From NCBI RefSeq assembly GCF_014191775.1, contig NZ_JACHXA010000001.1, positions 310,001 to 374,000 on the forward strand: DNA of 64,000 nucleotides. The letters run 5' to 3'. Made by a program: the position numbers and the translations under genes. The first letter of the stretch is position 1. Each line of letters opens with the position of its first letter. Source of the stretch: Limibacillus halophilus (GTDB lineage: Bacteria; Pseudomonadota; Alphaproteobacteria; Kiloniellales; CECT-8803). This document shows, piece by piece, positions 1 to 64,000 of the stretch. The notes under the pieces are model-generated. The model made no database searches. It was not told the DNA's origin and saw only the letters and a list, made by a program, of their open reading frames with translations.

Positions 1-72
1 TGTCCCTCTCTTTACAAGAGCCCGTGGCACTCTCACGTCTTGGAACGCAGCCAAGAGAAGGGAGTTTCCTCC

Positions 73-2826
73 GTGAAGTTAGGTCAGGATAGCCTCAAAA
101 CCCGCCGCAATCTTTCGGTCGAGGGACAGTCGTACGAATATTACAGCCTTCCGGCGGCCGCCGAGGCTGGACTTGGCGACCTATCCCGTTTGCCGTATTC
201 GCTCAAGGTATTGCTTGAGAACCTTTTGAGGTTCGAGGATGGCGATAGTGTCAGTGTCGATGACATCAAGGCGCTGGCTGCCCGTGTACAGGGCGGCAGC
301 CCGGATGATCGCGAAATCGCCTACCGACCGGCGCGCGTGTTGATGCAGGACTTCACCGGCGTCCCCGCCGTGGTGGACTTGGCGGCAATGCGCGAAGCGA
401 TGGTGGGCCTGGGTGGCGACCCCCGAAAAATCAACCCGCTTTCGCCGGTCGATCTGGTCATCGACCACTCTGTGATGGTTGATTATTTCGGCGGTGCGGG
501 CGCTTTTGAAAAGAACGTCGAACGCGAGTTCGAGCGAAACCAGGAACGGTATGCGTTCCTGCGCTGGGGCCAGAAAGCTTTCGATAACTTCTCGGTTGTT
601 CCCCCAGGCACCGGTATTTGCCACCAGGTGAACCTCGAATACATCGCGCAAGCCGTCTGGACGAGTAAGATTGACGGCAAGAATATCGCCTATCCCGATA
701 CTCTGGTGGGCACGGACAGCCACACGACCATGGTTAACGGGCTGGGTGTCTTGGGCTGGGGCGTCGGTGGTATCGAGGCAGAAGCCGCCATGCTCGGACA
801 GCCGGTAACCATGCTGATCCCCGACGTCGTTGGTTTCAAGCTGTCCGGCGAGTTGAAGGAAGGCACAACGGCCACCGATCTAGTGCTCACCTGCACGGAG
901 ATGCTGCGCAAAAAGGGCGTCGTCGGTAAGTTCGTCGAGTTCTACGGTCCCGGCCTCAAGCATTTGACCCTGGCCGACCGCGCCACGCTTGGCAACATGT
1001 CGCCGGAGTTTGGTTCAACCTGCGCTATCTTCCCGATCGACGCCGAGACGCTTCGGTATCTTGATTTCACCGGCCGCGACAAGGCGCGGGTAAAGTTGGT
1101 TGAGGCCTATGCCAAAGCGCAGGGAATGTGGCACGACGAAAGCACGCCCGACCCTGTCTTTAGCGATAGCCTAAGCTTGGATATCTCGACCGTGGAGCCC
1201 GCGCTGGCGGGACCGAAGCGGCCACAAGACCGGATAGCGCTCTCGGCCGCCTCCGGGGCCTTTTCCCGGTATGTGGCGAAGGATCGCGGCGTTGATCCCG
1301 TCGGCGCGCAAGGAACTTTCGCGGCTGAAAGCCCGTCGGCGGCCGAGCATTCCGCTGACGGTTTCTGGCGAAGCTCAGCGGTCGCGGACGAAGCCTACAC
1401 TCTGGACGACGGCGCCGTGGTCATCGCCGCCATCACCTCCTGCACGAATACATCCAATCCAAGCGTCATGGTCGGTGCGGGTCTATTGGCACGCAAGGCC
1501 TTGGCCAAGGGCCTCCAGGTTAAGCCTTGGGTGAAGACCTCGTTGGCGCCCGGATCTCAGGTGGTCAGCGACTACTTGGAGAAAGCCGGTTTGCAGACCG
1601 ATCTCGATGGGTTGGGATTCAACCTGGTCGGCTATGGCTGCACCACCTGCATCGGCAACTCCGGGCCCTTGCCGGAGAAGATTTCCGCCGCTGTCGAGGC
1701 GGGCGATTTGACGGTTTGTTCGGTTCTGTCGGGCAACCGGAACTTCGAAGGGCGCATCAACCCGCACTGCCGGGCAAACTATTTGGCGTCGCCGCCCCTG
1801 GTCGTGGCCTATGCCCTCGCGGGTTCAATGAAGGCGGACCTTCTGAATGATCCGCTGGGTACGGACAAGGAGGGCAACCCCGTCTTCCTGAAGGATATTT
1901 GGCCGTCAAATAAGGAAATTCACGAGACGATGGAAAAATCCTTGTCTCGCGAGATGTTCGAATCCCGCTATGCCAACGTTTATGAGGGGCCCGAACAGTG
2001 GCGTTCTATCGCCACCTCGACCGGCGAAACCTTTGATTGGGATCCCGGCAGCACCTATGTCGCCTATCCGCCGTTTTTTGAAGGCATGGGTGCGGACCCC
2101 GATCCGATCCAGGATATCAAGGGCGCGCGGCCCCTTGCCATTCTTGGCGATTCAGTCACGACCGACCACATCTCACCGGCGGGCTCCATCAAGAAGGACG
2201 GTCCTACGGGCGAGTATCTTTTGGCCAATCAGGTTCGGCCGGCGGAGTTCAACTCCTATGGCGCCCGACGCGGCAACCATGAAGTGATGATGCGCGGCAC
2301 CTTTGCGAATATCCGCATTCGCAATGAGATGGTGCCGGGTGTCGAGGGCGGCTATACCATGTACGTGCCGACCGGCGAGCAGCGGGCAATTTACGATGCC
2401 GCCATGGATTACGCCCAGGAAGGCACGCCGCTGGTGATCGTCGCGGGACAGGAGTATGGCACCGGGTCCTCTCGAGACTGGGCCGCAAAGGGCACCCGCC
2501 TGTTGGGCGTCAAGGCTGTCATCGCCGAATCCTTCGAGCGCATTCATCGCTCAAACCTTGTTGGCATGGGCGTCTTGCCGCTGCAGTTCAAGGAAGGCCA
2601 GAATCGCCATACCTTGAAGTTGACCGGCGAGGAGACTTTCGATTTCACCGGTATCGAAGGAGGCATCACGCCACGCCAGGATATCGCCTGCACGCTGCAT
2701 CGCCCCGACGGCAGCAAGGAAGAGGTTGTCTTCACCTGCCGGATCGACACTGCAGGCGAGGTCGAATATTACGCGAACGGCGGGATCCTGCACTACGTGC
2801 TCCGGAACCTCGCCAAGTCGGCGTGA
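73..2826 (+). CDS. acnA: Aconitate hydratase AcnA
   Basis: Cytoplasmic [4Fe-4S] enzyme of the TCA cycle that interconverts citrate and isocitrate. The predicted protein has 917 residues, close to the usual AcnA/IRP1-type length (about 890-900). The three cluster cysteines are visible at about C457 (ITSCTN) and C523/C526 ([12 protein letters not shown]). The swivel domain follows, with [13 protein letters not shown] and the [10 protein letters not shown] substrate-binding motif near the C-terminus. I chose the GTG at 73 because it has AGAAGGGAG about nine bases upstream and gives the typical [11 protein letters not shown] start; a TTG at 40 in the same frame would add 11 residues. It stands alone, convergent with parB, with a terminator between. 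The upstream promoter lies outside or at the very edge of the window. Confidence 0.97.
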
Positions 2827-2856
2827 TTGTAACTATTTGATATTACGAGAAAAATT

Positions 2857-2888
2857 GCCGCACTCCCACCGGGGGGTGCGGCTTTCCT
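2857..2888. terminator. Bidirectional rho-independent terminator between acnA and parB
   Basis: A perfect 7-bp arm GCCGCAC (2857-2863) pairs with GTGCGGC (2876-2882), and the stem extends inward through TCCC/GGGG. On the plus strand it is followed by TTTCC and on the minus strand by AATTTTT, so it can end both acnA and parB transcripts, which converge here. Confidence 0.8.
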
Positions 2889-2912
2889 TCCAAGCCGCCG
2901 ATTCCGACGAGG

Positions 2913-3857
2913 TCAACGCCCCGGGCGCTGCAGACGAGCGATCAGGTCGTCGAGTTGCTCCAATGTCGTGTAGTGCAGGACCAAGTCGCCGGCTTCGCCC
3001 TTGTGATTGATTGAAACCTTCAAACCAAGCGCTGCCTGCAGTTCCCGCTCCAACTCAATCGTGTCGGCATCCTTTTCGACCGCGCTGCGTACCTTCTTGA
3101 GCGTCTTGCCGGGCTGCTTGATCGCTTGTGCCAGCCGCTCCGTCTCTCGCACGGACAGGCCCTGCGACGCAATGCGCTTGGCAATCGCCAGCGGATCTGG
3201 AGCGCCGATCAAGGCGCGTGCGTGCCCCGCGCTGATGGTCCCCTCTTCGATCATGCCTTTTACCGCATTTGGCAGGGACAAGAGCCGCAAGGCATTGGCG
3301 ATGTGGCTGCGGCTTTTCCCGACCACCCGGGCGATGGCTTCCTGACTGTTGCCGAAATCACTCTGGAGGCGACGGTAACCCTCCGCCTCTTCTATCGCAT
3401 TGAGGTCCTGACGCTGGACGTTCTCTACGATGGCAATTTCCAAGGTTTGCGCATCGTCGAAATCGCGCTGGATGACCGGAACCTCGTGCAGCTGCGCGCG
3501 CTGCGCAGCCCGCCAGCGCCGCTCACCCGCCACGATCTCAAAGCGGTTCTTCTTTGTCGCGTGCGGTCGTACTAGTATAGGCTGTAAAAGGCCGTTTTCT
3601 TTTATGGACTGCGCCAGGGCATCCAGCGCATCTTCGTCGAAATTGTGGCGCGGCTGAAACGGGCTGGCCTCCAGATGCTCAACGGGAACGAGCTGGCCTG
3701 TGCGCGGCGTTGAGGCCGGGGCTGCGGAGGCGCCTTTCTTGCTACTTTTCTTGGGTTCCGCCGCCTCGGCTTCGCGGACGGCCGACTCTGCGCCTTCCTC
3801 GTTGAAGAGCGCTGCCAATCCACGCCCTAAACCGCGTTTCTTCGGTGTCTGCGCCAT
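2913..3857 (-). CDS. parB: Chromosome partitioning protein ParB
   Basis: DNA-binding CTPase that loads at parS sites and organises the origin region for segregation. The protein has 314 residues. The N-terminal RGLGRGLAALF motif (8-18) is the usual ParA-contacting segment. A CTP-binding GERRWRAAQ motif lies at 111-119 and ENVQRQDLNAIEEA at 145-158. A helix-turn-helix follows at about 168-190, and the tail is the dimerisation domain. The start is the ATG at 3857, preceded by AAGGGGGTGG; an upstream in-frame start at 3911 would run into parA and adds no conserved sequence. parB follows parA by 16 bp in one operon, and three matching parS sites lie within 3.5 kb. Confidence 0.97.
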   Translation of the reverse strand: MAQTPKKRGLGRGLAALFNEEGAESAVREAEAAEPKKSSKKGASAAPASTPRTGQLVPVEHLEASPFQPRHNFDEDALDALAQSIKENGLLQPILVRPHATKKNRFEIVAGERRWRAAQRAQLHEVPVIQRDFDDAQTLEIAIVENVQRQDLNAIEEAEGYRRLQSDFGNSQEAIARVVGKSRSHIANALRLLSLPNAVKGMIEEGTISAGHARALIGAPDPLAIAKRIASQGLSVRETERLAQAIKQPGKTLKKVRSAVEKDADTIELERELQAALGLKVSINHKGEAGDLVLHYTTLEQLDDLIARLQRPGR

Positions 3858-3873
3858 CGTACCACCCCCTTTT

Positions 3874-4704
3874 TTACAGTGCCGCCGCTGGCTTGCGGAA
3901 GCGCTCGCCATCCCGCTTCAAAACCTCCGCGGCCAGCTTTATGTAGGCTTGTGATCCCTGGCAGCGCCAATCATACAGCAGGGCCGGCAAGCCAAAAGAC
4001 GGCGCCTCCGACATGCGCACGTTGCGCGGTATAACTGTTTTGAAAACAAGATCGCCGAAATACTCACGTACATCGTCGGCAACCTGATCCGATAGATTGT
4101 TGCGACGATCGTACATGGTCACGGCGATGCCGTGCAGTTTCAACTCTGGATTGTATAGCTGCTTCACGCGCTCGACGGTTTGCATTAAGTGGCTTAGCCC
4201 CTCCAGGGCGTAGAACTCGGCCTGCAAAGGAACCAATAAACCGTCCGCCGCAACCAATGCATTTAACGTAAGAAGACCCAATGCCGGCGGGCAATCAATC
4301 AGAATATAATCGAAATCTCTTAACACGCTATGAAAGGCGTCCTTCAGTCGATAGACGCGTCTCTCGGTCTCCACCAACTCCAACTCAGCGCCGGAGAGAT
4401 CCGAGGACGACGGCACCAACGACAGCCTTGGCACTTTCGTCGGCGTGACGGCATCGGCCATTACCATGTCATCGAGCAGCACGCGATAAATGTCCCGTTG
4501 CCGATGGGCGCGATCGATGCCCAGTCCGGTGCTGGCATTTCCCTGTGGGTCCAAGTCGATGATGAGCACCTTCTTGTGGCAAGCAGCCAGTGCGGTTGCG
4601 AGATTTACAGCGGTCGTCGTCTTTCCGACCCCACCCTTCTGATTGGCTATGGCGAGTACCCGTGCCCGTTTATCCTGGTCGATGGTTTTCTGATCACGAG
4701 ACAC
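3874..4704 (-). CDS. parA: Chromosome partitioning ATPase ParA
   Basis: Deviant Walker-type ATPase that, with ParB, moves newly replicated origins apart on the nucleoid. The protein has 276 residues. The deviant Walker A KGGVGKTT is at 23-30, followed by the A' box DLDPQGNAS and the Walker B region DYILIDCPPALG. The start is uncertain: a GTG at 4704 has GGGGA eight bases upstream, while a TTG at 4710 has too short a spacing. Either one overlaps the end of rsmG, so the two genes are probably translationally coupled. It is the usual partner of the downstream parB. Confidence 0.96.
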   Translation of the reverse strand: MSRDQKTIDQDKRARVLAIANQKGGVGKTTTAVNLATALAACHKKVLIIDLDPQGNASTGLGIDRAHRQRDIYRVLLDDMVMADAVTPTKVPRLSLVPSSSDLSGAELELVETERRVYRLKDAFHSVLRDFDYILIDCPPALGLLTLNALVAADGLLVPLQAEFYALEGLSHLMQTVERVKQLYNPELKLHGIAVTMYDRRNNLSDQVADDVREYFGDLVFKTVIPRNVRMSEAPSFGLPALLYDWRCQGSQAYIKLAAEVLKRDGERFRKPAAAL

Positions 4705-5320
4705 GGGCAAGATCCCCTATTTCCAATATGATCGCCTCGTCGCTGCTCTTGCTACGATGGCGCTTGACCTTCATCTTCCATTCTGTTGCCGCCGCGGTCA
4801 ATTCCTGCTCTGCTTCGCGACCCTTCAAAAAAAGAGAAATTCCGCCTTGTTGTAAAAATGGTGCAGCATAGCCAAGAAGCTTCGGCAGGGGTGCCAGGGC
4901 CCGGGCGGTTACAACCGGCACCGTGAAGGGCGTCAGCGCTTCGATGCGATCATTGTGGAAGACCGTCGGTGCGCCTGTTTCACGTGAAACATGCCGCATG
5001 AAAGTTACTTTTCGCTGGTCGGCCTCAATCAGATGAACCTCTCTTGCCCCCATGATCGACAGCACCAACCCGGGAAACCCGGCGCCGCTTCCCAGGTCCA
5101 CAATTCTTTGCGACGGCGCATCGCCCGGCAACAGGGACCACAATTGCGCCGAATCCAGAAAATGGCGGCGCCAGGGATCCTTTAGGGTCTCGCGACCGAC
5201 AAGATTGATCGCTTTGTTCCACCGCTGCAGCAAATCCAAGTAGGTTTGCAGCTTTTCCATTGTTTCACGTGAAACACCGGCAAGGTCTGAAAATTCTTCC
5301 GGCGTCATTGGGGGCGCCAT
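4694..5320 (-). CDS. rsmG: 16S rRNA (guanine-527-N7) methyltransferase RsmG
   Basis: SAM-dependent enzyme (formerly GidB) that methylates G527 of 16S rRNA. The protein has 208 residues, normal for the family. The SAM-binding motif VDLGSGAGFPG is at about 74-84 and the acidic IEADQRK at 98-104. Two copies of the pentapeptide VSRET (16-20 and 111-115) are each encoded by a perfect parS site, so DNA-level selection shapes the protein here. The gene begins 11 bp after mnmG stops and overlaps parA. This mnmG-rsmG-parA-parB order is widely conserved. Confidence 0.97.
   Translation of the reverse strand: MAPPMTPEEFSDLAGVSRETMEKLQTYLDLLQRWNKAINLVGRETLKDPWRRHFLDSAQLWSLLPGDAPSQRIVDLGSGAGFPGLVLSIMGAREVHLIEADQRKVTFMRHVSRETGAPTVFHNDRIEALTPFTVPVVTARALAPLPKLLGYAAPFLQQGGISLFLKGREAEQELTAAATEWKMKVKRHRSKSSDEAIILEIGDLARVS
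4976..4991. promoter_or_regulatory. parS: parS site 1 (inside rsmG)
   Basis: A perfect 16-bp palindrome TGTTTCACGTGAAACA, identical to the classical ParB-binding consensus. It lies in frame in rsmG and encodes V111-T115 (VSRET). Confidence 0.95.
5261..5276. promoter_or_regulatory. parS: parS site 2 (5' end of rsmG)
   Basis: A second perfect TGTTTCACGTGAAACA, 285 bp from the first, again in the same rsmG reading frame (V16-T20, VSRET). Confidence 0.95.
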
Positions 5321-5331
5321 TTCCCGCGTCC

Positions 5332-7206
5332 TCAGGCCGCTGTTTGCTTGCGACGAACAAACCGCAGCAAAGCCACGGCCGCGGCGGGCGTCATGCCGGG
5401 CAGCCTGGAGGCGGCGCCCAAAGTTGCCGGACGGGCCCGGGATAAGAGCTGCTGAATTTCCTTGGAAAGACTTGGTATGGACAGGAAGTCCAGATCTTGC
5501 GGCAGAACCAAGGATTCATCCTTGCGGAACGACCGGATGTCGGCATCTTGCCGTTCCAAATAGCCCGCATAGTGGGCATCGATCTCGATCTGTTCCGCGA
5601 CATCCCCTTTGAGCTCACCCAGCTCCGGCCAAACCGCCGTCAATCGCTCCAGGGTGATATCCGAATAGCGAAGCAGATCGAAAGCACTGCGCCTCTGGCC
5701 GTCACGATTCACTTCGATCCCATATTTCGCGAGCGCGTCCGGAGTCACCTTCAAGCTCTCGACCAACGCACGGCCCGCGGCCAAACGCAGCTGCTTCTGC
5801 GACCAGGCGGCTTGCCGCCCCGTCCCTACACATCCCCAGGCAATGCCCAAATCCGTGAGTCGCTGGTCCGCGTTATCAGCACGCAGCCGAAGCCGATACT
5901 CCGCCCGGCTAGTGAACATCCTATAGGGCTCGGTCACACCGCGGGTCACAAGATCGTCAATCATCACGCCCGTATAGCCTTGCGCGCGGTCAATCACGGC
6001 ACCATCGTGTTGTTCGCCGCCACAATTGAGCGACGCATTGATCCCAGCCATCAGACCTTGTGCCGCCGCCTCTTCATAACCTGTCGTACCATTGATCTGT
6101 CCTGCCAGGTAAAGCCCTGGAATCTTTCGCGTTTCCAAGGTCGGCATCAATTCCCTTGGGTCAACGTAATCATACTCTATCGCATACCCTGGCTGCAGTA
6201 TCTCCGCCCGTTCCAACCCGGGAATTGTGCCCAGAAGAGCAACTTGAACCTCCATCGGCAGAGACGTTGAGATACCATTTGGATAAACCGTATGGTCGTC
6301 CAGCCCTTCAGGTTCCAGAAAGATCTGATGATGATGCTTGTCAGCGAACCGAACAACTTTATCCTCGATCGATGGGCAATAGCGCGGGCCCACACTTTCG
6401 ATCTGCCCCGAATAAATCGGCGCGCGATGCAGATTCGCCCGGATGATGCTGTGAGTGCGATCGCTGGTGTGCGTAATAGCGCAATTAACCTGCGGCGTCG
6501 TAATCCTGCGCGTCATGGTCGAGAAGGGCACTGGCGGGCTGTCCCCTTCCTGTTTCTCCAAACCGTCCCAATCTATCGTTCGTCCATCGAGGCGCGGCGG
6601 CGTCCCGGTCTTCAGGCGCCCCAGCGAAAAACCGAACCGTGCGAGTGTCTCGGACAACCCTACAGCCGGCTTTTCTCCCAACCTGCCGGCGGGAAAGCGC
6701 GTCTCGCCCCGGTGTATGACTCCTTTCAGGAACGTGCCGGTTGTCAGGACCACCGCACCGGCATACACCGTCCTTCCGTCACCCAACAATACGCCCCTGC
6801 ACCGGCCTGAATCCGACAGAAGCAGGTCTTCAACCCCTGCACCCAGCGTATCAAGGCCCTCCTGATCGGCCAGCAGCGCTTGAACGGCTTCACGATATAG
6901 CCGCCGATCGGCCTGCGCCCTCGGTCCGCGCACGGCCGGACCCTTGCTACGGTTCAATACACGAAATTGAATGCCTGCGCGATCGATTGCCCGACCCATC
7001 AAGCCATCCAGCGCATCGATTTCCCGAACGAGATGCCCTTTCCCAAGCCCGCCTATTGCGGGATTACAAGACATGACACCGATGGTTTCTGGCTTATGAG
7101 TTACCAGCAGCGTACGCGCGCCAATACGCGCTGCCGCCGCAGCAGCCTCACAGCCGGCATGGCCGCCACCGACAACGATCACATCATATGAAAGAGTCCG
7201 CTTCAT
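5332..7206 (-). CDS. mnmG: tRNA uridine-5-carboxymethylaminomethyl modification enzyme MnmG
   Basis: FAD-dependent partner of MnmE that installs cmnm5 or nm5 on wobble U34 of certain tRNAs. The protein has 624 residues. The FAD-binding dinucleotide motif [12 protein letters not shown] is at the N-terminus, followed by the conserved segments [13 protein letters not shown] and [18 protein letters not shown]. The ATG at 7206 is preferred over an in-frame start at 7266 because it begins just before the dinucleotide motif and has AGGCGG upstream. It lies downstream of mnmE and upstream of rsmG. A parS site sits 63 bp upstream of the start. Confidence 0.97.
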
Positions 7207-7268
7207 GCCGCCTAGATAAGGCAGTCCGCCATCGCTGTCAAAACCGGCGTGCGATGAAACCATCACAA

Positions 7269-7284
7269 TGTTTCACGTGAAACA
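7269..7284. promoter_or_regulatory. parS: parS site 3 (between mnmE and mnmG)
   Basis: A third perfect TGTTTCACGTGAAACA, this one in the 111-bp gap between mnmE and mnmG. Together the three sites span 2.3 kb and lie 12.6-15 kb from the putative origin. Confidence 0.95.
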
Positions 7285-7317
7285 TAGAACTCAAACCCAC
7301 CGACAACTTTACCGCGT

Positions 7318-8685
7318 TCATTTACCTATGCAGAAATCGCGAAATATCACATCGAGCAAGTCTTCGACATCGACCCGCCCGAGCAGCCGCCCCAACGTTC
7401 GTAGGGCAATCCGCAGCTCCTCCGCCTGCAACTCTACCTCAGCGCGCGGATCGAAGCGTCTGAGTGCGACAACACAGTCCCTCAGGCATTGCTCATGCCT
7501 CAATCGAGAAAATCCCGGGGCCGCAAGAGCGTCGCTCAGCTCGGCTCTCAAGCGCTTTTCAAGGGCCGCTTCCAGGGCATTAAATCCGGCCCCTGATACC
7601 GCAGAGATGCAGATAGTTTCCGGCGCTATACCCGACTGCCACTGAAGAAGCGACGCATCCGGCTCCGAAACCAAATCGGCTTTGTTCAGCAGCACCAAGG
7701 ATTTCTCACTTAGCAAACCCAAGGTCTCGCGATCGAGCTCCGGAAAATCCCGCAGGTCGAACACGCCGAGCAGAAAATCCGCGGAGCTAGCCCTATCTCG
7801 ACTGCGCCGAATACCTTCACGTTCAATCGGGTCAAGCTCGCCCGCTTCCGCCTCCCTCAGTCCGGCCGTATCCGCAACGGTCACCGGAAATCCAGAGAGC
7901 GACAAATGCACCTCCACCACATCGCGCGTGGTGCCCGCAATCTCTGACACAATAGCTGCGTCTCTTTTTGCTAACCTATTGATAATACTAGATTTTCCAG
8001 CATTAGGGGGGCCAATGATGGCGATCATAACTCCTTCACGAAGCCGTCGGGCAGAAAGCCCGCTCGCGAGGGCGCCCTCAATCTCCAGAGCAAGTTTCTC
8101 CACCTCACGGGCATGCCCTGCAACCAGATTCTCGGGCAAATCCTCGTCGGGAAAATCGATCCAGGCCTCAATCTCCGCGAGGAGTTTTACCAAACGAGTC
8201 TGCCAAGCCTGTACCTTGGCCGACAACCCCCCCTCCAACTGGCGAAGGGCTTGACGCCGCTGTGCTTCGGTCTCCGCCGTAATCAGGTCCGCCAGGCCCT
8301 CGACCGCCGTCAAATCGAGGAGACCATTGTCGAAGGCACGACGTGTGAATTCCCCGGGCTCGGCGGGGCGTAGGCCGGGAAAGGCGGCAAGCGCGGCAAG
8401 CGCGGCATCGAGCACCGCCCGTCCGCCGTGCAAATGCAGCTCGAAAACGTCTTCACCGGTAAAGCTAGAGGGTGCCGGAAACCAGAGGACCAGGCAGCGA
8501 TCAATGGTGATGCCGTCTCTTGGGTCGACCACCGCTGTCAAAAGCGCCCGGCGCGGTTGCGGCAATCCCTTGCCGCCGAGCATCGCGCCCAAGGCCTCAC
8601 CGGCCCGCGGGCCCGACGTTCGGACAACCGCTATGCCTGCACGACCGGCCCCGCTCGACATCGCAAAAATGGTATCGCTAACCAT
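7318..8685 (-). CDS. mnmE: tRNA modification GTPase MnmE
   Basis: Potassium-activated GTPase (TrmE) that works with MnmG on tRNA wobble uridine. The protein has 455 residues. An N-terminal tetrahydrofolate-binding domain precedes a helical domain that carries an inserted G domain with GPPNAGKSS (G1), GTTRD (G2), DTAG (G3) and NKAD (G4). The C-terminus ends in the invariant C(x)GK motif, here CIGK, whose cysteine is essential in the family. The ATG at 8685 starts MVSDTIFAMSSG, the typical N-terminus. In many alphaproteobacteria mnmE follows rho directly; here about 7 kb of other genes lie between. Confidence 0.97.
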   Translation of the reverse strand: MVSDTIFAMSSGAGRAGIAVVRTSGPRAGEALGAMLGGKGLPQPRRALLTAVVDPRDGITIDRCLVLWFPAPSSFTGEDVFELHLHGGRAVLDAALAALAAFPGLRPAEPGEFTRRAFDNGLLDLTAVEGLADLITAETEAQRRQALRQLEGGLSAKVQAWQTRLVKLLAEIEAWIDFPDEDLPENLVAGHAREVEKLALEIEGALASGLSARRLREGVMIAIIGPPNAGKSSIINRLAKRDAAIVSEIAGTTRDVVEVHLSLSGFPVTVADTAGLREAEAGELDPIEREGIRRSRDRASSADFLLGVFDLRDFPELDRETLGLLSEKSLVLLNKADLVSEPDASLLQWQSGIAPETICISAVSGAGFNALEAALEKRLRAELSDALAAPGFSRLRHEQCLRDCVVALRRFDPRAEVELQAEELRIALRTLGRLLGRVDVEDLLDVIFRDFCIGK

Positions 8686-8740
8686 GCTTCCAAGGCGCCT
8701 ATACGCCACCCCTGAAATCCTGATGTCCGGAAATCCGCCG

Positions 8741-9109
8741 CTACTTCGGCCCGTCTTCAGGGCGCAAAAGAAGGCGCTCCACCCGACCGCCGCCGATTAC
8801 ATGTTGCTGAAGGATCTCGTCCACGTCTTCGAGTGTGTCATAACGATACCAGATCCCTTCGGGATAAATGACCATCACCGGCCCCAGTTCACAACGGTCA
8901 AGGCAGCCCGACTGATTGATCCGAACCCCATCAAGACCCAATTCCTTGGCGCGCGCTTTCATGTAGTTCCGCAAACGCACACTGCCTCTTTCCTTACAGC
9001 AGCCTCTCGGGTGCCCTTCCGGGCGCTCGTTGATGCAACAGAATACATGACAGCGGTAATATGCCGCCGCATCGCCAGGCCTACTGCGGCCTGGATCAAC
9101 ACTCTTCAT
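8741..9109 (-). CDS. (2Fe-2S) thioredoxin-like ferredoxin
   Basis: Small soluble protein of 122 residues that looks like the thioredoxin-fold [2Fe-2S] ferredoxin family (Shethna-type, NuoE-like fold). The likely cluster ligands are in YRCHVFCC near the N-terminus and SGCLDRCELGPV further on. The start ATG at 9109 shares a base with the stop of the upstream DUF6489 gene (TAATG), so the two are probably translationally coupled. A longer frame reaching 9214 only covers that neighbour antisense to its sense. Its electron partner is unknown. Confidence 0.85.
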   Translation of the reverse strand: MKSVDPGRSRPGDAAAYYRCHVFCCINERPEGHPRGCCKERGSVRLRNYMKARAKELGLDGVRINQSGCLDRCELGPVMVIYPEGIWYRYDTLEDVDEILQQHVIGGGRVERLLLRPEDGPK

Positions 9110-9372
9110 TACTTGTCCTTCTTCTTGTCCGCCGGCGTGCCTGTCGCACCCGCCATCTGTTTCCAAAACGCCTGCTGAATGGACTCCAATCCCTGCAATC
9201 CGGCTGGCAACCACGTCTTGAAAAGCTGCTCTGGCTCCATCGCATGCAAACTGCTGGTCATGCTACGTTCGATTTCTTTCATCAGCACAGCCTGCATCGG
9301 CGCAACATCGGGAAGTCCTAGAAAACTGCGCGCTTCCTCGGGTGTGCAATCGATGTCGATCTTGATCTGCAT
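9109..9372 (-). CDS. DUF6489-type small protein
   Basis: An 87-residue protein beginning MQIKIDIDCTPEEARSFLG and ending in a lysine-rich tail. It resembles the alphaproteobacterial DUF6489 family, whose members often lie beside polyhydroxyalkanoate or ferredoxin genes; no function is established. It is predicted helical and soluble, without signal peptide or membrane segment. It is the first gene of a two-gene unit with the ferredoxin and is divergent from the YyaL-type gene. The ATG at 9372 is chosen over a start at 9417 because homologues start at this MQIKIDID. Confidence 0.75.
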   Translation of the reverse strand: MQIKIDIDCTPEEARSFLGLPDVAPMQAVLMKEIERSMTSSLHAMEPEQLFKTWLPAGLQGLESIQQAFWKQMAGATGTPADKKKDK

Positions 9373-9405
9373 AACTTCAAGCCCCCTCTTTCCACCTAAG
9401 TCGGC

Positions 9406-9465
9406 TAAAAATAGCATCCCACCCTATTTTACGGTTGTTTCCGGACCACAGCGGCCAAAAATAGG
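9406..9465. repeat. Three AAAAATAG-type AT-rich elements in a divergent promoter region
   Basis: In the 171-bp gap between two divergent genes, AAAAATAG occurs at 9407-9414 (inside the palindrome GCTAAAAATAGC, 9404-9415), its complement CTATTTT at 9424-9430, and AAAAATAGG at 9457-9465. They could be operator half-sites or promoter elements. I see no clear -35/-10 pair. Confidence 0.3.
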
Positions 9466-9543
9466 TTGAGTAGGCAGACCTTAGCCGCCGTGCGGTCGCT
9501 TCGGCAACGCCGGACCGCCATTCGAAGACGAAGAAGGAACCCG

Positions 9544-11580
9544 ATGCAACAAAACCGCCTTGCCGGCGAAACCAGCCCTTATCTGCTGCAGCACCAGCAC
9601 AATCCGGTCGACTGGCACCCTTGGGGCCCTGAAGCCTTGGCGCTGGCAAAGCAAACCGGCAAGCCGATCCTGCTTTCCGTTGGCTATGCGGCTTGCCATT
9701 GGTGTCACGTCATGGCCCACGAATCCTTCGAGAACGAAGCTATCGCCAGTGTGATGAACGAGCATTTCATCAACATCAAGGTCGACCGCGAGGAACGGCC
9801 CGACCTCGACGCCATTTACCAAAATGCCCTGGCGGTTCTGGGCGAACACGGCGGCTGGCCGCTGACCATGTTCCTAACGCCCGCGGCGGAGCCCTTCTGG
9901 GGCGGCACTTACTTTCCGCCTGAGCCCCGTTACGGTCGAGCGGGCTTCCCGCAAATACTGCAGGCTGTCTCCGCAGCCTATGTCAACGACACCGACAGAA
10001 TCACAACTAATGTTCAGGCCATCGGTCAGGCCCTCGAGCGCCTTGCAAACCCGGCCCCTGGCGGTGCCATCACGGACGCCGAGCAACAGCAGATGGCACA
10101 CCGGCTGCTGCGCGAAATGGATCCAGTGAACGGCGGGCTAGGGCGGGCTCCAAAATTTCCTCAGCCAACGGCCCTGACACTGCTATGGCGTCAGTGGCAA
10201 AGAAACAGCGACACCGCCTGCCGCGATGCGGCGCTTCTGACGCTCACGCGCATGAGTCAGGGCGGTATCTACGACCATCTCGGCGGCGGTTATGCTCGCT
10301 ATTCCGTAGACGAGCGTTGGCTGGCGCCGCATTTCGAGAAGATGCTTTATGACAATGCCCAACTCCTAGATTTGCTTACCTTGGCTCATCTGGAAACCGG
10401 GTCTCCGCTCTTTGCTCAGCGGCGAGAGGAGACGGTTTCCTGGTTGCTGCGCGAGATGATAGCCGAAGACGCGAACGGCCAGCCCACCGGCGCCTTTGCG
10501 GCAACCCTGGACGCGGACAGTGAGGGTGAGGAGGGGCGATTCTACGTTTGGCAGGAATCGCAAATCGATGACCTGTTGGAGCCGGATGACGCCGCGCTTT
10601 TTAAGCGGGTCTACGATGTCGGCGCGACCGGCAACTGGGAAGGCAAAACCATTCTCAACCGGCTCCACTCCACCGACTGGCTGGGCCAGGAGGAGGAAGA
10701 CCGCCTGCTCGCCATGCGGCAGAAACTGCGCCAAGCCCGCGACCAGCGTGTTTGGCCCGGTTGGGACGACAAAGTGCTCAGCGATTGGAACGGCCTGATG
10801 ATCGCGGCTCTCGCCAGGAGCGGATTTGCCGCCGAGCGGCAGGATTGGCTAAATGCCGCACGGAAGGCTTTCGAGTTTATCGCCACGACCCTTGATGAAA
10901 ATGGCCGTTTGTTTCATTCCTGGCGGCGAGGCGTCAGAAAACACAAAGGAACACTGGACGACCACGCCAACATGATCGACGCGGCTCTAGCGCTTTATCA
11001 AATCGATTCTGATCCACGCTACTTGGACCAGGCACTTATTTGGGTTGCTTCGGTCGAGGCGCACTTTCGTGATAACGCAAAGGGTGGGTTCTTCACCACC
11101 GCCGCCGACGCCGATGATTTGATCGTGCGTGCCAAGAATGCCCACGATACAGCGACACCTTCGGGAAACGGCGTAATGGTGCGCAACTATGCTCAGCTTT
11201 TCCACTTGACCGGCAAGGATGCCTATCGGCAAGCCGCAGCCACCTGCATTGCCGCTTTTACCGGCGAGCTCGAGCGAAATTTTTTCGCCCTTTGCAGCCT
11301 GATAAACGGATCCGATCTACTCAATCACGCTATCCAAGTGGTGGTGGTCGGCAGCCCCGGCGCGCCCGCGACAAAGGCGCTTATGGACATTGTGCGGCGC
11401 AGTGGCGACTCCGACATTGTTCTCCAGCAGATATCGCCCGGATTCAACCTACCGCCGGAACATCCGGCAGCCGGCAAAAGCCCCTCCGATGACAGACCCC
11501 TTGCATTCGTTTGCCGTAATCAGACCTGTTCGCTGCCGATGCATGATCCCGCGGCGCTGGAATCGGCGCTTGGAGATTAG
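9544..11580 (+). CDS. Thioredoxin-domain protein of the YyaL/SSP411 family (DUF255)
   Basis: A 678-residue cytosolic protein. The N-terminal thioredoxin-like domain opens with [21 protein letters not shown] and carries the CxxC in [15 protein letters not shown]. The rest resembles an (alpha/alpha)6 barrel like those of N-acylglucosamine epimerases and glycosidases. The biochemical role in bacteria is not settled. The ATG at 9544 has AAGGAA upstream; a longer frame from 9466 adds only an arginine-rich stretch unlike the family. It is followed after 2 bp by the alkyltransferase gene, so they are likely co-transcribed. Confidence 0.9.
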
Positions 11581-11582
11581 CC

Positions 11583-12077
11583 ATGCATCCAGCCCAAGCC
11601 ACCTTTGCTAGCCCGCTGGGTCCGATTACGGTCCAGGCTGTGGATGGTGCGATCATACGCCTTTATTGGTCTAGCAAGGCATCAGCAAGCCCTGAAAAGA
11701 GCGGCGATCACAGCCTTGAGCCACTCTTTGAAAAAACCCGCGAACAGCTGGAGGCCTACTTTGCCGGAACACTTCGGAACTTCGACCTTCCCCTCGCCCC
11801 CACGGGTTCCCGTTTTCAGCAACGCGTATGGGAAGCCCTTTACGCCATTCCCTATGGACAAACGCGCAGTTATGGCGAAATAGCCGCAGCGACATCTTCC
11901 GTTGCGCGCGCCGTCGGCGGCGCTTGCGGCGCCAACCCTATACCCATCGTCATACCCTGCCACCGCGTGCTTGCAAGCAATGGAAAGCTGACCGGGTTTT
12001 CCGCAGCCGGTGGCGTCCGCGACAAACAGCTGCTCCTTGATCTCGAAGCCGGGCGCCCTGGACTGCCGCTCGGCTGA
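11583..12077 (+). CDS. ogt: Methylated-DNA-[protein]-cysteine S-methyltransferase
   Basis: Suicide repair protein that takes the alkyl group from O6-alkylguanine onto its own cysteine. The protein has 164 residues, typical for Ogt-type proteins. The acceptor cysteine is C126 in the diagnostic IPCHRV motif, preceded by the helix-turn-helix region that starts YGQTRSYGEIA. It lacks the Ada N-terminal regulatory domain. It starts 2 bp after the YyaL-type gene. The symbol is assigned from the motif and length. Confidence 0.92.
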   Translation: MHPAQATFASPLGPITVQAVDGAIIRLYWSSKASASPEKSGDHSLEPLFEKTREQLEAYFAGTLRNFDLPLAPTGSRFQQRVWEALYAIPYGQTRSYGEIAAATSSVARAVGGACGANPIPIVIPCHRVLASNGKLTGFSAAGGVRDKQLLLDLEAGRPGLPLG

Positions 12078-12152
12078 CAAGCTTGCACCGGGGGGCTAGA
12101 CTTCCCCTGGAAACACATGACCACGACAACGACATTTAGAGGATCTGGACCC

Positions 12153-12845
12153 ATGACCAAGATGACCGTTTCCTGTCCCGACGGTGCGTTTTCCGCCTAT
12201 CTCGCTCTTCCAACCAAAACCCCTGCACCTGCCATCCTGGTTATTCAGGAGATTTTCGGCGTCAATCGCGTCATGCGCGACATCTGTGATAACCTCGCCG
12301 CGCAGGGCTACATCGCCTGCTGTCCAGACCTATTCTGGCGTATCGAGCCCGAAGTCGATATCACCGATAAAACCGAGGCAGAGTGGAACAAAGCCTTCGA
12401 ACTGTTTGGGAAATTCGACCCGGACAAAGGAACGGAAGACCTCAAGGCCACATTGGCATCGCTCCGTGATCACCCAGCCAGCACGGGCAAGGTCGGTTCG
12501 GTCGGTTACTGCCTTGGCGGGAAGATGGCCTTTCTGATGGCCGCGCGCTCGGATGCCGACTGCAATGTCAGTTACTACGGCGTCGGTCTTGATGAATTGC
12601 TCGGCGAGGCCGGAAGCATCTCCAAGCCGCTCCTGATGCACATGGCCTCCGAGGATCAATTCGTTCCCAAGGACGCTCAGGTCAAAATCCGCGAGGGTTT
12701 GAAGGGCCACCCGAACGTCACCCTTCATGTCTACGAAGGGAACGATCATGCCTTTGCCCGCGAAGGCGGCGCCCATTACGACGCACAGGCCGCAGCAGCC
12801 GCGAATGCGCGAACCGCGGCCTTCTTCAAGCAACAGCTTTCCTGA
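12153..12845 (+). CDS. Dienelactone hydrolase family protein
   Basis: Alpha/beta-hydrolase of 230 residues with the catalytic layout of dienelactone hydrolases: E33 in IQEIFGV, nucleophile C120 in GYCLGGK, D168 in SEDQFVP and H199 in NDHAF. The substrate is not known; no chlorocatechol pathway genes are nearby, so it may be a general esterase. The ATG at 12153 has AGAGGA nine bases upstream and is preferred to an in-frame ATG at 12117. It is the third gene of a rightward run and is 27 bp upstream of the quinone reductase. Confidence 0.9.
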   Translation: MTKMTVSCPDGAFSAYLALPTKTPAPAILVIQEIFGVNRVMRDICDNLAAQGYIACCPDLFWRIEPEVDITDKTEAEWNKAFELFGKFDPDKGTEDLKATLASLRDHPASTGKVGSVGYCLGGKMAFLMAARSDADCNVSYYGVGLDELLGEAGSISKPLLMHMASEDQFVPKDAQVKIREGLKGHPNVTLHVYEGNDHAFAREGGAHYDAQAAAAANARTAAFFKQQLS

Positions 12846-12872
12846 AACCAATCTAATCGAGGCATAAAACAC

Positions 12873-13847
12873 ATGGTAAAAGCGATCATCATCAAAGAAA
12901 CCGGCGGCCCCGAGGTCATGTCCTATGAAACGGTGGACCTCGGCGACCCGGGCCCGGGCGAGGTGCGGGTTAAGCATGCCGCTGTCGGCCTCAACTATAT
13001 CGACGTCTACCACCGCAGCGGGCTTTATCCGGTCCAACCGCCCCTGGTCCTGGGCCTGGAGGGCGCAGGCACTGTCGAAGCTCTCGGCGAGGGCGTCACG
13101 CAGTTCAAGGAAGGCGACCGGGTGGCCTATGCAAATCCGCCGCTGGGCGCCTACTCCCAAGCCCGCAACATGCCTTGGCACAGGTTGGTCAAGTTACCCG
13201 ACAGCATCGATTTCCAGACCGGTGCCGCCATGATGCTGCAGGGCATGACGGTGGAGTATCTCATCCGCCGTACCTTTCGGGTCGAGACTGGCCAGACCGT
13301 TCTGTTCCATGCCGCCGCCGGTGGCGTCGGGCTGATCGCCTGCCAGTGGCTCAAGAAACTGGGCGCGACCGTGATCGGCACCGCCGGGTCGCCCGAAAAG
13401 ATGGCGCTGGCCAAGGCCCACGGCGCTGATCACATGATCAACTATCGTGAGGAGAATTTTGTCGAGCGCGTCAAGGAACTGACCGGCGGCAAGGGCGTCC
13501 CCGTGGTTTACGACGGTGTGGGCAAGGATACCTGGGAAGGGTCGCTTGACTGCCTTTCGCCGCGCGGTCTATTGGTGAACTTCGGCAACGCTTCCGGCGG
13601 TATTTCCCAATTCAACCCGGGTACGCTGGCGGCAAAGGGCTCCTTGTATCTGACCCGACCAACTCTGATGACCTACACCGCCTCACGAGAGGATCTGGTG
13701 GAGAGCGCGACGGCACTCTTCGACGTGGTCACCAGCGGCGCGGTCAAGATCGAGGTCAACCAGACCTATCCGCTTGCCGAGGCCGTTCAGGCGCACCGCG
13801 ATCTGGAAGGGCGCAAAACCACCGGCTCTACGGTTTTCCTGCCCTGA
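12873..13847 (+). CDS. NADPH:quinone oxidoreductase (zeta-crystallin type)
   Basis: Zinc-less medium-chain dehydrogenase/reductase of 324 residues. The GroES-like N-terminal domain has VGLNYIDVYHRSGLYP, and the cofactor-binding fold has HAAAGGVGLIACQWLKKLG. The family (Qor) reduces quinones with NADPH in one-electron steps. There is no zinc-ligand set, in line with this subgroup. It ends the rightward run that began at 9544 and converges with the TPR-sulfotransferase gene. Confidence 0.92.
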   Translation: MVKAIIIKETGGPEVMSYETVDLGDPGPGEVRVKHAAVGLNYIDVYHRSGLYPVQPPLVLGLEGAGTVEALGEGVTQFKEGDRVAYANPPLGAYSQARNMPWHRLVKLPDSIDFQTGAAMMLQGMTVEYLIRRTFRVETGQTVLFHAAAGGVGLIACQWLKKLGATVIGTAGSPEKMALAKAHGADHMINYREENFVERVKELTGGKGVPVVYDGVGKDTWEGSLDCLSPRGLLVNFGNASGGISQFNPGTLAAKGSLYLTRPTLMTYTASREDLVESATALFDVVTSGAVKIEVNQTYPLAEAVQAHRDLEGRKTTGSTVFLP

Positions 13848-13861
13848 TCTCAGTGAATCGC

Positions 13862-13894
13862 AGGGCCCCGCCTGAAATCGCCTGGCGGGGCCCT
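13862..13894. terminator. Hairpin between convergent genes
   Basis: A perfect 11-bp inverted repeat, AGGGCCCCGCC (13862-13872) and GGCGGGGCCCT (13884-13894), with an 11-base loop. It lies between the convergent quinone reductase and TPR-sulfotransferase genes. There is no T-tract on either side, so the terminator role is inferred from position. Confidence 0.55.
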
Positions 13895-13909
13895 ACATCC
13901 CGACCAACC

Positions 13910-15685
13910 TCAATCGATCGTGTAGCCGTAAGCTTCTATGGAGGGCTGAAGTATCGGGAGCAGCGGCGAAAGCTGTTCTTCGTAGCGGTGCCAGCGGCCG
14001 CTTGCGTGGCTGTAGATCGGCTGTGTGACCTGTTCGTAGCTGGGCGTGGCAATATGGCGTGCCTTTGCCGTCGCGACGTGATCGAGGACGGAAGCCTGCC
14101 AGGGCAGCTCCAGGAATGTCAGCAGCTTGCGCGCCTGGCCCTCGGTGTCGGTCACCAGGTCCTCGTAGCGCAACCGGTGCAGCGGTAAACTCAACAGCGT
14201 CTCATAACGGCGGCCCAAAGCCATAACCCGCGCATAGAGCTTTGCGGCATCCTCCAGATTCAAGAAATGCGCCATTGCATTGTTGAGCTGAAACTGTTGC
14301 ATGAAGCAGCTCAAGACCACATCACAAGGGTGCCGCAAGGCCATGATAACCTTTGACTGCGGGAAAAGACGCATGATCAAGGGCAGGTCAAGCAGGTTGA
14401 AGGGAAACTTGTCGACCCGGATCGCCGTTGTTCCCGTACAGCCTGATTGGGCAAGGGCCTCCTTCAAAGCATCGGAATAGAGCGTTCTCAAACGCCCCGC
14501 GTCCTTTACCGACAGCGTCGAAAGCCGCTCCGGATAACCCGGGTCGCCGCTATCCATTTTCTTGCGCAGGGATTCCAACAGCGGCTGCTCTTCAATCACC
14601 TCGATGTCGGAGTGACCGCTTAGAATCTGATCCAGCAAAGTCGTGCCCGAGCGGGGGAATCCGACCAGAAACACCGGGTCCCGCAACCAATCGTCGGGCT
14701 GCGCCAAGGGCTGCCAACCGGCCACCCATTCGGCGGTGACGGTTTCTTCGAGCTTTGCAATGCGCTCCAGAAAACGCTCCTTGCGCGTTGCCCGGCCGAT
14801 CACCGTCTCGGACTGCAGACGGTTTCCTTCAGAAAAGGCTGCGAAGGCGTCCGCCGGACGGTCCATTTCGTCGTACAGCCGGCCCAACTGGAAGGGCCGC
14901 TCATAAGCGAAATCGCCGGTCGCCTTCATGCCTTCCAGCATTGCGACCGCCTCGTCCTTGCGGCCAAGCCTCCGGTACAGACGGGCTGTCGTCAAAAGGA
15001 CGCCGGGATGATCGGGTACTTTCTTCAGGGCGATGGACGCGACGGACTGCGCCGACTCCAGACGGCTGGCTCGCTCCAGAACCAAAAGCTTCTGATAGAA
15101 AGCCGATCCGAAACCGGGATGGGCAGCCAGCGCCTTGTCCAACGCTGCCAGCGCTTCGTCGGTGCGCCCCAGATCCCGCAGGCAGATACCGCGACTGACT
15201 TGAACTTGCGGGTTGTTTGGTTGACCGGCGGCGGCCTTATCGAAGCTTGCCAAGGCGTCGCCCGGCTTGCCCCGCTCCAACAGGATCGACCCCAATGTTG
15301 CGTGCAGCATCGCCGTCGCCGCGGGGTCGCGCCCGGCCCCGGCCAGCGCCTTTCGGATAACCTGCTCAGCGGTAACGGCCTCTCCGCAAAGGCGCAACGC
15401 GGTGGCAAGATTGTTCTGTAAGGCGAGGGCCTGTGGTGCTTTCTTTGCGGCCTTTTTCAGAGGCTCGAGCGCCTCGGCGGCACGACCCTGGCGCAGTCTT
15501 AGCTCACCAAGGGCGGCAAGCAATTCGACATGGCCGGGGACGGATTCCAGCGCGGCGGCGACAACCGCTTCGGCCTCTCCGGTTCGGCCCTCGCGCAGCA
15601 AATCACCGGCACGGGAAAGGGCCGAGCTGGGCTCCAACCCCCCGAAAGGTGGCCCGCCGTCTCCCTCTTTGCCGCGTTCAACCAT
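13910..15685 (-). CDS. TPR-repeat sulfotransferase
   Basis: A 591-residue protein with two parts. Residues from about 20 to 300 are tetratricopeptide repeats rich in A, L and G. From about residue 335 there is a sulfotransferase domain with the 5'-phosphosulfate loop FLVGFPRSGTTLLDQIL and a later 3'-phosphate-binding region (VIMALRHPCDVVLSC). The enzyme would move sulfate from PAPS to an unknown acceptor, perhaps a protein tyrosine or a glycan bound by the TPRs. No signal peptide is visible. It lies downstream of rho with 70 bp between. Confidence 0.88.
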   Translation of the reverse strand: MVERGKEGDGGPPFGGLEPSSALSRAGDLLREGRTGEAEAVVAAALESVPGHVELLAALGELRLRQGRAAEALEPLKKAAKKAPQALALQNNLATALRLCGEAVTAEQVIRKALAGAGRDPAATAMLHATLGSILLERGKPGDALASFDKAAAGQPNNPQVQVSRGICLRDLGRTDEALAALDKALAAHPGFGSAFYQKLLVLERASRLESAQSVASIALKKVPDHPGVLLTTARLYRRLGRKDEAVAMLEGMKATGDFAYERPFQLGRLYDEMDRPADAFAAFSEGNRLQSETVIGRATRKERFLERIAKLEETVTAEWVAGWQPLAQPDDWLRDPVFLVGFPRSGTTLLDQILSGHSDIEVIEEQPLLESLRKKMDSGDPGYPERLSTLSVKDAGRLRTLYSDALKEALAQSGCTGTTAIRVDKFPFNLLDLPLIMRLFPQSKVIMALRHPCDVVLSCFMQQFQLNNAMAHFLNLEDAAKLYARVMALGRRYETLLSLPLHRLRYEDLVTDTEGQARKLLTFLELPWQASVLDHVATAKARHIATPSYEQVTQPIYSHASGRWHRYEEQLSPLLPILQPSIEAYGYTID

Positions 15686-15755
15686 CCTCGGTTCACCTGC
15701 TCCCCTCGCCTGCCTGCACGGTCAATCTGCAACCGAGAAAGGCACACCCGGGAAG

Positions 15756-17012
<1,257 letters not shown>

Positions 17013-17222
17013 GGTTTTGAGCGATCTTGCTATGTGGGGGCTGGAAGCTGGAAACCTCTTTGAGGGGTTTCAGGTCATTGAAGGGGGGGTGTCTTGTGCA
17101 GGCGCTTGGGACAAGGAAGTGGAACGGAAGCCCGCTCTTTGAATATTGTCGATGATCTCGCGTGGTTTTACTCTGTCACGTGGGAAAGCCGCCAGCGATC
17201 AGCGGAAGAAGACTTGCAGGCG

Positions 17223-17252
17223 GTCATAACGCAAAACAGGGGTTCAGGTCAA
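17223..17252 (-). promoter_or_regulatory. Candidate promoter for rho
   Basis: On the minus strand TTGACC (17252-17247) and TATGAC (17228-17223) are separated by 18 bp, matching five and four of six consensus bases. It would give a leader of about 200 nt before the rho start at 17012. The rest of the 17013-17296 gap shows no gene. Confidence 0.4.
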
Positions 17253-17296
17253 CTATTTGAAAAGGGAGGAAGCAGCTTCAACAATCAAAGGCATGG

Positions 17297-17740
17297 TCAA
17301 AAGGGCTTCACGATCACCAGGATGACAATGATCGCCATCACCACGGCGGGAACCTCGTTCATGATCCGGTAGAACCGGGGCGAGCGTTCGTTGGCATCCC
17401 GCTCGAAATCCTTGCGCCAGCGACCATAGAGGTGGTGGAGGTGGGTCAAGACCAGGATTAGAAGCGCCTTGGCGTGAAACCAAGGCTCCCGCCAGGCTTC
17501 CAGATCGACCATCAAGAGCAAGCCGAAGATCCAGGTGGCGATCATCGCCGGGTTCATGATCCCGCGCAGCAAGCGGCGTTCCATGACCTTGAAGGTTTCG
17601 GATTGGGTCGAGCCCTTCTCGGCGTCGCAATGATAGACGAACAGGCGCGGAAGATAGAGCAGGCCAGCCATCCAGGCGATGACCGAGATGACATGGATCG
17701 CCTTGAACCAAAGGAAGCCAGCCCCAAGAATTTCCGACAT
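17297..17740 (-). CDS. hemJ: Protoporphyrinogen oxidase HemJ
   Basis: Integral membrane protein of 147 residues that converts protoporphyrinogen IX to protoporphyrin IX in bacteria lacking HemG and HemY. About four membrane helices are visible. Conserved H16 sits in FKAIHVISVIAWMAG and K91 in WFHAKALLILV. It follows hemE and hemH, which perform the steps on either side of the coproporphyrinogen oxidase/HemJ pair, so its pathway role is well supported by context. Confidence 0.94.
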   Translation of the reverse strand: MSEILGAGFLWFKAIHVISVIAWMAGLLYLPRLFVYHCDAEKGSTQSETFKVMERRLLRGIMNPAMIATWIFGLLLMVDLEAWREPWFHAKALLILVLTHLHHLYGRWRKDFERDANERSPRFYRIMNEVPAVVMAIIVILVIVKPF

Positions 17741-17787
17741 CTTCCAAACACCTCACAATTCTTTGTCCCCGACTTGCCGCCGGAGAT

Positions 17788-18828
17788 TTAAAGCCAGCCG
17801 CTCAACTCACGTTCGATCAAACCCTCAAGAAAATCCATGTGGTCGTCTCGCGTATTGAGACAGGGCACATAGCAAAATTCCTCACCCCCTGCAGCCAGGA
17901 AGGTTTCCTTGAGACCAATCGCCACCTCCTCCAGTGTTTCGAGGCAATCAGCGGCAAAGCCGGGACTCAGGATAGCCAGACGCTTTATTCCCTCCCCGGC
18001 AAGCTGCTTCACCGTATCGTCGCTATAGGGCTGAAGCCAGGCCTTCGGGCCAAACCGCGACTGGAAGGTGACTCTCAGCCTATCCTCGCTCCAACCCAGC
18101 GCCTCGCGAAGCAGTCGCCCGGTCTTTTGGCAGTGGCAATGATAGGGATCGCCCTTCTCAAGACATTCGCGCGGCAAACCGTGAAAGGAGGCCAGGACGA
18201 CTTCCGGTTCCCAGGAGAGCGATTCCAACATGCCTTGTAACGACGCAACCAGGGCTGAAATGTAGGCCGGATCGTCATGGTATGGCGGCGTGACCCGTAG
18301 CGACGCTTGCCAGCGCTGTTTCATGAGGACACGAAAGGCTTCATCGCAGGCCGTGGCTGTCGTTGCAGCGCTGTATTGAGGATAAAGCGGCAACAGGAGA
18401 ATTCGTCTGCAACCGCTCTCTATCAGGCTTCCAATTTCGGATTTCAGTGACGGCACGCCATACCGCATGGCCCAGCGCACCTGAACGCTTGGATACTTTT
18501 CGCCTAGCCTGCCGGCCAGGGCATCGTTCTGCTCACGGGTGATACGCCGCAGCGGGCTCTCATTCGTCTCACGGTCCCAGATAGCGTCATAGGCGCGGCC
18601 GCTTTTCCCGGGACGAACTGTGAGAATGATACCCTGGAGGATCGGCTGCCAAAGCCAGGGCGAAAGCTCTATGACACGGCGATCGCTAAGGAATTCCGAC
18701 AGATAGCGCCGAACAGACCAATAATCGGTCGCCGCAGGCGTTCCGAGATTGACCAACAAGACGCCAATTCCTGGCTCAGGCAGGTCTGGATGACCTTGCG
18801 GCCAAACCTCTCGTACGTAACCCTTCAT
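17788..18828 (-). CDS. hemH: Ferrochelatase HemH
   Basis: Inserts Fe2+ into protoporphyrin IX to give protoheme. The protein has 346 residues. The family signature begins GVLLVNLGTPAA; the catalytic histidine lies in LASFHGLPREC and the acidic partner in CLETLEEV. The start ATG at 18828 is 7 bp after the hemE stop, so the genes are co-transcribed. A cysteine-rich segment (DPYHCHCQ) is present, as in many proteobacterial ferrochelatases. Confidence 0.97.
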   Translation of the reverse strand: MKGYVREVWPQGHPDLPEPGIGVLLVNLGTPAATDYWSVRRYLSEFLSDRRVIELSPWLWQPILQGIILTVRPGKSGRAYDAIWDRETNESPLRRITREQNDALAGRLGEKYPSVQVRWAMRYGVPSLKSEIGSLIESGCRRILLLPLYPQYSAATTATACDEAFRVLMKQRWQASLRVTPPYHDDPAYISALVASLQGMLESLSWEPEVVLASFHGLPRECLEKGDPYHCHCQKTGRLLREALGWSEDRLRVTFQSRFGPKAWLQPYSDDTVKQLAGEGIKRLAILSPGFAADCLETLEEVAIGLKETFLAAGGEEFCYVPCLNTRDDHMDFLEGLIERELSGWL

Positions 18829-18835
18829 ATCACCA

Positions 18836-19909
18836 TCAGTCCTTCCCGCCCGACCAGCCTTTCACCAACTCCACCAACCGGGCGACATGATCGGGCGGTG
18901 TCTCGGGAACGACGCCGTGACCAAGATTGAAGATGAAAGGTCTGCCGGAAAGCTCCTCTAGCACTGCAAGGGCCGCCTCTTCCATCGCAGTCCCTCCCGC
19001 AACCAAGTAAATGGGATCAAGATTACCTTGTAGCACAACGTTTCGATCAAGAGTCTCCGCGGCCCACCGGCAGGATAATCCACTATCAAGTGAAAGCCCC
19101 TGTGCGCCGCTGTGTGTCGCAAAATCCCGGTAGAACTCCCCGGCACCACGAGGAAACAATATGATCGGCACATTCGGATGGCGCTCGCGCACTACCGCAA
19201 CGATCCTTGTCAGGGGATCCAGCGACCAACGTTTCAAGGCAGCAGGCGGCAGGGCGCCCGCCCAGGAATCAAAAATCTGCAACGCCTCGGCGCCCGCCTG
19301 GACCTGAGCGCAAAGGTGCGCCACCACGGCATCCTCAAGCAGGCTAATGAGCTTTCCAAAACCATCCGGATTGGAAAACGCCCAGGTTTTCGCCCGCGTG
19401 AATTGTTTACTGGTTCCGCCCTCGATCATGTAGGTCGCCAATGTCCAGGGAGCGCCGGAGAAGCCGATCAAGGTTGTTTCCGGGGGCAGTGCCGCCCGCA
19501 AACCTCTCACGGCCTCGTAGACCGGGCTCAGGCGCTCGGTCATTCCCTCCGGTTTCAATCGATCAATCGCACCAAGGGTCTCCAGAGCATCAAGCCGCGG
19601 ACCTGAACCCGCTTCGAACCAAACCTTCTGGCCCAATCCATCGGGTATCACGAGAATATCCGAGAACAGGATTGCCGCATCAAAACCGAAACGTCGGATC
19701 GGCTGCAACGTTACTTCCACGGCAAACTCCGGCGTATAGCAAAGATCCAGAAAGGATCCGGCGGTCTTCCGTGTCGCCAGGTACTCAGGCAGGTACCGGC
19801 CAGCCTGGCGCATCAACCATATCGGCGGTTGCTTGGCGTATTTACCGTTTAGCACGGCTAGAAGGGTCTTTTCGTTCCTATTAGCCAAAGCTTGTTCCTG
19901 TTGCTTCAT
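18836..19909 (-). CDS. hemE: Uroporphyrinogen decarboxylase HemE
   Basis: Decarboxylates uroporphyrinogen III to coproporphyrinogen III. The protein has 357 residues. The active-site signature PIWLMRQAGRYLPEY is near the N-terminus and GFSGAPWTLATYMIEGG in the middle. The ATG at 19909 has GAAGGGAAG just upstream; the longer in-frame start at 19981 would extend into the presumed origin and is not family-like. It is the first gene of the leftward hemE-hemH-hemJ unit and the left flank of the origin gap. Confidence 0.97.
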   Translation of the reverse strand: MKQQEQALANRNEKTLLAVLNGKYAKQPPIWLMRQAGRYLPEYLATRKTAGSFLDLCYTPEFAVEVTLQPIRRFGFDAAILFSDILVIPDGLGQKVWFEAGSGPRLDALETLGAIDRLKPEGMTERLSPVYEAVRGLRAALPPETTLIGFSGAPWTLATYMIEGGTSKQFTRAKTWAFSNPDGFGKLISLLEDAVVAHLCAQVQAGAEALQIFDSWAGALPPAALKRWSLDPLTRIVAVVRERHPNVPIILFPRGAGEFYRDFATHSGAQGLSLDSGLSCRWAAETLDRNVVLQGNLDPIYLVAGGTAMEEAALAVLEELSGRPFIFNLGHGVVPETPPDHVARLVELVKGWSGGKD

Positions 19910-20310
19910 AATCTTCCCTTCAACAAAGAATCCTTTTCTAAAAAAAGAAAGGTGGTTGTTGTAGTAGGGGCTGTGAATCACGGTAATTGCGAGTTGTTAG
20001 CGATTCACGCACAGCCTGATATGGACTCTCGTTTTGATGACCCCGTTTGGTGCATAAGTCTGGGGAGCGAATTTCACCGCGCTAGAAACCCTGGCGAGTC
20101 GTTGGTGTTAGTGTCGCCATGGAAAGATGGGCATGACTTGCACGAAGTAAATGCAAAGGCTGGATTTATCCAGAGCATTGTATTCTTTGCACCCAGCAGG
20201 CAGCCTTGAGGATAGCACCGCTGGCGCTGAGGGATTGTTTTGAAGCGCCTGTGCACAGACAGCGATTTGTCCCGGTAATGCACGTTTGATGGGGATAAGA
20301 TTTCGGCACC
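19910..20310. other. oriC: Putative chromosomal replication origin (oriC), hemE-ppsR intergenic region
   Basis: This 401-bp gap separates divergent hemE and ppsR. The same neighbours (hemE and the RP001/DUF299 gene) flank the origins of Caulobacter and Rickettsia. Four 9-mers match the DnaA box TTATNCACA with one mismatch on either strand: 19972-19980 (TGTGAATCA), 20049-20057 (GGTGCATAA), 20166-20174 (TTATCCAGA) and 20290-20298 (TGGGGATAA). Weaker copies lie at 20005-20013 and in the palindrome CTGTGCACAG near 20250. An A-rich stretch at 19912-19965 could be the unwinding element. I saw no exact DnaA box and no TTAA-N7-TTAA CtrA site. It also must hold the hemE and ppsR promoters. Confidence 0.75.
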
Positions 20311-21162
20311 ATGAATGAAGTCGGTTCAATGAAGAAAAATATCGTTCGACATATGCATTTGGTGTCTGATTCTACGGGGGAAACGCTAAACTCCGTAGCC
20401 CGGGCTTGTCTGGTTCAGTTTGAGAATGTGGAGCCACGAGAGCATGTCTGGAGTTTGGTTCGCACCAAAGGACAGATGGAAAAGGTCTTGCTCGGTATCC
20501 AGGACTCCCCCGGCCCGGTGCTAATGACTGTCCTGAACGACGTCTTGCGGCAACGCCTCGTCGAGGGCTGTCGGGAAATGGGCGTTCCCTGTATCCCGGT
20601 TCTGGAGCCGGTCATACACACGCTAGGAGCCTATTTCGGAGCAACCATTAGCGGCCGTCCGGGGCTTCAACACGCGCTTGATGCCGAGTACTTCGATCGT
20701 ATCGAAGCGGTCAACTATGCTCTAGGTCATGACGATGGCCAGCAGAGTGAGAAACTGGCCGAGGCCGATGTGATCCTCGTTGGCGTTTCGCGCACCTCAA
20801 AAACCCCAACCTGCATTTACCTCGCCAATCGTGGTATTCGCGCCGCCAATGTGCCGATTGTTCCTGGCCTTCCGCTTCCCGAACCGCTTTTTTCCCTGAA
20901 AAAGCCGTTGATCGTTGGGCTAACCAAGGATCCTGACCGCCTCGTACAGGTGCGCCGCAATCGTTTGCGAATAGACGAGGATCAGGATGGCGAGAGCGAT
21001 TACGTGGACCCCGAAGCCGTTAGGCAAGAAGTGGCCGACGCCCGTCGGCTCTATAATCGCCAGGGGTGGCCGATCATAGATGTGTCGCGTCGCTCCATCG
21101 AGGAGACGGCCGCTGCGATTCTCTCGCTGCTCGCCAAGCATCGGGAGGTCGATGCGTCATGA
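20311..21162 (+). CDS. ppsR: Pyruvate, phosphate dikinase / PEP synthase regulatory protein PpsR (DUF299)
   Basis: Bifunctional kinase and Pi-dependent pyrophosphorylase that switches PPDK or PEP synthase off and on by phosphorylating the residue next to its catalytic histidine. The protein has 283 residues. The P-loop-like motif GVSRTSKT is at 158-165, and the N-terminal LVSDSTGETLNSVARA is typical. The ATG at 20311 is used; an ATG at 20329 is an alternative and neither has a strong ribosome-binding site. It is the first of five rightward genes, with its stop overlapping maf (ATGA). Confidence 0.93.
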   Translation: MNEVGSMKKNIVRHMHLVSDSTGETLNSVARACLVQFENVEPREHVWSLVRTKGQMEKVLLGIQDSPGPVLMTVLNDVLRQRLVEGCREMGVPCIPVLEPVIHTLGAYFGATISGRPGLQHALDAEYFDRIEAVNYALGHDDGQQSEKLAEADVILVGVSRTSKTPTCIYLANRGIRAANVPIVPGLPLPEPLFSLKKPLIVGLTKDPDRLVQVRRNRLRIDEDQDGESDYVDPEAVRQEVADARRLYNRQGWPIIDVSRRSIEETAAAILSLLAKHREVDAS

Positions 21163-21758
21163 GTCCCTCCGTGATACTCGCCTCCGCCAGCCGCTCCCGG
21201 CAGCGGCTGCTTGCGGACGCCGGGGTTGAGGTTGTAGCGGAACCGGCGCCGGTCGATGAAGCGGAGGTTAAGGAAGCGCTGCGCGCCGAAGGCGCCAACG
21301 CCCTACAGGTCGCGGAAACCCTGGCTGAACTTAAGGCCCGGCACGTATCCAGGCGCCATCCGGAAACCCTCGTGATCGGTGCAGATCAGATGCTGGTGTG
21401 CGAGAAGGTCTGGTTCGATAAGCCGGGCGACATGACCCAAGCGGCAGACCATCTGAGGCAACTCGCCGGGAAACGCCATGAACTCCTGACCGCCGTTTCC
21501 GTGATGCGGGGCGGCGAGGTTTTGTGGCATCATAACGATATGGCACGCCTGACAATGCGGCCGTTCAATGATGTCTTTATCAAGGATTATCTTGCTGAAG
21601 TCGGCGACCTGGCGCTGCAGTCCGTTGGCGCCTATCAGCTTGAAGGACGCGGCGCCCAGCTCTTCCAGAAAGTCGAAGGCGATTTTTTCACCATCTTGGG
21701 GTTGCCACTATTGCCTTTGCTCGATTTTCTGAGAAACCATGAGGTCGTGCCGCGATGA
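21159..21758 (+). CDS. maf: Maf family nucleotide pyrophosphatase
   Basis: Hydrolyses non-canonical or modified nucleoside triphosphates (dTTP/UTP or m7GTP, depending on subgroup). The protein has 199 residues. The signature ILASASRSRQRLL is at the N-terminus, followed by the acidic VIGADQML segment. The true start overlaps the ppsR stop by ATGA at 21159; the longer frame from 21066 lies inside ppsR. The stop overlaps aroE in the same way, so translation is likely coupled along the operon. Confidence 0.94.
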   Translation: MSPSVILASASRSRQRLLADAGVEVVAEPAPVDEAEVKEALRAEGANALQVAETLAELKARHVSRRHPETLVIGADQMLVCEKVWFDKPGDMTQAADHLRQLAGKRHELLTAVSVMRGGEVLWHHNDMARLTMRPFNDVFIKDYLAEVGDLALQSVGAYQLEGRGAQLFQKVEGDFFTILGLPLLPLLDFLRNHEVVPR

Positions 21759-22603
21759 CAGACCAGATATTGACCGGAAAGACCAAGCTGGCCGGCGTGA
21801 TGGGATGGCCGGTGACACATTCTAAATCACCGCGATTACATGGTTTCTGGTTGAGGAAACATGGGCTCGACGGCGCTTACCTTCCTTTAGCCGTTCATCC
21901 CGACAACCTTGGTGCGGCTTTGTCTGCGCTACCAAAGCTCGGCTTTCGCGGGTGCAATCTAACCATTCCCCACAAGGAGGCGGCGCTCGATCTCTGTGAT
22001 CGCCTGGACCCGCTCGCCCGGCGAATCGGTGCAGTGAATACGGTTGTCGTGGATGCTGAGGGGCACCTCGTCGGCAGCAATACGGATGCCTTTGGCTTTA
22101 TTTCCAACCTGAAGCAAAACGCACCGGCATGGCGGGCCGGCGCGGCGCCGACGTGCGTGCTGGGCGCGGGCGGCGCGGCGCGGGCGGTGCTGGTGGGGCT
22201 ATTGGACGAGGGCGTGCCGGAGGTTCGTATCGTCAATCGCACGGTCGCGCGCGCGACAGCGCTTGCCGATGAGTTTGGAAACCGCGTTCGGGTCGTGCCC
22301 TGGGGAGATTGGCGCACGGCCTTTGCTGATTGCGATCTGTTGGTGAACAGCACGGCGCTTGGCATGCAGGACCAACCGCCCCTGGAGATAGACTTGGCGG
22401 CTCTGCCGTCGACAGCTACGGTCAATGACATCGTCTACGCGCCGCTGGAGACCGCCCTGCTTGCCGCTGCGCGGATGCGTGGCAACGGAATCGTCGATGG
22501 CTTGGGCATGCTGCTACACCAAGCGCGCCCCGGTTTTGCCTCCTGGTTTGGCGTTGAACCGGAGGTGACGGAGGACCTCAGGGCCTTCGTTTTGGGAGGA
22601 TAG
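21755..22603 (+). CDS. aroE: Shikimate dehydrogenase AroE
   Basis: NADPH-dependent reduction of 3-dehydroshikimate to shikimate in aromatic amino acid synthesis. The protein has 282 residues. The shikimate-binding VTHSKSPRLH is at about 20-29, the catalytic lysine is in LTIPHKEAA, and the NADP fold has VLGAGGAARAVL. Its start overlaps maf by ATGA and coaE follows after 3 bp. The maf-aroE-coaE-dnaQ order next to the origin is common in alphaproteobacteria. Confidence 0.96.
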   Translation: MTDQILTGKTKLAGVMGWPVTHSKSPRLHGFWLRKHGLDGAYLPLAVHPDNLGAALSALPKLGFRGCNLTIPHKEAALDLCDRLDPLARRIGAVNTVVVDAEGHLVGSNTDAFGFISNLKQNAPAWRAGAAPTCVLGAGGAARAVLVGLLDEGVPEVRIVNRTVARATALADEFGNRVRVVPWGDWRTAFADCDLLVNSTALGMQDQPPLEIDLAALPSTATVNDIVYAPLETALLAAARMRGNGIVDGLGMLLHQARPGFASWFGVEPEVTEDLRAFVLGG

Positions 22604-22606
22604 GCC

Positions 22607-23242
22607 TTGGTTATCCTTGGCCTCACAGGTTCTATCGGTATGGGAAAGAGCACGACGGCCACAATGCTGCGCCGTATGGGAGTGCCCGTCCATGATGCCG
22701 ATGCGGCCGTACACCGCTTGATGGCTTCGGGAGGCGCGGCGGTCGCGACTATCGAGAAGGCTTTTCCCGGCACCCGGGGCGCAAATGGTGGCATTGATCG
22801 CAAGGCGTTAGGTGCGAAGGTTTTCCAGGACCCCGCGTCACTACGTCGGCTTGAAGCTATCTTGCATCCGATGGTGCGGGCTGAAACGGCAGCCTTCTTG
22901 CGGCGGCAGGCGCGCATGCGGCATCCGCTGGTGGTGTTGGATATTCCCCTGCTTTACGAAACGGGCGCGGAGACGCGGGTGGACGCTGTTCTGGTTGTGA
23001 CGGCGCCGGATTTCGTGCAGCGCGGACGGGTGCTCAAACGAACTGAGATGACCCAGGCGCGGCTGGACGCGATTCTGGCACAACAGGTCAGTGACCACGA
23101 AAAACAACGTCGTGCGGATTTCGTTTTGAAAAATGGGCTTTCCAAGGGATGGGCCTTGAAGCGTCTCAAACGTATCGTCAAATTTGCCAGGGGGCTGGAG
23201 TCGCGGCATTGGCCGCCGAAATACGGCATGGGAATGGAATAG
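22607..23242 (+). CDS. coaE: Dephospho-CoA kinase CoaE
   Basis: Last step of coenzyme A synthesis, phosphorylating the 3'-hydroxyl of dephospho-CoA. The protein has 211 residues. The P-loop is [12 protein letters not shown] near the N-terminus, and the DADAAVH segment follows. The start codon is TTG at 22607; it is well supported by GGGAGG eight bases upstream and no better start lies nearby. It starts 3 bp after the aroE stop. Confidence 0.95.
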
Positions 23243-23253
23243 AGGTAGGTTGG

Positions 23254-23931
23254 ATGCGCGAGATCGTGCTGGATACGGAAACCACGGGATTCGATCCCAC
23301 CGAAGGACACCGGATCGTCGAGATCGCTTGCCTGGAGTTGGTGAATCACGTGCAGACCGGGCGTCATTGGCGTCGCTTCATCAATCCCGAGCGCGACATG
23401 CCCGCCGAAGCCTTCGCGGTTCACGGTCTATCCGAAGAGTTTTTGCGACAGCACCCCAAGTTCGCCGAGGTCGCGCAGGAGTTTTTGGATTTCATTGAGG
23501 ACGACAAGCTCGTCATCCACAATGCTGAATTCGATATGCGGTTTATCAACGCCGAGTTGGCGCTGCTTGAGAGGCCGCCCTTACCCTCAACTCAGGCCAT
23601 TGATACGCTCCAGATTGCGCGCAAACGCTTCCCGGGCGCGCCGGCAAACCTCGATGCGCTGTGCCGCCGCTTTGGGATAGACAACTCACACAGAACGCAC
23701 CACGGCGCACTCCTCGACTGCCAGCTCTTGGCGGAGGTTTATCTCGAACTAAGGGGTGGCCAGCAACAGGGATTGGCCCTGGCCAGCGTCTCGACCGTTT
23801 CTTCCGAGGTGCAAAACGCCGAGGAGCGGAGGTTTCGTGAGCCACGACACCATGCAGCCACCCAGGCTGAACGCGATGCGCACGCGCAAATGCTTGAGAA
23901 ACTCAAGGACCCGCTCTGGGCTAAAAAGTAG
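23254..23931 (+). CDS. dnaQ: DNA polymerase III epsilon subunit DnaQ
   Basis: 3'-5' proofreading exonuclease of the replicative polymerase. The protein has 225 residues. The DEDD(h) motifs are visible: ExoI D7-E9 in [10 protein letters not shown], ExoII in [14 protein letters not shown], ExoIII in [14 protein letters not shown]. The ATG at 23254 follows AGAGGTAGG; the longer frame from 23149 lies within coaE. It ends the origin-proximal rightward operon and converges with secB, 5 bp away. Confidence 0.96.
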
Positions 23932-23936
23932 TGTTG

Positions 23937-24440
23937 TCAGCCTTGCGGCGCGTCGCCCTGCTCGGTCGAAGCCTTCGCCGCAGAACCGTTCTCGCTGGCC
24001 CCGGCGGCTTGCTGCTTGGACAGCAACTGGCGGAAGTCGATCGGGCTAATCAACAACGGCGGGAAGCCTGACTCTATGGTGGCGCTGGATATGATTGAGC
24101 GCGCAAAGGGGAACAAATGGTGCGGGACTCCAACCAACAGAATCTGCTGTAGACGTTCGTCGTCCATCTCGGCAGAGACCGTCACCAGTGCGCCATACTG
24201 CAGTTCAATCATGAAAGCGGCTTGGTCACCGGACTTTGCTTCGACCTGCAGCGAAAGCACCACCTCGTAGCTTGTTTCCTGCAAGCGCCGCGCCTCGACA
24301 TTGACATTAATGCCGATCTCCGGAGAGCTCTTCATGGATCCGTAAATCATGGGCGCGTTCGGATTCTCCACAGAGAGATCGCGCACGTATTGATTGTTGA
24401 TTGAAAAGGGAATGGCGCTGCGGGGCGCTTCGTCAGCCAT
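23937..24440 (-). CDS. secB: Protein-export chaperone SecB
   Basis: Tetrameric cytosolic chaperone that keeps precursor proteins unfolded and delivers them to SecA. The protein has 167 residues. The core has FSINNQYVRDLSVENPNAP at the start and ARSIISSATIESGFPPLLISPIDF near the end, followed by an alanine- and glutamine-rich tail. It is downstream of the phosphatase gene on the same strand, and is the usual neighbour of dnaQ in alphaproteobacteria. Confidence 0.96.
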   Translation of the reverse strand: MADEAPRSAIPFSINNQYVRDLSVENPNAPMIYGSMKSSPEIGINVNVEARRLQETSYEVVLSLQVEAKSGDQAAFMIELQYGALVTVSAEMDDERLQQILLVGVPHHLFPFARSIISSATIESGFPPLLISPIDFRQLLSKQQAAGASENGSAAKASTEQGDAPQG

Positions 24441-24527
24441 GAGGGTTCGCTTCTCCTGAACGGGTTTCCTGGCGTTCTGCTAGCACGGCTGATGCTGTGG
24501 GCGCAAGCAGCCGACGGCGATCTGCGG

Positions 24528-25055
24528 TCAGTGCCGGCTTGGGTCGAACGTCAGATGGTGGCAGTTTTGAAGTCCTTCGCCGGTAAGGCCCTGGATAAAG
24601 GCCCAATGACTGACAACGAGAGTCTTGTCAGTGTCGGGGGAGGTTCGGGTTTTGGCGACGAAAGAAATGCAGCGATGTTGCAGGTCGGCGGCACTTTCCG
24701 GCCCTGGGGACCACCAAATCTCTTCCAGATCGGAAAAATCCAATCCGCTGAAACGGGCGGCGAGCTTCGACCGGCTCGACCCGATATCGCAGCTAAAATA
24801 GGCCTGCTCGCGCACCAACGGCTCGATCTCTATCGGTAATTTCAGCGCTTCCGACAGAATCGAGGCGGTCTGTAGCGTTCGCGTATAGGGGCTAGAAAGG
24901 ATGCGGCTGAAGCCAACGGTCGCCAAACGTTCCGCAGCGGCCCGGGCTTGCCGAAAGCCCTCCTCGGTCAGCTCGGGATCCTCAATCCCGGGGTCTTGCC
25001 GGGTTTTGCCGAAATGCAAATTGAAGTGCGACTGGGCATGACGCAAAAGAATCAT
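24528..25055 (-). CDS. Histidine phosphatase family protein
   Basis: A 175-residue protein of the phosphoglycerate mutase-like superfamily. The phosphate-pocket motif is ILLRHAQSHFN, with R5 and H6, where most members have RHG. The second histidine is in VVSHWAFIQGL. The substrate is unknown; members act on small phosphoesters or phosphoproteins. Its start overlaps the fxsA stop by ATGA (25052-25055). Confidence 0.85.
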   Translation of the reverse strand: MILLRHAQSHFNLHFGKTRQDPGIEDPELTEEGFRQARAAAERLATVGFSRILSSPYTRTLQTASILSEALKLPIEIEPLVREQAYFSCDIGSSRSKLAARFSGLDFSDLEEIWWSPGPESAADLQHRCISFVAKTRTSPDTDKTLVVSHWAFIQGLTGEGLQNCHHLTFDPSRH

Positions 25056-25534
25056 GGTAGCGACCTTGGATCACTATCGTGAGGCCCTTCACCACGGCGC
25101 GCGCTTTCGTCGACCTCTTCGAATTCGCCCTCAATTACCCCGCCGCCCGGACTAGGCCTGCGTGGGGTGCCGTCGCGTCGAACCTTCACGAACCGCCCGG
25201 TACCGCTTCGCAATAGGTCGCGTATGGGCGGTAAAAGCAAAAGCACGCCGAGGGTGTCCGTAACGAAGCCCGGCAGCAGGATCAAGAACCCGGCTATAAC
25301 CAGACACACGCCGTCGAACAACTCGCGGTCGGGCACGATGCCGGCGTCCATCTGCTGTTGAGCGCGCGTCAAGACGGCTAGGCCCTGTTGCTTGACCACG
25401 GCCACGCCGACCATCGTTCCCAACACCACCGCTACAAGCGTCGCCATGAGACCAATGGCCTCGCCTACCTGGATAAAGACCGCGATTTCAACCAGCGGAA
25501 CAGCGATGATGGCGAGAAGTAATAGGATTGGCAT
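25052..25534 (-). CDS. fxsA: FxsA family membrane protein
   Basis: Small inner-membrane protein of 160 residues with about three or four hydrophobic helices in the first 110 residues and a hydrophilic acidic tail. The conserved LVEIAVFIQVG and LLPGFVTDTLGVLLLLPPIR segments identify the FxsA family, named for relief of phage F exclusion by T7 in E. coli; its normal role is unknown. It is divergent from the Tim44-like gene across a 166-bp gap. Confidence 0.9.
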   Translation of the reverse strand: MPILLLLAIIAVPLVEIAVFIQVGEAIGLMATLVAVVLGTMVGVAVVKQQGLAVLTRAQQQMDAGIVPDRELFDGVCLVIAGFLILLPGFVTDTLGVLLLLPPIRDLLRSGTGRFVKVRRDGTPRRPSPGGGVIEGEFEEVDESARRGEGPHDSDPRSLP

Positions 25535-25700
25535 GCTTGCTCTTTGTCTGTGTAGTTCTTATTTGTGGAAGGTCTGGTAGAATGCAACAAAAGCCCTATC
25601 TTCAGGAAGGGCTACGATAACCTGTGCAGCCGTACTCTGTACCGCCGTTCATGGCGGTCCGGCTTGAAACTTGGGAGAAGAGGGGCATTACTGCAACCCC

Positions 25701-26417
25701 ATGAACGGATTTCAATTCATAGACATCCTCATTCTGGCTGTGATTGCCGGCGTGTTGTTTTTCCGGTTACGAGGCGTCTTGGGTCGGCGGACCGGCTTTG
25801 ATGAGCCGAATGATCTGACTGGCTTCGAAGACACCGAAGAAGGTCCGGGAAAGAAGACGGCGCACCCTCAAGACGAAGATTCCGTGATCCAGTTGCCTGG
25901 CAATGACCGGCGAGAGTCGGCTATGAACGCCAAGCCGGATGTTTCGGGCGAAGGGGTGTCCAAGGCTGCTGAAGCCGGGTTGACCCAGATCGCTCTTGCC
26001 GACCCTGATTTTGATAAGGGCCGCTTCCTGCAGGGCGCCACGGCGGCCTTCGAAATGATCATCTCGGCCTTTGCTGCCGGCGACACGAAGACGCTACGCC
26101 CCTTGTTGGCCCGCGATGTCTATGAAGACTTTGCCGGTGCAATTAAGGCGCGCGAGGCCGACAAGCAAACGCTGGAAACGACTTTCGTCGGAATGCAGAA
26201 GGCCGAGATCACCGATGCCGAGCTGCGCGACCGTACCGCCTATGTCACCATCACCTTTGTTTCCGAGCAGATAAATGTTCTCAAGGACGAGGAAGGGCGG
26301 ATTCTTGACGGTGACCCCAACAAGGTCAGCGCCATCACGGATATCTGGACGTTTGCACGCAACACCAAGAGCCGCGACCCGAATTGGTCGCTGGTCGCTA
26401 CCGATGGCGGCAACTGA
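25701..26417 (+). CDS. Tim44/TimA-like domain protein
   Basis: A 238-residue protein with one N-terminal membrane segment (IDILILAVIAGVLFFRLR), an acidic linker and a C-terminal Tim44-like domain of the NTF2-like fold. Bacterial relatives (TimA in Caulobacter) are membrane-bound, but the function is not settled. The ATG at 25701 starts MNGFQFIDILILA, the usual N-terminus, and is preferred to a TTG at 25671. The gene overlaps mltA by 14 bp; the fxsA/Tim44/mltA cluster is conserved in alphaproteobacteria. Confidence 0.88.
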   Translation: MNGFQFIDILILAVIAGVLFFRLRGVLGRRTGFDEPNDLTGFEDTEEGPGKKTAHPQDEDSVIQLPGNDRRESAMNAKPDVSGEGVSKAAEAGLTQIALADPDFDKGRFLQGATAAFEMIISAFAAGDTKTLRPLLARDVYEDFAGAIKAREADKQTLETTFVGMQKAEITDAELRDRTAYVTITFVSEQINVLKDEEGRILDGDPNKVSAITDIWTFARNTKSRDPNWSLVATDGGN

Positions 26418-27684
26418 TTGCCGAGAGAAGACCAGGCGCCATTATGCATGGTTTTCTTTGTTGGGTTTCCTCTTGGTCGGGTTGGCGGCTTGTGATGAGC
26501 CACAGACGGAGCAGCCGGAGGAAACCGTCACCCCTACCGAGTACCTGACACCGACGCCTCCCCCGGGAATAGACCTGGGCTCGCAGGCACGCCTACTGCC
26601 TCTCGACTTTGATGACCTGCCAGGGTGGTCGGAGGACCGCCAAACCGAGGCGTTGCCGGCGTTGATCCGGTCTTGCGAGCGATTGAACACGCTTCCGCTC
26701 GAGCGGGTGATGGAACCGGAGGCGTTAGCCATGACAGCAGGCGACTGGCGCGAAGCCTGCGGCGACCTGCCGGCATCCGATGCCGGGGTCGATACCGTAC
26801 GGGCCTACTTCGAATCTCATTTCCGGCCCTTCGCGGTCGTCGATGAAGGCGGCCAATCGGACGGCTTGTTCACCGGATACTACGAAGCGGAGGTTCGGGC
26901 CAGCCTTGTGCCGTTGGCCGAGTACGACGTGCCGCTCTATCAACCGCCACAAGATCGCGTGACGGTCGATCTCAGCGCGTTTGGTGCGGATCTGCCAAAG
27001 CAAACCCTGGTCGGAAGAGTGGCGCAAGGGCGCTTGGTTCCCTATTACAGCCGTGCGGAGATCAATGCGGGGCAGCTGTCCGGGCAAGGGTTGGAGCTGA
27101 TCTGGCTCGACGATCCAGTCGATGCTTTCTTTCTCTCAGTTCAGGGGTCGGGCGTTGCGACACTGCCGGACGGAAGCGAACTGCGACTAGGTTATGCAGC
27201 TTCCAACGGTCGTGAATTCTACGCCATCGGAAGGGCACTTATAGAGAGCGGCGAGCTGCCGCGGGATTCCCTTTCGATGCAGGGCATTCGTGACTGGCTG
27301 CGTGCCAATCCTGATCGAGCCAGCGAATTAATGGCGCGCAATGATCGCTACATTTTTTTCCGCATCGTCAATGGTGAAGGCCCCATCGGAACGCAGGGGG
27401 TGGCACTGACTCCACGTCGCTCGCTGGCCGTGGACCGCAGCGTCATACCTTTAGGTGCGCCGCTGTGGTTGGTGGTTGCAACTCCTGATGAATCCGAGCC
27501 GCGAGGGCGGCTGATGGTGGCACAGGATACCGGGAGCGCCATCAAGGGCGCTGTGCGGGGAGATTTCTTTTTCGGCTCGGGCGAACCGGCATTGGCCGAG
27601 GCTGGGCGAATGAAGGCAACGGGAAAGTACTGGTTGCTATTGCCGCAGGCTGTGGCCCAGCGACTATCACGACCCGATAGCTAG
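26404..27684 (+). CDS. mltA: Membrane-bound lytic murein transglycosylase A (MltA), lipoprotein
   Basis: Outer-membrane lipoprotein that cleaves peptidoglycan glycan strands to 1,6-anhydro ends. The protein has 426 residues. A lipoprotein signal with lipobox LAAC lies near residue 30. The MltA domain includes GLFTGYYEAEV and FFLSVQGSGV. The C-terminal 3D domain has the catalytic aspartate D375 in AQDTGSAIKGAVRGD. The start at 26404 overlaps the Tim44-like gene and gives a proper n-region; the longer frame from 26275 has no signal-like start. Confidence 0.92.
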   Translation: MAATDCREKTRRHYAWFSLLGFLLVGLAACDEPQTEQPEETVTPTEYLTPTPPPGIDLGSQARLLPLDFDDLPGWSEDRQTEALPALIRSCERLNTLPLERVMEPEALAMTAGDWREACGDLPASDAGVDTVRAYFESHFRPFAVVDEGGQSDGLFTGYYEAEVRASLVPLAEYDVPLYQPPQDRVTVDLSAFGADLPKQTLVGRVAQGRLVPYYSRAEINAGQLSGQGLELIWLDDPVDAFFLSVQGSGVATLPDGSELRLGYAASNGREFYAIGRALIESGELPRDSLSMQGIRDWLRANPDRASELMARNDRYIFFRIVNGEGPIGTQGVALTPRRSLAVDRSVIPLGAPLWLVVATPDESEPRGRLMVAQDTGSAIKGAVRGDFFFGSGEPALAEAGRMKATGKYWLLLPQAVAQRLSRPDS

Positions 27685-27778
27685 ATGGTATTGCATTTGT
27701 AAAGTGGTCATACCATTGTCCGCCCCATCAACCAGCAGTGAACGGGTGCGGCGGAATGTTGAAGGAAAGGTCCAAGAT

Positions 27779-28546
27779 ATGAGTGATTCCAAACCACGCA
27801 TCGGCCTTTTCGTGACTTGTCTGGTCGACTTGCTCCGGCCCAGTGTGGGTTTCGCTGCTGTCGAGTTGCTGGAAGCGTCTGGCTGCGTGGTAGAAGTGCC
27901 GCAGTCACAGACCTGTTGCGGGCAACCCGCCTACAACTCTGGCGATCGCAAGGATGCACAGGCCGTGGCGCGCGCGACCATCGAAGCCATGGAGGGCTTC
28001 GACTATGTGGTTGCGCCCAGCGGCTCTTGCGCCGCCATGTTGCGTGAACATTATCCCACGCTTTTCAAGGATGGCGATGTCTGGCGGGAGCGAGCCCGGC
28101 ACCTGGCCGAACGAACCCATGAACTGATTTCGTTTCTGGTCGATGTACGTGGTCTTCAAGGCGTTTCCGCACGGCTTTCCGCGCACGCGACTTACCATGA
28201 TTCCTGCTCGGGCCTGCGCGAGCTGGGCGTGAAGGATCAACCCAGGAAACTGCTAAACAGTGTTGAAGGCCTGCAGTTGACCGAACTCCGCGAGTCCGAG
28301 GTTTGTTGTGGCTTTGGCGGCACTTTCTGCGTCAAGTACCCGGATATCTCCAATGAAATGGTGACCAGCAAGGTGCGGGACATCGAAGCCAGCGGCGCAA
28401 AACTCTTGCTGGCGGGTGACCTTGGCTGTTTGCTGAATATGGCGGGTAAGCTCAAACGCCTGGGCTCTCAAGTCGAGGTGCGCCACGTCGCGGAGGTTCT
28501 AGCAGGACATATCGAGCAGCCCGCAATCGGTGAGGAGCGGAACTGA
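27779..28546 (+). CDS. lutA: L-lactate utilisation protein LutA (LldE), CCG-domain Fe-S protein
   Basis: Subunit of the LutABC complex that oxidises L-lactate to pyruvate. The protein has 255 residues with two cysteine-rich CCG domains: CLVDLLRP with QTCCGQP in the first half and HDSCSGLRELG with CCGFGGTF in the second. The ATG at 27779 starts MSDSKPRIGLF, the usual N-terminus; the frame extends upstream to 27704. It shares one base with lutB (TGATG). A 94-bp gap separates it from mltA, and it carries no obvious regulator or lactate permease beside it. Confidence 0.93.
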   Translation: MSDSKPRIGLFVTCLVDLLRPSVGFAAVELLEASGCVVEVPQSQTCCGQPAYNSGDRKDAQAVARATIEAMEGFDYVVAPSGSCAAMLREHYPTLFKDGDVWRERARHLAERTHELISFLVDVRGLQGVSARLSAHATYHDSCSGLRELGVKDQPRKLLNSVEGLQLTELRESEVCCGFGGTFCVKYPDISNEMVTSKVRDIEASGAKLLLAGDLGCLLNMAGKLKRLGSQVEVRHVAEVLAGHIEQPAIGEERN

Positions 28547-29979
28547 TGCAGTCGCAGAGCCATGCTTTCAAGGAACGCTCAAGCGCGGCGCTTCAGGACG
28601 TGCAGCTGCAAAAAGCGCTCGCGAACGTCAAGACCGGTTTCATCGACAAGCGCGCCGCTGCCGCCGCCGCTCTGCCGGAGTTCGATGCGCTGCGCGACGC
28701 TGCGCGCGACATCAAGAACCATACGTTGGCTCATCTCGACCTCTACCTAGAGCGCTATGAGGAAAAAGTGATTGCCTCCGGCGGCACGGTGCACTGGTGC
28801 GCGACGGCGGCCGATGCCCGAGATGCCGTGGCTCAGATCTGTCGCTCCGCGGGTGCGAAAACCGTAACCAAGGGCAAATCGATGATCTCCGAGGAGATCG
28901 GGCTCAACGATCACCTGGAAGCCGAAGGGCTGACGGTCGTGGAAACCGATCTGGGTGAATACATCATCCAGCTTCGCAAGGAGCCGCCGAGCCACATTAT
29001 TGCCCCGGCGGTTCATGTGACGCGCGAACAGGTAGAGGCTGATTTCCGCAGCCACCACAAAACCCTGCCAGATGACCGCAAGCTGGATGAGGCCGAATTG
29101 TTGGTCGCCGAGGCGCGCGAAATGCTGCGACAACGCTACCTGGAAGCGGATGTCGGCATCACCGGCGCTAATTTCCTGATCGCCGAGACCGGGACTTCGG
29201 TCATCGTTACGAACGAGGGGAACGGCGATCTGACGCAGAGTTTGCCCAAGGTCCACGTGGTTATCGCCAGTCTGGAGAAGATCGTCCCGACCCTGGAGGA
29301 TACCTGCACGATCCTGCGCGTTCTGGCGCGTTCCGCGACCGGCCAGGAGTTTTCGTCCTACACGACCTTTTCCACCGGGCCGCGCCGCGCAGAAGACCCC
29401 GACGGTCCGGAGGCCTATCATGTCATTCTGCTCGACAATGGCCGTAGCGCGATGCTGGGTACCGAGTTCGAAGAGATGCTTCGCTGCATTCGCTGCGGTG
29501 CCTGTATGAACCATTGTCCGGTCTATCACGCGGTTGGCGGCCATGCGTACGGCTGGGTCTATCCCGGGCCGATGGGTGCGGTGTTGACCCCCAGCCTGAT
29601 TGGGGTCGAAAAGGCCGGACAACTGCCCAATGCCTCGACCTTTTGCGGGCGTTGCGAGAGCGTCTGTCCGATGCGAATTCCCTTGCCGAAGCTTATGCGC
29701 CACTGGCGCGAGCGGGAGTTCGAGAAGCACCTGTCACCGGCAGCGGTTCGGTCCGGACTTTCGGCCTGGCGGTTCTTTGCGACGCGCCCCCGTCTCTATC
29801 ATCTGGGCGGGCGCATCGCTGCGGCGATGATGGCACGGCTTGCCGGTCGCAAGGGGCGCTTGAAATCCTTGCTGTTGGGTGGGGGCTGGACGAAACACCG
29901 CGACTTTCCGGCACCGGAGGGCAAGACATTTCAGCAGCTTTGGGCGGAGCGCCAACGGTCGGAAGGGCCTGCCTCATGA
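28546..29979 (+). CDS. lutB: L-lactate utilisation protein LutB, 4Fe-4S protein
   Basis: Core subunit of LutABC. The protein has 477 residues. The N-terminal LUD domain spans about 70-300. Two ferredoxin-type clusters follow, with ligands C314, C317, C320, C324 (CIRCGACMNHCP) and C367, C370, C374 (CGRCESVCP). The LutB-specific C-terminal segment comes after. It sits between lutA and lutC with overlapping start and stop codons on both sides, so the three are made together. Confidence 0.94.
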   Translation: MQSQSHAFKERSSAALQDVQLQKALANVKTGFIDKRAAAAAALPEFDALRDAARDIKNHTLAHLDLYLERYEEKVIASGGTVHWCATAADARDAVAQICRSAGAKTVTKGKSMISEEIGLNDHLEAEGLTVVETDLGEYIIQLRKEPPSHIIAPAVHVTREQVEADFRSHHKTLPDDRKLDEAELLVAEAREMLRQRYLEADVGITGANFLIAETGTSVIVTNEGNGDLTQSLPKVHVVIASLEKIVPTLEDTCTILRVLARSATGQEFSSYTTFSTGPRRAEDPDGPEAYHVILLDNGRSAMLGTEFEEMLRCIRCGACMNHCPVYHAVGGHAYGWVYPGPMGAVLTPSLIGVEKAGQLPNASTFCGRCESVCPMRIPLPKLMRHWREREFEKHLSPAAVRSGLSAWRFFATRPRLYHLGGRIAAAMMARLAGRKGRLKSLLLGGGWTKHRDFPAPEGKTFQQLWAERQRSEGPAS

Positions 29980-30671
29980 GCGGCCCGCGTAGCAACATAC
30001 TGGGGGCGGTTCGCCGTGCTCTAAAGGTCAGCGGCTCCGAAATGGACCGGCAAGACCGCGTTGGTGCGCGTTTGTCGGCACATGACCGCAATCTGGTCCC
30101 GGCCCGCAGTGATGGCGGTGCGGCCAGAAAGGTGGCGTTGTTTCGGCAGATGGCGGAAAAGGTGCAAACCAGTTTCGACGAGATCGGCGATATGGCGCAG
30201 GTCCCTGACGCAATAGCGGCATACCTTAAATCGCACAATCTGCCGCCCGAGTTGAAGGTTGCGCCCGCCAAGGACCTCGCCGATCTCGATTGGTCGTCGC
30301 AGCCGCTTCTTGCGGTGGCTTTCGGCAAGGCCGAAGAACCGGATCCGGTTTCCGTCACCCGGGCGCTTGCGGGTGTTGCTGAAACCGGAACTCTGGTGCT
30401 GCCATCCGGCCCAGAGAGCCCGGTCACCTTGGCCTTCCTTCCGGAAACCCACATCGTGGTGCTGCGCCGCGACGAGGTTGTCGGGCCTTACGAGGAAGCT
30501 TTCGACCGCTTGCGCGCGAAGCTTGGCGAGGGAGTGATGCCAAGAACGGTTAATATGATCTCCGGGCCCTCACGAACCGGAGACATTGAACAGCGGATCG
30601 AATTGGGCGCGCATGGCCCCAAACGCCTGCATGTCATTTTGGTTGGCGCTGCCGCCGGCGACGAGGGCTGA
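29976..30671 (+). CDS. lutC: L-lactate utilisation protein LutC
   Basis: LUD-domain protein of 231 residues. The C-terminal half has TGTLVLPSGPESP and the HIVVLRRDEVVG segment typical of LutC. The ATG at 29976 overlaps the lutB stop (ATGA); a longer frame from 29514 is a shadow within lutB. It completes the lutABC operon. The smr gene follows after 2 bp, so read-through into smr is likely. Confidence 0.92.
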   Translation: MSGPRSNILGAVRRALKVSGSEMDRQDRVGARLSAHDRNLVPARSDGGAARKVALFRQMAEKVQTSFDEIGDMAQVPDAIAAYLKSHNLPPELKVAPAKDLADLDWSSQPLLAVAFGKAEEPDPVSVTRALAGVAETGTLVLPSGPESPVTLAFLPETHIVVLRRDEVVGPYEEAFDRLRAKLGEGVMPRTVNMISGPSRTGDIEQRIELGAHGPKRLHVILVGAAAGDEG

Positions 30672-30673
30672 CA

Positions 30674-31261
30674 ATGGCCAGGGGCCCGCGCTTGTCTCCG
30701 GAGGATGAGATTCTCTGGTTTCGTGTGGCCGAGACCGTGGCGCCCCTTAAAAGCAAACGAAAGAAACCCGTCCTCCAGAGCGATGAAACGGCGTCGGCAA
30801 CAGAGGCCGCGCCCGCCAAAAAACCTGCGGGCAAGGCAAAGGTTGCGAAAAGTAGAGAACCCTTACGCCCAGCAAGTCCGTCGGCCGCCCTGCGCCATAA
30901 GACACCGCCGCAGCTTGAACCGGGCCGGCTGGTCGATATCGACCGCCGCAACGCGGAGCGACTGCGCAGAGGCCAGCTCGAGTTGGAGGCTAAACTCGAT
31001 CTACACGGTCATCGACAGTTTGAAGCCGAGGACGCCCTCGCCCGTTTTCTTGCCGCCAGCCAAGCAGCAGGCAAGCGTTGTGTGCTGGTCATTACCGGAA
31101 AGGGCCGCTTGGGCTCGGAGGACGGAATACTGCGCCAACGCTTGGGGGATTGGCTTAATGCCGAACCTAATAGGGGCCGTGTTGTCGCTTTCGCACGGGC
31201 GCAGCCGAAACATGGCGGCGGCGGCGCCTTTTACATTCTCCTGAAGCGTCTGCGCGGCTAA
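30674..31261 (+). CDS. Smr/MutS2-type domain protein
   Basis: A 195-residue protein. Residues 1-100 are low-complexity, rich in A, K and P, and include LSPEDEILWFRVAETVAPL. The C-terminal Smr domain has LDLHGH, VLVITGKGRLGSEDG and HGGGGAFYILLKR. Smr domains are nucleases acting on DNA or RNA (YdaL/SmrA-like); the exact substrate is unknown. In relatives it lies directly after mltA; here lutABC lies between. The XRE regulator begins 10 bp later. Confidence 0.9.
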   Translation: MARGPRLSPEDEILWFRVAETVAPLKSKRKKPVLQSDETASATEAAPAKKPAGKAKVAKSREPLRPASPSAALRHKTPPQLEPGRLVDIDRRNAERLRRGQLELEAKLDLHGHRQFEAEDALARFLAASQAAGKRCVLVITGKGRLGSEDGILRQRLGDWLNAEPNRGRVVAFARAQPKHGGGGAFYILLKRLRG

Positions 31262-31271
31262 ACTCCCAGCG

Positions 31272-31637
31272 ATGACACCTTTCGGAGAAAAGATGCGCGC
31301 CCTAAGGGCTGTGCGCGGCGAGACCCTGCAAGAGATGGCGGCCGGGTTGGGAGTTTCCGCTGCCTATCTTTCGGCGCTCGAACACGGTCGTCGCGGGAGG
31401 CCAAACCGCCGCTTTGTCCACCGGGTTTGCCAGTACCTGGGCATCATCTGGGACGACGCGGAAGAGATACAGCGCCTTGCCGACATATCGCACCCCCGGG
31501 TGGTGGTGGATACCAGTGGATTGACACCCACCGCGACGCTATTGGCAAACCGGCTCGCTGAACGCATAGGAGAGCTTTCCGAAGAAAAACTGCAGTCGCT
31601 GCTGCTTCTGGTTGATGCCGGTAATGAGCGGACCTGA
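31272..31637 (+). CDS. XRE-family HTH transcriptional regulator
   Basis: A 121-residue protein. Residues 1-65 form a Cro/C1-type helix-turn-helix (GETLQEMAAGLGVSAAYLSALEHGRRG), and the remainder is helical. Homologues commonly sit between smr and hslU in alphaproteobacteria, but the target is unknown. Its TGA overlaps the ATG of the exporter gene (TGATG). Confidence 0.88.
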   Translation: MTPFGEKMRALRAVRGETLQEMAAGLGVSAAYLSALEHGRRGRPNRRFVHRVCQYLGIIWDDAEEIQRLADISHPRVVVDTSGLTPTATLLANRLAERIGELSEEKLQSLLLLVDAGNERT

Positions 31638-32551
31638 TGGCTAACCTTCCGGGAGGCGAGCGGACGAAGCGGATTCTGGGTCTGACGGCGCCCGGATTGT
31701 TTGTCTTGCTTTGGTCGACCGGGTTTATCGGCGCCAAGCTCGGCGTACCCTATGCCGAACCGATGACCTTCCTGACCCTGCGGTTTGTTGCCGCTGGCAC
31801 CCTGTTGACTCTCCTGGCGCTGGCAACGGGCGCGCCCTGGCCCAGTTCCTGGAAAGCCTTGGGTCATATCGCCGTCGTTGGACTGCTGCTCCAGGCGGTC
31901 TACCTGGGCGGGGTCTTCGTTGCGGTTTCACGCGGGATGCCCGCCGGGCCTTCGGCGTTGATTGTCAGCCTGCAGCCCCTGACCGTTGCTCTGCTCGCCG
32001 GCTTGACCCTTGGCGAACGGGTGTCGCGCCGGCAGTGGCTGGGCTTCGTTCTGGGTGTAATCGGCGTCTTTCTGGTGGTCGTGGAAAAGATCGATCCGGC
32101 GTCCCTGCCCGATCAAGAGGGGTTTGGATTTGTCGAGGTTGGTCTTTGCGCCTTGTCGCTTCTGGCCATCACCGCCTCGACGATCTACCAGAAGCGATTC
32201 GGCATGGCTGCGGACCTGCGCAGCGGCACGGCGCTGCAATATTGGGTCGCTGCGGTCGCAGCCTTGTTCGTCGCCTGGACGACCGAGGATATGCGGGTGG
32301 TCTGGACCGGCGAGTTTATCTTCGCGCTGGGCTGGTTGGTGTTGGTCCTGTCGATTGGCGCCGTCAGCCTGCTGATGTTCATGATCCGCATGGGCGAGGT
32401 ATCGAAGGTCTCCAGCTATTTCTACCTCGTGCCGCCCTGTACGGCGGTGATCGCCTTCCTAATATTTGGCGAAACCCTGGGCCTGCTCGCACTGGCAGGA
32501 ATGCTGGTGGCCGCCGTCGGTGTCGCCCTGGTGGTGCGTAGGGCCAGCTAG
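31637..32551 (+). CDS. DMT-superfamily transporter (EamA domains)
   Basis: An integral membrane protein of 304 residues with about ten predicted helices arranged as two EamA repeats. The first has [17 protein letters not shown] and the second [24 protein letters not shown]. The family exports amino acids or other small metabolites; the substrate cannot be told from sequence. Its TAG stop is nested with the hslU TAG stop in a shared CTAG (32548-32551), so the convergent genes have no space between them. Confidence 0.9.
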
Positions 32552-33867
32552 AGGATAAACTTAGAGAGATCGGCGTCCTTGACCAAATGCCCAACGCGGT
32601 CCTGTACGTCGCTTGCCTGAATTTCGATAGTCTCGCCGCCGCGATCTGTTGCGGTGAAGGAAATTTCCTCCAGCAGCTTTTCCATGACCGTCTGCAAGCG
32701 CCGCGCGCCGATGTTCTCAACCGTCTCGTTGATCTCGGCGGATAGGCCAGCGATGGCGTCGATGGCGTCGTCGGTGAAGCTCAGGGTCACGTCTTCAGTA
32801 CCCATCAGGGCGATATACTGGGTAATGAGGCTGGCTTCCGGCTCCGTCAGGATGCGCTTGAAATCCTCGCGGGTCAGCGGCTGCAACTCAACGCGGATCG
32901 GCAATCGCCCCTGTAGCTCGGGCAACAGGTCGCTGGGCTTGGCGAGGTGAAAGGCGCCCGAGGCAATGAACAAAATGAAGTCGGTTTTGACGGTCCCGTG
33001 CTTGGTCGCGACCTGGGTGCCTTCGATCAAAGGCAGCAAATCGCGCTGCACGCCCTCGCGACTCACGTCCGCACCGCCGCGCGCGCCTTCCGAGCGGGCG
33101 GTGATCTTGTCGATCTCGTCCAGGAATACGATACCGTTCTGCTCGACGGCACGCAGGGCCTCGCTCTTCACCCGCTCTTCATCGAGCAGCTTGTCGGCCT
33201 CCTGTTCCGTCAGAACCGTCATCGCGTCGCTGATCTTCAGCCGCCGCGGCTTGGTACCGCCGCCGCCCAGCGCCTTGCCGAAGATGTCGCCCAGATCGAT
33301 CATGCCCATCTGAGCGCCCGGCATGCCGGGAACGTCGAGCGTTGGCATCTGCAGGCCACCGGCCGCTGCCACCTGAATCTCGACCTCCTTGTCGTCCAGA
33401 CTGCCTTCGCGCAGCATCTTGCGGAACTTCTGGCGTGTCTCAGCCGAGGCATTCTCTCCCACCAGCACATCCAGCACACGCTCTTCGGCCTGCAACTCTG
33501 CCTTGGCGCTAACCTCGCGGCGCAGACGTTCGCGGGTCATGGTGATCGAGATTTCCACCAAGTCACGGATGATGGATTCCACATCGCGACCGACATAACC
33601 AACTTCAGTGAACTTGGTGGCCTCGATCTTGAGGAAGGGCGCATTGGCGAGCCGGGCCAGCCGGCGGGCGATCTCGGTCTTGCCGACGCCGGTCGGGCCG
33701 ATCATGAGGATGTTCTTCGGCAGAACCTCCTCGCGCAGGGCCTCGGGCAACTGCTGTCGCCGCCAGCGGTTTCTGAGCGCAATGGCGACGGCGCGCTTGG
33801 CGTCGGCTTGTCCGACGATGAAGCGGTCCAGTTCCGAAACCGTTTCGCGGGGCGAGAAGGCGCTCAC
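32548..33867 (-). CDS. hslU: ATP-dependent protease ATPase subunit HslU
   Basis: AAA+ unfoldase that feeds HslV. From the GTG at 33867 the protein has 439 residues, matching the family (about 435-443), and opens with [17 protein letters not shown]. Walker A GPTGVGKT is at 57-64, and DEIDKI marks Walker B. The C-terminus ends in a hydrophobic tail (KFIL) of the kind that docks into HslV. An in-frame ATG at 33927 would add 20 residues inside hslV with no better ribosome-binding site, so the start is uncertain. Confidence 0.95.
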
Positions 33868-33889
33868 GGCGGAGGCCTGACGCTCTCCG

Positions 33890-34456
33890 CTATTTGGCCG
33901 GAAGGCTTTCGACGACGATTGAGTCATTGGTGTAAATACAAATTTCCGCTGCGATTTTCAGGGCTTTTCGGGCTATGGCTTCGGCCTCCAGCCCGTCGAT
34001 GTCGATAAGCGCTCTGGCCGCCGACAGTGCAAAGGAACCACCGGAACCGATGCCGATCAGGCCATCTTCCGGCTCCAGCACGTCGCCGGTACCGGTCAGT
34101 ACCAAGGAATGCTCCGCATCGGCCACCGCCATCATCGCTTCCAGGCGGCGCAGATAGCGGTCGGTGCGCCAGTCTTTTGCAAGTTCGACGCAAGCGCGTA
34201 CGAGCTGGCCGGGATGCTTTTCAAGCTTCGCCTCCAACCGTTCGAACAAGGTGAAGGCATCCGCGGTCGCGCCTGCAAATCCTGCGATCACGCGTCCGTC
34301 GCCCAGCGGTCGCACCTTGCGTGCGTTGGACTTGATAACGGTGTTTCCTAGCGTTACCTGCCCATCGCCCGCAATGACCACGCGGTCACCCTTGCGGACC
34401 GAAAGGATTGTTGTCCCATGCCAGACGGGACCGGATTGGTTTTGTTGTTCGCTCAT
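33890..34456 (-). CDS. hslV: ATP-dependent protease subunit HslV
   Basis: Threonine protease of the HslUV machine. The protein has 188 residues. The catalytic threonine begins [20 protein letters not shown] after a propeptide of about 13 residues ending WHG, which must be removed to free it; this leader is usual in alphaproteobacteria. The ATG at 34456 is preferred over an upstream one at 34480. hslU follows 22 bp downstream. Confidence 0.96.
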
Positions 34457-34525
34457 GACCCGGCATAGATGGCCCGACACCGCCGCCGGGTCAAGCGATC
34501 ACATGAAAACAAGCACCAGGGAAGG

Positions 34526-35851
34526 CTAATTCAATTGCACGTTCAGGTGTTTCAGGCCCTCCAGGATCGGGATGAAGAAATTGACACCTATCGAAGTTCC
34601 CGAACGTCCGCCGTCTACCCCGGCATAAGAAATCCCGACAGCGTTTCCGTTAGCATCGATCAACGCTCCTCCGCTGTTGCCGCCTTGTATGTCGACGTCC
34701 GCTTGGATAACCGGCAAACCTTCCTGGTTTAGGATGAAATTGCTCACGATTCCACGAGTGACTGTCCCGGATAGGCTTTCAAAAAGCGGCGCACCGACCG
34801 CAAGCACTTCCTCGGTCACGGCGAGCGGTTCAGTACGAACAGGGAGAGGTTTTCCTTCACCTTCTTGTAGCTGTAACAGGGCGACGTCACGCCTTGCGTC
34901 ACGCCTCAGCACCGTAGCGATCACTCGCCTGCCGTCTCGGAACTCGATCGGCGCTTCTCTGGATTCACCGACAACATGGTAATTTGTGAGAAGAAGCGTC
35001 GGTGTAATGAAAAAGCCGGATCCGTGTCCCTTTCCAGCTCCGACGACGACCACGCCATCACGGATGTCTTCGATTTGCTCCGCGACCGGCGCATTGAAGC
35101 GTTTCCGCTGTTCCAGAATAAGCGGCTCGGTCGTCGGTTCGGCGCCTCCGGTTTGAAGCCCGGTGTTGCGTTGCAGTGTGCCGATAAACGCTTCGTCAGC
35201 GACAAGAGTTTGCGCAGAGTCCGCTATCGCGCCAACGAACAATGAAAAGAGAAAACTCTGACTTTCCCGTGGTTCCGTAACTTCGTAGTAACCCGGCAGT
35301 GATTTTTCGAACACCACGCGCCGCTCGAAAACCGAGAAAAGTTGCCATTCTATGGAAAGGAGCGCTTTACCGCTCTCTTTGCCGCTCCAAACGCCTTTCC
35401 AGGTATCCCAGTCCCGGCAAAGCGATGCCGAGATATTTTTGACCTTTGCACCAAGCAGAAACAGGGGGCTTTCTGCGCGATTGAAGGATTGCGTAAAAAG
35501 TCCACCCGAACCACCCGGTACGTTCAACCCCTTGTTCCAAAGCACCTTCTCCACTTCCGTAGAGACCTCAGCGTCGTCGTCGTTAATGCGACCCGGTTCC
35601 CAAATGATGTGGGTATCAGCCGCGAAGCATTCGTAGAGCACAAACTCGTACCCGCCGATATTGGCGCCTCTCGGTAGGTCAACCAATGTGCCGTCATATG
35701 CTATTGGCGCCAAATTCTCGCGCACCGGGAGCGGTGCAACCGGGTTAGATGGCTGCGGCAAGGGCGCATTGATCTTTGGCGCGGTCGATTGACATGCGGC
35801 TACGGCAAGAAATGGCACTAGAATAAGGCTTCGTAAAAGGTATCTTGGCAT
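34526..35851 (-). CDS. Trypsin-like serine protease lipoprotein with uncharacterised N-terminal domain
   Basis: A 441-residue predicted lipoprotein with lipobox LAVAAC (C20). Residues 21-45 are a proline-rich linker. Residues about 50-250 form a domain I do not recognise. Residues about 262-441 are a trypsin-like/DegP-type protease fold with the full triad H292 (TNYHVV), D322 (RRDVALLQL) and S393 (QGGNSGG). No PDZ domain is present. It is probably periplasmic, anchored to a membrane. It stands alone between hslV and hisB, divergent from hisB, where related genomes usually have nothing of this kind. Confidence 0.85.
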   Translation of the reverse strand: MPRYLLRSLILVPFLAVAACQSTAPKINAPLPQPSNPVAPLPVRENLAPIAYDGTLVDLPRGANIGGYEFVLYECFAADTHIIWEPGRINDDDAEVSTEVEKVLWNKGLNVPGGSGGLFTQSFNRAESPLFLLGAKVKNISASLCRDWDTWKGVWSGKESGKALLSIEWQLFSVFERRVVFEKSLPGYYEVTEPRESQSFLFSLFVGAIADSAQTLVADEAFIGTLQRNTGLQTGGAEPTTEPLILEQRKRFNAPVAEQIEDIRDGVVVVGAGKGHGSGFFITPTLLLTNYHVVGESREAPIEFRDGRRVIATVLRRDARRDVALLQLQEGEGKPLPVRTEPLAVTEEVLAVGAPLFESLSGTVTRGIVSNFILNQEGLPVIQADVDIQGGNSGGALIDANGNAVGISYAGVDGGRSGTSIGVNFFIPILEGLKHLNVQLN

Positions 35852-36058
35852 GATCCCCCCTTCAGTCGTTCTTATTTTGTTTTTCTTAAGGGAAAGAAAG
35901 CAGACTGGCCGCGGCGGATCAACCAGGCCTTGTGCTTTGAAGACAAATTTTCACGTAACGCGTCAGGATGCGATTGTGCCGTGGCCAAGTGCCACGCAAG
36001 CTGGTAAAAGTCCCGCCATCATTGGGGGTAGCCTGACGAGGAGAGGCGGCAAAGGACG

Positions 36059-36673
36059 ATGGGCAGCGAAGCAGCGAAGACACAGCGCCAGGCGCGGGTG
36101 GAGCGCCAGACCAAGGAAACGCAGATCACCGCAAAGGTGGATCTGGATGGAACCGGCCGGTACGACGTTTCGACCGGTATCGGGTTTCTCGATCACATGA
36201 TCGAACAGCTCGCACGGCATAGCCTGATTGACATCGAACTGGATTGCGAAGGTGACCTCCATATCGACGGCCATCACACCACGGAAGATTGCGGTATCGT
36301 GCTGGGCAAGGCCGTGGCCAATGCTCTGGGCGACCGGGCGGGCATTCGCCGTTATGGCCACGCCTACATTCCGATGGATGAGACTCTGACACGCTGTGCC
36401 TTGGATGTTTCCGGCCGGCCCTATCTTATCTGGAAAGTGGGTTTCACGCGGGACAAGCTTGGCGAAATGGATACAGAGCTCTTCCGGGAGTTTTTCCAGG
36501 CCTTCGCTCAGCATGGCGGCATTACGCTGCACGTGGAGAATCTCTACGGCGAGAACAGCCACCACATCATCGAATCGAGCTTTAAGGCGCTTGCGCGCGC
36601 CCTGAGGCAGGCGGTCGAAATCGATCCGCGATTGGATGGTGAGATTGCTTCGACCAAGGGCACCTTGCTCTAG
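36059..36673 (+). CDS. hisB: Imidazoleglycerol-phosphate dehydratase HisB
   Basis: Mn-dependent dehydration of IGP to imidazole-acetol phosphate in histidine synthesis. The protein has 204 residues, the monofunctional form without the HisN phosphatase domain. The metal-binding motifs [24 protein letters not shown] and [19 protein letters not shown] are present. AAAGGA precedes the ATG. It is the first gene of hisB-hisH-GNAT-hisA-hisFE-HIT. The 207-bp upstream region has no gene; a small inverted repeat (GTGGC/GCCAC, 35981-35995) is the only structure seen. Confidence 0.96.
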
Positions 36674-36698
36674 GCCAGCCGCCTCGAAGGGGAAAGCA

Positions 36699-37343
36699 AT
36701 GAGCGTCGCCGTCATAGATTACGGCTCCGGGAACCTGCGGTCGGCAGCAAAGGCTCTTGAGCGCGCGGCCAGGGACCGAGGGCTGGGGATGGAAGTAGTC
36801 GTGACCAGTGAGCCAGACGTGGTTCGCAAGGCCGACCGCGTCGTCTTGCCGGGTGTTGGCGCTTTTGCCGATTGCCGCCGGGGCTTGGACGCGCTTTCAG
36901 GCATGATGGAAGCCGTGCAAGAAGCGGCGATGGTCCAGGCCAAGCCGTTTTTGGGTATCTGCGTGGGCATGCAGTTGATGGCGAGTGTCGGTCGCGAGCA
37001 CCGCGACACGGCGGGCTTCGATTGGATTGCCGGGGAAGTCGTTGCGCTATGCCCTGCTGATCGGGCTCTCAAGATACCGCACATGGGCTGGAACGAACTT
37101 GTGATCGACAGACCGGACCATCCGGTCCTTGGCGGCTTGGCCGAGGGGACCCACGTTTACTTCGTGCATAGCTACCATCTCTTGCCCAAGGATCCGGCTG
37201 TACGCCTCGCGTGGGTCGATTATGGCGGCTCGGTTACCGCCGTCGTCGGGCGAGACAACATCATCGGGACGCAGTTTCATCCCGAGAAGAGTCAAGCGGC
37301 GGGCTTGCGCCTGCTGGGGAATTTTCTGGAGTGGAAACCATGA
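36699..37343 (+). CDS. hisH: Imidazole glycerol phosphate synthase glutaminase subunit HisH
   Basis: Class I glutamine amidotransferase that supplies ammonia to HisF. The protein has 214 residues. The nucleophile is C88 in [11 protein letters not shown], and the catalytic His-Glu pair is in QFHPEKSQ near the C-terminus. The ATG at 36699 begins [13 protein letters not shown], with AAGGGGAAAG upstream. It overlaps the following GNAT gene by ATGA. Confidence 0.96.
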
Positions 37344-37903
37344 GTGAGCGCCTATCCGTCATCGAACCTCTCACCGCTGTAGAGCGGATCGAGAGTCTGT
37401 CCGGACGTGATTTGCACGACCTGTGCGATGCGACCGAGGCAGCGATTGATGCGGGCGGCGGTTTCGGTTGGCTTTCACCCCCGCCCCGTCAGACTCTCGA
37501 GACCTACTGGAAAGGCGTTCTGTTGGTTCCCGAGCGCAAGCTCTTCGTTGCCAGGCTCGACAAGGTCATTGCCGGATCGGCCCAGCTTCAGCGCAACGCC
37601 CGCAATAACGAGGCCCAAGCCGAGGTTGGGCAGATCACCTCGCACTTCCTGGCACCCTGGGCCCGCGGGCATGGCTTGGCCGGGCAAATGATCGAGGCCA
37701 TCGAAGCCGCGGCGCGCGCCGCGGGAGTCAAAGTATTGAACCTGGACGTGCGCGAAACCCAAGAGCGTGCCATCCAGGTCTATCAAAGCCTTGGTTTCAA
37801 GCAATGGGGGCACCACCCTCGTTATGCGCGGGCGGATGGCACTTGGGTCGGTGGACTGTACTTCACGAAGTCGCTGGATCAGGAAGAAGGGTCGGCCGCA
37901 TGA
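37340..37903 (+). CDS. GNAT-family N-acetyltransferase within the his operon
   Basis: A 187-residue protein with the GNAT fold. The acetyl-CoA-binding motif A is in [18 protein letters not shown], and the C-terminal [10 protein letters not shown] is typical. The acceptor is unknown. Start and stop each overlap a his gene by ATGA (hisH at 37340, hisA at 37900), so it is a full translational member of the operon. The usual protein found between hisH and hisA in some relatives is different, so a histidine-linked role is only a guess. Confidence 0.88.
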
Positions 37904-38631
37904 TTCTCTATCCGGCCATTGATCTGAAGGACGGCCAAGCCGTGCGTTTGCTGCGCGGCGAGATGGACCAAGCGACCGTCTTCAATGACGATCCCGCCGA
38001 TCAGGCGGCCAAGTTCGAGGCCATGGGTTTCGAGTGGTTGCACTTGGTTGACCTCAATGGCGCTTTTGCGGGCAAGCCCGTGAACGCTGCAGCCGTCGAG
38101 GCGATCCGCGCCCGTGTCACCCTGCCGATGCAATTGGGTGGCGGCATACGGGATAGGGCGACCATTGAGCGCTGGCTGGAAGCAGGTATCACGCGGGTCA
38201 TTCTTGGCACCATCGCCGTACGCGACCCGGCCTTGGTTATCGAGGCCTGTAAAGCGCATCCGGGAGCGGTGGTCGTCGGTATCGATGCGCGCGCGGGCCG
38301 GGTGGCGGTCGAGGGTTGGGCGGAGGCGAGCAGTCTCCAGGCCGACGAATTGGCGCGCCGGTTCGAGGACGTGGGCGTGGCCGCCATCGTCTATACGGAT
38401 ATCGACCGGGACGGCGCGCTACAGGGTATCAACCTGGAGGCGACGGAAGCTCTTGCCAAAGCCGTCAGTATTCCGGTCATAGCTTCTGGCGGTCTTGCCT
38501 CCATCGAGGACATACGGGCGCTCAAGGCGCGTGAGGAAAGCGGCATCGCGGGCGCGATTTGCGGTCGGGCCCTTTACGACGGCAGGTTGGATCCGGCAGC
38601 GGCCCTGGCGTTGGCTCGAAAGGCCGCGTGA
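37900..38631 (+). CDS. hisA: ProFAR isomerase HisA
   Basis: TIM-barrel enzyme that isomerises ProFAR to PRFAR in histidine synthesis. The protein has 243 residues. The catalytic aspartates lie in [10 protein letters not shown] (D8) and [10 protein letters not shown]. The start ATG at 37900 overlaps the GNAT stop and the stop shares a base with the hisF start at 38631. Confidence 0.96.
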
Positions 38632-39749
38632 TGTTGAAGGCCCGCATAATCCCCTGTCTGGACGTTAAAGACGGACGTGTCGTGAAGGGCGTGAACTTCG
38701 TCGGCTTGCGTGATGCCGGGGATCCGGTCGAGCAGGCGCGAATTTACGACGCCGCCGGGGCCGATGAGCTTTGCTTTCTGGACATCACGGCCAGCAACGA
38801 AAATCGCGGCATTATCCTAGATGTCGTGCGTGCCACGGCTGAACAGTGCTTCATGCCGCTTACGGTGGGCGGAGGTGTGCGTACGCTGGAGGATATCCGC
38901 AAGCTTCTGCTGGCGGGCGCCGACAAAGTCTCGATCAATACCGCAGCGATAACCAATCCTGAGTTCGTGCGCGAGGCGGCGGAAAAGTTCGGCACCCAGT
39001 GCATCGTGGTGGCCATTGACGCGAAGCAAGTGAGTCCGGGCAAGTTTGAGATCTTCACGCATGGCGGTCGCAACGCGACGGGCATTGACGCGGTCGAGTG
39101 GGCGCGAAAGATGGAAAGCTTTGGCGCCGGCGAGATCCTGCTGACTTCGATGGACCGGGATGGCACAAAGATCGGTTACGACTTGGCATTGACCAGAGCG
39201 GTATCCGACGCTGTACGCGTACCGGTGATCGCTTCCGGGGGTGTCGGTACGCTTGAGCATCTGGTCGCAGGCGTTAAAGATGGTCATGCGGCGGCCGTTC
39301 TGGCGGCCTCGATTTTTCATTTTGGTCAACATACTATCGCGGAAGCAAAAGACGCCTTGCAGTCGGCGGGAATAGCCGTGCGGCCAGCCAAGGCAGAGGG
39401 GGACGTGATGGACAACAGCAATTGTAGCGGCGACCATATCCTGGACCGCCTCCATGACGTTGTGCTTTCGCGTAAGGGCGCTGATCCCAAGAGTTCCTAT
39501 ACCGCGAAGCTCTACGCAAAGGGGCTTAAGAAAATTACACAAAAGCTTGGCGAGGAGGCTGCGGAAACGATCATCGCCGGCTTGGTTGAAGATAAAAAGG
39601 CCTTGGCGGGCGAGAGCGCCGATTTGCTTTACCACCTGATGGTGCTTTGGGCAGCGCGCGACCTTGATCCGCGGTCGGTGTGGGAGAAGCTGGAGGAGCG
39701 GACCGCGACCTCCGGCTTGACGGAAAAGGCTAGTAGGAAGAAGGCGTGA
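38631..39749 (+). CDS. hisF: HisF-HisE fusion: IGP synthase cyclase subunit fused to phosphoribosyl-ATP pyrophosphatase
   Basis: One uninterrupted frame of 372 codons holds two histidine enzymes. Residues 1 to about 255 are HisF, with D11 ([14 protein letters not shown]) and D130 (IVVAIDAK) of the cyclase active site, ending SAGIAVR. Residues 260-372 are HisE, beginning [11 protein letters not shown], with the MazG-like [18 protein letters not shown] and [13 protein letters not shown]. No stop codon lies between. The HisE ATG at 39408 has GAGGGG six bases upstream, so free HisE could also be made by internal initiation. HisF and HisE act at non-adjacent steps. The alternative is a lost stop codon from a sequencing error. 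Confidence 0.93.
39408..39749 (+). CDS. hisE: Possible internal translation product: phosphoribosyl-ATP pyrophosphatase HisE
   Basis: An alternative start inside the hisF-hisE frame. The ATG at 39408 follows GAGGGGGACGTG, a strong ribosome-binding site, and would give a 113-residue HisE of normal size. HisE removes pyrophosphate from phosphoribosyl-ATP, the second step of histidine synthesis. No separate hisI is seen in the window. Confidence 0.6.
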
Positions 39750-39752
39750 ACC

Positions 39753-40121
39753 ATGGGCTATGACAGCAGCAACATCTTCGCCAAGATCGTTCGCGGCGAA
39801 ATTCCCTGCGACAAGGTTTATGAGGACGACCACGTTCTAGCGTTCAGGGACATCAATCCGCAAACGCCGACGCACGTTTTGGTCATTCCCAAAGGAGAGT
39901 ACCAGTCGTACGTCGATTTCTCGCAACAGGCCAGCGACCTCGAAATACTTGCCTTTACGCGGGCTGTCGGTCGCATCGCTAGCGATTTGGGCTTGGATGA
40001 ACCGGGTTACAGAATAATCGCCAATCATGGCCGCGACGCTCGCCAAGAGGTGCCGCACTTTCACCTGCATATTTGCGGGGGCGAGGACATGGGGCGCATG
40101 ATCAAGCCGAACCGGAGCTAG
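39753..40121 (+). CDS. HIT family protein
   Basis: Histidine-triad nucleotide-binding protein of 122 residues, HINT-like. The triad HxHxHxx is H102, H104 and H106 in [10 protein letters not shown]. The N-terminal [19 protein letters not shown] is typical. The family hydrolyses nucleoside phosphoramidates such as adenosine phosphoramidate. It begins 3 bp after the hisFE stop and closes the his operon, a common arrangement. Confidence 0.94.
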
Positions 40122-40174
40122 CCCCTGGATCGACGGACTTGCGAGCGCTTCCGGGCTCGGCCAGACTGTGCGGC

Positions 40175-40723
40175 ATGACAACTGACGAAAACTACAAGGC
40201 CAAGAGGAAATTCGAGCGGCGTGTGCCGCGGGGCGATGATCAGGAACGCCTGGTCTGTAGCGATTGCGGCTTCATCCAGTACGAGAATCCGAAGGTTGTC
40301 GTGGGGTCGGTCGTGACTTTCGGCGATCGGATACTGCTCTGCCGCCGCGCCATCGGGCCGCGCATCGGTTACTGGACCTTGCCGGCCGGTTATATGGAAT
40401 TGAATGAGGACCCGGAGACCGGGGCCCGCCGCGAAGCCTGGGAGGAAGCGCGGGCGGCAATCCAGATCGAACGACTTCTGGCCGTTTATTCCATACCGCG
40501 GATCAGTCAGGTCCAGCTTATCTATCGCGCCAGTCTTGCCGAGCCCAGTTTCGAGGCCGGACCGGAAAGCCAGGAGGTGGCGCTTTTCGATTGGTCTGAG
40601 GTTCCTTGGAAGGAAATCGCCTTCCCTTCGGTCCATTGGGCGCTCGGCCATTACCGGGAAAGCCGGGATCAGGAGAGTTTTACACCCTTCTCAAACCCCG
40701 AAGGCGAAACCGGCGTCTATTGA
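40175..40723 (+). CDS. NUDIX hydrolase with zinc-ribbon-like N-terminus
   Basis: A 182-residue protein. The Nudix box [21 protein letters not shown] is complete. Ahead of it, [18 protein letters not shown] carries a CxxC that resembles half of a zinc ribbon seen in NADH pyrophosphatase-like members. The substrate is unknown. The ATG at 40175 starts [10 protein letters not shown]; the longer frame from 40073 overlaps the HIT gene. Confidence 0.9.
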
Positions 40724-40739
40724 TCGCGTAGTCAGCGGC

Positions 40740-42524
40740 TCAAACGCCGGCCGCAACCTTACGGTGCGGCGCGCCGTAAGTGTTGGGCAGCGCATCGATG
40801 TGCGTCTGCATCAACTCGGTCTCCAGTTCCTCCTCGTCGGTGACGGGCCTCAAAGAAGCGTCCATATAGTCCCGCGCCTTGGGGTCTTTCTTGATACGGC
40901 GACGAATCATGCCGAAGCGGTAAAGCAGCAACAGCCAGGACGCCTGATTGTGCAGGACTTGGGCAAAGCGTTTGGGCCAGAATGTCAGGGCAGACTCGAT
41001 CGGCATTCCATGGCGTCGCTGGCTGCGCACCCGGCGCCGGAACCAGCCACCTTCCAGGGGATGCAGCCTTTCGATCGATACACAGCCGTAAAACCAGAGC
41101 ATCAGGAACATCAGGTTGCCGACATTCATGCGGCAGGCAGCCGCTCGGCGCATGATGGTTTCGACGTGATCCAGCGCATAGTAAGACTCCCAAACCTCGG
41201 CGTAGATGGCTTCCCACGCGGCGTCCGACATGCTCGGATGATGGGTCGTACGGTGGTTGAGGTCGTACTTGTTCATGTCCGGGTCCATCCAGACTTGCTT
41301 CAAATAGAGGGTCTTGTGATCCTCCGAGCCCGGCAAGGGTGTCAGGAAGAAGAACTCAAGCAGGTCGACGGGCAGTTCGTGTTTGATGATCTCGATATCG
41401 CGCCTGATCTTCTCCGGTGTGTCCTCGGGAAATCCTAAAATGTACCCTGCATAGGTCAGCACGCCCTGGGCCTTCCAGGCTTGCAGCATCTTGCGATACT
41501 CCCAGATCTTGTTCTGGCGCTTTTTGGCGGCGACAAGATTGTCCGGATTGATGTTCTCCAGGCCGATGAAGACCCGCTTAACGCCTGCACGAGCGCATTT
41601 TTCGATAAAGTTCGGCGTCTTGTGGCAGAGCGTGTCGACCTGAATGACAATGGAGAACTTGAGCTTCTCCTCTTCGCGCAGATGGATAAGGCGATCCATG
41701 ATCTCCTCCCAGCTGCGATTACGCGCGAAGTTGTCGTCGGTGATGAAGAATCGCTTGATGCCCTGCTCCAGATTCTCGCGGACGATGGCCTCCACGTCGT
41801 CGGGCGAGCGAGTGCGTGACTTACGGCCCTGCACGTTGATGATCGTGCAAAAGGAACATTGGAAAGGGCAGCCGCGCCCGGCATCGAAAGAGGTGTTGGC
41901 TCCCGCCGTATGTGCCACCACGTCAGCGGGCAGGAACGGCACGACCGCACCTTCCAGATTGGGTAGATCGGCCATGAAATTGTAAAGCGGGTTCAGGGCT
42001 CCGGCGTAACAGTCCTTGAGAATGAGGTCGAACCGCCCTTCCGCCTCCCCGGCGAAAAGCGAAATGCCCATTTCCTGGGCTTGGCGGATATCAAGCGGTA
42101 GCTCCGGCAGCATCGAGAGACAACCGCTGACGTGAAAGCCGCCGATTCCCACCTGCAGCCCGGCGTCCCTGAAGGGTCTGGCGATATCGATGGCGCGCGG
42201 AAACTGGTTGGACTGTACGCCAACCAAACAGAGCATACCGCCATCCGCGCCGGCAAGATTGCGCAGCATGCGCTTTATCGGCAGCACGCGGTTGGTCTCG
42301 TCATAGGCGTCGATTGTGACTTCTACGTCCGGCCCCAGGACGCCTTCGTTCTTGCACAGCCGCGCAAGGCCGTAGAGCTGCGCCAGCGTGTTCGACGGAA
42401 TGGCCGAACGCAGCCACTGAATGACATAGCCGTCGTCGTCGTAATGCGACGGTTTAACGAGAATCAGCCGGAAGGATTTCTTTGCGTGGTTCTTCCCTGT
42501 ACCGGCAGCGGCATTTTTGCCCAT
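40740..42524 (-). CDS. B12-binding domain radical SAM protein
   Basis: A 594-residue protein. The N-terminal part resembles a cobalamin-binding Rossmann domain (about residues 20-190). The radical SAM motif CxxxCxxC is in GRGCPFQCSFCTI, followed by the usual GYILGFPEDTPE segment. The C-terminal 200 residues carry hydrophobic stretches (NLMFLMLWFYGC, SWLLLLYRFGM) without an assigned function. The ATG at 42524 has AGGGGGGCC upstream and is preferred to a start at 42629. It is downstream of the TPR/glycosyltransferase-like gene on the same strand. The substrate is unknown. Confidence 0.88.
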   Translation of the reverse strand: MGKNAAAGTGKNHAKKSFRLILVKPSHYDDDGYVIQWLRSAIPSNTLAQLYGLARLCKNEGVLGPDVEVTIDAYDETNRVLPIKRMLRNLAGADGGMLCLVGVQSNQFPRAIDIARPFRDAGLQVGIGGFHVSGCLSMLPELPLDIRQAQEMGISLFAGEAEGRFDLILKDCYAGALNPLYNFMADLPNLEGAVVPFLPADVVAHTAGANTSFDAGRGCPFQCSFCTIINVQGRKSRTRSPDDVEAIVRENLEQGIKRFFITDDNFARNRSWEEIMDRLIHLREEEKLKFSIVIQVDTLCHKTPNFIEKCARAGVKRVFIGLENINPDNLVAAKKRQNKIWEYRKMLQAWKAQGVLTYAGYILGFPEDTPEKIRRDIEIIKHELPVDLLEFFFLTPLPGSEDHKTLYLKQVWMDPDMNKYDLNHRTTHHPSMSDAAWEAIYAEVWESYYALDHVETIMRRAAACRMNVGNLMFLMLWFYGCVSIERLHPLEGGWFRRRVRSQRRHGMPIESALTFWPKRFAQVLHNQASWLLLLYRFGMIRRRIKKDPKARDYMDASLRPVTDEEELETELMQTHIDALPNTYGAPHRKVAAGV

Positions 42525-42638
42525 GCGACAGGCCCCCCTATACAGCGCCTCATAAAACGGGCGCGCCGCTAGTCTAGCTATAGCCGGGCATCTGCGCAAA
42601 CGGCCGTAAGTGAAGGCCAGCCCGCGCAAGGCACGGAG

Positions 42639-43796
42639 TTAGCGGCGACCGTCTTCTCGGCGTGGCTTGCGAATCTTTCTGGCGCGGGCGTCCTGTCCGA
42701 CATGCATGCCCGGCGGCAGGCGCCCCACTTTTGGGAAGGGGCGGCTGTCCAGGCAATCAAAATGGCTGTCGTGAATCAGGCAGCTTAGCCGTGCCGTCGG
42801 CCAAACCATGAAACGCAGCAGGTCTTGATCGAACGTCGGTGACGCGGCGCGGAAGTTTCGGAAAGCGGCGAGCAGCTCGGTGACCGGCGGCAGAACGCCG
42901 CCCACGCCGCCCCATAGCCCGGCCAGGATCAGGTCGGTATGGCTGATCCAGTCGCGCATGATGTGAAAATAGCGCCCGCTTGACAGCCACTCATCGACGG
43001 CGGCCCGCTCTTGGGTATTGATGACGGCGTCGGCGTCGCGCACTAGAAAACGCCGCACCTCCGGATCGCTTGCCACCTCGAAGCGCCACAAAAGGCCCTC
43101 ATAGAAAACTTTGGGTTTGGGTCGCTGAACAACTTCGGCGCGAAGCGATGTTAGCTGTTTGGTGACGGTCTCGGGGACGCTGTCATCGACATAGAAACGC
43201 GCGGTCCAACCGGGATAGATATCCGGCGTCAGCAGCGCATTCCGGAGCGCGCCTTGCGTATAGCGGGGATCGCTGCCCCACAAGCTGAAGGAAATAATGT
43301 TCCGATGCGGTTGGGTCGGATCGAAAAGCGAAGGCGCTTCCTTGGGTAGCGGGAAGGCCTTTCCTTCCTTGCAGGCTTGTTGGTCCTTGGCCAGCAGGGC
43401 GGCGGCACCCTCCGCGCGCGCCTCTGCCAGGCGGCCAAGACGTCCATAACAATTGGCGAGACCATCCATCAAGTTAGGCGTGCGGTTGCCGAGTGAGCGT
43501 GACTTCTCCAAGGCCTGCACGGCTTCCTGGATTCTGCCGAGCCGGATCAGCGTCACGCCCTGGTTCTCGAAGACGCTGGGTTCCTCCGGAAAGAGCTTGG
43601 TTGCCTCCTTGAAAACCGCGACGGTGTCCTCGAAGCGCCCGGCGTTGAAAAGGCTGAGGCCCAGCAGCAAGTGGTCCTGCAAATGGGCCTTGCCGCCAGC
43701 GCGCCGTTTGGCGATCAGGTCGCGCAGCAGTGCCTCTGCATCACTGAAGCGCCCAGCCTCCGATAGCTTCAAGGCTTCCCTGTGTTCCGGCTCCAT
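42639..43796 (-). CDS. TPR protein with glycosyltransferase-like C-terminal domain
   Basis: A 385-residue protein. About residues 1-150 are tetratricopeptide repeats. The rest has the segment NIISFSLWGSDPRYTQGALR, then YPGWTARFYVDDSVP and RFLVRDADAVINTRE-like RDADAVINTQERAAVDEW, a pattern found in a family of glycan-related glycosyltransferase-like proteins; RDAD may serve as the metal-binding DxD-like element. The ATG at 43796 follows GGGGGAGAAGGT; a longer frame from 43880 is less likely. It probably shares a transcript with the radical SAM gene. Confidence 0.8.
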   Translation of the reverse strand: MEPEHREALKLSEAGRFSDAEALLRDLIAKRRAGGKAHLQDHLLLGLSLFNAGRFEDTVAVFKEATKLFPEEPSVFENQGVTLIRLGRIQEAVQALEKSRSLGNRTPNLMDGLANCYGRLGRLAEARAEGAAALLAKDQQACKEGKAFPLPKEAPSLFDPTQPHRNIISFSLWGSDPRYTQGALRNALLTPDIYPGWTARFYVDDSVPETVTKQLTSLRAEVVQRPKPKVFYEGLLWRFEVASDPEVRRFLVRDADAVINTQERAAVDEWLSSGRYFHIMRDWISHTDLILAGLWGGVGGVLPPVTELLAAFRNFRAASPTFDQDLLRFMVWPTARLSCLIHDSHFDCLDSRPFPKVGRLPPGMHVGQDARARKIRKPRREDGRR

Positions 43797-43913
43797 ACCT
43801 TCTCCCCCACGCTTGCCCCGCGCGACAGTAAAACATGGGTACAGGGTAAGATGAAGCGGCTCAATGACACTGGCGCGCAAACTTTGCGGACTTTAACGCC
43901 CCATGGTAGAAGC

Positions 43914-43940
43914 GAGGGCAACGAGCCCTCCGAAGAGGGC
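43914..43940 (+). promoter_or_regulatory. Alternative hairpins in the comM leader
   Basis: Three short elements lie in series: GAGGGC (43914-43919), GCCCTC (43925-43930) and GAGGGC (43935-43940). The middle arm can pair with either flank, giving two mutually exclusive 6-bp stems with loops AACGA or CGAA. They sit 26 bp ahead of the comM start. Function is not known. Confidence 0.35.
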
Positions 43941-43966
43941 CGGAAATTCTAACTGGGGGGTCTGGC

Positions 43967-45490
43967 ATGGTCGCGCGCGTCGGCACGGTCGCGTTTCTGG
44001 GTATCGAGGTGATCGAGGTCGATGTGCAGGCGCAGCTTGCGGCGGGCCTGCCCGCCTTTACCGTCGTCGGATTGCCGGATAAAGCGGTGGGGGAAAGCCG
44101 GGAGCGCGTGAAGGCGGCCTTTGCCGCGCTGGGTCTGGCGCTGCCGCCGCAACGTATTACCGTCAATCTAGCCCCCGCCGATCAACTCAAGGAAGGCAGT
44201 CATTTTGACCTGCCCATTGCAATCGCCCTGCTGGCCGCAATGGGGGTTCTGCCGGCCGAGGAGATCACCGAATTCGTGGCGTTGGGCGAGTTGGCCCTGG
44301 ACGGGCGCATCAGCGCCGTGGCCGGCGTGCTGCCGGCGGCGGTGCATGCCCTGGGGCGAGACAAGGGTTTCATCTGCCCTGCCGCGCAAGGCGGCGAGGC
44401 CGCCTGGGCCGGGGGTCTGGACGTGCTGGCCGCGGGCGATCTGCTGAGCCTCGTCAACCACTTCAAGGGTAGCCAGCTTCTCACCGCCCCGACGCCAACC
44501 CTGGCGCCGAGCGAGGAGCGCACACTCGATCTGCGCGATGTCAAAGGACAGGAAAGCGCCAAACGGGCACTGGAGGTGGCGGCGGCGGGCGGTCACAATC
44601 TGCTGATGCTGGGACCCCCAGGAGCAGGAAAGTCGTTGCTTGCGGCGCGCCTGCCGGGCCTCTTGCCACCGCTTGAACCTGCCGAGGCGCTGGAAGTTTC
44701 CATGATCCACTCGGTCGCCGGGGCCCTTGCCGCCGGTGGGCTGCTCCGCATTAGGCCTTATCGGGCGCCGCATCACTCGGCGTCCATCGCGGCCCTGACC
44801 GGCGGCGGTCTGCGCGCGCGCCCCGGCGAGGTTTCGTTAGCGCACCGAGGGGTCCTTTTCCTGGATGAATTGCCGGAGTTCAGCCGCCAGGCTCTGGAGT
44901 CCTTGCGCCAGCCGCTGGAGGCGGGTCGCGTGACCGTGGCGCGGGCCAATGCCCACATCACCTACCCTGCGCGGGTCCAGCTTGTCGCAGCCATGAACCC
45001 CTGCCGCTGCGGTTATCTGGGCGACGCGGCGCAGGCCTGTAACCGCGCACCGCGCTGTGCCCAGGATTATCAAGCCCGCATCTCGGGTCCGCTGTTTGAT
45101 CGCATCGACCTGCATGTCGAGGTCGCGGCCGTCAGCCCAGCCGATTTGTCGCTGCCGCCACCCGCCGAGGATAGCGCGGTCATCGCCGCACGGGTGGCGG
45201 CGGCGCGCCGTGTGCAGCGGGAACGTTATGCCCGCCTTGGCGAGGCGGCAGACCTACCACGAAGCAACGCGGAAGCGGACGGACGACTGCTCGAGGAAGT
45301 CGCGGCCCCGGATTCTGAAGGCCGCCGCCTGCTGACGGAAGCGGCGGCACAGCTGCGATTGTCGGCGCGTGGGTATCACCGCGTGCTCCGGGTCGCACGC
45401 ACGTTGGCCGATCTGGAATCCTCGCCCACGGTTCGGCGCCTCCACATCGCAGAAGCAATGGCTTACCGCCGCTTGCAGCCGGGCCGATAA
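43967..45490 (+). CDS. comM: YifB/ComM family AAA ATPase (Mg chelatase-like)
   Basis: Hexameric ATPase; in naturally transformable bacteria ComM promotes branch migration during integration of incoming DNA, and it is present in many that are not competent. The protein has 507 residues. The N-terminal Lon-like domain has GLPDKAVGESRERV and SHFDLPIAIALL. Walker A GPPGAGKS is at 216-223 and the C-terminal Mg-chelatase fold follows with NPCRCGYLGD. It stands alone; SD-like AACTGGGGGG precedes the ATG. Confidence 0.93.
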   Translation: MVARVGTVAFLGIEVIEVDVQAQLAAGLPAFTVVGLPDKAVGESRERVKAAFAALGLALPPQRITVNLAPADQLKEGSHFDLPIAIALLAAMGVLPAEEITEFVALGELALDGRISAVAGVLPAAVHALGRDKGFICPAAQGGEAAWAGGLDVLAAGDLLSLVNHFKGSQLLTAPTPTLAPSEERTLDLRDVKGQESAKRALEVAAAGGHNLLMLGPPGAGKSLLAARLPGLLPPLEPAEALEVSMIHSVAGALAAGGLLRIRPYRAPHHSASIAALTGGGLRARPGEVSLAHRGVLFLDELPEFSRQALESLRQPLEAGRVTVARANAHITYPARVQLVAAMNPCRCGYLGDAAQACNRAPRCAQDYQARISGPLFDRIDLHVEVAAVSPADLSLPPPAEDSAVIAARVAAARRVQRERYARLGEAADLPRSNAEADGRLLEEVAAPDSEGRRLLTEAAAQLRLSARGYHRVLRVARTLADLESSPTVRRLHIAEAMAYRRLQPGR

Positions 45491-45609
45491 GCCCACTTCT
45501 CCGACGACGCAAAGCCGCGCAAGGGGATGTTTCCCAGGGGTCGTTTCGTACCACTAGGTTAGGAGGCCGGGGATGGGCGCTTCGATGCTCGACGAAAGGA
45601 GAGATAACG

Positions 45610-46095
45610 ATGAATGCAATGACGCAGACAATCAAAGGGATGGCCCTGGGTGTGCTTTCGGCATTTGCGCTTAGCGTTGCCCTTCCCAGCGACGCAGCGG
45701 CGGATCGCGGTGAGGACCGTCGGAGTGACCGCTATCAGAGCCAGCACGGCAATCACGACTATGACCGTCGGCGCGATCACGATAGGTCCGGCGATCGCAG
45801 ATACCACCGGCGTCACGACCATGACGGTAAGCATGGGCGTTATGAACGCGGCAGGCGCCATCATAACGGTTATGGATATTACGGTGGCCACCACAATCAC
45901 GGCCATGGTTACGGGCACGGATACGCTTATGGCCACAGCAAGAAATGCCACAAGGTCGTAACCAAGGGATATTGGCGCGGGCATCCGGCCAAGATCGGCG
46001 GCATTCAGTGCTACGACAGGTATGGGCGTGGATATATTTCCGATAGGAGCCGCTATCTGATCAAGTACCTCTTCATCGGGTACTCATACCGTTAA
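45610..46095 (+). CDS. Secreted His/Gly/Tyr/Arg-rich small protein
   Basis: A 161-residue protein with a clear Sec signal peptide (about residues 1-32, ending SDAAA). The mature part is highly polar, with 17 histidines in the protein, many in HH and GH pairs between about residues 60 and 120, and only two cysteines in the last 55 residues. This suggests metal binding at the envelope or outside the cell, but no family could be named. AAGGAGAG lies upstream of the ATG. It is monocistronic, with its own terminator at 46142. Its base composition differs from its neighbours in the repeat region. Confidence 0.7.
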   Translation: MNAMTQTIKGMALGVLSAFALSVALPSDAAADRGEDRRSDRYQSQHGNHDYDRRRDHDRSGDRRYHRRHDHDGKHGRYERGRRHHNGYGYYGGHHNHGHGYGHGYAYGHSKKCHKVVTKGYWRGHPAKIGGIQCYDRYGRGYISDRSRYLIKYLFIGYSYR

Positions 46096-46141
46096 TGGCG
46101 CTAAAGCGCCTCACATACTACTCACATACTATCAGTGAGGG

Positions 46142-46177
46142 GGCGGCGCGGCCTGTGTTGCGCCGCCTCTTCTCTTT
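46142..46177 (+). terminator. Rho-independent terminator after the His-rich gene
   Basis: An 8-bp perfect stem, GGCGGCGC (46142-46149) and GCGCCGCC (46160-46167), is followed by TCTTCTCTTT. It lies between the convergent His-rich gene and the sugar dehydrogenase gene. Confidence 0.75.
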
Positions 46178-46190
46178 CAGGCCTTCGGGT

Positions 46191-47459
46191 TCATTCACCA
46201 CGCCAGCGGACCAGCCAAAGGGTGCCGCCGCTGTCGTCGGAGACCAAAAGGCCACCGCCGGGGGTGACCGCAACACCCGTTGGCCGCCCCCAGACTTCAG
46301 CCCGGCCGGCTGGTTTGTCGTCCAGTCGGAACCCTGACATAAAAACCTCGTATCCACCTAAAGGTCGGCCGTTCCGGAAGGGAACGCGGGCGACGAAATA
46401 ACCCCTGGGCAAATCGGCGTTCCACGAGCCCCGGAGTGCGACAAAAGCGTCCCCGCGATAGTCTTGCGGAAACGACGCGCCGTCATAGAAGGCTAAGCCG
46501 ATCGGCGCCGAATGGCTGCGAAACAGCAGATCGGGTAAACGGGCGGCGGCGACCAAATCGGGGCGCAGATCGGCAAAGCCTGGTTGTGGGTGATTGCCGC
46601 TATAGGCGTAAGGCCAGCCGTAAAAGGCGCCCTCCTCGACGGCGGTCAGGTAATCAGGAACCAACTCGTCACCCAACCCATCGCGCTCGTTCACGACCGT
46701 GTAGAGCGCGCCGCTGCTTGGATGGAAGGCAATGCCGACCGGATTCCGAAGACCGCTGGCGTAGGTTCGCTGCCCGGACCCGTCGGGGTCGAAGACTTGA
46801 ATGCTCGCTCTCGGCAGCGGCTCTTCCGCCAGGTTGCCTTCCGAACCAATGGAGACGAACAGGCGGCCGTCTAGCGGGTGGATCGCCAGGTTCCGCGTCC
46901 AATGCCCGCCTGGATCGCCGAACGCGCCTTTGGCAGTAATGCGTGTGGCCCGACCTCGGGCGCTCTCATCACCCGGATGATAGGGAAGCCGCCAGATTGC
47001 GCGTGCATCTGCGATATAGAGCGCACCTTCGGCTAGCGCCAAGCCGTGCGGCAACCTGAAACCGGCGACGAAAGTGTCGATCAGGTCGGCCCGACCATCG
47101 CCGTCGCTGTCCCGCAGCAAGGTGATACGGCCCGGGCGCGATTCGGCCAGCAGTACGTCACCATTGTCCGCCACAATGAGGTTGCGCGGATGGTCCAGGT
47201 CTTCGGCGAAAAGCGTTACTTCAAACCCATCTGGAACGTCGGGCTTCTGGTTCGAGGGCCTTCTTACCAGACGCGGGCTGTTGGAAGCGCTGGGCGAGGC
47301 ATAGGGCTGTGGTAGTTCTTCCGCCGATATCGAAAATTGCGTCCCCGGCACCGGATCTGCCGCCTGAGTGGGAATAACAGCGAAGGATGGCCAATACGCG
47401 ATTGCCATCGACAACACGACCATACGCAAACAGGCCGACAATAGCGCCTTGATACTCAT
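46191..47459 (-). CDS. PQQ-dependent sugar dehydrogenase family protein
   Basis: A 422-residue protein with an N-terminal signal or membrane anchor (about residues 1-33). The rest is a beta-propeller of the sorbosone/glucose dehydrogenase-like group: VADNGDVLLAESRPGRITLL, GLRNPVGIAFHPSSGALY and APIGLAFYDG. Family members oxidise aldoses or sorbosone with pyrroloquinoline quinone in the periplasm. No PQQ synthesis genes are in the window, and the substrate is not known. It is divergent from the DUF1684 gene across 192 bp. Confidence 0.87.
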   Translation of the reverse strand: MSIKALLSACLRMVVLSMAIAYWPSFAVIPTQAADPVPGTQFSISAEELPQPYASPSASNSPRLVRRPSNQKPDVPDGFEVTLFAEDLDHPRNLIVADNGDVLLAESRPGRITLLRDSDGDGRADLIDTFVAGFRLPHGLALAEGALYIADARAIWRLPYHPGDESARGRATRITAKGAFGDPGGHWTRNLAIHPLDGRLFVSIGSEGNLAEEPLPRASIQVFDPDGSGQRTYASGLRNPVGIAFHPSSGALYTVVNERDGLGDELVPDYLTAVEEGAFYGWPYAYSGNHPQPGFADLRPDLVAAARLPDLLFRSHSAPIGLAFYDGASFPQDYRGDAFVALRGSWNADLPRGYFVARVPFRNGRPLGGYEVFMSGFRLDDKPAGRAEVWGRPTGVAVTPGGGLLVSDDSGGTLWLVRWRGE

Positions 47460-47651
47460 CGGTCCGCGCCTCCCTTGATAAACAGTCGCCGGGTCCTTTC
47501 TACATCAACAGGCGTTTCCATGAGACCGCCGGGAACTGTTCTAGGCAAGCATCCTCACGCGCTATTGATCGCAGGAAGATCGAGGAACCTGGACGACGCG
47601 CCGGAACGATTGGCAGGATCGAAACCGAATGTCGAGAGGAAGGAGAGCGCA

Positions 47652-48338
47652 ATGGACGGCATGGGTCGCCCGGAAAACAGCTTGTTGTTTGAACGGTTCC
47701 CGATCTTGGCGGTTGCGGATTGGCGCCGTCAAATGGCGGAACTCTTCGCAGCAGCACGCCGGAAAGGCGATAGCGAGGTTGCGTGGAGGGAATGGCGCGA
47801 AGGTCGCGATGCCCTGATCCGCGATCACACGGCGTCCCCTTTGGTTGAGTCGGAGCGTGGGAGGGCTCTGCCACTGCCCTTCTTCGACTATGATCCGGCG
47901 TATCGTTTCACTGTGGATCTGGCAGCGGTCGATGGTTCTGAGGAAGCCTGGGAGATCGGTGCAGATGGTACGCTGCGCTTGCAGGCGGTGGCACGTACAG
48001 CAGGGCTGGCGGCCGCCCTTGGGGCGGAATTGACGCTTTATTGGTTGCTGGGTTACGGCGGCGGGCTCTTCATGCCCTTTAGCGATGCAACCAGCGCAAG
48101 GCAAACCTATGGCGGCGGCAGATACCTTCTGGATTCAATCAAGAGCGCAGATCTGGGCTTTCGGGAAGGGCGCCTGCTACTGGACTTCAACTTCGCCTAC
48201 AACCCGTCATGCGCTTATTCTCCGGATTGGACCTGTCCGCTCGCTCCACCCGAAAACAAACTGACCCGGCCGGTGATGGCCGGCGAGAAAGCGCCACGCG
48301 CGTCCGGATCGAGCGGGATAAGCCATGCGGCGCTGTGA
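47652..48338 (+). CDS. DUF1684 domain protein
   Basis: A 228-residue protein. The C-terminal half has the DUF1684 signature: YGGGRYLLDSIKSADL, LLDFNFAYNPSCAYSPDWTCP and ENKLTRPVMAGEK. Function is unknown. The ATG at 47652 follows AAGGAGAG; the frame continues upstream to 47475 but that part shows no conserved features. No signal peptide is visible from this start. Confidence 0.85.
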   Translation: MDGMGRPENSLLFERFPILAVADWRRQMAELFAAARRKGDSEVAWREWREGRDALIRDHTASPLVESERGRALPLPFFDYDPAYRFTVDLAAVDGSEEAWEIGADGTLRLQAVARTAGLAAALGAELTLYWLLGYGGGLFMPFSDATSARQTYGGGRYLLDSIKSADLGFREGRLLLDFNFAYNPSCAYSPDWTCPLAPPENKLTRPVMAGEKAPRASGSSGISHAAL

Positions 48339-48399
48339 TAACCCTTATGCAACTCAGGGGCTTTTTTAACGACACGTACCTCTATAGCCTCTAGGCCGC

Positions 48400-49134
48400 A
48401 TGAGGCAGACACGTTCCTTTCAATTTGACACACAGAGCCAGGCTGTGCGGCGCGGCGTGCGCGAGGCAATGGGTGTGCCCGCCGTCGTCATGGCAGCAAG
48501 CTTTCTAGGCTTTGGCGCGCTGGTTCGTGAAAGTGGCTTCCCGCTTTGGTTCGGGCTGGCTTCCACGGCTACGGGCTGGGCCTTGCCGGGTCAGGTGGCT
48601 TTGGTGGAGTTGCTGTCGGTCGGCGCTTCGATTGTGGCGATCATTTCTGTGGTTGCCTTGACCAATGCCCGGCTCTTGCCGATGACGGTCGCCCTGGTGC
48701 CGCTTCTACGTGTTCCGGGGTACCGACGATGGGTTTACTACGTGGCGTCCCATTGGATCGCGGTGACGGCCTGGGCCGAATTGATGCGCAACGGACACGC
48801 CATCGACCGGGCTTGGAGACTGCCCTATTTCTTCGGTTATGCCATCACGCTCTGGGCGGCGACGCTGATCGCAACGGCTGTCGGCTTCCTGATGGCGGGC
48901 GGCCTACCGGCCTATGTGACGCTTGGGTTGGTTTTCATCAACCCCATTTACTTCATGCTCGTGTTCGCGGCGGACCTGCGGCAGCGCGCCAAGATTTTGG
49001 CGCTCGCCTTCGGTGCGGTCCTGGGGCCATTGCTGCATCTGGCAACGCCGGACTGGGGGTTGGTTATTGCTGGGTTCCTGGCAGGATCGCTCGCTTTCGC
49101 CGTCGATCGTTTACTCAAGAGGCGATCGGTATGA
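48400..49134 (+). CDS. azlC: AzlC family branched-chain amino acid exporter subunit
   Basis: Large subunit of an AzlCD exporter. The protein has 244 residues with about seven hydrophobic helices. The family segment VPAVVMAASFLGFGALVRESG and the following SVVALTNARLLPMTVALVP are typical. AzlCD pairs export branched-chain amino acids or analogues such as 4-azaleucine. Its stop overlaps the azlD start by ATGA at 49131. Confidence 0.9.
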   Translation: MRQTRSFQFDTQSQAVRRGVREAMGVPAVVMAASFLGFGALVRESGFPLWFGLASTATGWALPGQVALVELLSVGASIVAIISVVALTNARLLPMTVALVPLLRVPGYRRWVYYVASHWIAVTAWAELMRNGHAIDRAWRLPYFFGYAITLWAATLIATAVGFLMAGGLPAYVTLGLVFINPIYFMLVFAADLRQRAKILALAFGAVLGPLLHLATPDWGLVIAGFLAGSLAFAVDRLLKRRSV

Positions 49135-49481
49135 GCGGGTTGGGATTCTGGACCCTCGCCGGCGTTTTGACCGTTGGGGCGCTGGCAACATACTTCTGGC
49201 GGTTCATCGGCGTCTTGTTGTCCGGCAGAATTGATCCGGATAGCAATCTTTTCGAGTGGGTCGGTGCGGTTGCTTACGCTCTGCTTGCTGCATTGATTGC
49301 CCGCATGATCGTCCTGCCGCTAGGACCACCGTTGACTGAAACGCCACTCACCTACCGCCTGACGGCAACGGGGCTGGCATTAGTGATTTTCTTCCTGACC
49401 CGCCGCAACATTCTGCTGGGCGTTGCCGGGGGTGTCGCAGTTCTCGTCATGCTCAGTTTTTCCGGGTGGTTGACGCCGTAA
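49131..49481 (+). CDS. azlD: AzlD family branched-chain amino acid exporter subunit
   Basis: Small subunit, 116 residues with about four membrane helices, including TYFWRFIGVLLSGRI. The ATG at 49131 overlaps the azlC stop. Its TAA ends 4 bp from the end of pgk, which converges on it. Confidence 0.9.
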   Translation: MSGLGFWTLAGVLTVGALATYFWRFIGVLLSGRIDPDSNLFEWVGAVAYALLAALIARMIVLPLGPPLTETPLTYRLTATGLALVIFFLTRRNILLGVAGGVAVLVMLSFSGWLTP

Positions 49482-49485
49482 CCGA

Positions 49486-50694
49486 TCAAGCTTTAACCGC
49501 TGCATCCCGCAAAGCGCGGACGCCAGGAAGAGTTTTCCCCTCAAGCCATTCCAGGAAGGCGCCGCCGGCGGCCGACACGTAGGAAAAATCCTCGACGACA
49601 CCAGCATGAGCGAGGGCTGCGACCGTGTCGCCACCGCCGGCCACCGAAAGAATCTTCCCGGCACGGGTCAAATCCGCGACTTCCTTTGCCAGTACGTTGG
49701 TTCCATGGTCGAACGGCGCTATCTCGAAAGCGCCTAGAGGCCCGTTCCAAACGCACGTTCGACAGTCGGCAAGGCGCGCTTTGAGCGTGGCCAGACTTTC
49801 AAGGCCGACGTCCAGTATCATGGACTCCGCAGGGACCTCGTTCGTGGCAACCGTTCTATGGGGGGCATTGACGGAAAAAGCCTCGGCAGCCACCACATCG
49901 CTCGGCAACAAGACGTCGCAACCCGCTGCTTTTGCGGTTTCCAAGATCTGTCGCGCCGTATCCGCCATCTCCTTTTCGCAAAGGGACTTTCCAATCTCGT
50001 ACCCTTGCGCGTACAGGAAGGTGTTGGCCATGCCGCCGCCGATGATCAACACATCGACCTTTTGTACCAGGTTGTCCAGCAAAGCCAGCTTGCTTGATAC
50101 CTTGGCGCCGCCCACTACGGCGGCAAGCGGACGTTCGGGTCGTTCCAACGCCTGCGCCAGGTGCGTAAGCTCAGTTTCCATCAAACGCCCTGCTGCCGTG
50201 GGCAGCCGTCGTGCCAAGCCTTCGACGCTGGCGTGGGCGCGGTGGGCCGCGGAAAAGGCGTCGCTCACGAAAAGATCGCCGAGCTTTGCAAGGGCATCCG
50301 AAAAGGCATCGTCGTTCGCTTCTTCCCCGGGGTGGAACCGCAAATTTTCCAACAACGCTACCTCGCCGTTTGCCAAAGCTGCGACCGTGGCTTCCGCTTC
50401 CGGACCAATGCAATCGTCGGCGAAGGCGACCGGATGACCTAAAATGGCCTCGAGGCTGGCTGCAACCGGTTTCAGGGACATTTCGGCGACACGTTGACCT
50501 TTCGGGCGTCCGAAGTGCGAGAGCAAGACCACACGTGCTCCCTTATCCCGCAACTCTCGAATTGTAACCGCCGCGCGCTCGATCCTAGAAGCATCGCTTA
50601 CCCTGCCGTCTTTCATCGGCACGTTGAAATCTACGCGTACGAGAGCGCGCTGACCCGCGGGATCAAGGTCGTCCAAGGTTTTGTAGCTCGTCAT
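49486..50694 (-). CDS. pgk: Phosphoglycerate kinase
   Basis: Glycolytic and gluconeogenic enzyme that transfers phosphate between 1,3-bisphosphoglycerate and ADP. The protein has 402 residues. The N-terminal signature [14 protein letters not shown] and the substrate segments LSHFGRPKG and [11 protein letters not shown] are present. The C-terminal GGGDTVAAL binds nucleotide. It is unlinked to gap or fba in this window. The start codon is the ATG at 50694, with no strong ribosome-binding site. Confidence 0.97.
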
Positions 50695-51180
50695 TTCTCA
50701 GCAGGTCTCTCTGTTTGCGGTCAAAGGGATGTGGTCAAAGGGGCGCGGCAAGGCGGACCAGGCTCGTGGCGATTTCAGCCAATTGGAGTGATACACGATG
50801 CGACGGATGCCAGCCAAGGCCCGTTGCACCGCAAGGACCAACGGCGGATTGATCGCAAGCCGCCCTCAGGTCGAATTGGCCGCAGCGGGATTCGAGCGCG
50901 GGCATTTTCGACCGCCATCTTAATTCCCTACACCCTGAAAAAACGGCATAAGCCGATTCGCAGAAATGCACGAGTTTGTAAAACTGTGCGAATCCAGTGG
51001 CTTGTTCACACTTCTTTTACTATTGTATTAGATAAGTTATGAGTACGTTAAGGAGTTTGGGTTTTCTGAACGAGCCCTCGGGAAGGCTGAGCGGTCGGAT
51101 TGATGGAATGGGATATCGACACCGACGTTCAGATTTCGTTGCGCGGGCGGTTTATAATAAAAACAGGGGACTTTGGTGAA
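50695..51180. other. Intergenic region between pgk and fadL
   Basis: A 486-bp gap between divergent pgk and fadL. I see no convincing gene. A perfect TATAAT lies at 51153-51158 with no good -35; a transcript from it would start just ahead of the fadL ribosome-binding site AGGGGA. A weak match to the palindrome found upstream of the merR gene lies at 51036-51051 (ends ACGTTAA). Open frames across the gap are not family-like. Confidence 0.5.
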
Positions 51181-52452
51181 ATGAGAAGCTGGATCAAGTA
51201 CGGAGCATCGTTGTGTGTTCTGGCTGGCCTTCCCTTCGTAGCCACGGGGGCGGACGCGGCGGGGTTTGCACTCAAGGAGCAGAGCGCTTCGGGATTGGGC
51301 AATGCCTTTGCAGGCGCGACGGCGGGTGCTGAGGACTTGAGCTACATGTTTTTCAATCCGGCGGCGTTGGCCGAGGTTGAAGGTGTTCAGGCACTGACAG
51401 TCGCAAGCTATATTCGCCCGGTTTCAGAATTGAAGAGTTCTAGCGGTTTCAATGCCTTCGCGGGGGGCGCCCTGACAGGCCCATCGACTCAGAACGATAT
51501 TGGGTCGGGTGCGGCGCTGCCGGCGTTCTACGGCGCCATACCCCTGACCGAGGACATCAACTTCGGCTTGGCTATCAATACGCCTTTCGGGTTGGAGACG
51601 GAGTACTCACCGGACTGGGTGGGGCGCTTTCATGGCGTTCGATCCGAATTGCTGACGATTAATGTGAATCCGGCGATCGGGTGGCAGATAACCGACAAGG
51701 TTTCCATCGGTGCAGGAGCGCAGATTCAGTATATCGAAGCCGACTTAACGAATGCGACTTTGACGCAAGTCGGTGAAGGCCACGCAAGCCTGGAGGGCGA
51801 TGATTGGGGCTACGGGTTCAACCTCGGTATTCTCGTCAAGCCGTTCGACCAACTTCAATTGGGCGCCGCTTATCGCTCTCAGGTGAAGTCGACACTGGAA
51901 GGTGACGTTAATATCTTTGTCCCCGGAATCGGCAATCTGCCGACTTTGGGCGCGCAGGCGGATGTGACCCTTCCCGACAGCTTCAGCCTCGGTTTTGTGT
52001 ACGATATCAACTCCAACTGGTCGGTCATGGGCGAAGCTCAGTTGACCATGTGGCATAAGTTCAACGAAATCAGAATTCAGTTCGACAACGGAATGCCGGA
52101 CAACGTTACGACTGAGAACTGGGACGACTCCGTTTTCGTCGCAGCGGGCGCGACCTACAAGATGGATGAAGACTGGACCTTCCGTTTTGGCGTGGCTTTC
52201 GATGAATCGCCGGTGCCGGATAACTTCCGCACGCCGCGTATTCCCGACGCCAACCGCTATTGGGTCACCGTCGGCGCGAGCTATCAAGTCAGTGACTGGT
52301 TCACGGTGGATGCCGGATATGCCCATATCTTTGTGGAAGATTCGGATGTCAATCTGAGCGGCGCTGGTGAAAACCTGCTCCGCGGTAGCCTTACCGCCGA
52401 GTACGAAAGCCATGTCGATATCTTGTCGGTGCAGGGGAAGATTAGCTTCTAA
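51181..52452 (+). CDS. fadL: FadL/OMPP1 family long-chain fatty acid outer-membrane transporter
   Basis: Outer-membrane beta-barrel of 423 residues that admits long-chain fatty acids. The signal peptide spans about 1-27, and the N-terminal hatch GFALKEQSASGLGNAFAG follows. The NPA motif is in MFFNPAALA, and the C-terminus ends in alternating strands (VDILSVQGKISF), with a terminal aromatic residue. The ATG at 51181 is chosen over 51100. It heads the fatty-acid cluster that continues to 60860. Confidence 0.92.
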   Translation: MRSWIKYGASLCVLAGLPFVATGADAAGFALKEQSASGLGNAFAGATAGAEDLSYMFFNPAALAEVEGVQALTVASYIRPVSELKSSSGFNAFAGGALTGPSTQNDIGSGAALPAFYGAIPLTEDINFGLAINTPFGLETEYSPDWVGRFHGVRSELLTINVNPAIGWQITDKVSIGAGAQIQYIEADLTNATLTQVGEGHASLEGDDWGYGFNLGILVKPFDQLQLGAAYRSQVKSTLEGDVNIFVPGIGNLPTLGAQADVTLPDSFSLGFVYDINSNWSVMGEAQLTMWHKFNEIRIQFDNGMPDNVTTENWDDSVFVAAGATYKMDEDWTFRFGVAFDESPVPDNFRTPRIPDANRYWVTVGASYQVSDWFTVDAGYAHIFVEDSDVNLSGAGENLLRGSLTAEYESHVDILSVQGKISF

Positions 52453-52487
52453 CCGCTAACCGCTAATCGGTATTGCGCGCGCTTGGG

Positions 52488-52514
52488 GGCCTTTCGGCAA
52501 ATCGCCGAAAGGCC
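52488..52514 (+). terminator. Hairpin after fadL
   Basis: A perfect 11-bp stem, GGCCTTTCGGC (52488-52498) and GCCGAAAGGCC (52504-52514), with a 5-base loop. It follows fadL by 36 bp but lacks a T-tract, so it may only slow transcription or protect the fadL transcript. Further downstream, GGTGAC(52564)...GTCAC(52575) is another short inverted repeat ahead of fadD. Confidence 0.5.
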
Positions 52515-52658
52515 GGTGCTCGACCTGAGCGCAATTGCTGCTGTGGTCCTCGGCTCCCGAAATGGTGACTCTTTGTCACTGGTTTATGCGTCTGCGCCTC
52601 ACCAAATCTAGGAAGTGAAGCCGGTTTTCATCGCGCTTTGCTTTTGGAGGTGCTGCGC

Positions 52659-54347
52659 ATGACCGATAAGCCTTGGATCGCCAGCTATCCTGAAGATATC
52701 CAGTGGGATCAGGAGATTTTGCCTGAGCTTGTGCACGTGGCGATGGATCGCGCCGTTGCCGCCTACCCGACCCGATCCTGCATAGATTTCCTCGGACGCA
52801 AATACAGTTATGCCGAGATCGGCGCGCTGGTGGATCAGGCGGCTGCGGGCCTTCAGGCGCTCGGCGTCAAGAAAGGGGACCGCGTTGGGGTGTTTTTACC
52901 CAACACACCGTTTTTCGTGATCAGTTACTATGGTGCGCTGAAAGCGGGCGCGGTTGTGGTTAATTTCAACCCGCTCTACAGCCAGCCGGAGGTTGAGCGG
53001 CAAACACGCGATTCCGGTTGCCGTGTAATGATCACCCTCGACATGACATTGATGCTGCCCAAATTGGCAGGTCTTGTCGCCAGCGGCGACTTGGAAAAGG
53101 TAGTGGTCTGCAAGTTCACCGATGCCTTGCCATTTCCAAAGGGTCTTCTGTTTTCCCTATTGAAAAGGAGTAGTTTGGCGAAGGTTCCCAACGCTCCGGC
53201 CTATGTCCCCTTCGACGCACTTCTGAAAAGCGGGACGGTTCTCCGCTCGGTGGCGCTCAATCCGCGGGAGGACCTTGCTGTCCTGCAATACACCGGCGGA
53301 ACGACTGGCATTCCCAAGGGCGCCATGCTGACTCACGCGAACGTCTCCGCCAATCGCAGCCAGGTGCGCAGCTGGGACCCCCGTCTCATAGACGGCGAAG
53401 AGCGGATGTTGAGCGTGTTGCCCTTCTTCCATGTCTTTGCAATGACCGTCGCCATGAATCTGGCCGTTGCCATTGCCGCGGAAATGATCTTGCTCCCGCG
53501 GTTCGAGCTCCAAGACCTCTTGCGTGTCATTGACCGGAAAAAGCCGACCTTGTTTCCAGCCGTGCCCACGATTTTCAACGCGATAAACAGCCATCCCGAC
53601 ATCGCCCGTTATGACCTCTCCAGCCTAAATTTCTGTATTTCCGGCGGCGCGCCCTTGCCGTTGGAGGTGAAGCAGGCCTTCGAAGCGCGAACCGGCTGCC
53701 GGGTTGTCGAAGGCTATGGACTATCCGAGGCATCGCCGGTTGTGACCTGCAACCCTGTGTTTGGCCTAAACAAGCCGAACTCCATCGGGCTGCCTTTCGT
53801 CGGAACCGAGGTCGAAGTGCGCGACCTGGAAGACTCTCGAACCTGCGTCCCGCTTGGTGAGAACGGCGAAATCTGCATCAAGGGGCCTCAAGTAATGAAG
53901 GGCTACTGGCAAAAAAACGACGCTACCGCTGCTACGCTTCGGGACGGGTGGCTTCATACCGGCGACGTCGGATACATGGATGAAGATGGGTACGTATTCC
54001 TCGTCGATCGGATCAAGGACGTCATTCTTTGTGGCGGCTACAAAGTTTACCCGCGCATCGTCGAAGAGGCGCTTTACGAGCATCCCGATGTCGTCGAGGT
54101 AACGGTCATTGGCATACCCGATTCCTACCGTGGCCAGTCGCCCAAAGCCTTCGTAAAGCTGCGCGATGGCCATCAAGGAACAGATGCCGAAACGCTGTTG
54201 GCCTTTCTGTCCGCTCGTTTATCCCCGATTGAGTTACCTCGCGAGGTTGAGTTTCGCGACAGCCTGCCGAAAACGATGATCGGGAAGCTCTCGAAAAAGG
54301 AACTGATTGCCGAAGAGGCCGCTAAACGCGCAAATGATCATACTTAA
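52659..54347 (+). CDS. fadD: Long-chain fatty acid-CoA ligase
   Basis: ATP-dependent activation of fatty acids to acyl-CoA. The protein has 562 residues. The AMP-binding P-loop is YTGGTTGIPKGAML, the second motif is in VEGYGLSEASPV, and the GDVGYMDEDGYVFLVDRIKD region ends with the catalytic lysine in PKTMIGKLSKKEL. The ATG at 52659 has GGAGGTG upstream and is preferred to 52638. It is the first enzyme after FadL in the degradation pathway. Confidence 0.94.
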   Translation: MTDKPWIASYPEDIQWDQEILPELVHVAMDRAVAAYPTRSCIDFLGRKYSYAEIGALVDQAAAGLQALGVKKGDRVGVFLPNTPFFVISYYGALKAGAVVVNFNPLYSQPEVERQTRDSGCRVMITLDMTLMLPKLAGLVASGDLEKVVVCKFTDALPFPKGLLFSLLKRSSLAKVPNAPAYVPFDALLKSGTVLRSVALNPREDLAVLQYTGGTTGIPKGAMLTHANVSANRSQVRSWDPRLIDGEERMLSVLPFFHVFAMTVAMNLAVAIAAEMILLPRFELQDLLRVIDRKKPTLFPAVPTIFNAINSHPDIARYDLSSLNFCISGGAPLPLEVKQAFEARTGCRVVEGYGLSEASPVVTCNPVFGLNKPNSIGLPFVGTEVEVRDLEDSRTCVPLGENGEICIKGPQVMKGYWQKNDATAATLRDGWLHTGDVGYMDEDGYVFLVDRIKDVILCGGYKVYPRIVEEALYEHPDVVEVTVIGIPDSYRGQSPKAFVKLRDGHQGTDAETLLAFLSARLSPIELPREVEFRDSLPKTMIGKLSKKELIAEEAAKRANDHT

Positions 54348-54359
54348 CGTAAACGTAAA
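54344..54359. promoter_or_regulatory. Candidate operator of the adjacent MerR regulator
   Basis: The 16-mer TTAACGTAAACGTAAA fits the palindrome TTNACGTNNACGTNAA. It overlaps the fadD stop and lies 58 bp ahead of the merR start. A TTGACG (54364-54369) follows immediately and could be the -35. Related MerR regulators of branched-chain and fatty acid degradation (LiuR group) are thought to bind ACGT-centred palindromes, but the link is inferred. Confidence 0.45.
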
Positions 54360-54416
54360 CGAATTGACGTTTAGTGCGACTGGCACCACATTGTGTTGAG
54401 CAAGGAGAATTAGGCC

Positions 54417-54821
54417 ATGCGGAAGCTTTACGCGGTCAGCCAGTTAGCCAGCGAGTTGGCGGTTACAGCACGCAGCATCCGGTTCTATGAGGACAAGGGC
54501 TTGATCTCGCCCGAGCGGGCAGGAGCGACCAGGGTTTTCACGGCGCGAGACCGCGCAAGGCTGATCTTGATCCTACGCGGCAAGCGCCTTGGTTTCAGCC
54601 TGAAGGAAATCCGCGACTGGCTGGACCTTTACGATGCAGATCCCAGCCAAACTGCGCAGACTCGCGTGTTGCTTGAAAAGATCGACAAGCGGACTGCACA
54701 ACTGGAAAGCCAGAAGCGGGATATCGAAGCAACGTTGACGGAACTGCGGGAAATTCAGAGGCAAGCTACGGACCATTTGAGCCGGACCGCAGAGACTTCA
54801 AAACGGAAATCAAAGCAGTAG
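54417..54821 (+). CDS. MerR family transcriptional regulator
   Basis: A 134-residue regulator. The winged HTH at the N-terminus has QLASELAVTARSIRFYEDKGLISPER, then a long helix for dimerisation. There is no cysteine set for metal sensing, so an acyl-CoA effector is plausible. It lies between fadD and the thiolase gene, and a palindrome precedes it. The location and family resemble regulators of beta-oxidation or branched-chain degradation. Confidence 0.9.
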   Translation: MRKLYAVSQLASELAVTARSIRFYEDKGLISPERAGATRVFTARDRARLILILRGKRLGFSLKEIRDWLDLYDADPSQTAQTRVLLEKIDKRTAQLESQKRDIEATLTELREIQRQATDHLSRTAETSKRKSKQ

Positions 54822-54837
54822 CCAAAGAGGTGGTTAG

Positions 54838-55977
54838 ATGAACAGGTCCGTGGTTATCGCAGGTTATGCGCGTTCGCCGTTTCATTTTGCCAAGAAAGGC
54901 GACCTGACGCGGGTCAGGCCCGACGATCTGGCCGCACAGGTAGTCGCGCAATTGGTCACGCGAACGGGCGTTGCAAAGGACGATATCGAGGACTTGATCG
55001 TCGGCTGCGCTTTTCCTGAAGGCGAGCAGGGGCTGAATGTCGCCCGACTAATAGGATTCCTTGCCGATCTGCCCCTTGCCGTAGCAGGTACGACAGTCAA
55101 TCGTTTCTGTGGCTCGTCAATGCAAGCCATTCACATGGCAGCGGGGGCGATCAGCTTGGGCGCGGGTGACGTTTTCATCTGCGCGGGCATTGAGTCCATG
55201 AGCCGCGTCCCGATGGCGGGCTTCAACCCGATGCTGAACCCGGACCTCGCCCAAAGCTATCCCGCAGCGTACATGTCGATGGGCGAAACCGCCGAGAATG
55301 TTGCCGCGAAGTACGGTATCGACCGTCGCCGCCAGGAAGACCTGGCCTTGGAAAGCCACAAGCGGGCAGCGTCAGCGCGGGCCGCCGGCAAGTTCACGGA
55401 GGAGATCGTCGCTATTCGCCAGGGCAACCGGACGATCGAGAACGACGGCTGTATACGCGCTGAAGCCAACCTCCAGGACCTGGCTGATTTGAAACCAGCC
55501 TTCAAGGACGATGGCAGCGTGACCGCAGGGACCTCATCGCCCCTGACCGACGGAGCGTCGGCTTGTCTCGTTGTATCCGAGACCTATGCCAAGGCGCGGG
55601 GCCTGCCGATCCTTGCGCGGATCAAATCCGTCGCGGTGGCGGGCTGCATGCCGGAAATAATGGGCATGGGGCCGGTGGCAGCCTCTCAAAAAGCTTTGAA
55701 GCGAGCTGGCTTGGAGGCGTCGCACCTCGACGTTATTGAGCTGAACGAAGCCTTCGCCTCACAGGCTTTGGCCTGTGCGGACGCGTTGGGTCTCGATTGG
55801 TCGCGGATCAATCTGGATGGGGGCGCCTTGGCGCTTGGCCATCCATTGGGTGCGACGGGCGCACGCATCACCGGCAAGGCTGCGCAGCTTCTGGCACGCG
55901 AGGGCAAGCAGTTCGCGCTGGCAACCCAGTGCATCGGCGGCGGCCAGGGGATCGCCACCATACTCGAAGCGGTCTGA
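54838..55977 (+). CDS. fadA: Acetyl-CoA C-acyltransferase (thiolase)
   Basis: Last step of beta-oxidation, cleaving 3-ketoacyl-CoA to acetyl-CoA. The protein has 379 residues. The nucleophilic C91 is in NRFCGSSMQ, the catalytic histidine in GHPLGATGAR, and the second cysteine in CIGGGQG. It is 16 bp after the regulator and 17 bp before the multifunctional gene. Confidence 0.94.
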   Translation: MNRSVVIAGYARSPFHFAKKGDLTRVRPDDLAAQVVAQLVTRTGVAKDDIEDLIVGCAFPEGEQGLNVARLIGFLADLPLAVAGTTVNRFCGSSMQAIHMAAGAISLGAGDVFICAGIESMSRVPMAGFNPMLNPDLAQSYPAAYMSMGETAENVAAKYGIDRRRQEDLALESHKRAASARAAGKFTEEIVAIRQGNRTIENDGCIRAEANLQDLADLKPAFKDDGSVTAGTSSPLTDGASACLVVSETYAKARGLPILARIKSVAVAGCMPEIMGMGPVAASQKALKRAGLEASHLDVIELNEAFASQALACADALGLDWSRINLDGGALALGHPLGATGARITGKAAQLLAREGKQFALATQCIGGGQGIATILEAV

Positions 55978-55994
55978 CAGGCGGGAGAGCGACT

Positions 55995-58337
55995 ATGGCT
56001 ATCGAGAGAGTTGCGGTCATCGGTGCGGGCGTAATGGGTGCTGGGATCGCCGCCCAGATTGCCAACGCCGGGCTGGAAGTGCTGCTTCTCGATCTGGTGC
56101 CCGAGGATGCGGAAAATCGCAGTATTGTCGCCGAGTCAGCGCTGGCAAAAATGCTGAAGGAAGACCCGGCGCCGTTCATGTCGAAGGGGGCGGCTCGACG
56201 AATCCAAGCCGGCAACATCGAAGACGATCTTGCGCGGCTGGACGCGTGTGACTGGATCATCGAAGCGGTGATTGAACGATTGGAAGTGAAGCAGGACCTC
56301 TATACGAAGATCGAAAAACACCGCAAACCCGGCTCGCTGGTTTCGTCAAACACCTCGACGCTACCGTTGGCCCGCCTCATGGATGGGCAACCCGAGGGGC
56401 TCCGGCGGGATTTTTTGATCACACACTTCTTCAATCCGCCCCGCTACATGCGCTTGCTGGAGATCGTCAGCGGACCGGATACACGCGACGAGGCGACGCA
56501 AGAATTGATGGATTTTGCTGATCGCCGTCTCGGCAAGGGCGTCGTGGTTTGCAAGGACACGCCAGGCTTCGTGGCCAATCGGATCGGTACCTTCTGGATT
56601 CAAGCCGCCGTAACCGAAGCGATTGATCGCGGCCTTTCCGTCGAGGAAGCCGACGCGGTCATGAGTAAATACCTGGGCTTCCCGAAAACCGGCGTCTTTG
56701 GGCTGATGGACCTCGTAGGCATAGATTTGATGCCGCACGTCGACCGCAGCCTTGCGGAGAATCTGCCGTCGGACGACCCCTATCATGCGTTGCGCCGGGA
56801 TTTGCCGGTAGTCGCGCGTATGATCCAAGAAGGCTTCACCGGCCGTAAGGGCAAGGGCGGCTTTTACCGGATCAATCGCGGCGACGGCGGCAAGGTGAAA
56901 GAGGCCGTCGATCTGACGACCGGGAAGTATGCACCCGTTCGCAAGCCCATCTTGGATAGTCTGTCTGCCGCCAAGGCGGCTGGTCGCAAGCACGCCGCAC
57001 GGACTTTGGTAACCCACCCTGACAAAGGAGGGGCCTACGCCTGGGCCGTTCTGTCGAAAACCCTTGGCTATGCGGCCTCTCTGGTTCCACAGATCGCGAG
57101 CGACATTGCCGCGATCGACCGTGCTATGACCCTTGGATACAACTGGAAGCTTGGTCCCTTCCAACTGCTCGACCAAATTGGTGCAGTGCCGTTCGTCGAA
57201 CGCCTCAAAGCAGAAAAGATGACCGTCCCGGCGCTTCTCGAAACCGCCGCGGGGAAGGAAGGCTTCTACCGCGAACACGACGGGGCCTTGCAGCAACTGC
57301 TTCCCGATGGCGTGTATCAGAATCTGGAGCGGCCCCCAGGGGTCGTTTTGCTGGAAGATGTAAAGCGTCGTACCGAACGCATGGCTGGAAACGCGTCGGC
57401 CAGCCTTTGGGACGTTGGTGACGGCGTGGTTTGCCTCGAAGTTCACACCAAGCTCAATACCATCGACCAAGACGTGTTCGCCATCATCGCAAAAGCTTTG
57501 GAGATCGTTCCGAAAAACCATAGGGCGCTGGTCATTTACAACGAGGCAAGCCACTTCTCCGCAGGCGCGAACTTGGGATTGGCGCTCTTCGCTGCGAACA
57601 CGGCCCTCTGGCCGATGATCGAAGACTTGGTAGTCCAAGGCCAGAAACTATACCGCAAGCTCAAGTATGCGCCCTTCCCGGTGGTGGCGGCCCCGTCGGG
57701 TCTGGCGCTTGGCGGCGGTTGCGAGATCTGTCTTGCCGCCGACGCCATCGAGGCCCACGCCGAGACCTACATGGGTTTGGTGGAGGTCGGCGTCGGGGTG
57801 ATCCCCGGTTGGGGCGGCTGTACAGAATTGCTGGCGCGTCTTGCGGCGGACCGGCGGCGTCCCAAAGGGCCGATGCCCCCCGTTGTCGAAGCTTTCGAAA
57901 CCATAGGCACCGCGAAGGTGGCGAAATCCGCCTTTGAGGCCCGGGAACTTGGGTTCTTGAGAGATACCGACGGCATCACTTTCAATCGGGATCGATTGTT
58001 GGCTGCGGCCAAGGCGCGTGCCCTGGTTCTGGCCGAGGGCTACCGGGCACCCGATCCCGCGGAACTTTCGCTGCCGGGGCCAAATGGAATGGCGTCTTTA
58101 GACTTCGCCGTCCACGACCTGGCGCTAAAAGGTCTCGTCACGCCGCACGACAGGACCGTGGTCAACGAACTGATCGGCGTGCTGATCGGCGGTCCGGAGG
58201 CCGACCACACAACCCCGACGCCGGAGGCGAGAATTCTGGATCTCGAACGCGAGGCCTTCATGCGGTTGGTCCGCAACGAAGCCACGCTGGCTCGAATGGA
58301 GCACATGCTGACCACCGGTAAGCCGCTGCGGAACTAG
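55995..58337 (+). CDS. fadB: 3-hydroxyacyl-CoA dehydrogenase / enoyl-CoA hydratase
   Basis: Multifunctional beta-oxidation enzyme of 780 residues. The NAD-binding dehydrogenase is first (VIGAGVMGAGIAAQIANAG at the start), the hydratase is at the C-terminal end (HFSAGANLGLALF and ALGGGCEICLAADAI), the reverse of E. coli FadB order. The ATG at 55995 follows GGGAGAG; the frame from 55797 is inside the thiolase gene. It forms an operon with the thiolase and acyl-CoA dehydrogenase. Confidence 0.94.
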   Translation: MAIERVAVIGAGVMGAGIAAQIANAGLEVLLLDLVPEDAENRSIVAESALAKMLKEDPAPFMSKGAARRIQAGNIEDDLARLDACDWIIEAVIERLEVKQDLYTKIEKHRKPGSLVSSNTSTLPLARLMDGQPEGLRRDFLITHFFNPPRYMRLLEIVSGPDTRDEATQELMDFADRRLGKGVVVCKDTPGFVANRIGTFWIQAAVTEAIDRGLSVEEADAVMSKYLGFPKTGVFGLMDLVGIDLMPHVDRSLAENLPSDDPYHALRRDLPVVARMIQEGFTGRKGKGGFYRINRGDGGKVKEAVDLTTGKYAPVRKPILDSLSAAKAAGRKHAARTLVTHPDKGGAYAWAVLSKTLGYAASLVPQIASDIAAIDRAMTLGYNWKLGPFQLLDQIGAVPFVERLKAEKMTVPALLETAAGKEGFYREHDGALQQLLPDGVYQNLERPPGVVLLEDVKRRTERMAGNASASLWDVGDGVVCLEVHTKLNTIDQDVFAIIAKALEIVPKNHRALVIYNEASHFSAGANLGLALFAANTALWPMIEDLVVQGQKLYRKLKYAPFPVVAAPSGLALGGGCEICLAADAIEAHAETYMGLVEVGVGVIPGWGGCTELLARLAADRRRPKGPMPPVVEAFETIGTAKVAKSAFEARELGFLRDTDGITFNRDRLLAAAKARALVLAEGYRAPDPAELSLPGPNGMASLDFAVHDLALKGLVTPHDRTVVNELIGVLIGGPEADHTTPTPEARILDLEREAFMRLVRNEATLARMEHMLTTGKPLRN

Positions 58338-58368
58338 CAATGGCACCACGAATGGACGGAGCGAACCA

Positions 58369-60159
58369 ATGGTGAGCTACAAAGCGCCCCTCGATGACAT
58401 CCGCTTCTGCCTCTACGACCTGCTCGGCTATGACGATCGCGTCACGACACTGCCAGGGTGCGAGGAGGCCACGCGTGACGTGGTGGACGCCATCCTGGAG
58501 GAAGGCGCTCGCTTTTGCGAGAACGAGCTTCTTCCGCTCAACCAAAGCGGCGATAGCGAGGGCTGCCATTTCGATAAGGGTGTTGTACGTACGCCCAAGG
58601 GATTCAAGGAGGCGTACGCAGCTTATCGGGTCGCCGGTTGGACCGGCCTTGCCGCCGACCCGATTTATGGCGGGCAAGGCCTGCCCAAAACTCTGGAGTT
58701 TCTGGTTCAGGAGTTGATCTGCTCCACCAACATGTCATTCGGTATGTATCCCGGGCTTTCCCACGGCGCCTACAATGCGCTGGAAACCTGGGGAAGCGAT
58801 GATCTCAAGGCGCGTACCTTGCCACATCTGGCGGATGGTCGTTGGGCGGGGACCATGTGCCTGACCGAGCCCCATTGCGGTACCGACCTAGGTTTGATTC
58901 ACACTCGGGCGGAGCCCCTGGAAGGTCAGCGGTATGGCATCACGGGCCAAAAAATCTTCATCTCGGCGGGCGAACACGACCTGACCGAGAATATATTGCA
59001 TCTAGTGCTGGCGAGGCTTCCGGATGCGCCCTCGGGAACCAGGGGTATATCGCTGTTTCTGGTGCCGAAGTTCTTGCTCGGCGAGAGTGGCGACGACCTG
59101 GGCCAGCGCAACGGTGTCAGTTGCGGGTCGATCGAGGAAAAAATGGGGATCAAGGCTTCCTCAACCTGCGTCATGAACTTCGATGGCGCTGAAGGCTATC
59201 TGGTCGGTGAGCCTCATGGCGGTATGAAAGCCATGTTCACGATGATGAATGCCGCACGCCTCGGCGTTGGGATACAGGGGCTGGGTCTTGCCGAAACCGC
59301 CTATCAATCGGCGGTCGCCTATGCGCGCGAACGCCGCCAGGGGCGCTCACTCGCTGGTCCTGCCGAACCGCAGCAGAAGGCCGACCCGATTATCGTACAT
59401 CCGGACGTACGGAAGAACCTGATGACGATGAGAGCGCTGAACGAGGGCAGCCGCGCCTTGGCAATCTGGGTGGGCATGGAACTGGATGTGGCCGAGCGAC
59501 ACCCGGACATGACGCGCCGTCAGGAGGCCGATGACTTTGTCGCGCTGATGACGCCGGTCATCAAGGCGTTTTGCACCGACCATGGGTTCGATGCCGCCAC
59601 TCGGGCACAGCAAATCTATGGCGGACACGGCTACATCAAGGAGCAAGGTATCGAGCAATTGGTGCGCGACGCCAGAATCACACAGATCTATGAGGGTACC
59701 AACGGCATCCAGGCGCTGGATCTGGTCGGCCGTAAACTGGGCCAGAACATGGGTCGGCTTTTGCGGCGTTTTTTCCACCCTGTTCACGGTTTCATAGAAG
59801 AAAATCAGACGGACCCTACCCTGGCGATTTATGTGTTGCCTCTTGCCAAGGCCTTCAGTCGTTTGCAGCAGGCGACGGCCTGGGTCGCTCAGCAAGGCCT
59901 TCGCGATCCCGAAGAGGCGGGCGCGGCGGCCAGCGACTACTTGCGGCTTTTCGCGCTTGTGGCGCTGGCTTACGTTTGGGCCCGCACAGCCAAGCTTTGC
60001 TTGGCCAAACAGGAAGGTGACAGTGGCGGATTTTATCGGGCGAAGATCAACACCGCGGATTTCTATATGGCACGGATACTGCCGGAGTCGAACGCTCTGT
60101 TTCAGCAGATCATGGCGGGTAAGAAGCCCCTGATGGCCATGGCGGCCGATGACTTCTAG
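58369..60159 (+). CDS. Acyl-CoA dehydrogenase (C-terminal-extended type)
   Basis: FAD enzyme that introduces the first double bond in beta-oxidation. The protein has 596 residues, with the C-terminal extension typical of the FadE/DmdC-like group. Segments include MCLTEPHCGTDLGL, ITGQKIFISAGEHDL and QIYGGHGYIKEQGIEQL, the last near the active site. It starts 31 bp after fadB. Its substrate range (medium- or long-chain) is not determined. Confidence 0.92.
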   Translation: MVSYKAPLDDIRFCLYDLLGYDDRVTTLPGCEEATRDVVDAILEEGARFCENELLPLNQSGDSEGCHFDKGVVRTPKGFKEAYAAYRVAGWTGLAADPIYGGQGLPKTLEFLVQELICSTNMSFGMYPGLSHGAYNALETWGSDDLKARTLPHLADGRWAGTMCLTEPHCGTDLGLIHTRAEPLEGQRYGITGQKIFISAGEHDLTENILHLVLARLPDAPSGTRGISLFLVPKFLLGESGDDLGQRNGVSCGSIEEKMGIKASSTCVMNFDGAEGYLVGEPHGGMKAMFTMMNAARLGVGIQGLGLAETAYQSAVAYARERRQGRSLAGPAEPQQKADPIIVHPDVRKNLMTMRALNEGSRALAIWVGMELDVAERHPDMTRRQEADDFVALMTPVIKAFCTDHGFDAATRAQQIYGGHGYIKEQGIEQLVRDARITQIYEGTNGIQALDLVGRKLGQNMGRLLRRFFHPVHGFIEENQTDPTLAIYVLPLAKAFSRLQQATAWVAQQGLRDPEEAGAAASDYLRLFALVALAYVWARTAKLCLAKQEGDSGGFYRAKINTADFYMARILPESNALFQQIMAGKKPLMAMAADDF

Positions 60160-60182
60160 AACCGGCTGAAGGATCAATGTGA

Positions 60183-60860
60183 ATGAACCTGGTGTTCAGG
60201 CTTTTCTGGGTTCTGATGGCGGCGAGGTTCCGCAAGCCCCTTGGCTTGTTCGAGCCCTCGGTGCTGCGGTTGCGTGTCTGGCTCAACGACCTCGATTTCA
60301 ACCGGCATATGAACAATGGCCGCTACCTGACGGTGATGGACCTGGGGCGTCTGGACATGATGGCCCGTATGGGAACGCTGGGCGGTTTCCGCAAGCGTCG
60401 CTGGATGCCGGTGGTGGCTGCACAGACCATCTCCTTCAAACGCTCCTTGACCCCGCTTGAGCGCTACGAACTCACGACCCGCCTGCTCTGTTGGGACGAG
60501 CGTTTCTTGTATCTGGAGCAGGTCTTTGCAAAGGCTAACGGCAAGGTCGCTGCGCGGGCCTTGGTGCGGGCGGCGATCATCAGTAAAACGCGTAGCGTCA
60601 AGACCGAGGAGCTTTTCGTAGCATTGGGCATCAAAAAGCGGAAATCTCCACCGATCCCACCGGGCATAAAGGCTTGGGCATTGGCGGCCGAGTGGATGGA
60701 CGATCCGCATAGTGAGCACCCGTCGTTAAATGCCGAATCGCCTTTGACCGAAACGCCGGCGCTGGCCAAGGCGCACCGCAAGGCTGAGAAGAAGGCCCGG
60801 AAGAAAGCCGACAAGCGGGCGACAAGGGGCACGGAAGAGGACGAACAGGCCGTTTCCTAG
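60183..60860 (+). CDS. Thioesterase family protein (hotdog fold)
   Basis: A 225-residue protein. A hydrophobic N-terminus precedes a hotdog domain with LNDLDFNRHMNNGRYLTVMD, the 4-hydroxybenzoyl-CoA thioesterase-like signature. The C-terminus is a long basic tail (AEKKARKKADKRA). It is likely an acyl-CoA hydrolase that belongs to the fatty-acid cluster. It converges with glnD, 8 bp away. Confidence 0.88.
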   Translation: MNLVFRLFWVLMAARFRKPLGLFEPSVLRLRVWLNDLDFNRHMNNGRYLTVMDLGRLDMMARMGTLGGFRKRRWMPVVAAQTISFKRSLTPLERYELTTRLLCWDERFLYLEQVFAKANGKVAARALVRAAIISKTRSVKTEELFVALGIKKRKSPPIPPGIKAWALAAEWMDDPHSEHPSLNAESPLTETPALAKAHRKAEKKARKKADKRATRGTEEDEQAVS

Positions 60861-60868
60861 AAAACAGG

Positions 60869-63748
60869 TCATTCGGACTCCTTAGCCTTTTCCAACTTCA
60901 TATCCTCGACCGCTTTGCGGTTGGCGGTCGCGGCGGCACGACGTTTGCGCCTTGCCGCGACCTTTCGAGGGGGCTCCGGCTTACAGTCCGGATCCTGCAA
61001 CGCCTCCAGCAGCTTTTCGCGAATTCGCTTCAACCTAGTTTCGTCGGTGATCTTGCTGCCAAGGGCGTCGCGTAGGTAGAAAGCATCGACGACGCTTTCG
61101 CCGTAGGTCGAAATAAGGGCGCTGTGAATGACCAGCCCCAGCTTGGAAAGCGCAAGCGTTACCTGGAACAGCAATCCCGGGCGATCGCGCCCGTTGATCT
61201 CGACAACCGTGTGGCCTGCGCTGGCACCGTTGTCGATCAGCACGCGGGGTCGGACCTTGAAGACCTTGAGGCGGCTGGGGAGTACACTCTGCCGTTTCTT
61301 GAGTTCCGTCAGGGGTCTCATCTTGCCACCCAGCGAGCGCTCGATAGCCGCCGAGAGACGTGCGCGCTGATCCGGACGCTCAAAGGGTTCGCCGTTCGCC
61401 CCATGAATCCAGAAAATGTCCAAAGCCATGCCGTTGGAGAGCGTAAAGATACGCGCGGCCTCGATCGAAGCCCCGGCCACGGCCATAGCGCCCGCGATGC
61501 GGCTGAACAGGCCGGGATGATCCGCGGTATAAACCGTGACCTCGGTCGTTTCCCGGTAGCGGTCGATTCGCGTATCGACGGTCAGGGGGCGGCCGAACTG
61601 CTCAGCCTCGCGCACCAGGCGCGCGTGGTGGAGATGGGTGGACGTGTCGCATGACAGCCAGTAGGACGGGTATCCGCGCCGAAGGTGTTTTTCGATTTCC
61701 GCCGGTTCCCAGTCGGTAAGGCCCTCGCGCAGCGCCTGCTGGGCAACCTCGATACGGGCTTCCCGGCCTTCGGTCAGGAAGCCGCCGGCAAGGACCTCCT
61801 CGGTCAACCAATAAAGGTCGCGTAACAAGGCCGCTTTCCAGGCCGTCCATGTGCCCGGGCCGACAGCGCGGATATCGACAACCGTCAGGATCAAGAGCAG
61901 CCGCAAGCGCTCCAGGGATTGCACCTGGTCGGCAAAGTCCCGGATCGTTTTGGCGTCGCTGATGTCGCGTCTGAAAGCGGTTTCGCTCATCAGCAGGTGC
62001 CAACGAACCAGCCAGGCGACCGTTTCCGTCTCCTCTTCGTTCAAGCCCAGACGCGGACATAGTTTCAAGGCGACTTCGGCGCCTAACTCCGAATGGTCGC
62101 CGGGGCGCCCCTTGGCGATGTCATGCAGCAGCACGGCGCAATAAAGAACGCGGCGCGAAAGGACTTTGTGGATCACTTCGCTGGCTATGGGCACCTCTTC
62201 TTTCAGGTGGCCTTGCTCGACCGCATGTAGAATGCCGATCGCAAAGATCGTGTGCTCATCGACCGTGTAGTGGTGGTACATGTTGTACTGCATCTGGGCT
62301 ACTACACGGCCGAAATCCGGAACGAAACGGCCGAACACGCCAGCCTCGTTGAGGCGCCTCAAGGTTGTTTCCGGACCTTTCTTGCTGGTCAGCATTTCCA
62401 GGAACAGGCCGTTGGCCTCGGGATCCTTCCGCAGGTCCCGATCTATCAGTTTTAGGTTGCGCGTCACCCAGTGCAAAGTCTGCGGGTGGATATCCAGATC
62501 ATGCTGTTGGGCGACGTGAAAGATGCGCAGCAGATTGCAAGGATCCTTGATGAAGGTCTCCGGGCCGGCCGCGCTCAATCGGTCGCCGTCGATGGTAAAA
62601 CCGCCAACCGACCGGCGGCGGCCCAAGGGCAGCAAGCGGAATCGCGAGCGCCGATTGTGCTGGGCCTCGAGCGCTGCGCAGAAGATGCGCGTCAGGTCGC
62701 CGACGTCCTTGGCCACCAAAAAGTAATGCTTCATCAAACGCTCGACCGCCTGGGTGCCGGCGTGCGCCACATAGCCCATGGCCTCCGCGATGATGGTCTG
62801 AAAGTCGAAGGTCAGACGCTCTTCGGCGCGCCCGGTCTGGTAGTGAAGCTGGCAGCGCAATGTCCAGAGAAACTCTTGCGCTTTCTCAAAACTACGGACT
62901 TCGGCGCGGGTGAAAACACCTTTGTCGATCAGGCTTGGAATCTCATCGACACGGTAGACATCCTTGGCAATCCAGAAAAGCGTGTGTAGGTCGCGCAACC
63001 CCCCTTTGCCGTCTTTGATGTTGGGTTCGAGAATATAGCGCGATGAACCGTGTTTCTTGTGGCGCTGATCGCGTTCGCCGAGCTTGGCTTCGATGAAGCG
63101 GGCTGGGTCCTTCCCCCGAATCTCGCCCTGATAGCGGGTCTTCAACTCCTTGTAGAGATCCTGGTCGCCCCATAGATAGCGCATTTCGAGAAGCGTTGTC
63201 CGGATGGTCAGATCGGCGCGCGCCTGGCGCAGGCTATCGTCGACCGATCGCGCTGCCTGCCCGACCTTCAGCCCCAAGTCCCACAAAAAGTACAGGAGTT
63301 CCTCGATTACCTGTTCGGTGCGCGCGGTCAGCTTGTAGGAATAGAGGAACAGCAAATCGATATCCGACCCAGGCGCAAGCTCGCCTCTGCCATAGCCGCC
63401 GGTAGCGATCAAAGCCAGGCGCTCGCCTGCCGAAGGGTTGGGGAGCGGATACAAGCGCTGCGTTACGTGGTCGTAAAGAAGCCGCAACAACTGATCGATC
63501 AAAAAGCAGTTTGCCCGGACGGTGGCGTGGCCGGTCTCGCCTTCTTCCAGGAAGCGTCGACGAACTTCACCGCGCCCCTGATCAAGGGACCCGCGCAGGA
63601 GGCTGAGGACCTGAGCGCGCGCTTCGCCTGCCGGCAGTCCGGATTCGTAAATCTCCTTGAGGCGTGTCTCGAGGACGGCGCGGTTAATGATAGCCCGCCG
63701 ACCTTTGACCTCTTTGAGCTGCGCGCTGTCAAGAAGGCTTACGTCCAT
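60869..63748 (-). CDS. glnD: [Protein-PII] uridylyltransferase GlnD
   Basis: Sensor of glutamine that adds or removes UMP from PII proteins. The protein has 959 residues. The nucleotidyltransferase domain has GGYGRGELAPGSDIDLLFL, an HD hydrolase domain has HDIAKGRPGDHSELG, and two ACT domains follow, with a basic lysine/arginine-rich tail. AAGGGAGACC precedes the ATG at 63748. It lies downstream of mutS with a 63-bp gap; the mutS-glnD pair is conserved in alphaproteobacteria. Confidence 0.96.
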   Translation of the reverse strand: MDVSLLDSAQLKEVKGRRAIINRAVLETRLKEIYESGLPAGEARAQVLSLLRGSLDQGRGEVRRRFLEEGETGHATVRANCFLIDQLLRLLYDHVTQRLYPLPNPSAGERLALIATGGYGRGELAPGSDIDLLFLYSYKLTARTEQVIEELLYFLWDLGLKVGQAARSVDDSLRQARADLTIRTTLLEMRYLWGDQDLYKELKTRYQGEIRGKDPARFIEAKLGERDQRHKKHGSSRYILEPNIKDGKGGLRDLHTLFWIAKDVYRVDEIPSLIDKGVFTRAEVRSFEKAQEFLWTLRCQLHYQTGRAEERLTFDFQTIIAEAMGYVAHAGTQAVERLMKHYFLVAKDVGDLTRIFCAALEAQHNRRSRFRLLPLGRRRSVGGFTIDGDRLSAAGPETFIKDPCNLLRIFHVAQQHDLDIHPQTLHWVTRNLKLIDRDLRKDPEANGLFLEMLTSKKGPETTLRRLNEAGVFGRFVPDFGRVVAQMQYNMYHHYTVDEHTIFAIGILHAVEQGHLKEEVPIASEVIHKVLSRRVLYCAVLLHDIAKGRPGDHSELGAEVALKLCPRLGLNEEETETVAWLVRWHLLMSETAFRRDISDAKTIRDFADQVQSLERLRLLLILTVVDIRAVGPGTWTAWKAALLRDLYWLTEEVLAGGFLTEGREARIEVAQQALREGLTDWEPAEIEKHLRRGYPSYWLSCDTSTHLHHARLVREAEQFGRPLTVDTRIDRYRETTEVTVYTADHPGLFSRIAGAMAVAGASIEAARIFTLSNGMALDIFWIHGANGEPFERPDQRARLSAAIERSLGGKMRPLTELKKRQSVLPSRLKVFKVRPRVLIDNGASAGHTVVEINGRDRPGLLFQVTLALSKLGLVIHSALISTYGESVVDAFYLRDALGSKITDETRLKRIREKLLEALQDPDCKPEPPRKVAARRKRRAAATANRKAVEDMKLEKAKESE

Positions 63749-63811
63749 TTGGTCTCCCTTACCGCAACCACTGGAGTGAGCAGCGGACCTGCCAGAATAA
63801 CACCCAAAGTC

Positions 63812-64000
63812 CTAGTCTTTCAAAAGGCTGCGCAACTCGTAAAGCAGTTCCAGAGCCTCGCGCGGCGTCAGGGCATCCGGATCGCAGGCGGCAAGCCGGG
63901 CTTCCAAATCTGATGGGCCGGACTCCGATACCGCCGGGCGAGGCGCCGCCTTGGCGGCGAAGAGCGGCAGGTCGTCGGCTAGTCGGGCCAGGTTCCCGGC
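63812..64000 (-). CDS. mutS: DNA mismatch repair protein MutS (C-terminal fragment, cut by window edge)
   Basis: The last 62 residues of MutS read from the right edge, ending [19 protein letters not shown], the usual MutS tail. The 5' part lies beyond the window. This tail region promotes higher-order assembly in the family. It is too short to lie among the listed open frames, but the frame, ending and position next to glnD agree. Confidence 0.88.

Follow-up and report, generated by a model that had tools for sequence, protein, structure and literature searches.

The hemE–ppsR gap of Limibacillus halophilus as the probable chromosome origin, with a trio-like tract beside a degenerate DnaA box

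The origins of Caulobacter crescentus (Cori) and Rickettsia prowazekii (oriC) lie between hemE and a COG1806 gene, span about 400 bp or more, contain an AT-rich stretch, and have parS sites some kb away (PMC1914354, PMC4468827). The DnaA boxes of Cori are G-boxes of moderate strength, in which a T is replaced by G, and W-boxes, which are very weak (PMC4468827), and CtrA-like motifs are reported for several Rickettsiales origins, some others having none (PMC1914354). In the BUS of B. subtilis, a DnaA box is followed by a short GC-rich spacer and by DnaA-trios of the type 3'-GAT-5' (PMC6669920, PMC8287927), and the GC-rich gap between box and trios averages 4 bp (PMC8287927). According to the structural study (PMC10721633), the middle A of the trio is held by Asn187 of B. 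subtilis DnaA, C being functional in this position as well and G or T only poorly so; the neighboring G of the trio is held by Arg202 and Glu228. Here, we compare these systems with a hemE–ppsR gap that shares the flanking genes with the former and a box-and-tract architecture with the latter.

The gap and its place on the chromosome

The window, i.e., the whole stretch of 64,000 nucleotides that was analyzed, corresponds to positions 310001–374000 of contig C1; the genome comprises 3.48 Mb and 18 contigs. The hemE–ppsR intergenic gap of the window (positions 19910–20310) very probably serves as chromosome origin in this alphaproteobacterium. The limits given by the first-pass annotation are exact, as the 401-bp gap extends between the hemE ATG at 19909 and the ppsR start at 20311. 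On the left, hemE (18836–19909, minus strand) scored 399 bits against TIGR01464 with its cut-off of 303. The right-hand gene (20311–21162, plus strand) belongs to the ppsR/COG1806 (DUF299) family; it scored 335 bits against NF003742, which represents the PPDK/PEP-synthase regulator family (cut-off 225), and stayed under the cut-off of the narrower PpsR model NF049928 (163 of 350). The gap is thus indeed bordered by the genes that flank the Caulobacter and Rickettsia origins, and the divergent transcription described by the annotation is real, with both genes reading outwards. An Rfam scan of the window gave no family over threshold, a tRNA scan found none in the window, and direct and inverted repeats in the gap were limited to short imperfect pairs. 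A 105-codon open reading frame on the plus strand (19892–20209) spans the gap and resembles a chance frame over an origin.

This gene neighborhood was examined in relatives. A ppsR gene was present in all 58 genomes searched (own included), the nearest named relatives by this gene being Denitrobaculum, Kiloniellaceae, Pelagibius, and Kiloniella, so that the order is probably Kiloniellales. Among the 30 order loci fetched, hemE adjoined ppsR in 28; in the other two (L017 and L020), hemE was not seen in the DNA examined, and they were left out of the order gaps. The same adjacency was found in 50 of the 54 wider loci, and the other four, one of them from an Actinomycetota MAG, were without hemE in the DNA examined. 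Four of the 50 wider gaps were dropped as duplicates of order gaps, and the final set therefore comprised 74 gaps (28 order and 46 wider). The order gaps run from the aligned hemE start to the aligned ppsR start and may include a few codons.

Within the window, the cumulative GC skew reaches its lowest value at 19938. To the left of the gap on contig C1, nine of ten sampled stretches were negative (−0.058 to +0.009, the lone non-negative value being +0.009 at 280 kb), and to the right, all 11 stretches were positive (+0.010 to +0.072). Within this otherwise positive right arm, a local dip to negative skew was observed at window positions 33000–36000. The first-pass annotation had named a skew minimum elsewhere on the chromosome as the observation that would speak against an origin in the gap, and none was found in the window and the spaced stretches on seven of the 18 contigs. 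It could be argued that the origin lies elsewhere, e.g., beside dnaA, and that the gap is merely nearby, as dnaA is on a separate contig (C3:384900) and 11 of the 18 contigs (C8–C18, 0.74 Mb) were outside the skew sample. However, a second change from negative to positive skew was absent from the 20 spaced stretches on C2–C7, including the stretches flanking dnaA, which had negative skew on both sides, and parS was found near the gap only. We consider an origin elsewhere extremely unlikely. Of two complete relatives, G015 switches its skew sign at its own ppsR, apart from a single faint deviation at 3.95 Mb. The other, G004, has a weak skew that changes sign roughly 0.15–0.4 Mb off ppsR, which counts against the assignment.

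A genome-wide search with the parS consensus yielded three perfect sites, at 4976–4991 (contig C1 position 314976), 5261–5276, and 7269–7284, which are the only ones in the genome and lie 12.6–15 kb from the gap. No further site with up to two mismatches was found elsewhere in the genome, and a reversed control pattern gave none. The sites are accompanied by parB (2913–3857, minus strand; 187 bits against TIGR00180, cut-off 58), by an adjoining gene for a parA-like ATPase (3874–4710, minus strand), and by rsmG, mnmG, and mnmE. The ATPase is matched by ParA-family models, none of them over cut-off among the 25 matches listed, and parS near the origin together with parAB corresponds to a ParABS system whose ParA-like member is under the cut-offs of the models shown. 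The distance of some kb between parS and origin is also a likeness to the Caulobacter and Rickettsia origins.

As the gap is singled out by its skew and conservation, by its neighboring genes, and by the location of parS, its best explanation is that it is the chromosome origin, to which we assign a probability of about 0.9. This identity rests on computation and is well supported, so that the probable replication origin of the first-pass annotation can be upheld. The origin as such is of the expected kind, namely a further member of the hemE/COG1806 origins.

DnaA boxes, AT-rich DNA, and a trio-like tract

Exactly as annotated, four 9-mers in the gap are one mismatch away from TTATNCACA, starting at 19972 (minus), 20049 (minus), 20166 (plus), and 20290 (minus), with a chance expectation of about 0.1 for the gap. 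The window as a whole has 21 such boxes versus 18.2 from shuffles. In the 28 order gaps, own included, 58 one-mismatch boxes were counted versus 7.0 in base shuffles. A perfect box is absent, again as annotated, since none of the 15 perfect TTATNCACA sites of the genome falls in the gap. The box closest to the tract described below, TGATTCACA (19972–19980, minus strand), reads TGTGAATCA on the plus strand, has two mismatches to TTATCCACA, and encloses a GANTC site at 19975. It is G-box-like in bearing the T-to-G change of the Cori G-boxes, and weak boxes with this change are a feature that the gap shares with Cori (PMC4468827). The other three boxes are TTATGCACC (20049–20057, minus strand), for which the closest relative, L010, has a box at the aligned position, TTATCCAGA (20166–20174, plus strand), which was found by box search and alignment, and TTATCCCCA (20290–20298, minus strand).

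The A-rich stretch of the annotation corresponds to AAAAAAAGAAAGG at 19940–19952. It is part of AT-rich DNA at 19910–19952 that overlaps the hemE leader and is the likely DNA unwinding element. The 60-bp stretches starting at 19905–19908 are 68% AT; only 29 start positions in the window attain the best 60-bp value of the gap, and aligned relatives are AT-rich at the corresponding place. Among all 60-bp stretches of the window, AT content is highest (70%) near 51005, within 50992–51072, at a distance from the origin. The gap therefore has what is expected of an origin, a box cluster above chance together with an AT-rich stretch, the boxes being degenerate.

An alignment of 19 gaps contained a conserved block on the hemE side. 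On the plus strand, the order there is AT-rich DNA, the tract TGG TTG TTG TAG TAG (19953–19967), the GC-rich 4-nt spacer GGGC (19968–19971), and the box at 19972–19980; as read from the box, the tract is 3'-GAT GAT GTT GTT GGT-5'. Box, 4-nt GC-rich spacer, trinucleotide tract, and AT-rich DNA follow each other as in the B. subtilis BUS (DnaA-box#6/7, 3'-GAT-5'), the tract occupies the strand that extends 5' from the box, as it does there, and the guanine of each trio is kept. Unlike the BUS, the tract often has T as the middle base, with two canonical TAG trios only, and the gap has no clear tandem box, as no second box in tandem was recognizable by eye. A tandem GTGGATAAgnGGATAAC-like element at columns 338–355 of alignment A1 recurs in many order gaps and is degenerate in the own genome and its family relative.

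The BUS definition of PMC8287927 comprises a box with up to two mismatches to TTATCCACA, a spacer of 0–16 bp, and at least three NAN trios in register. In the gap, TGATTCACA is such a box and the spacer GGGC has 4 nt, and the tract has two TAG trios in register that are followed by TTG TTG TGG. When the published rule was applied to one strand, with a minimum of three NAN trios required at up to 16 bp from a box, no module was found in the own gap; some match was obtained in six of the 28 order gaps, clearly at the trio site in L028 only. A relaxed scorer and the pattern CACA-N3-6-(CWA)x4, i.e., T[AT]G x4, were devised after viewing the alignment, which prompted us to allow a middle T. With this scorer, the own gap reached a module score of 14.0, or 12.0 if middle A alone counts, and the null maximum was 10.0 (3952 genomic 404-bp segments, both strands). 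In comparison to dinucleotide shuffles of each gap, a p of 0.05 was attained by 21 of the 28 order gaps and 23 of the 46 wider gaps, and not by the other seven and 23, respectively.

The pattern matches once in the own genome, at the gap tract. The 58 order genomes had 22 matches versus 21 for the reversed control; 14 of the 22, in 14 genomes of five genera, lay upstream of ppsR at a distance of 336–799 bp and with matching orientation, and 44 of the 58 genomes had no match at the gap. The 385 class genomes had 45 matches versus about 80 for the reversed control (table counted by hand). Since, over whole genomes, the pattern is not more frequent than the control, only its place is informative. 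Of 44 distinct places (two of the 45 matches overlap), 11 are beside hemE, namely the own locus, that of G003, and nine loci from five families that do not belong to the order. The 400-bp stretches past the tract in these nine loci together contain 41 one-mismatch boxes versus 3.8 in base shuffles. A perfect TTATCCACA is found directly beside the tract in L322 and L323, and TTATTCACA is found there in L328. In six of the nine, hemE is present and ppsR was not seen in the DNA examined. The box-and-tract module beside hemE, with ppsR not seen in the DNA examined, was noted in L317–L320, L242, and L328.

As these six loci show hemE and no ppsR, the tract tracks hemE rather than ppsR, and the AT-rich DNA with the T[AT]G stretch could in principle be a promoter or leader of hemE whose conservation is unrelated to DnaA; its position 40–60 nt upstream of the hemE ATG would fit this. 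However, the skew minimum falls inside the stretch, the spacing to the box is fixed, with perfect boxes in some loci, and the nine loci are enriched in boxes as given above. Moreover, other origins keep hemE and not COG1806 as a neighbor, e.g., in Wolbachia (PMC1914354). A role for hemE expression with no connection to DnaA is therefore very unlikely in our view. The stretch may have a double role as hemE leader or promoter and in opening by DnaA, and hemE rather than ppsR seems to be the steadier neighbor of the origin.

Conservation and architecture indicate that tract and box probably form the opening module of this origin. DnaA would bind to the degenerate boxes across the 400 bp, chiefly to TGATTCACA at 19972–19980 on the minus strand, and from there a DnaA oligomer would extend onto the plus-strand tract at 19953–19967, with about one trinucleotide per DnaA subunit. 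The oligomer would open the AT-rich DNA adjoining hemE, after which the helicase could be loaded and forks would depart in both directions. Alternatively, the gap could be an origin that is opened by loop-back as in E. coli, in which case DnaA at distant boxes would grab T-rich or TTGT-type single strand returned by bending, and the tract would be a DUE motif with no trio register. The tract indeed contains TTGTTGT and only two canonical TAG trios, and the motifs 5'-TTGT-3' and TTATT in the E. coli DUE are required by E. coli DnaA; both origins have T-rich single-strand motifs close to their DnaA boxes (PMC10797057). On the other hand, many relatives have the tract 4–5 nt from the box and with a period of 3 nt, which agrees with the continuous model, and the gap is without an IHF site. 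A periodic tract beside a box and other flanking genes also set the gap apart from E. coli oriC. We regard loop-back as unlikely and prefer the extension of DnaA from the adjacent box onto the tract.

CtrA, IHF, and GANTC sites

The genome encodes CtrA (389 bits against NF045991, cut-off 350). The annotation had noted no clear CtrA site, and TTAA-N7-TTAA with up to one mismatch has in fact no match in the gap; with two mismatches, there are two places. The IHF consensus WATCAN5WTR was not found in the gap on either strand. In both respects, the gap is unlike the Cori type. The missing CtrA sites, in spite of an encoded CtrA, suggest a control unlike that of Cori, and CtrA control at the origin is probably absent. 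The annotation's view that control may differ from Caulobacter is thereby supported for CtrA. As Cori uses G-boxes and W-boxes, the lack of a perfect box does not in itself separate the gap from Caulobacter.

Five GANTC sites, putative targets of CcrM, lie at 19928–20100 (starting at 19928, 19975, 20002, 20024, and 20096). At least five GANTC in 404 bp occurred in 0.5% of 8040 windows from sampled own-genome DNA. The density was 7.7 per kb in the 28 order gaps versus 2.7 in sampled genome DNA, the baseline being whole-genome samples rather than other intergenic DNA. In CcrM-bearing orders, GANTC is enriched in intergenic DNA, the average being above 1.5-fold, and Caulobacter initiation control does not need CcrM methylation (PMC3973325). 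A CcrM-like methylase of the own genome has a RAMA domain over cut-off and, among NCBIfam models, is matched best by that of CcrM (NF050803), with 614 bits under the cut-off of 830. GcrA is over cut-off with PF07750 and under that of NF050816. The control genome of Sulfolobus acidocaldarius also exceeded the cut-off of this Pfam model, an unexpected outcome for a regulator of Alphaproteobacteria. SciP (PF06627) had no match in the own genome, and the Caulobacter control matched. The timing of initiation may involve GANTC methylation.

The DnaA residue at the place of Asn187

The own DnaA is a normal DnaA (TIGR00362 match). In an alignment with B. subtilis DnaA, Lys228 and Glu254 are at the places of Arg202 and Glu228, which we list as a likeness, and, unlike in B. 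subtilis, a tyrosine (Tyr213) is at the place of Asn187. Tyr was found at this place in all 30 order DnaAs typed (57 of the 58 genomes had a match, and 30 were fetched). Among 26 named DnaAs, some from Kiloniella, there were 20 with Tyr, four with Asn, and one each with His and Ser. Further Asn-type lineages were sought in 40 class genomes listed as 99–100% complete (contig 1, first 20 kb or less) and none was found there; this search gave five DnaAs, four with Tyr and one with Phe, and one hemE–ppsR pair without a DnaA. A tree of 61 DnaAs placed all four Asn sequences in one clade with full support.

For a tally of middle bases, blocks were picked by the third base G only, blind to the middle base. 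Tyr genomes had T60 A38 G26 C1 (27 of 33 typed gaps passing the filter), and Asn genomes had A16 C2 T2 G0 (all four gaps passing). Among the 27 Tyr gaps, L010 and L055 were anchored off site, and the sole middle C came from L055. Fisher's test of A/C versus T in Asn versus Tyr genomes gave p 3.6e-5 with relatedness ignored. The higher A/C fraction in Asn genomes was also seen with a Mann-Whitney test (p 0.0023; 22 Tyr and three Asn tracts, L010, L055, and duplicates having been dropped by hand). A middle-blind tally of 12 gaps yielded TTG 26, TAG 15, TGG 6, and TCG 0, in comparison to a whole-gap background of TGG 337, TTG 288, TCG 224, and TAG 97.

Mostly A/C-centered tracts of the Reyranella/Enhydrobacter type were present in the first 100 gap bases of L077, L079, L082, L083, L085, and L086, examples being TAG TAG CAG TAG TAG and TAG TAG GAG TCG TAG. 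The four typed members of this group (L077, L079, L082, and L085) have Asn in DnaA, and L083 and L086 resemble the Asn clade by tract alone. As the Asn type is one clade, the covariation of tract and residue is a single evolutionary contrast and not proof. Any code would have to be a preference, because L085 with its Asn has two T-centered trios and many Tyr gaps have A-centered ones. That Tyr in place of Asn goes with tolerance of a middle T is therefore put forward tentatively, on the basis of sequence comparison. Equally doubtful, though conceivable, is a one-residue co-evolution code, in which Tyr-DnaA would read 3'-G[AT]T-5' and shun C, and Asn-DnaA would read A or C.

Deviating trios have been considered before. 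In a survey of 2021, 15% of genomes yielded no DnaA-trios, and deviating trios that lack the middle adenine were suspected (PMC8287927). The structural study of 2023 raised a possible range of sequences read by DnaA homologs (PMC10721633). In the literature searched, to which subscription papers mostly did not belong, DnaA-trio and Alphaproteobacteria occurred together only in an epsilonproteobacterial study, Kiloniella with a replication origin was not found, and among the matches listed, Asn187 was named by PMC10721633 only.

The deviant tract described here is conserved and lies beside perfect DnaA boxes in some relatives. As there is a deviant tract, a changed reading residue, and a clade in which both are changed, the base-capture model is testable by simple swaps. 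If our suggestion is right, the T-tolerant tract with a Tyr-type DnaA would be a new variant of the unwinding module, Reyranella/Enhydrobacter would have changed both partners, DnaA and tract, and many alphaproteobacterial origins would carry a T-tolerant unwinding module that is missed by the published trio rule.
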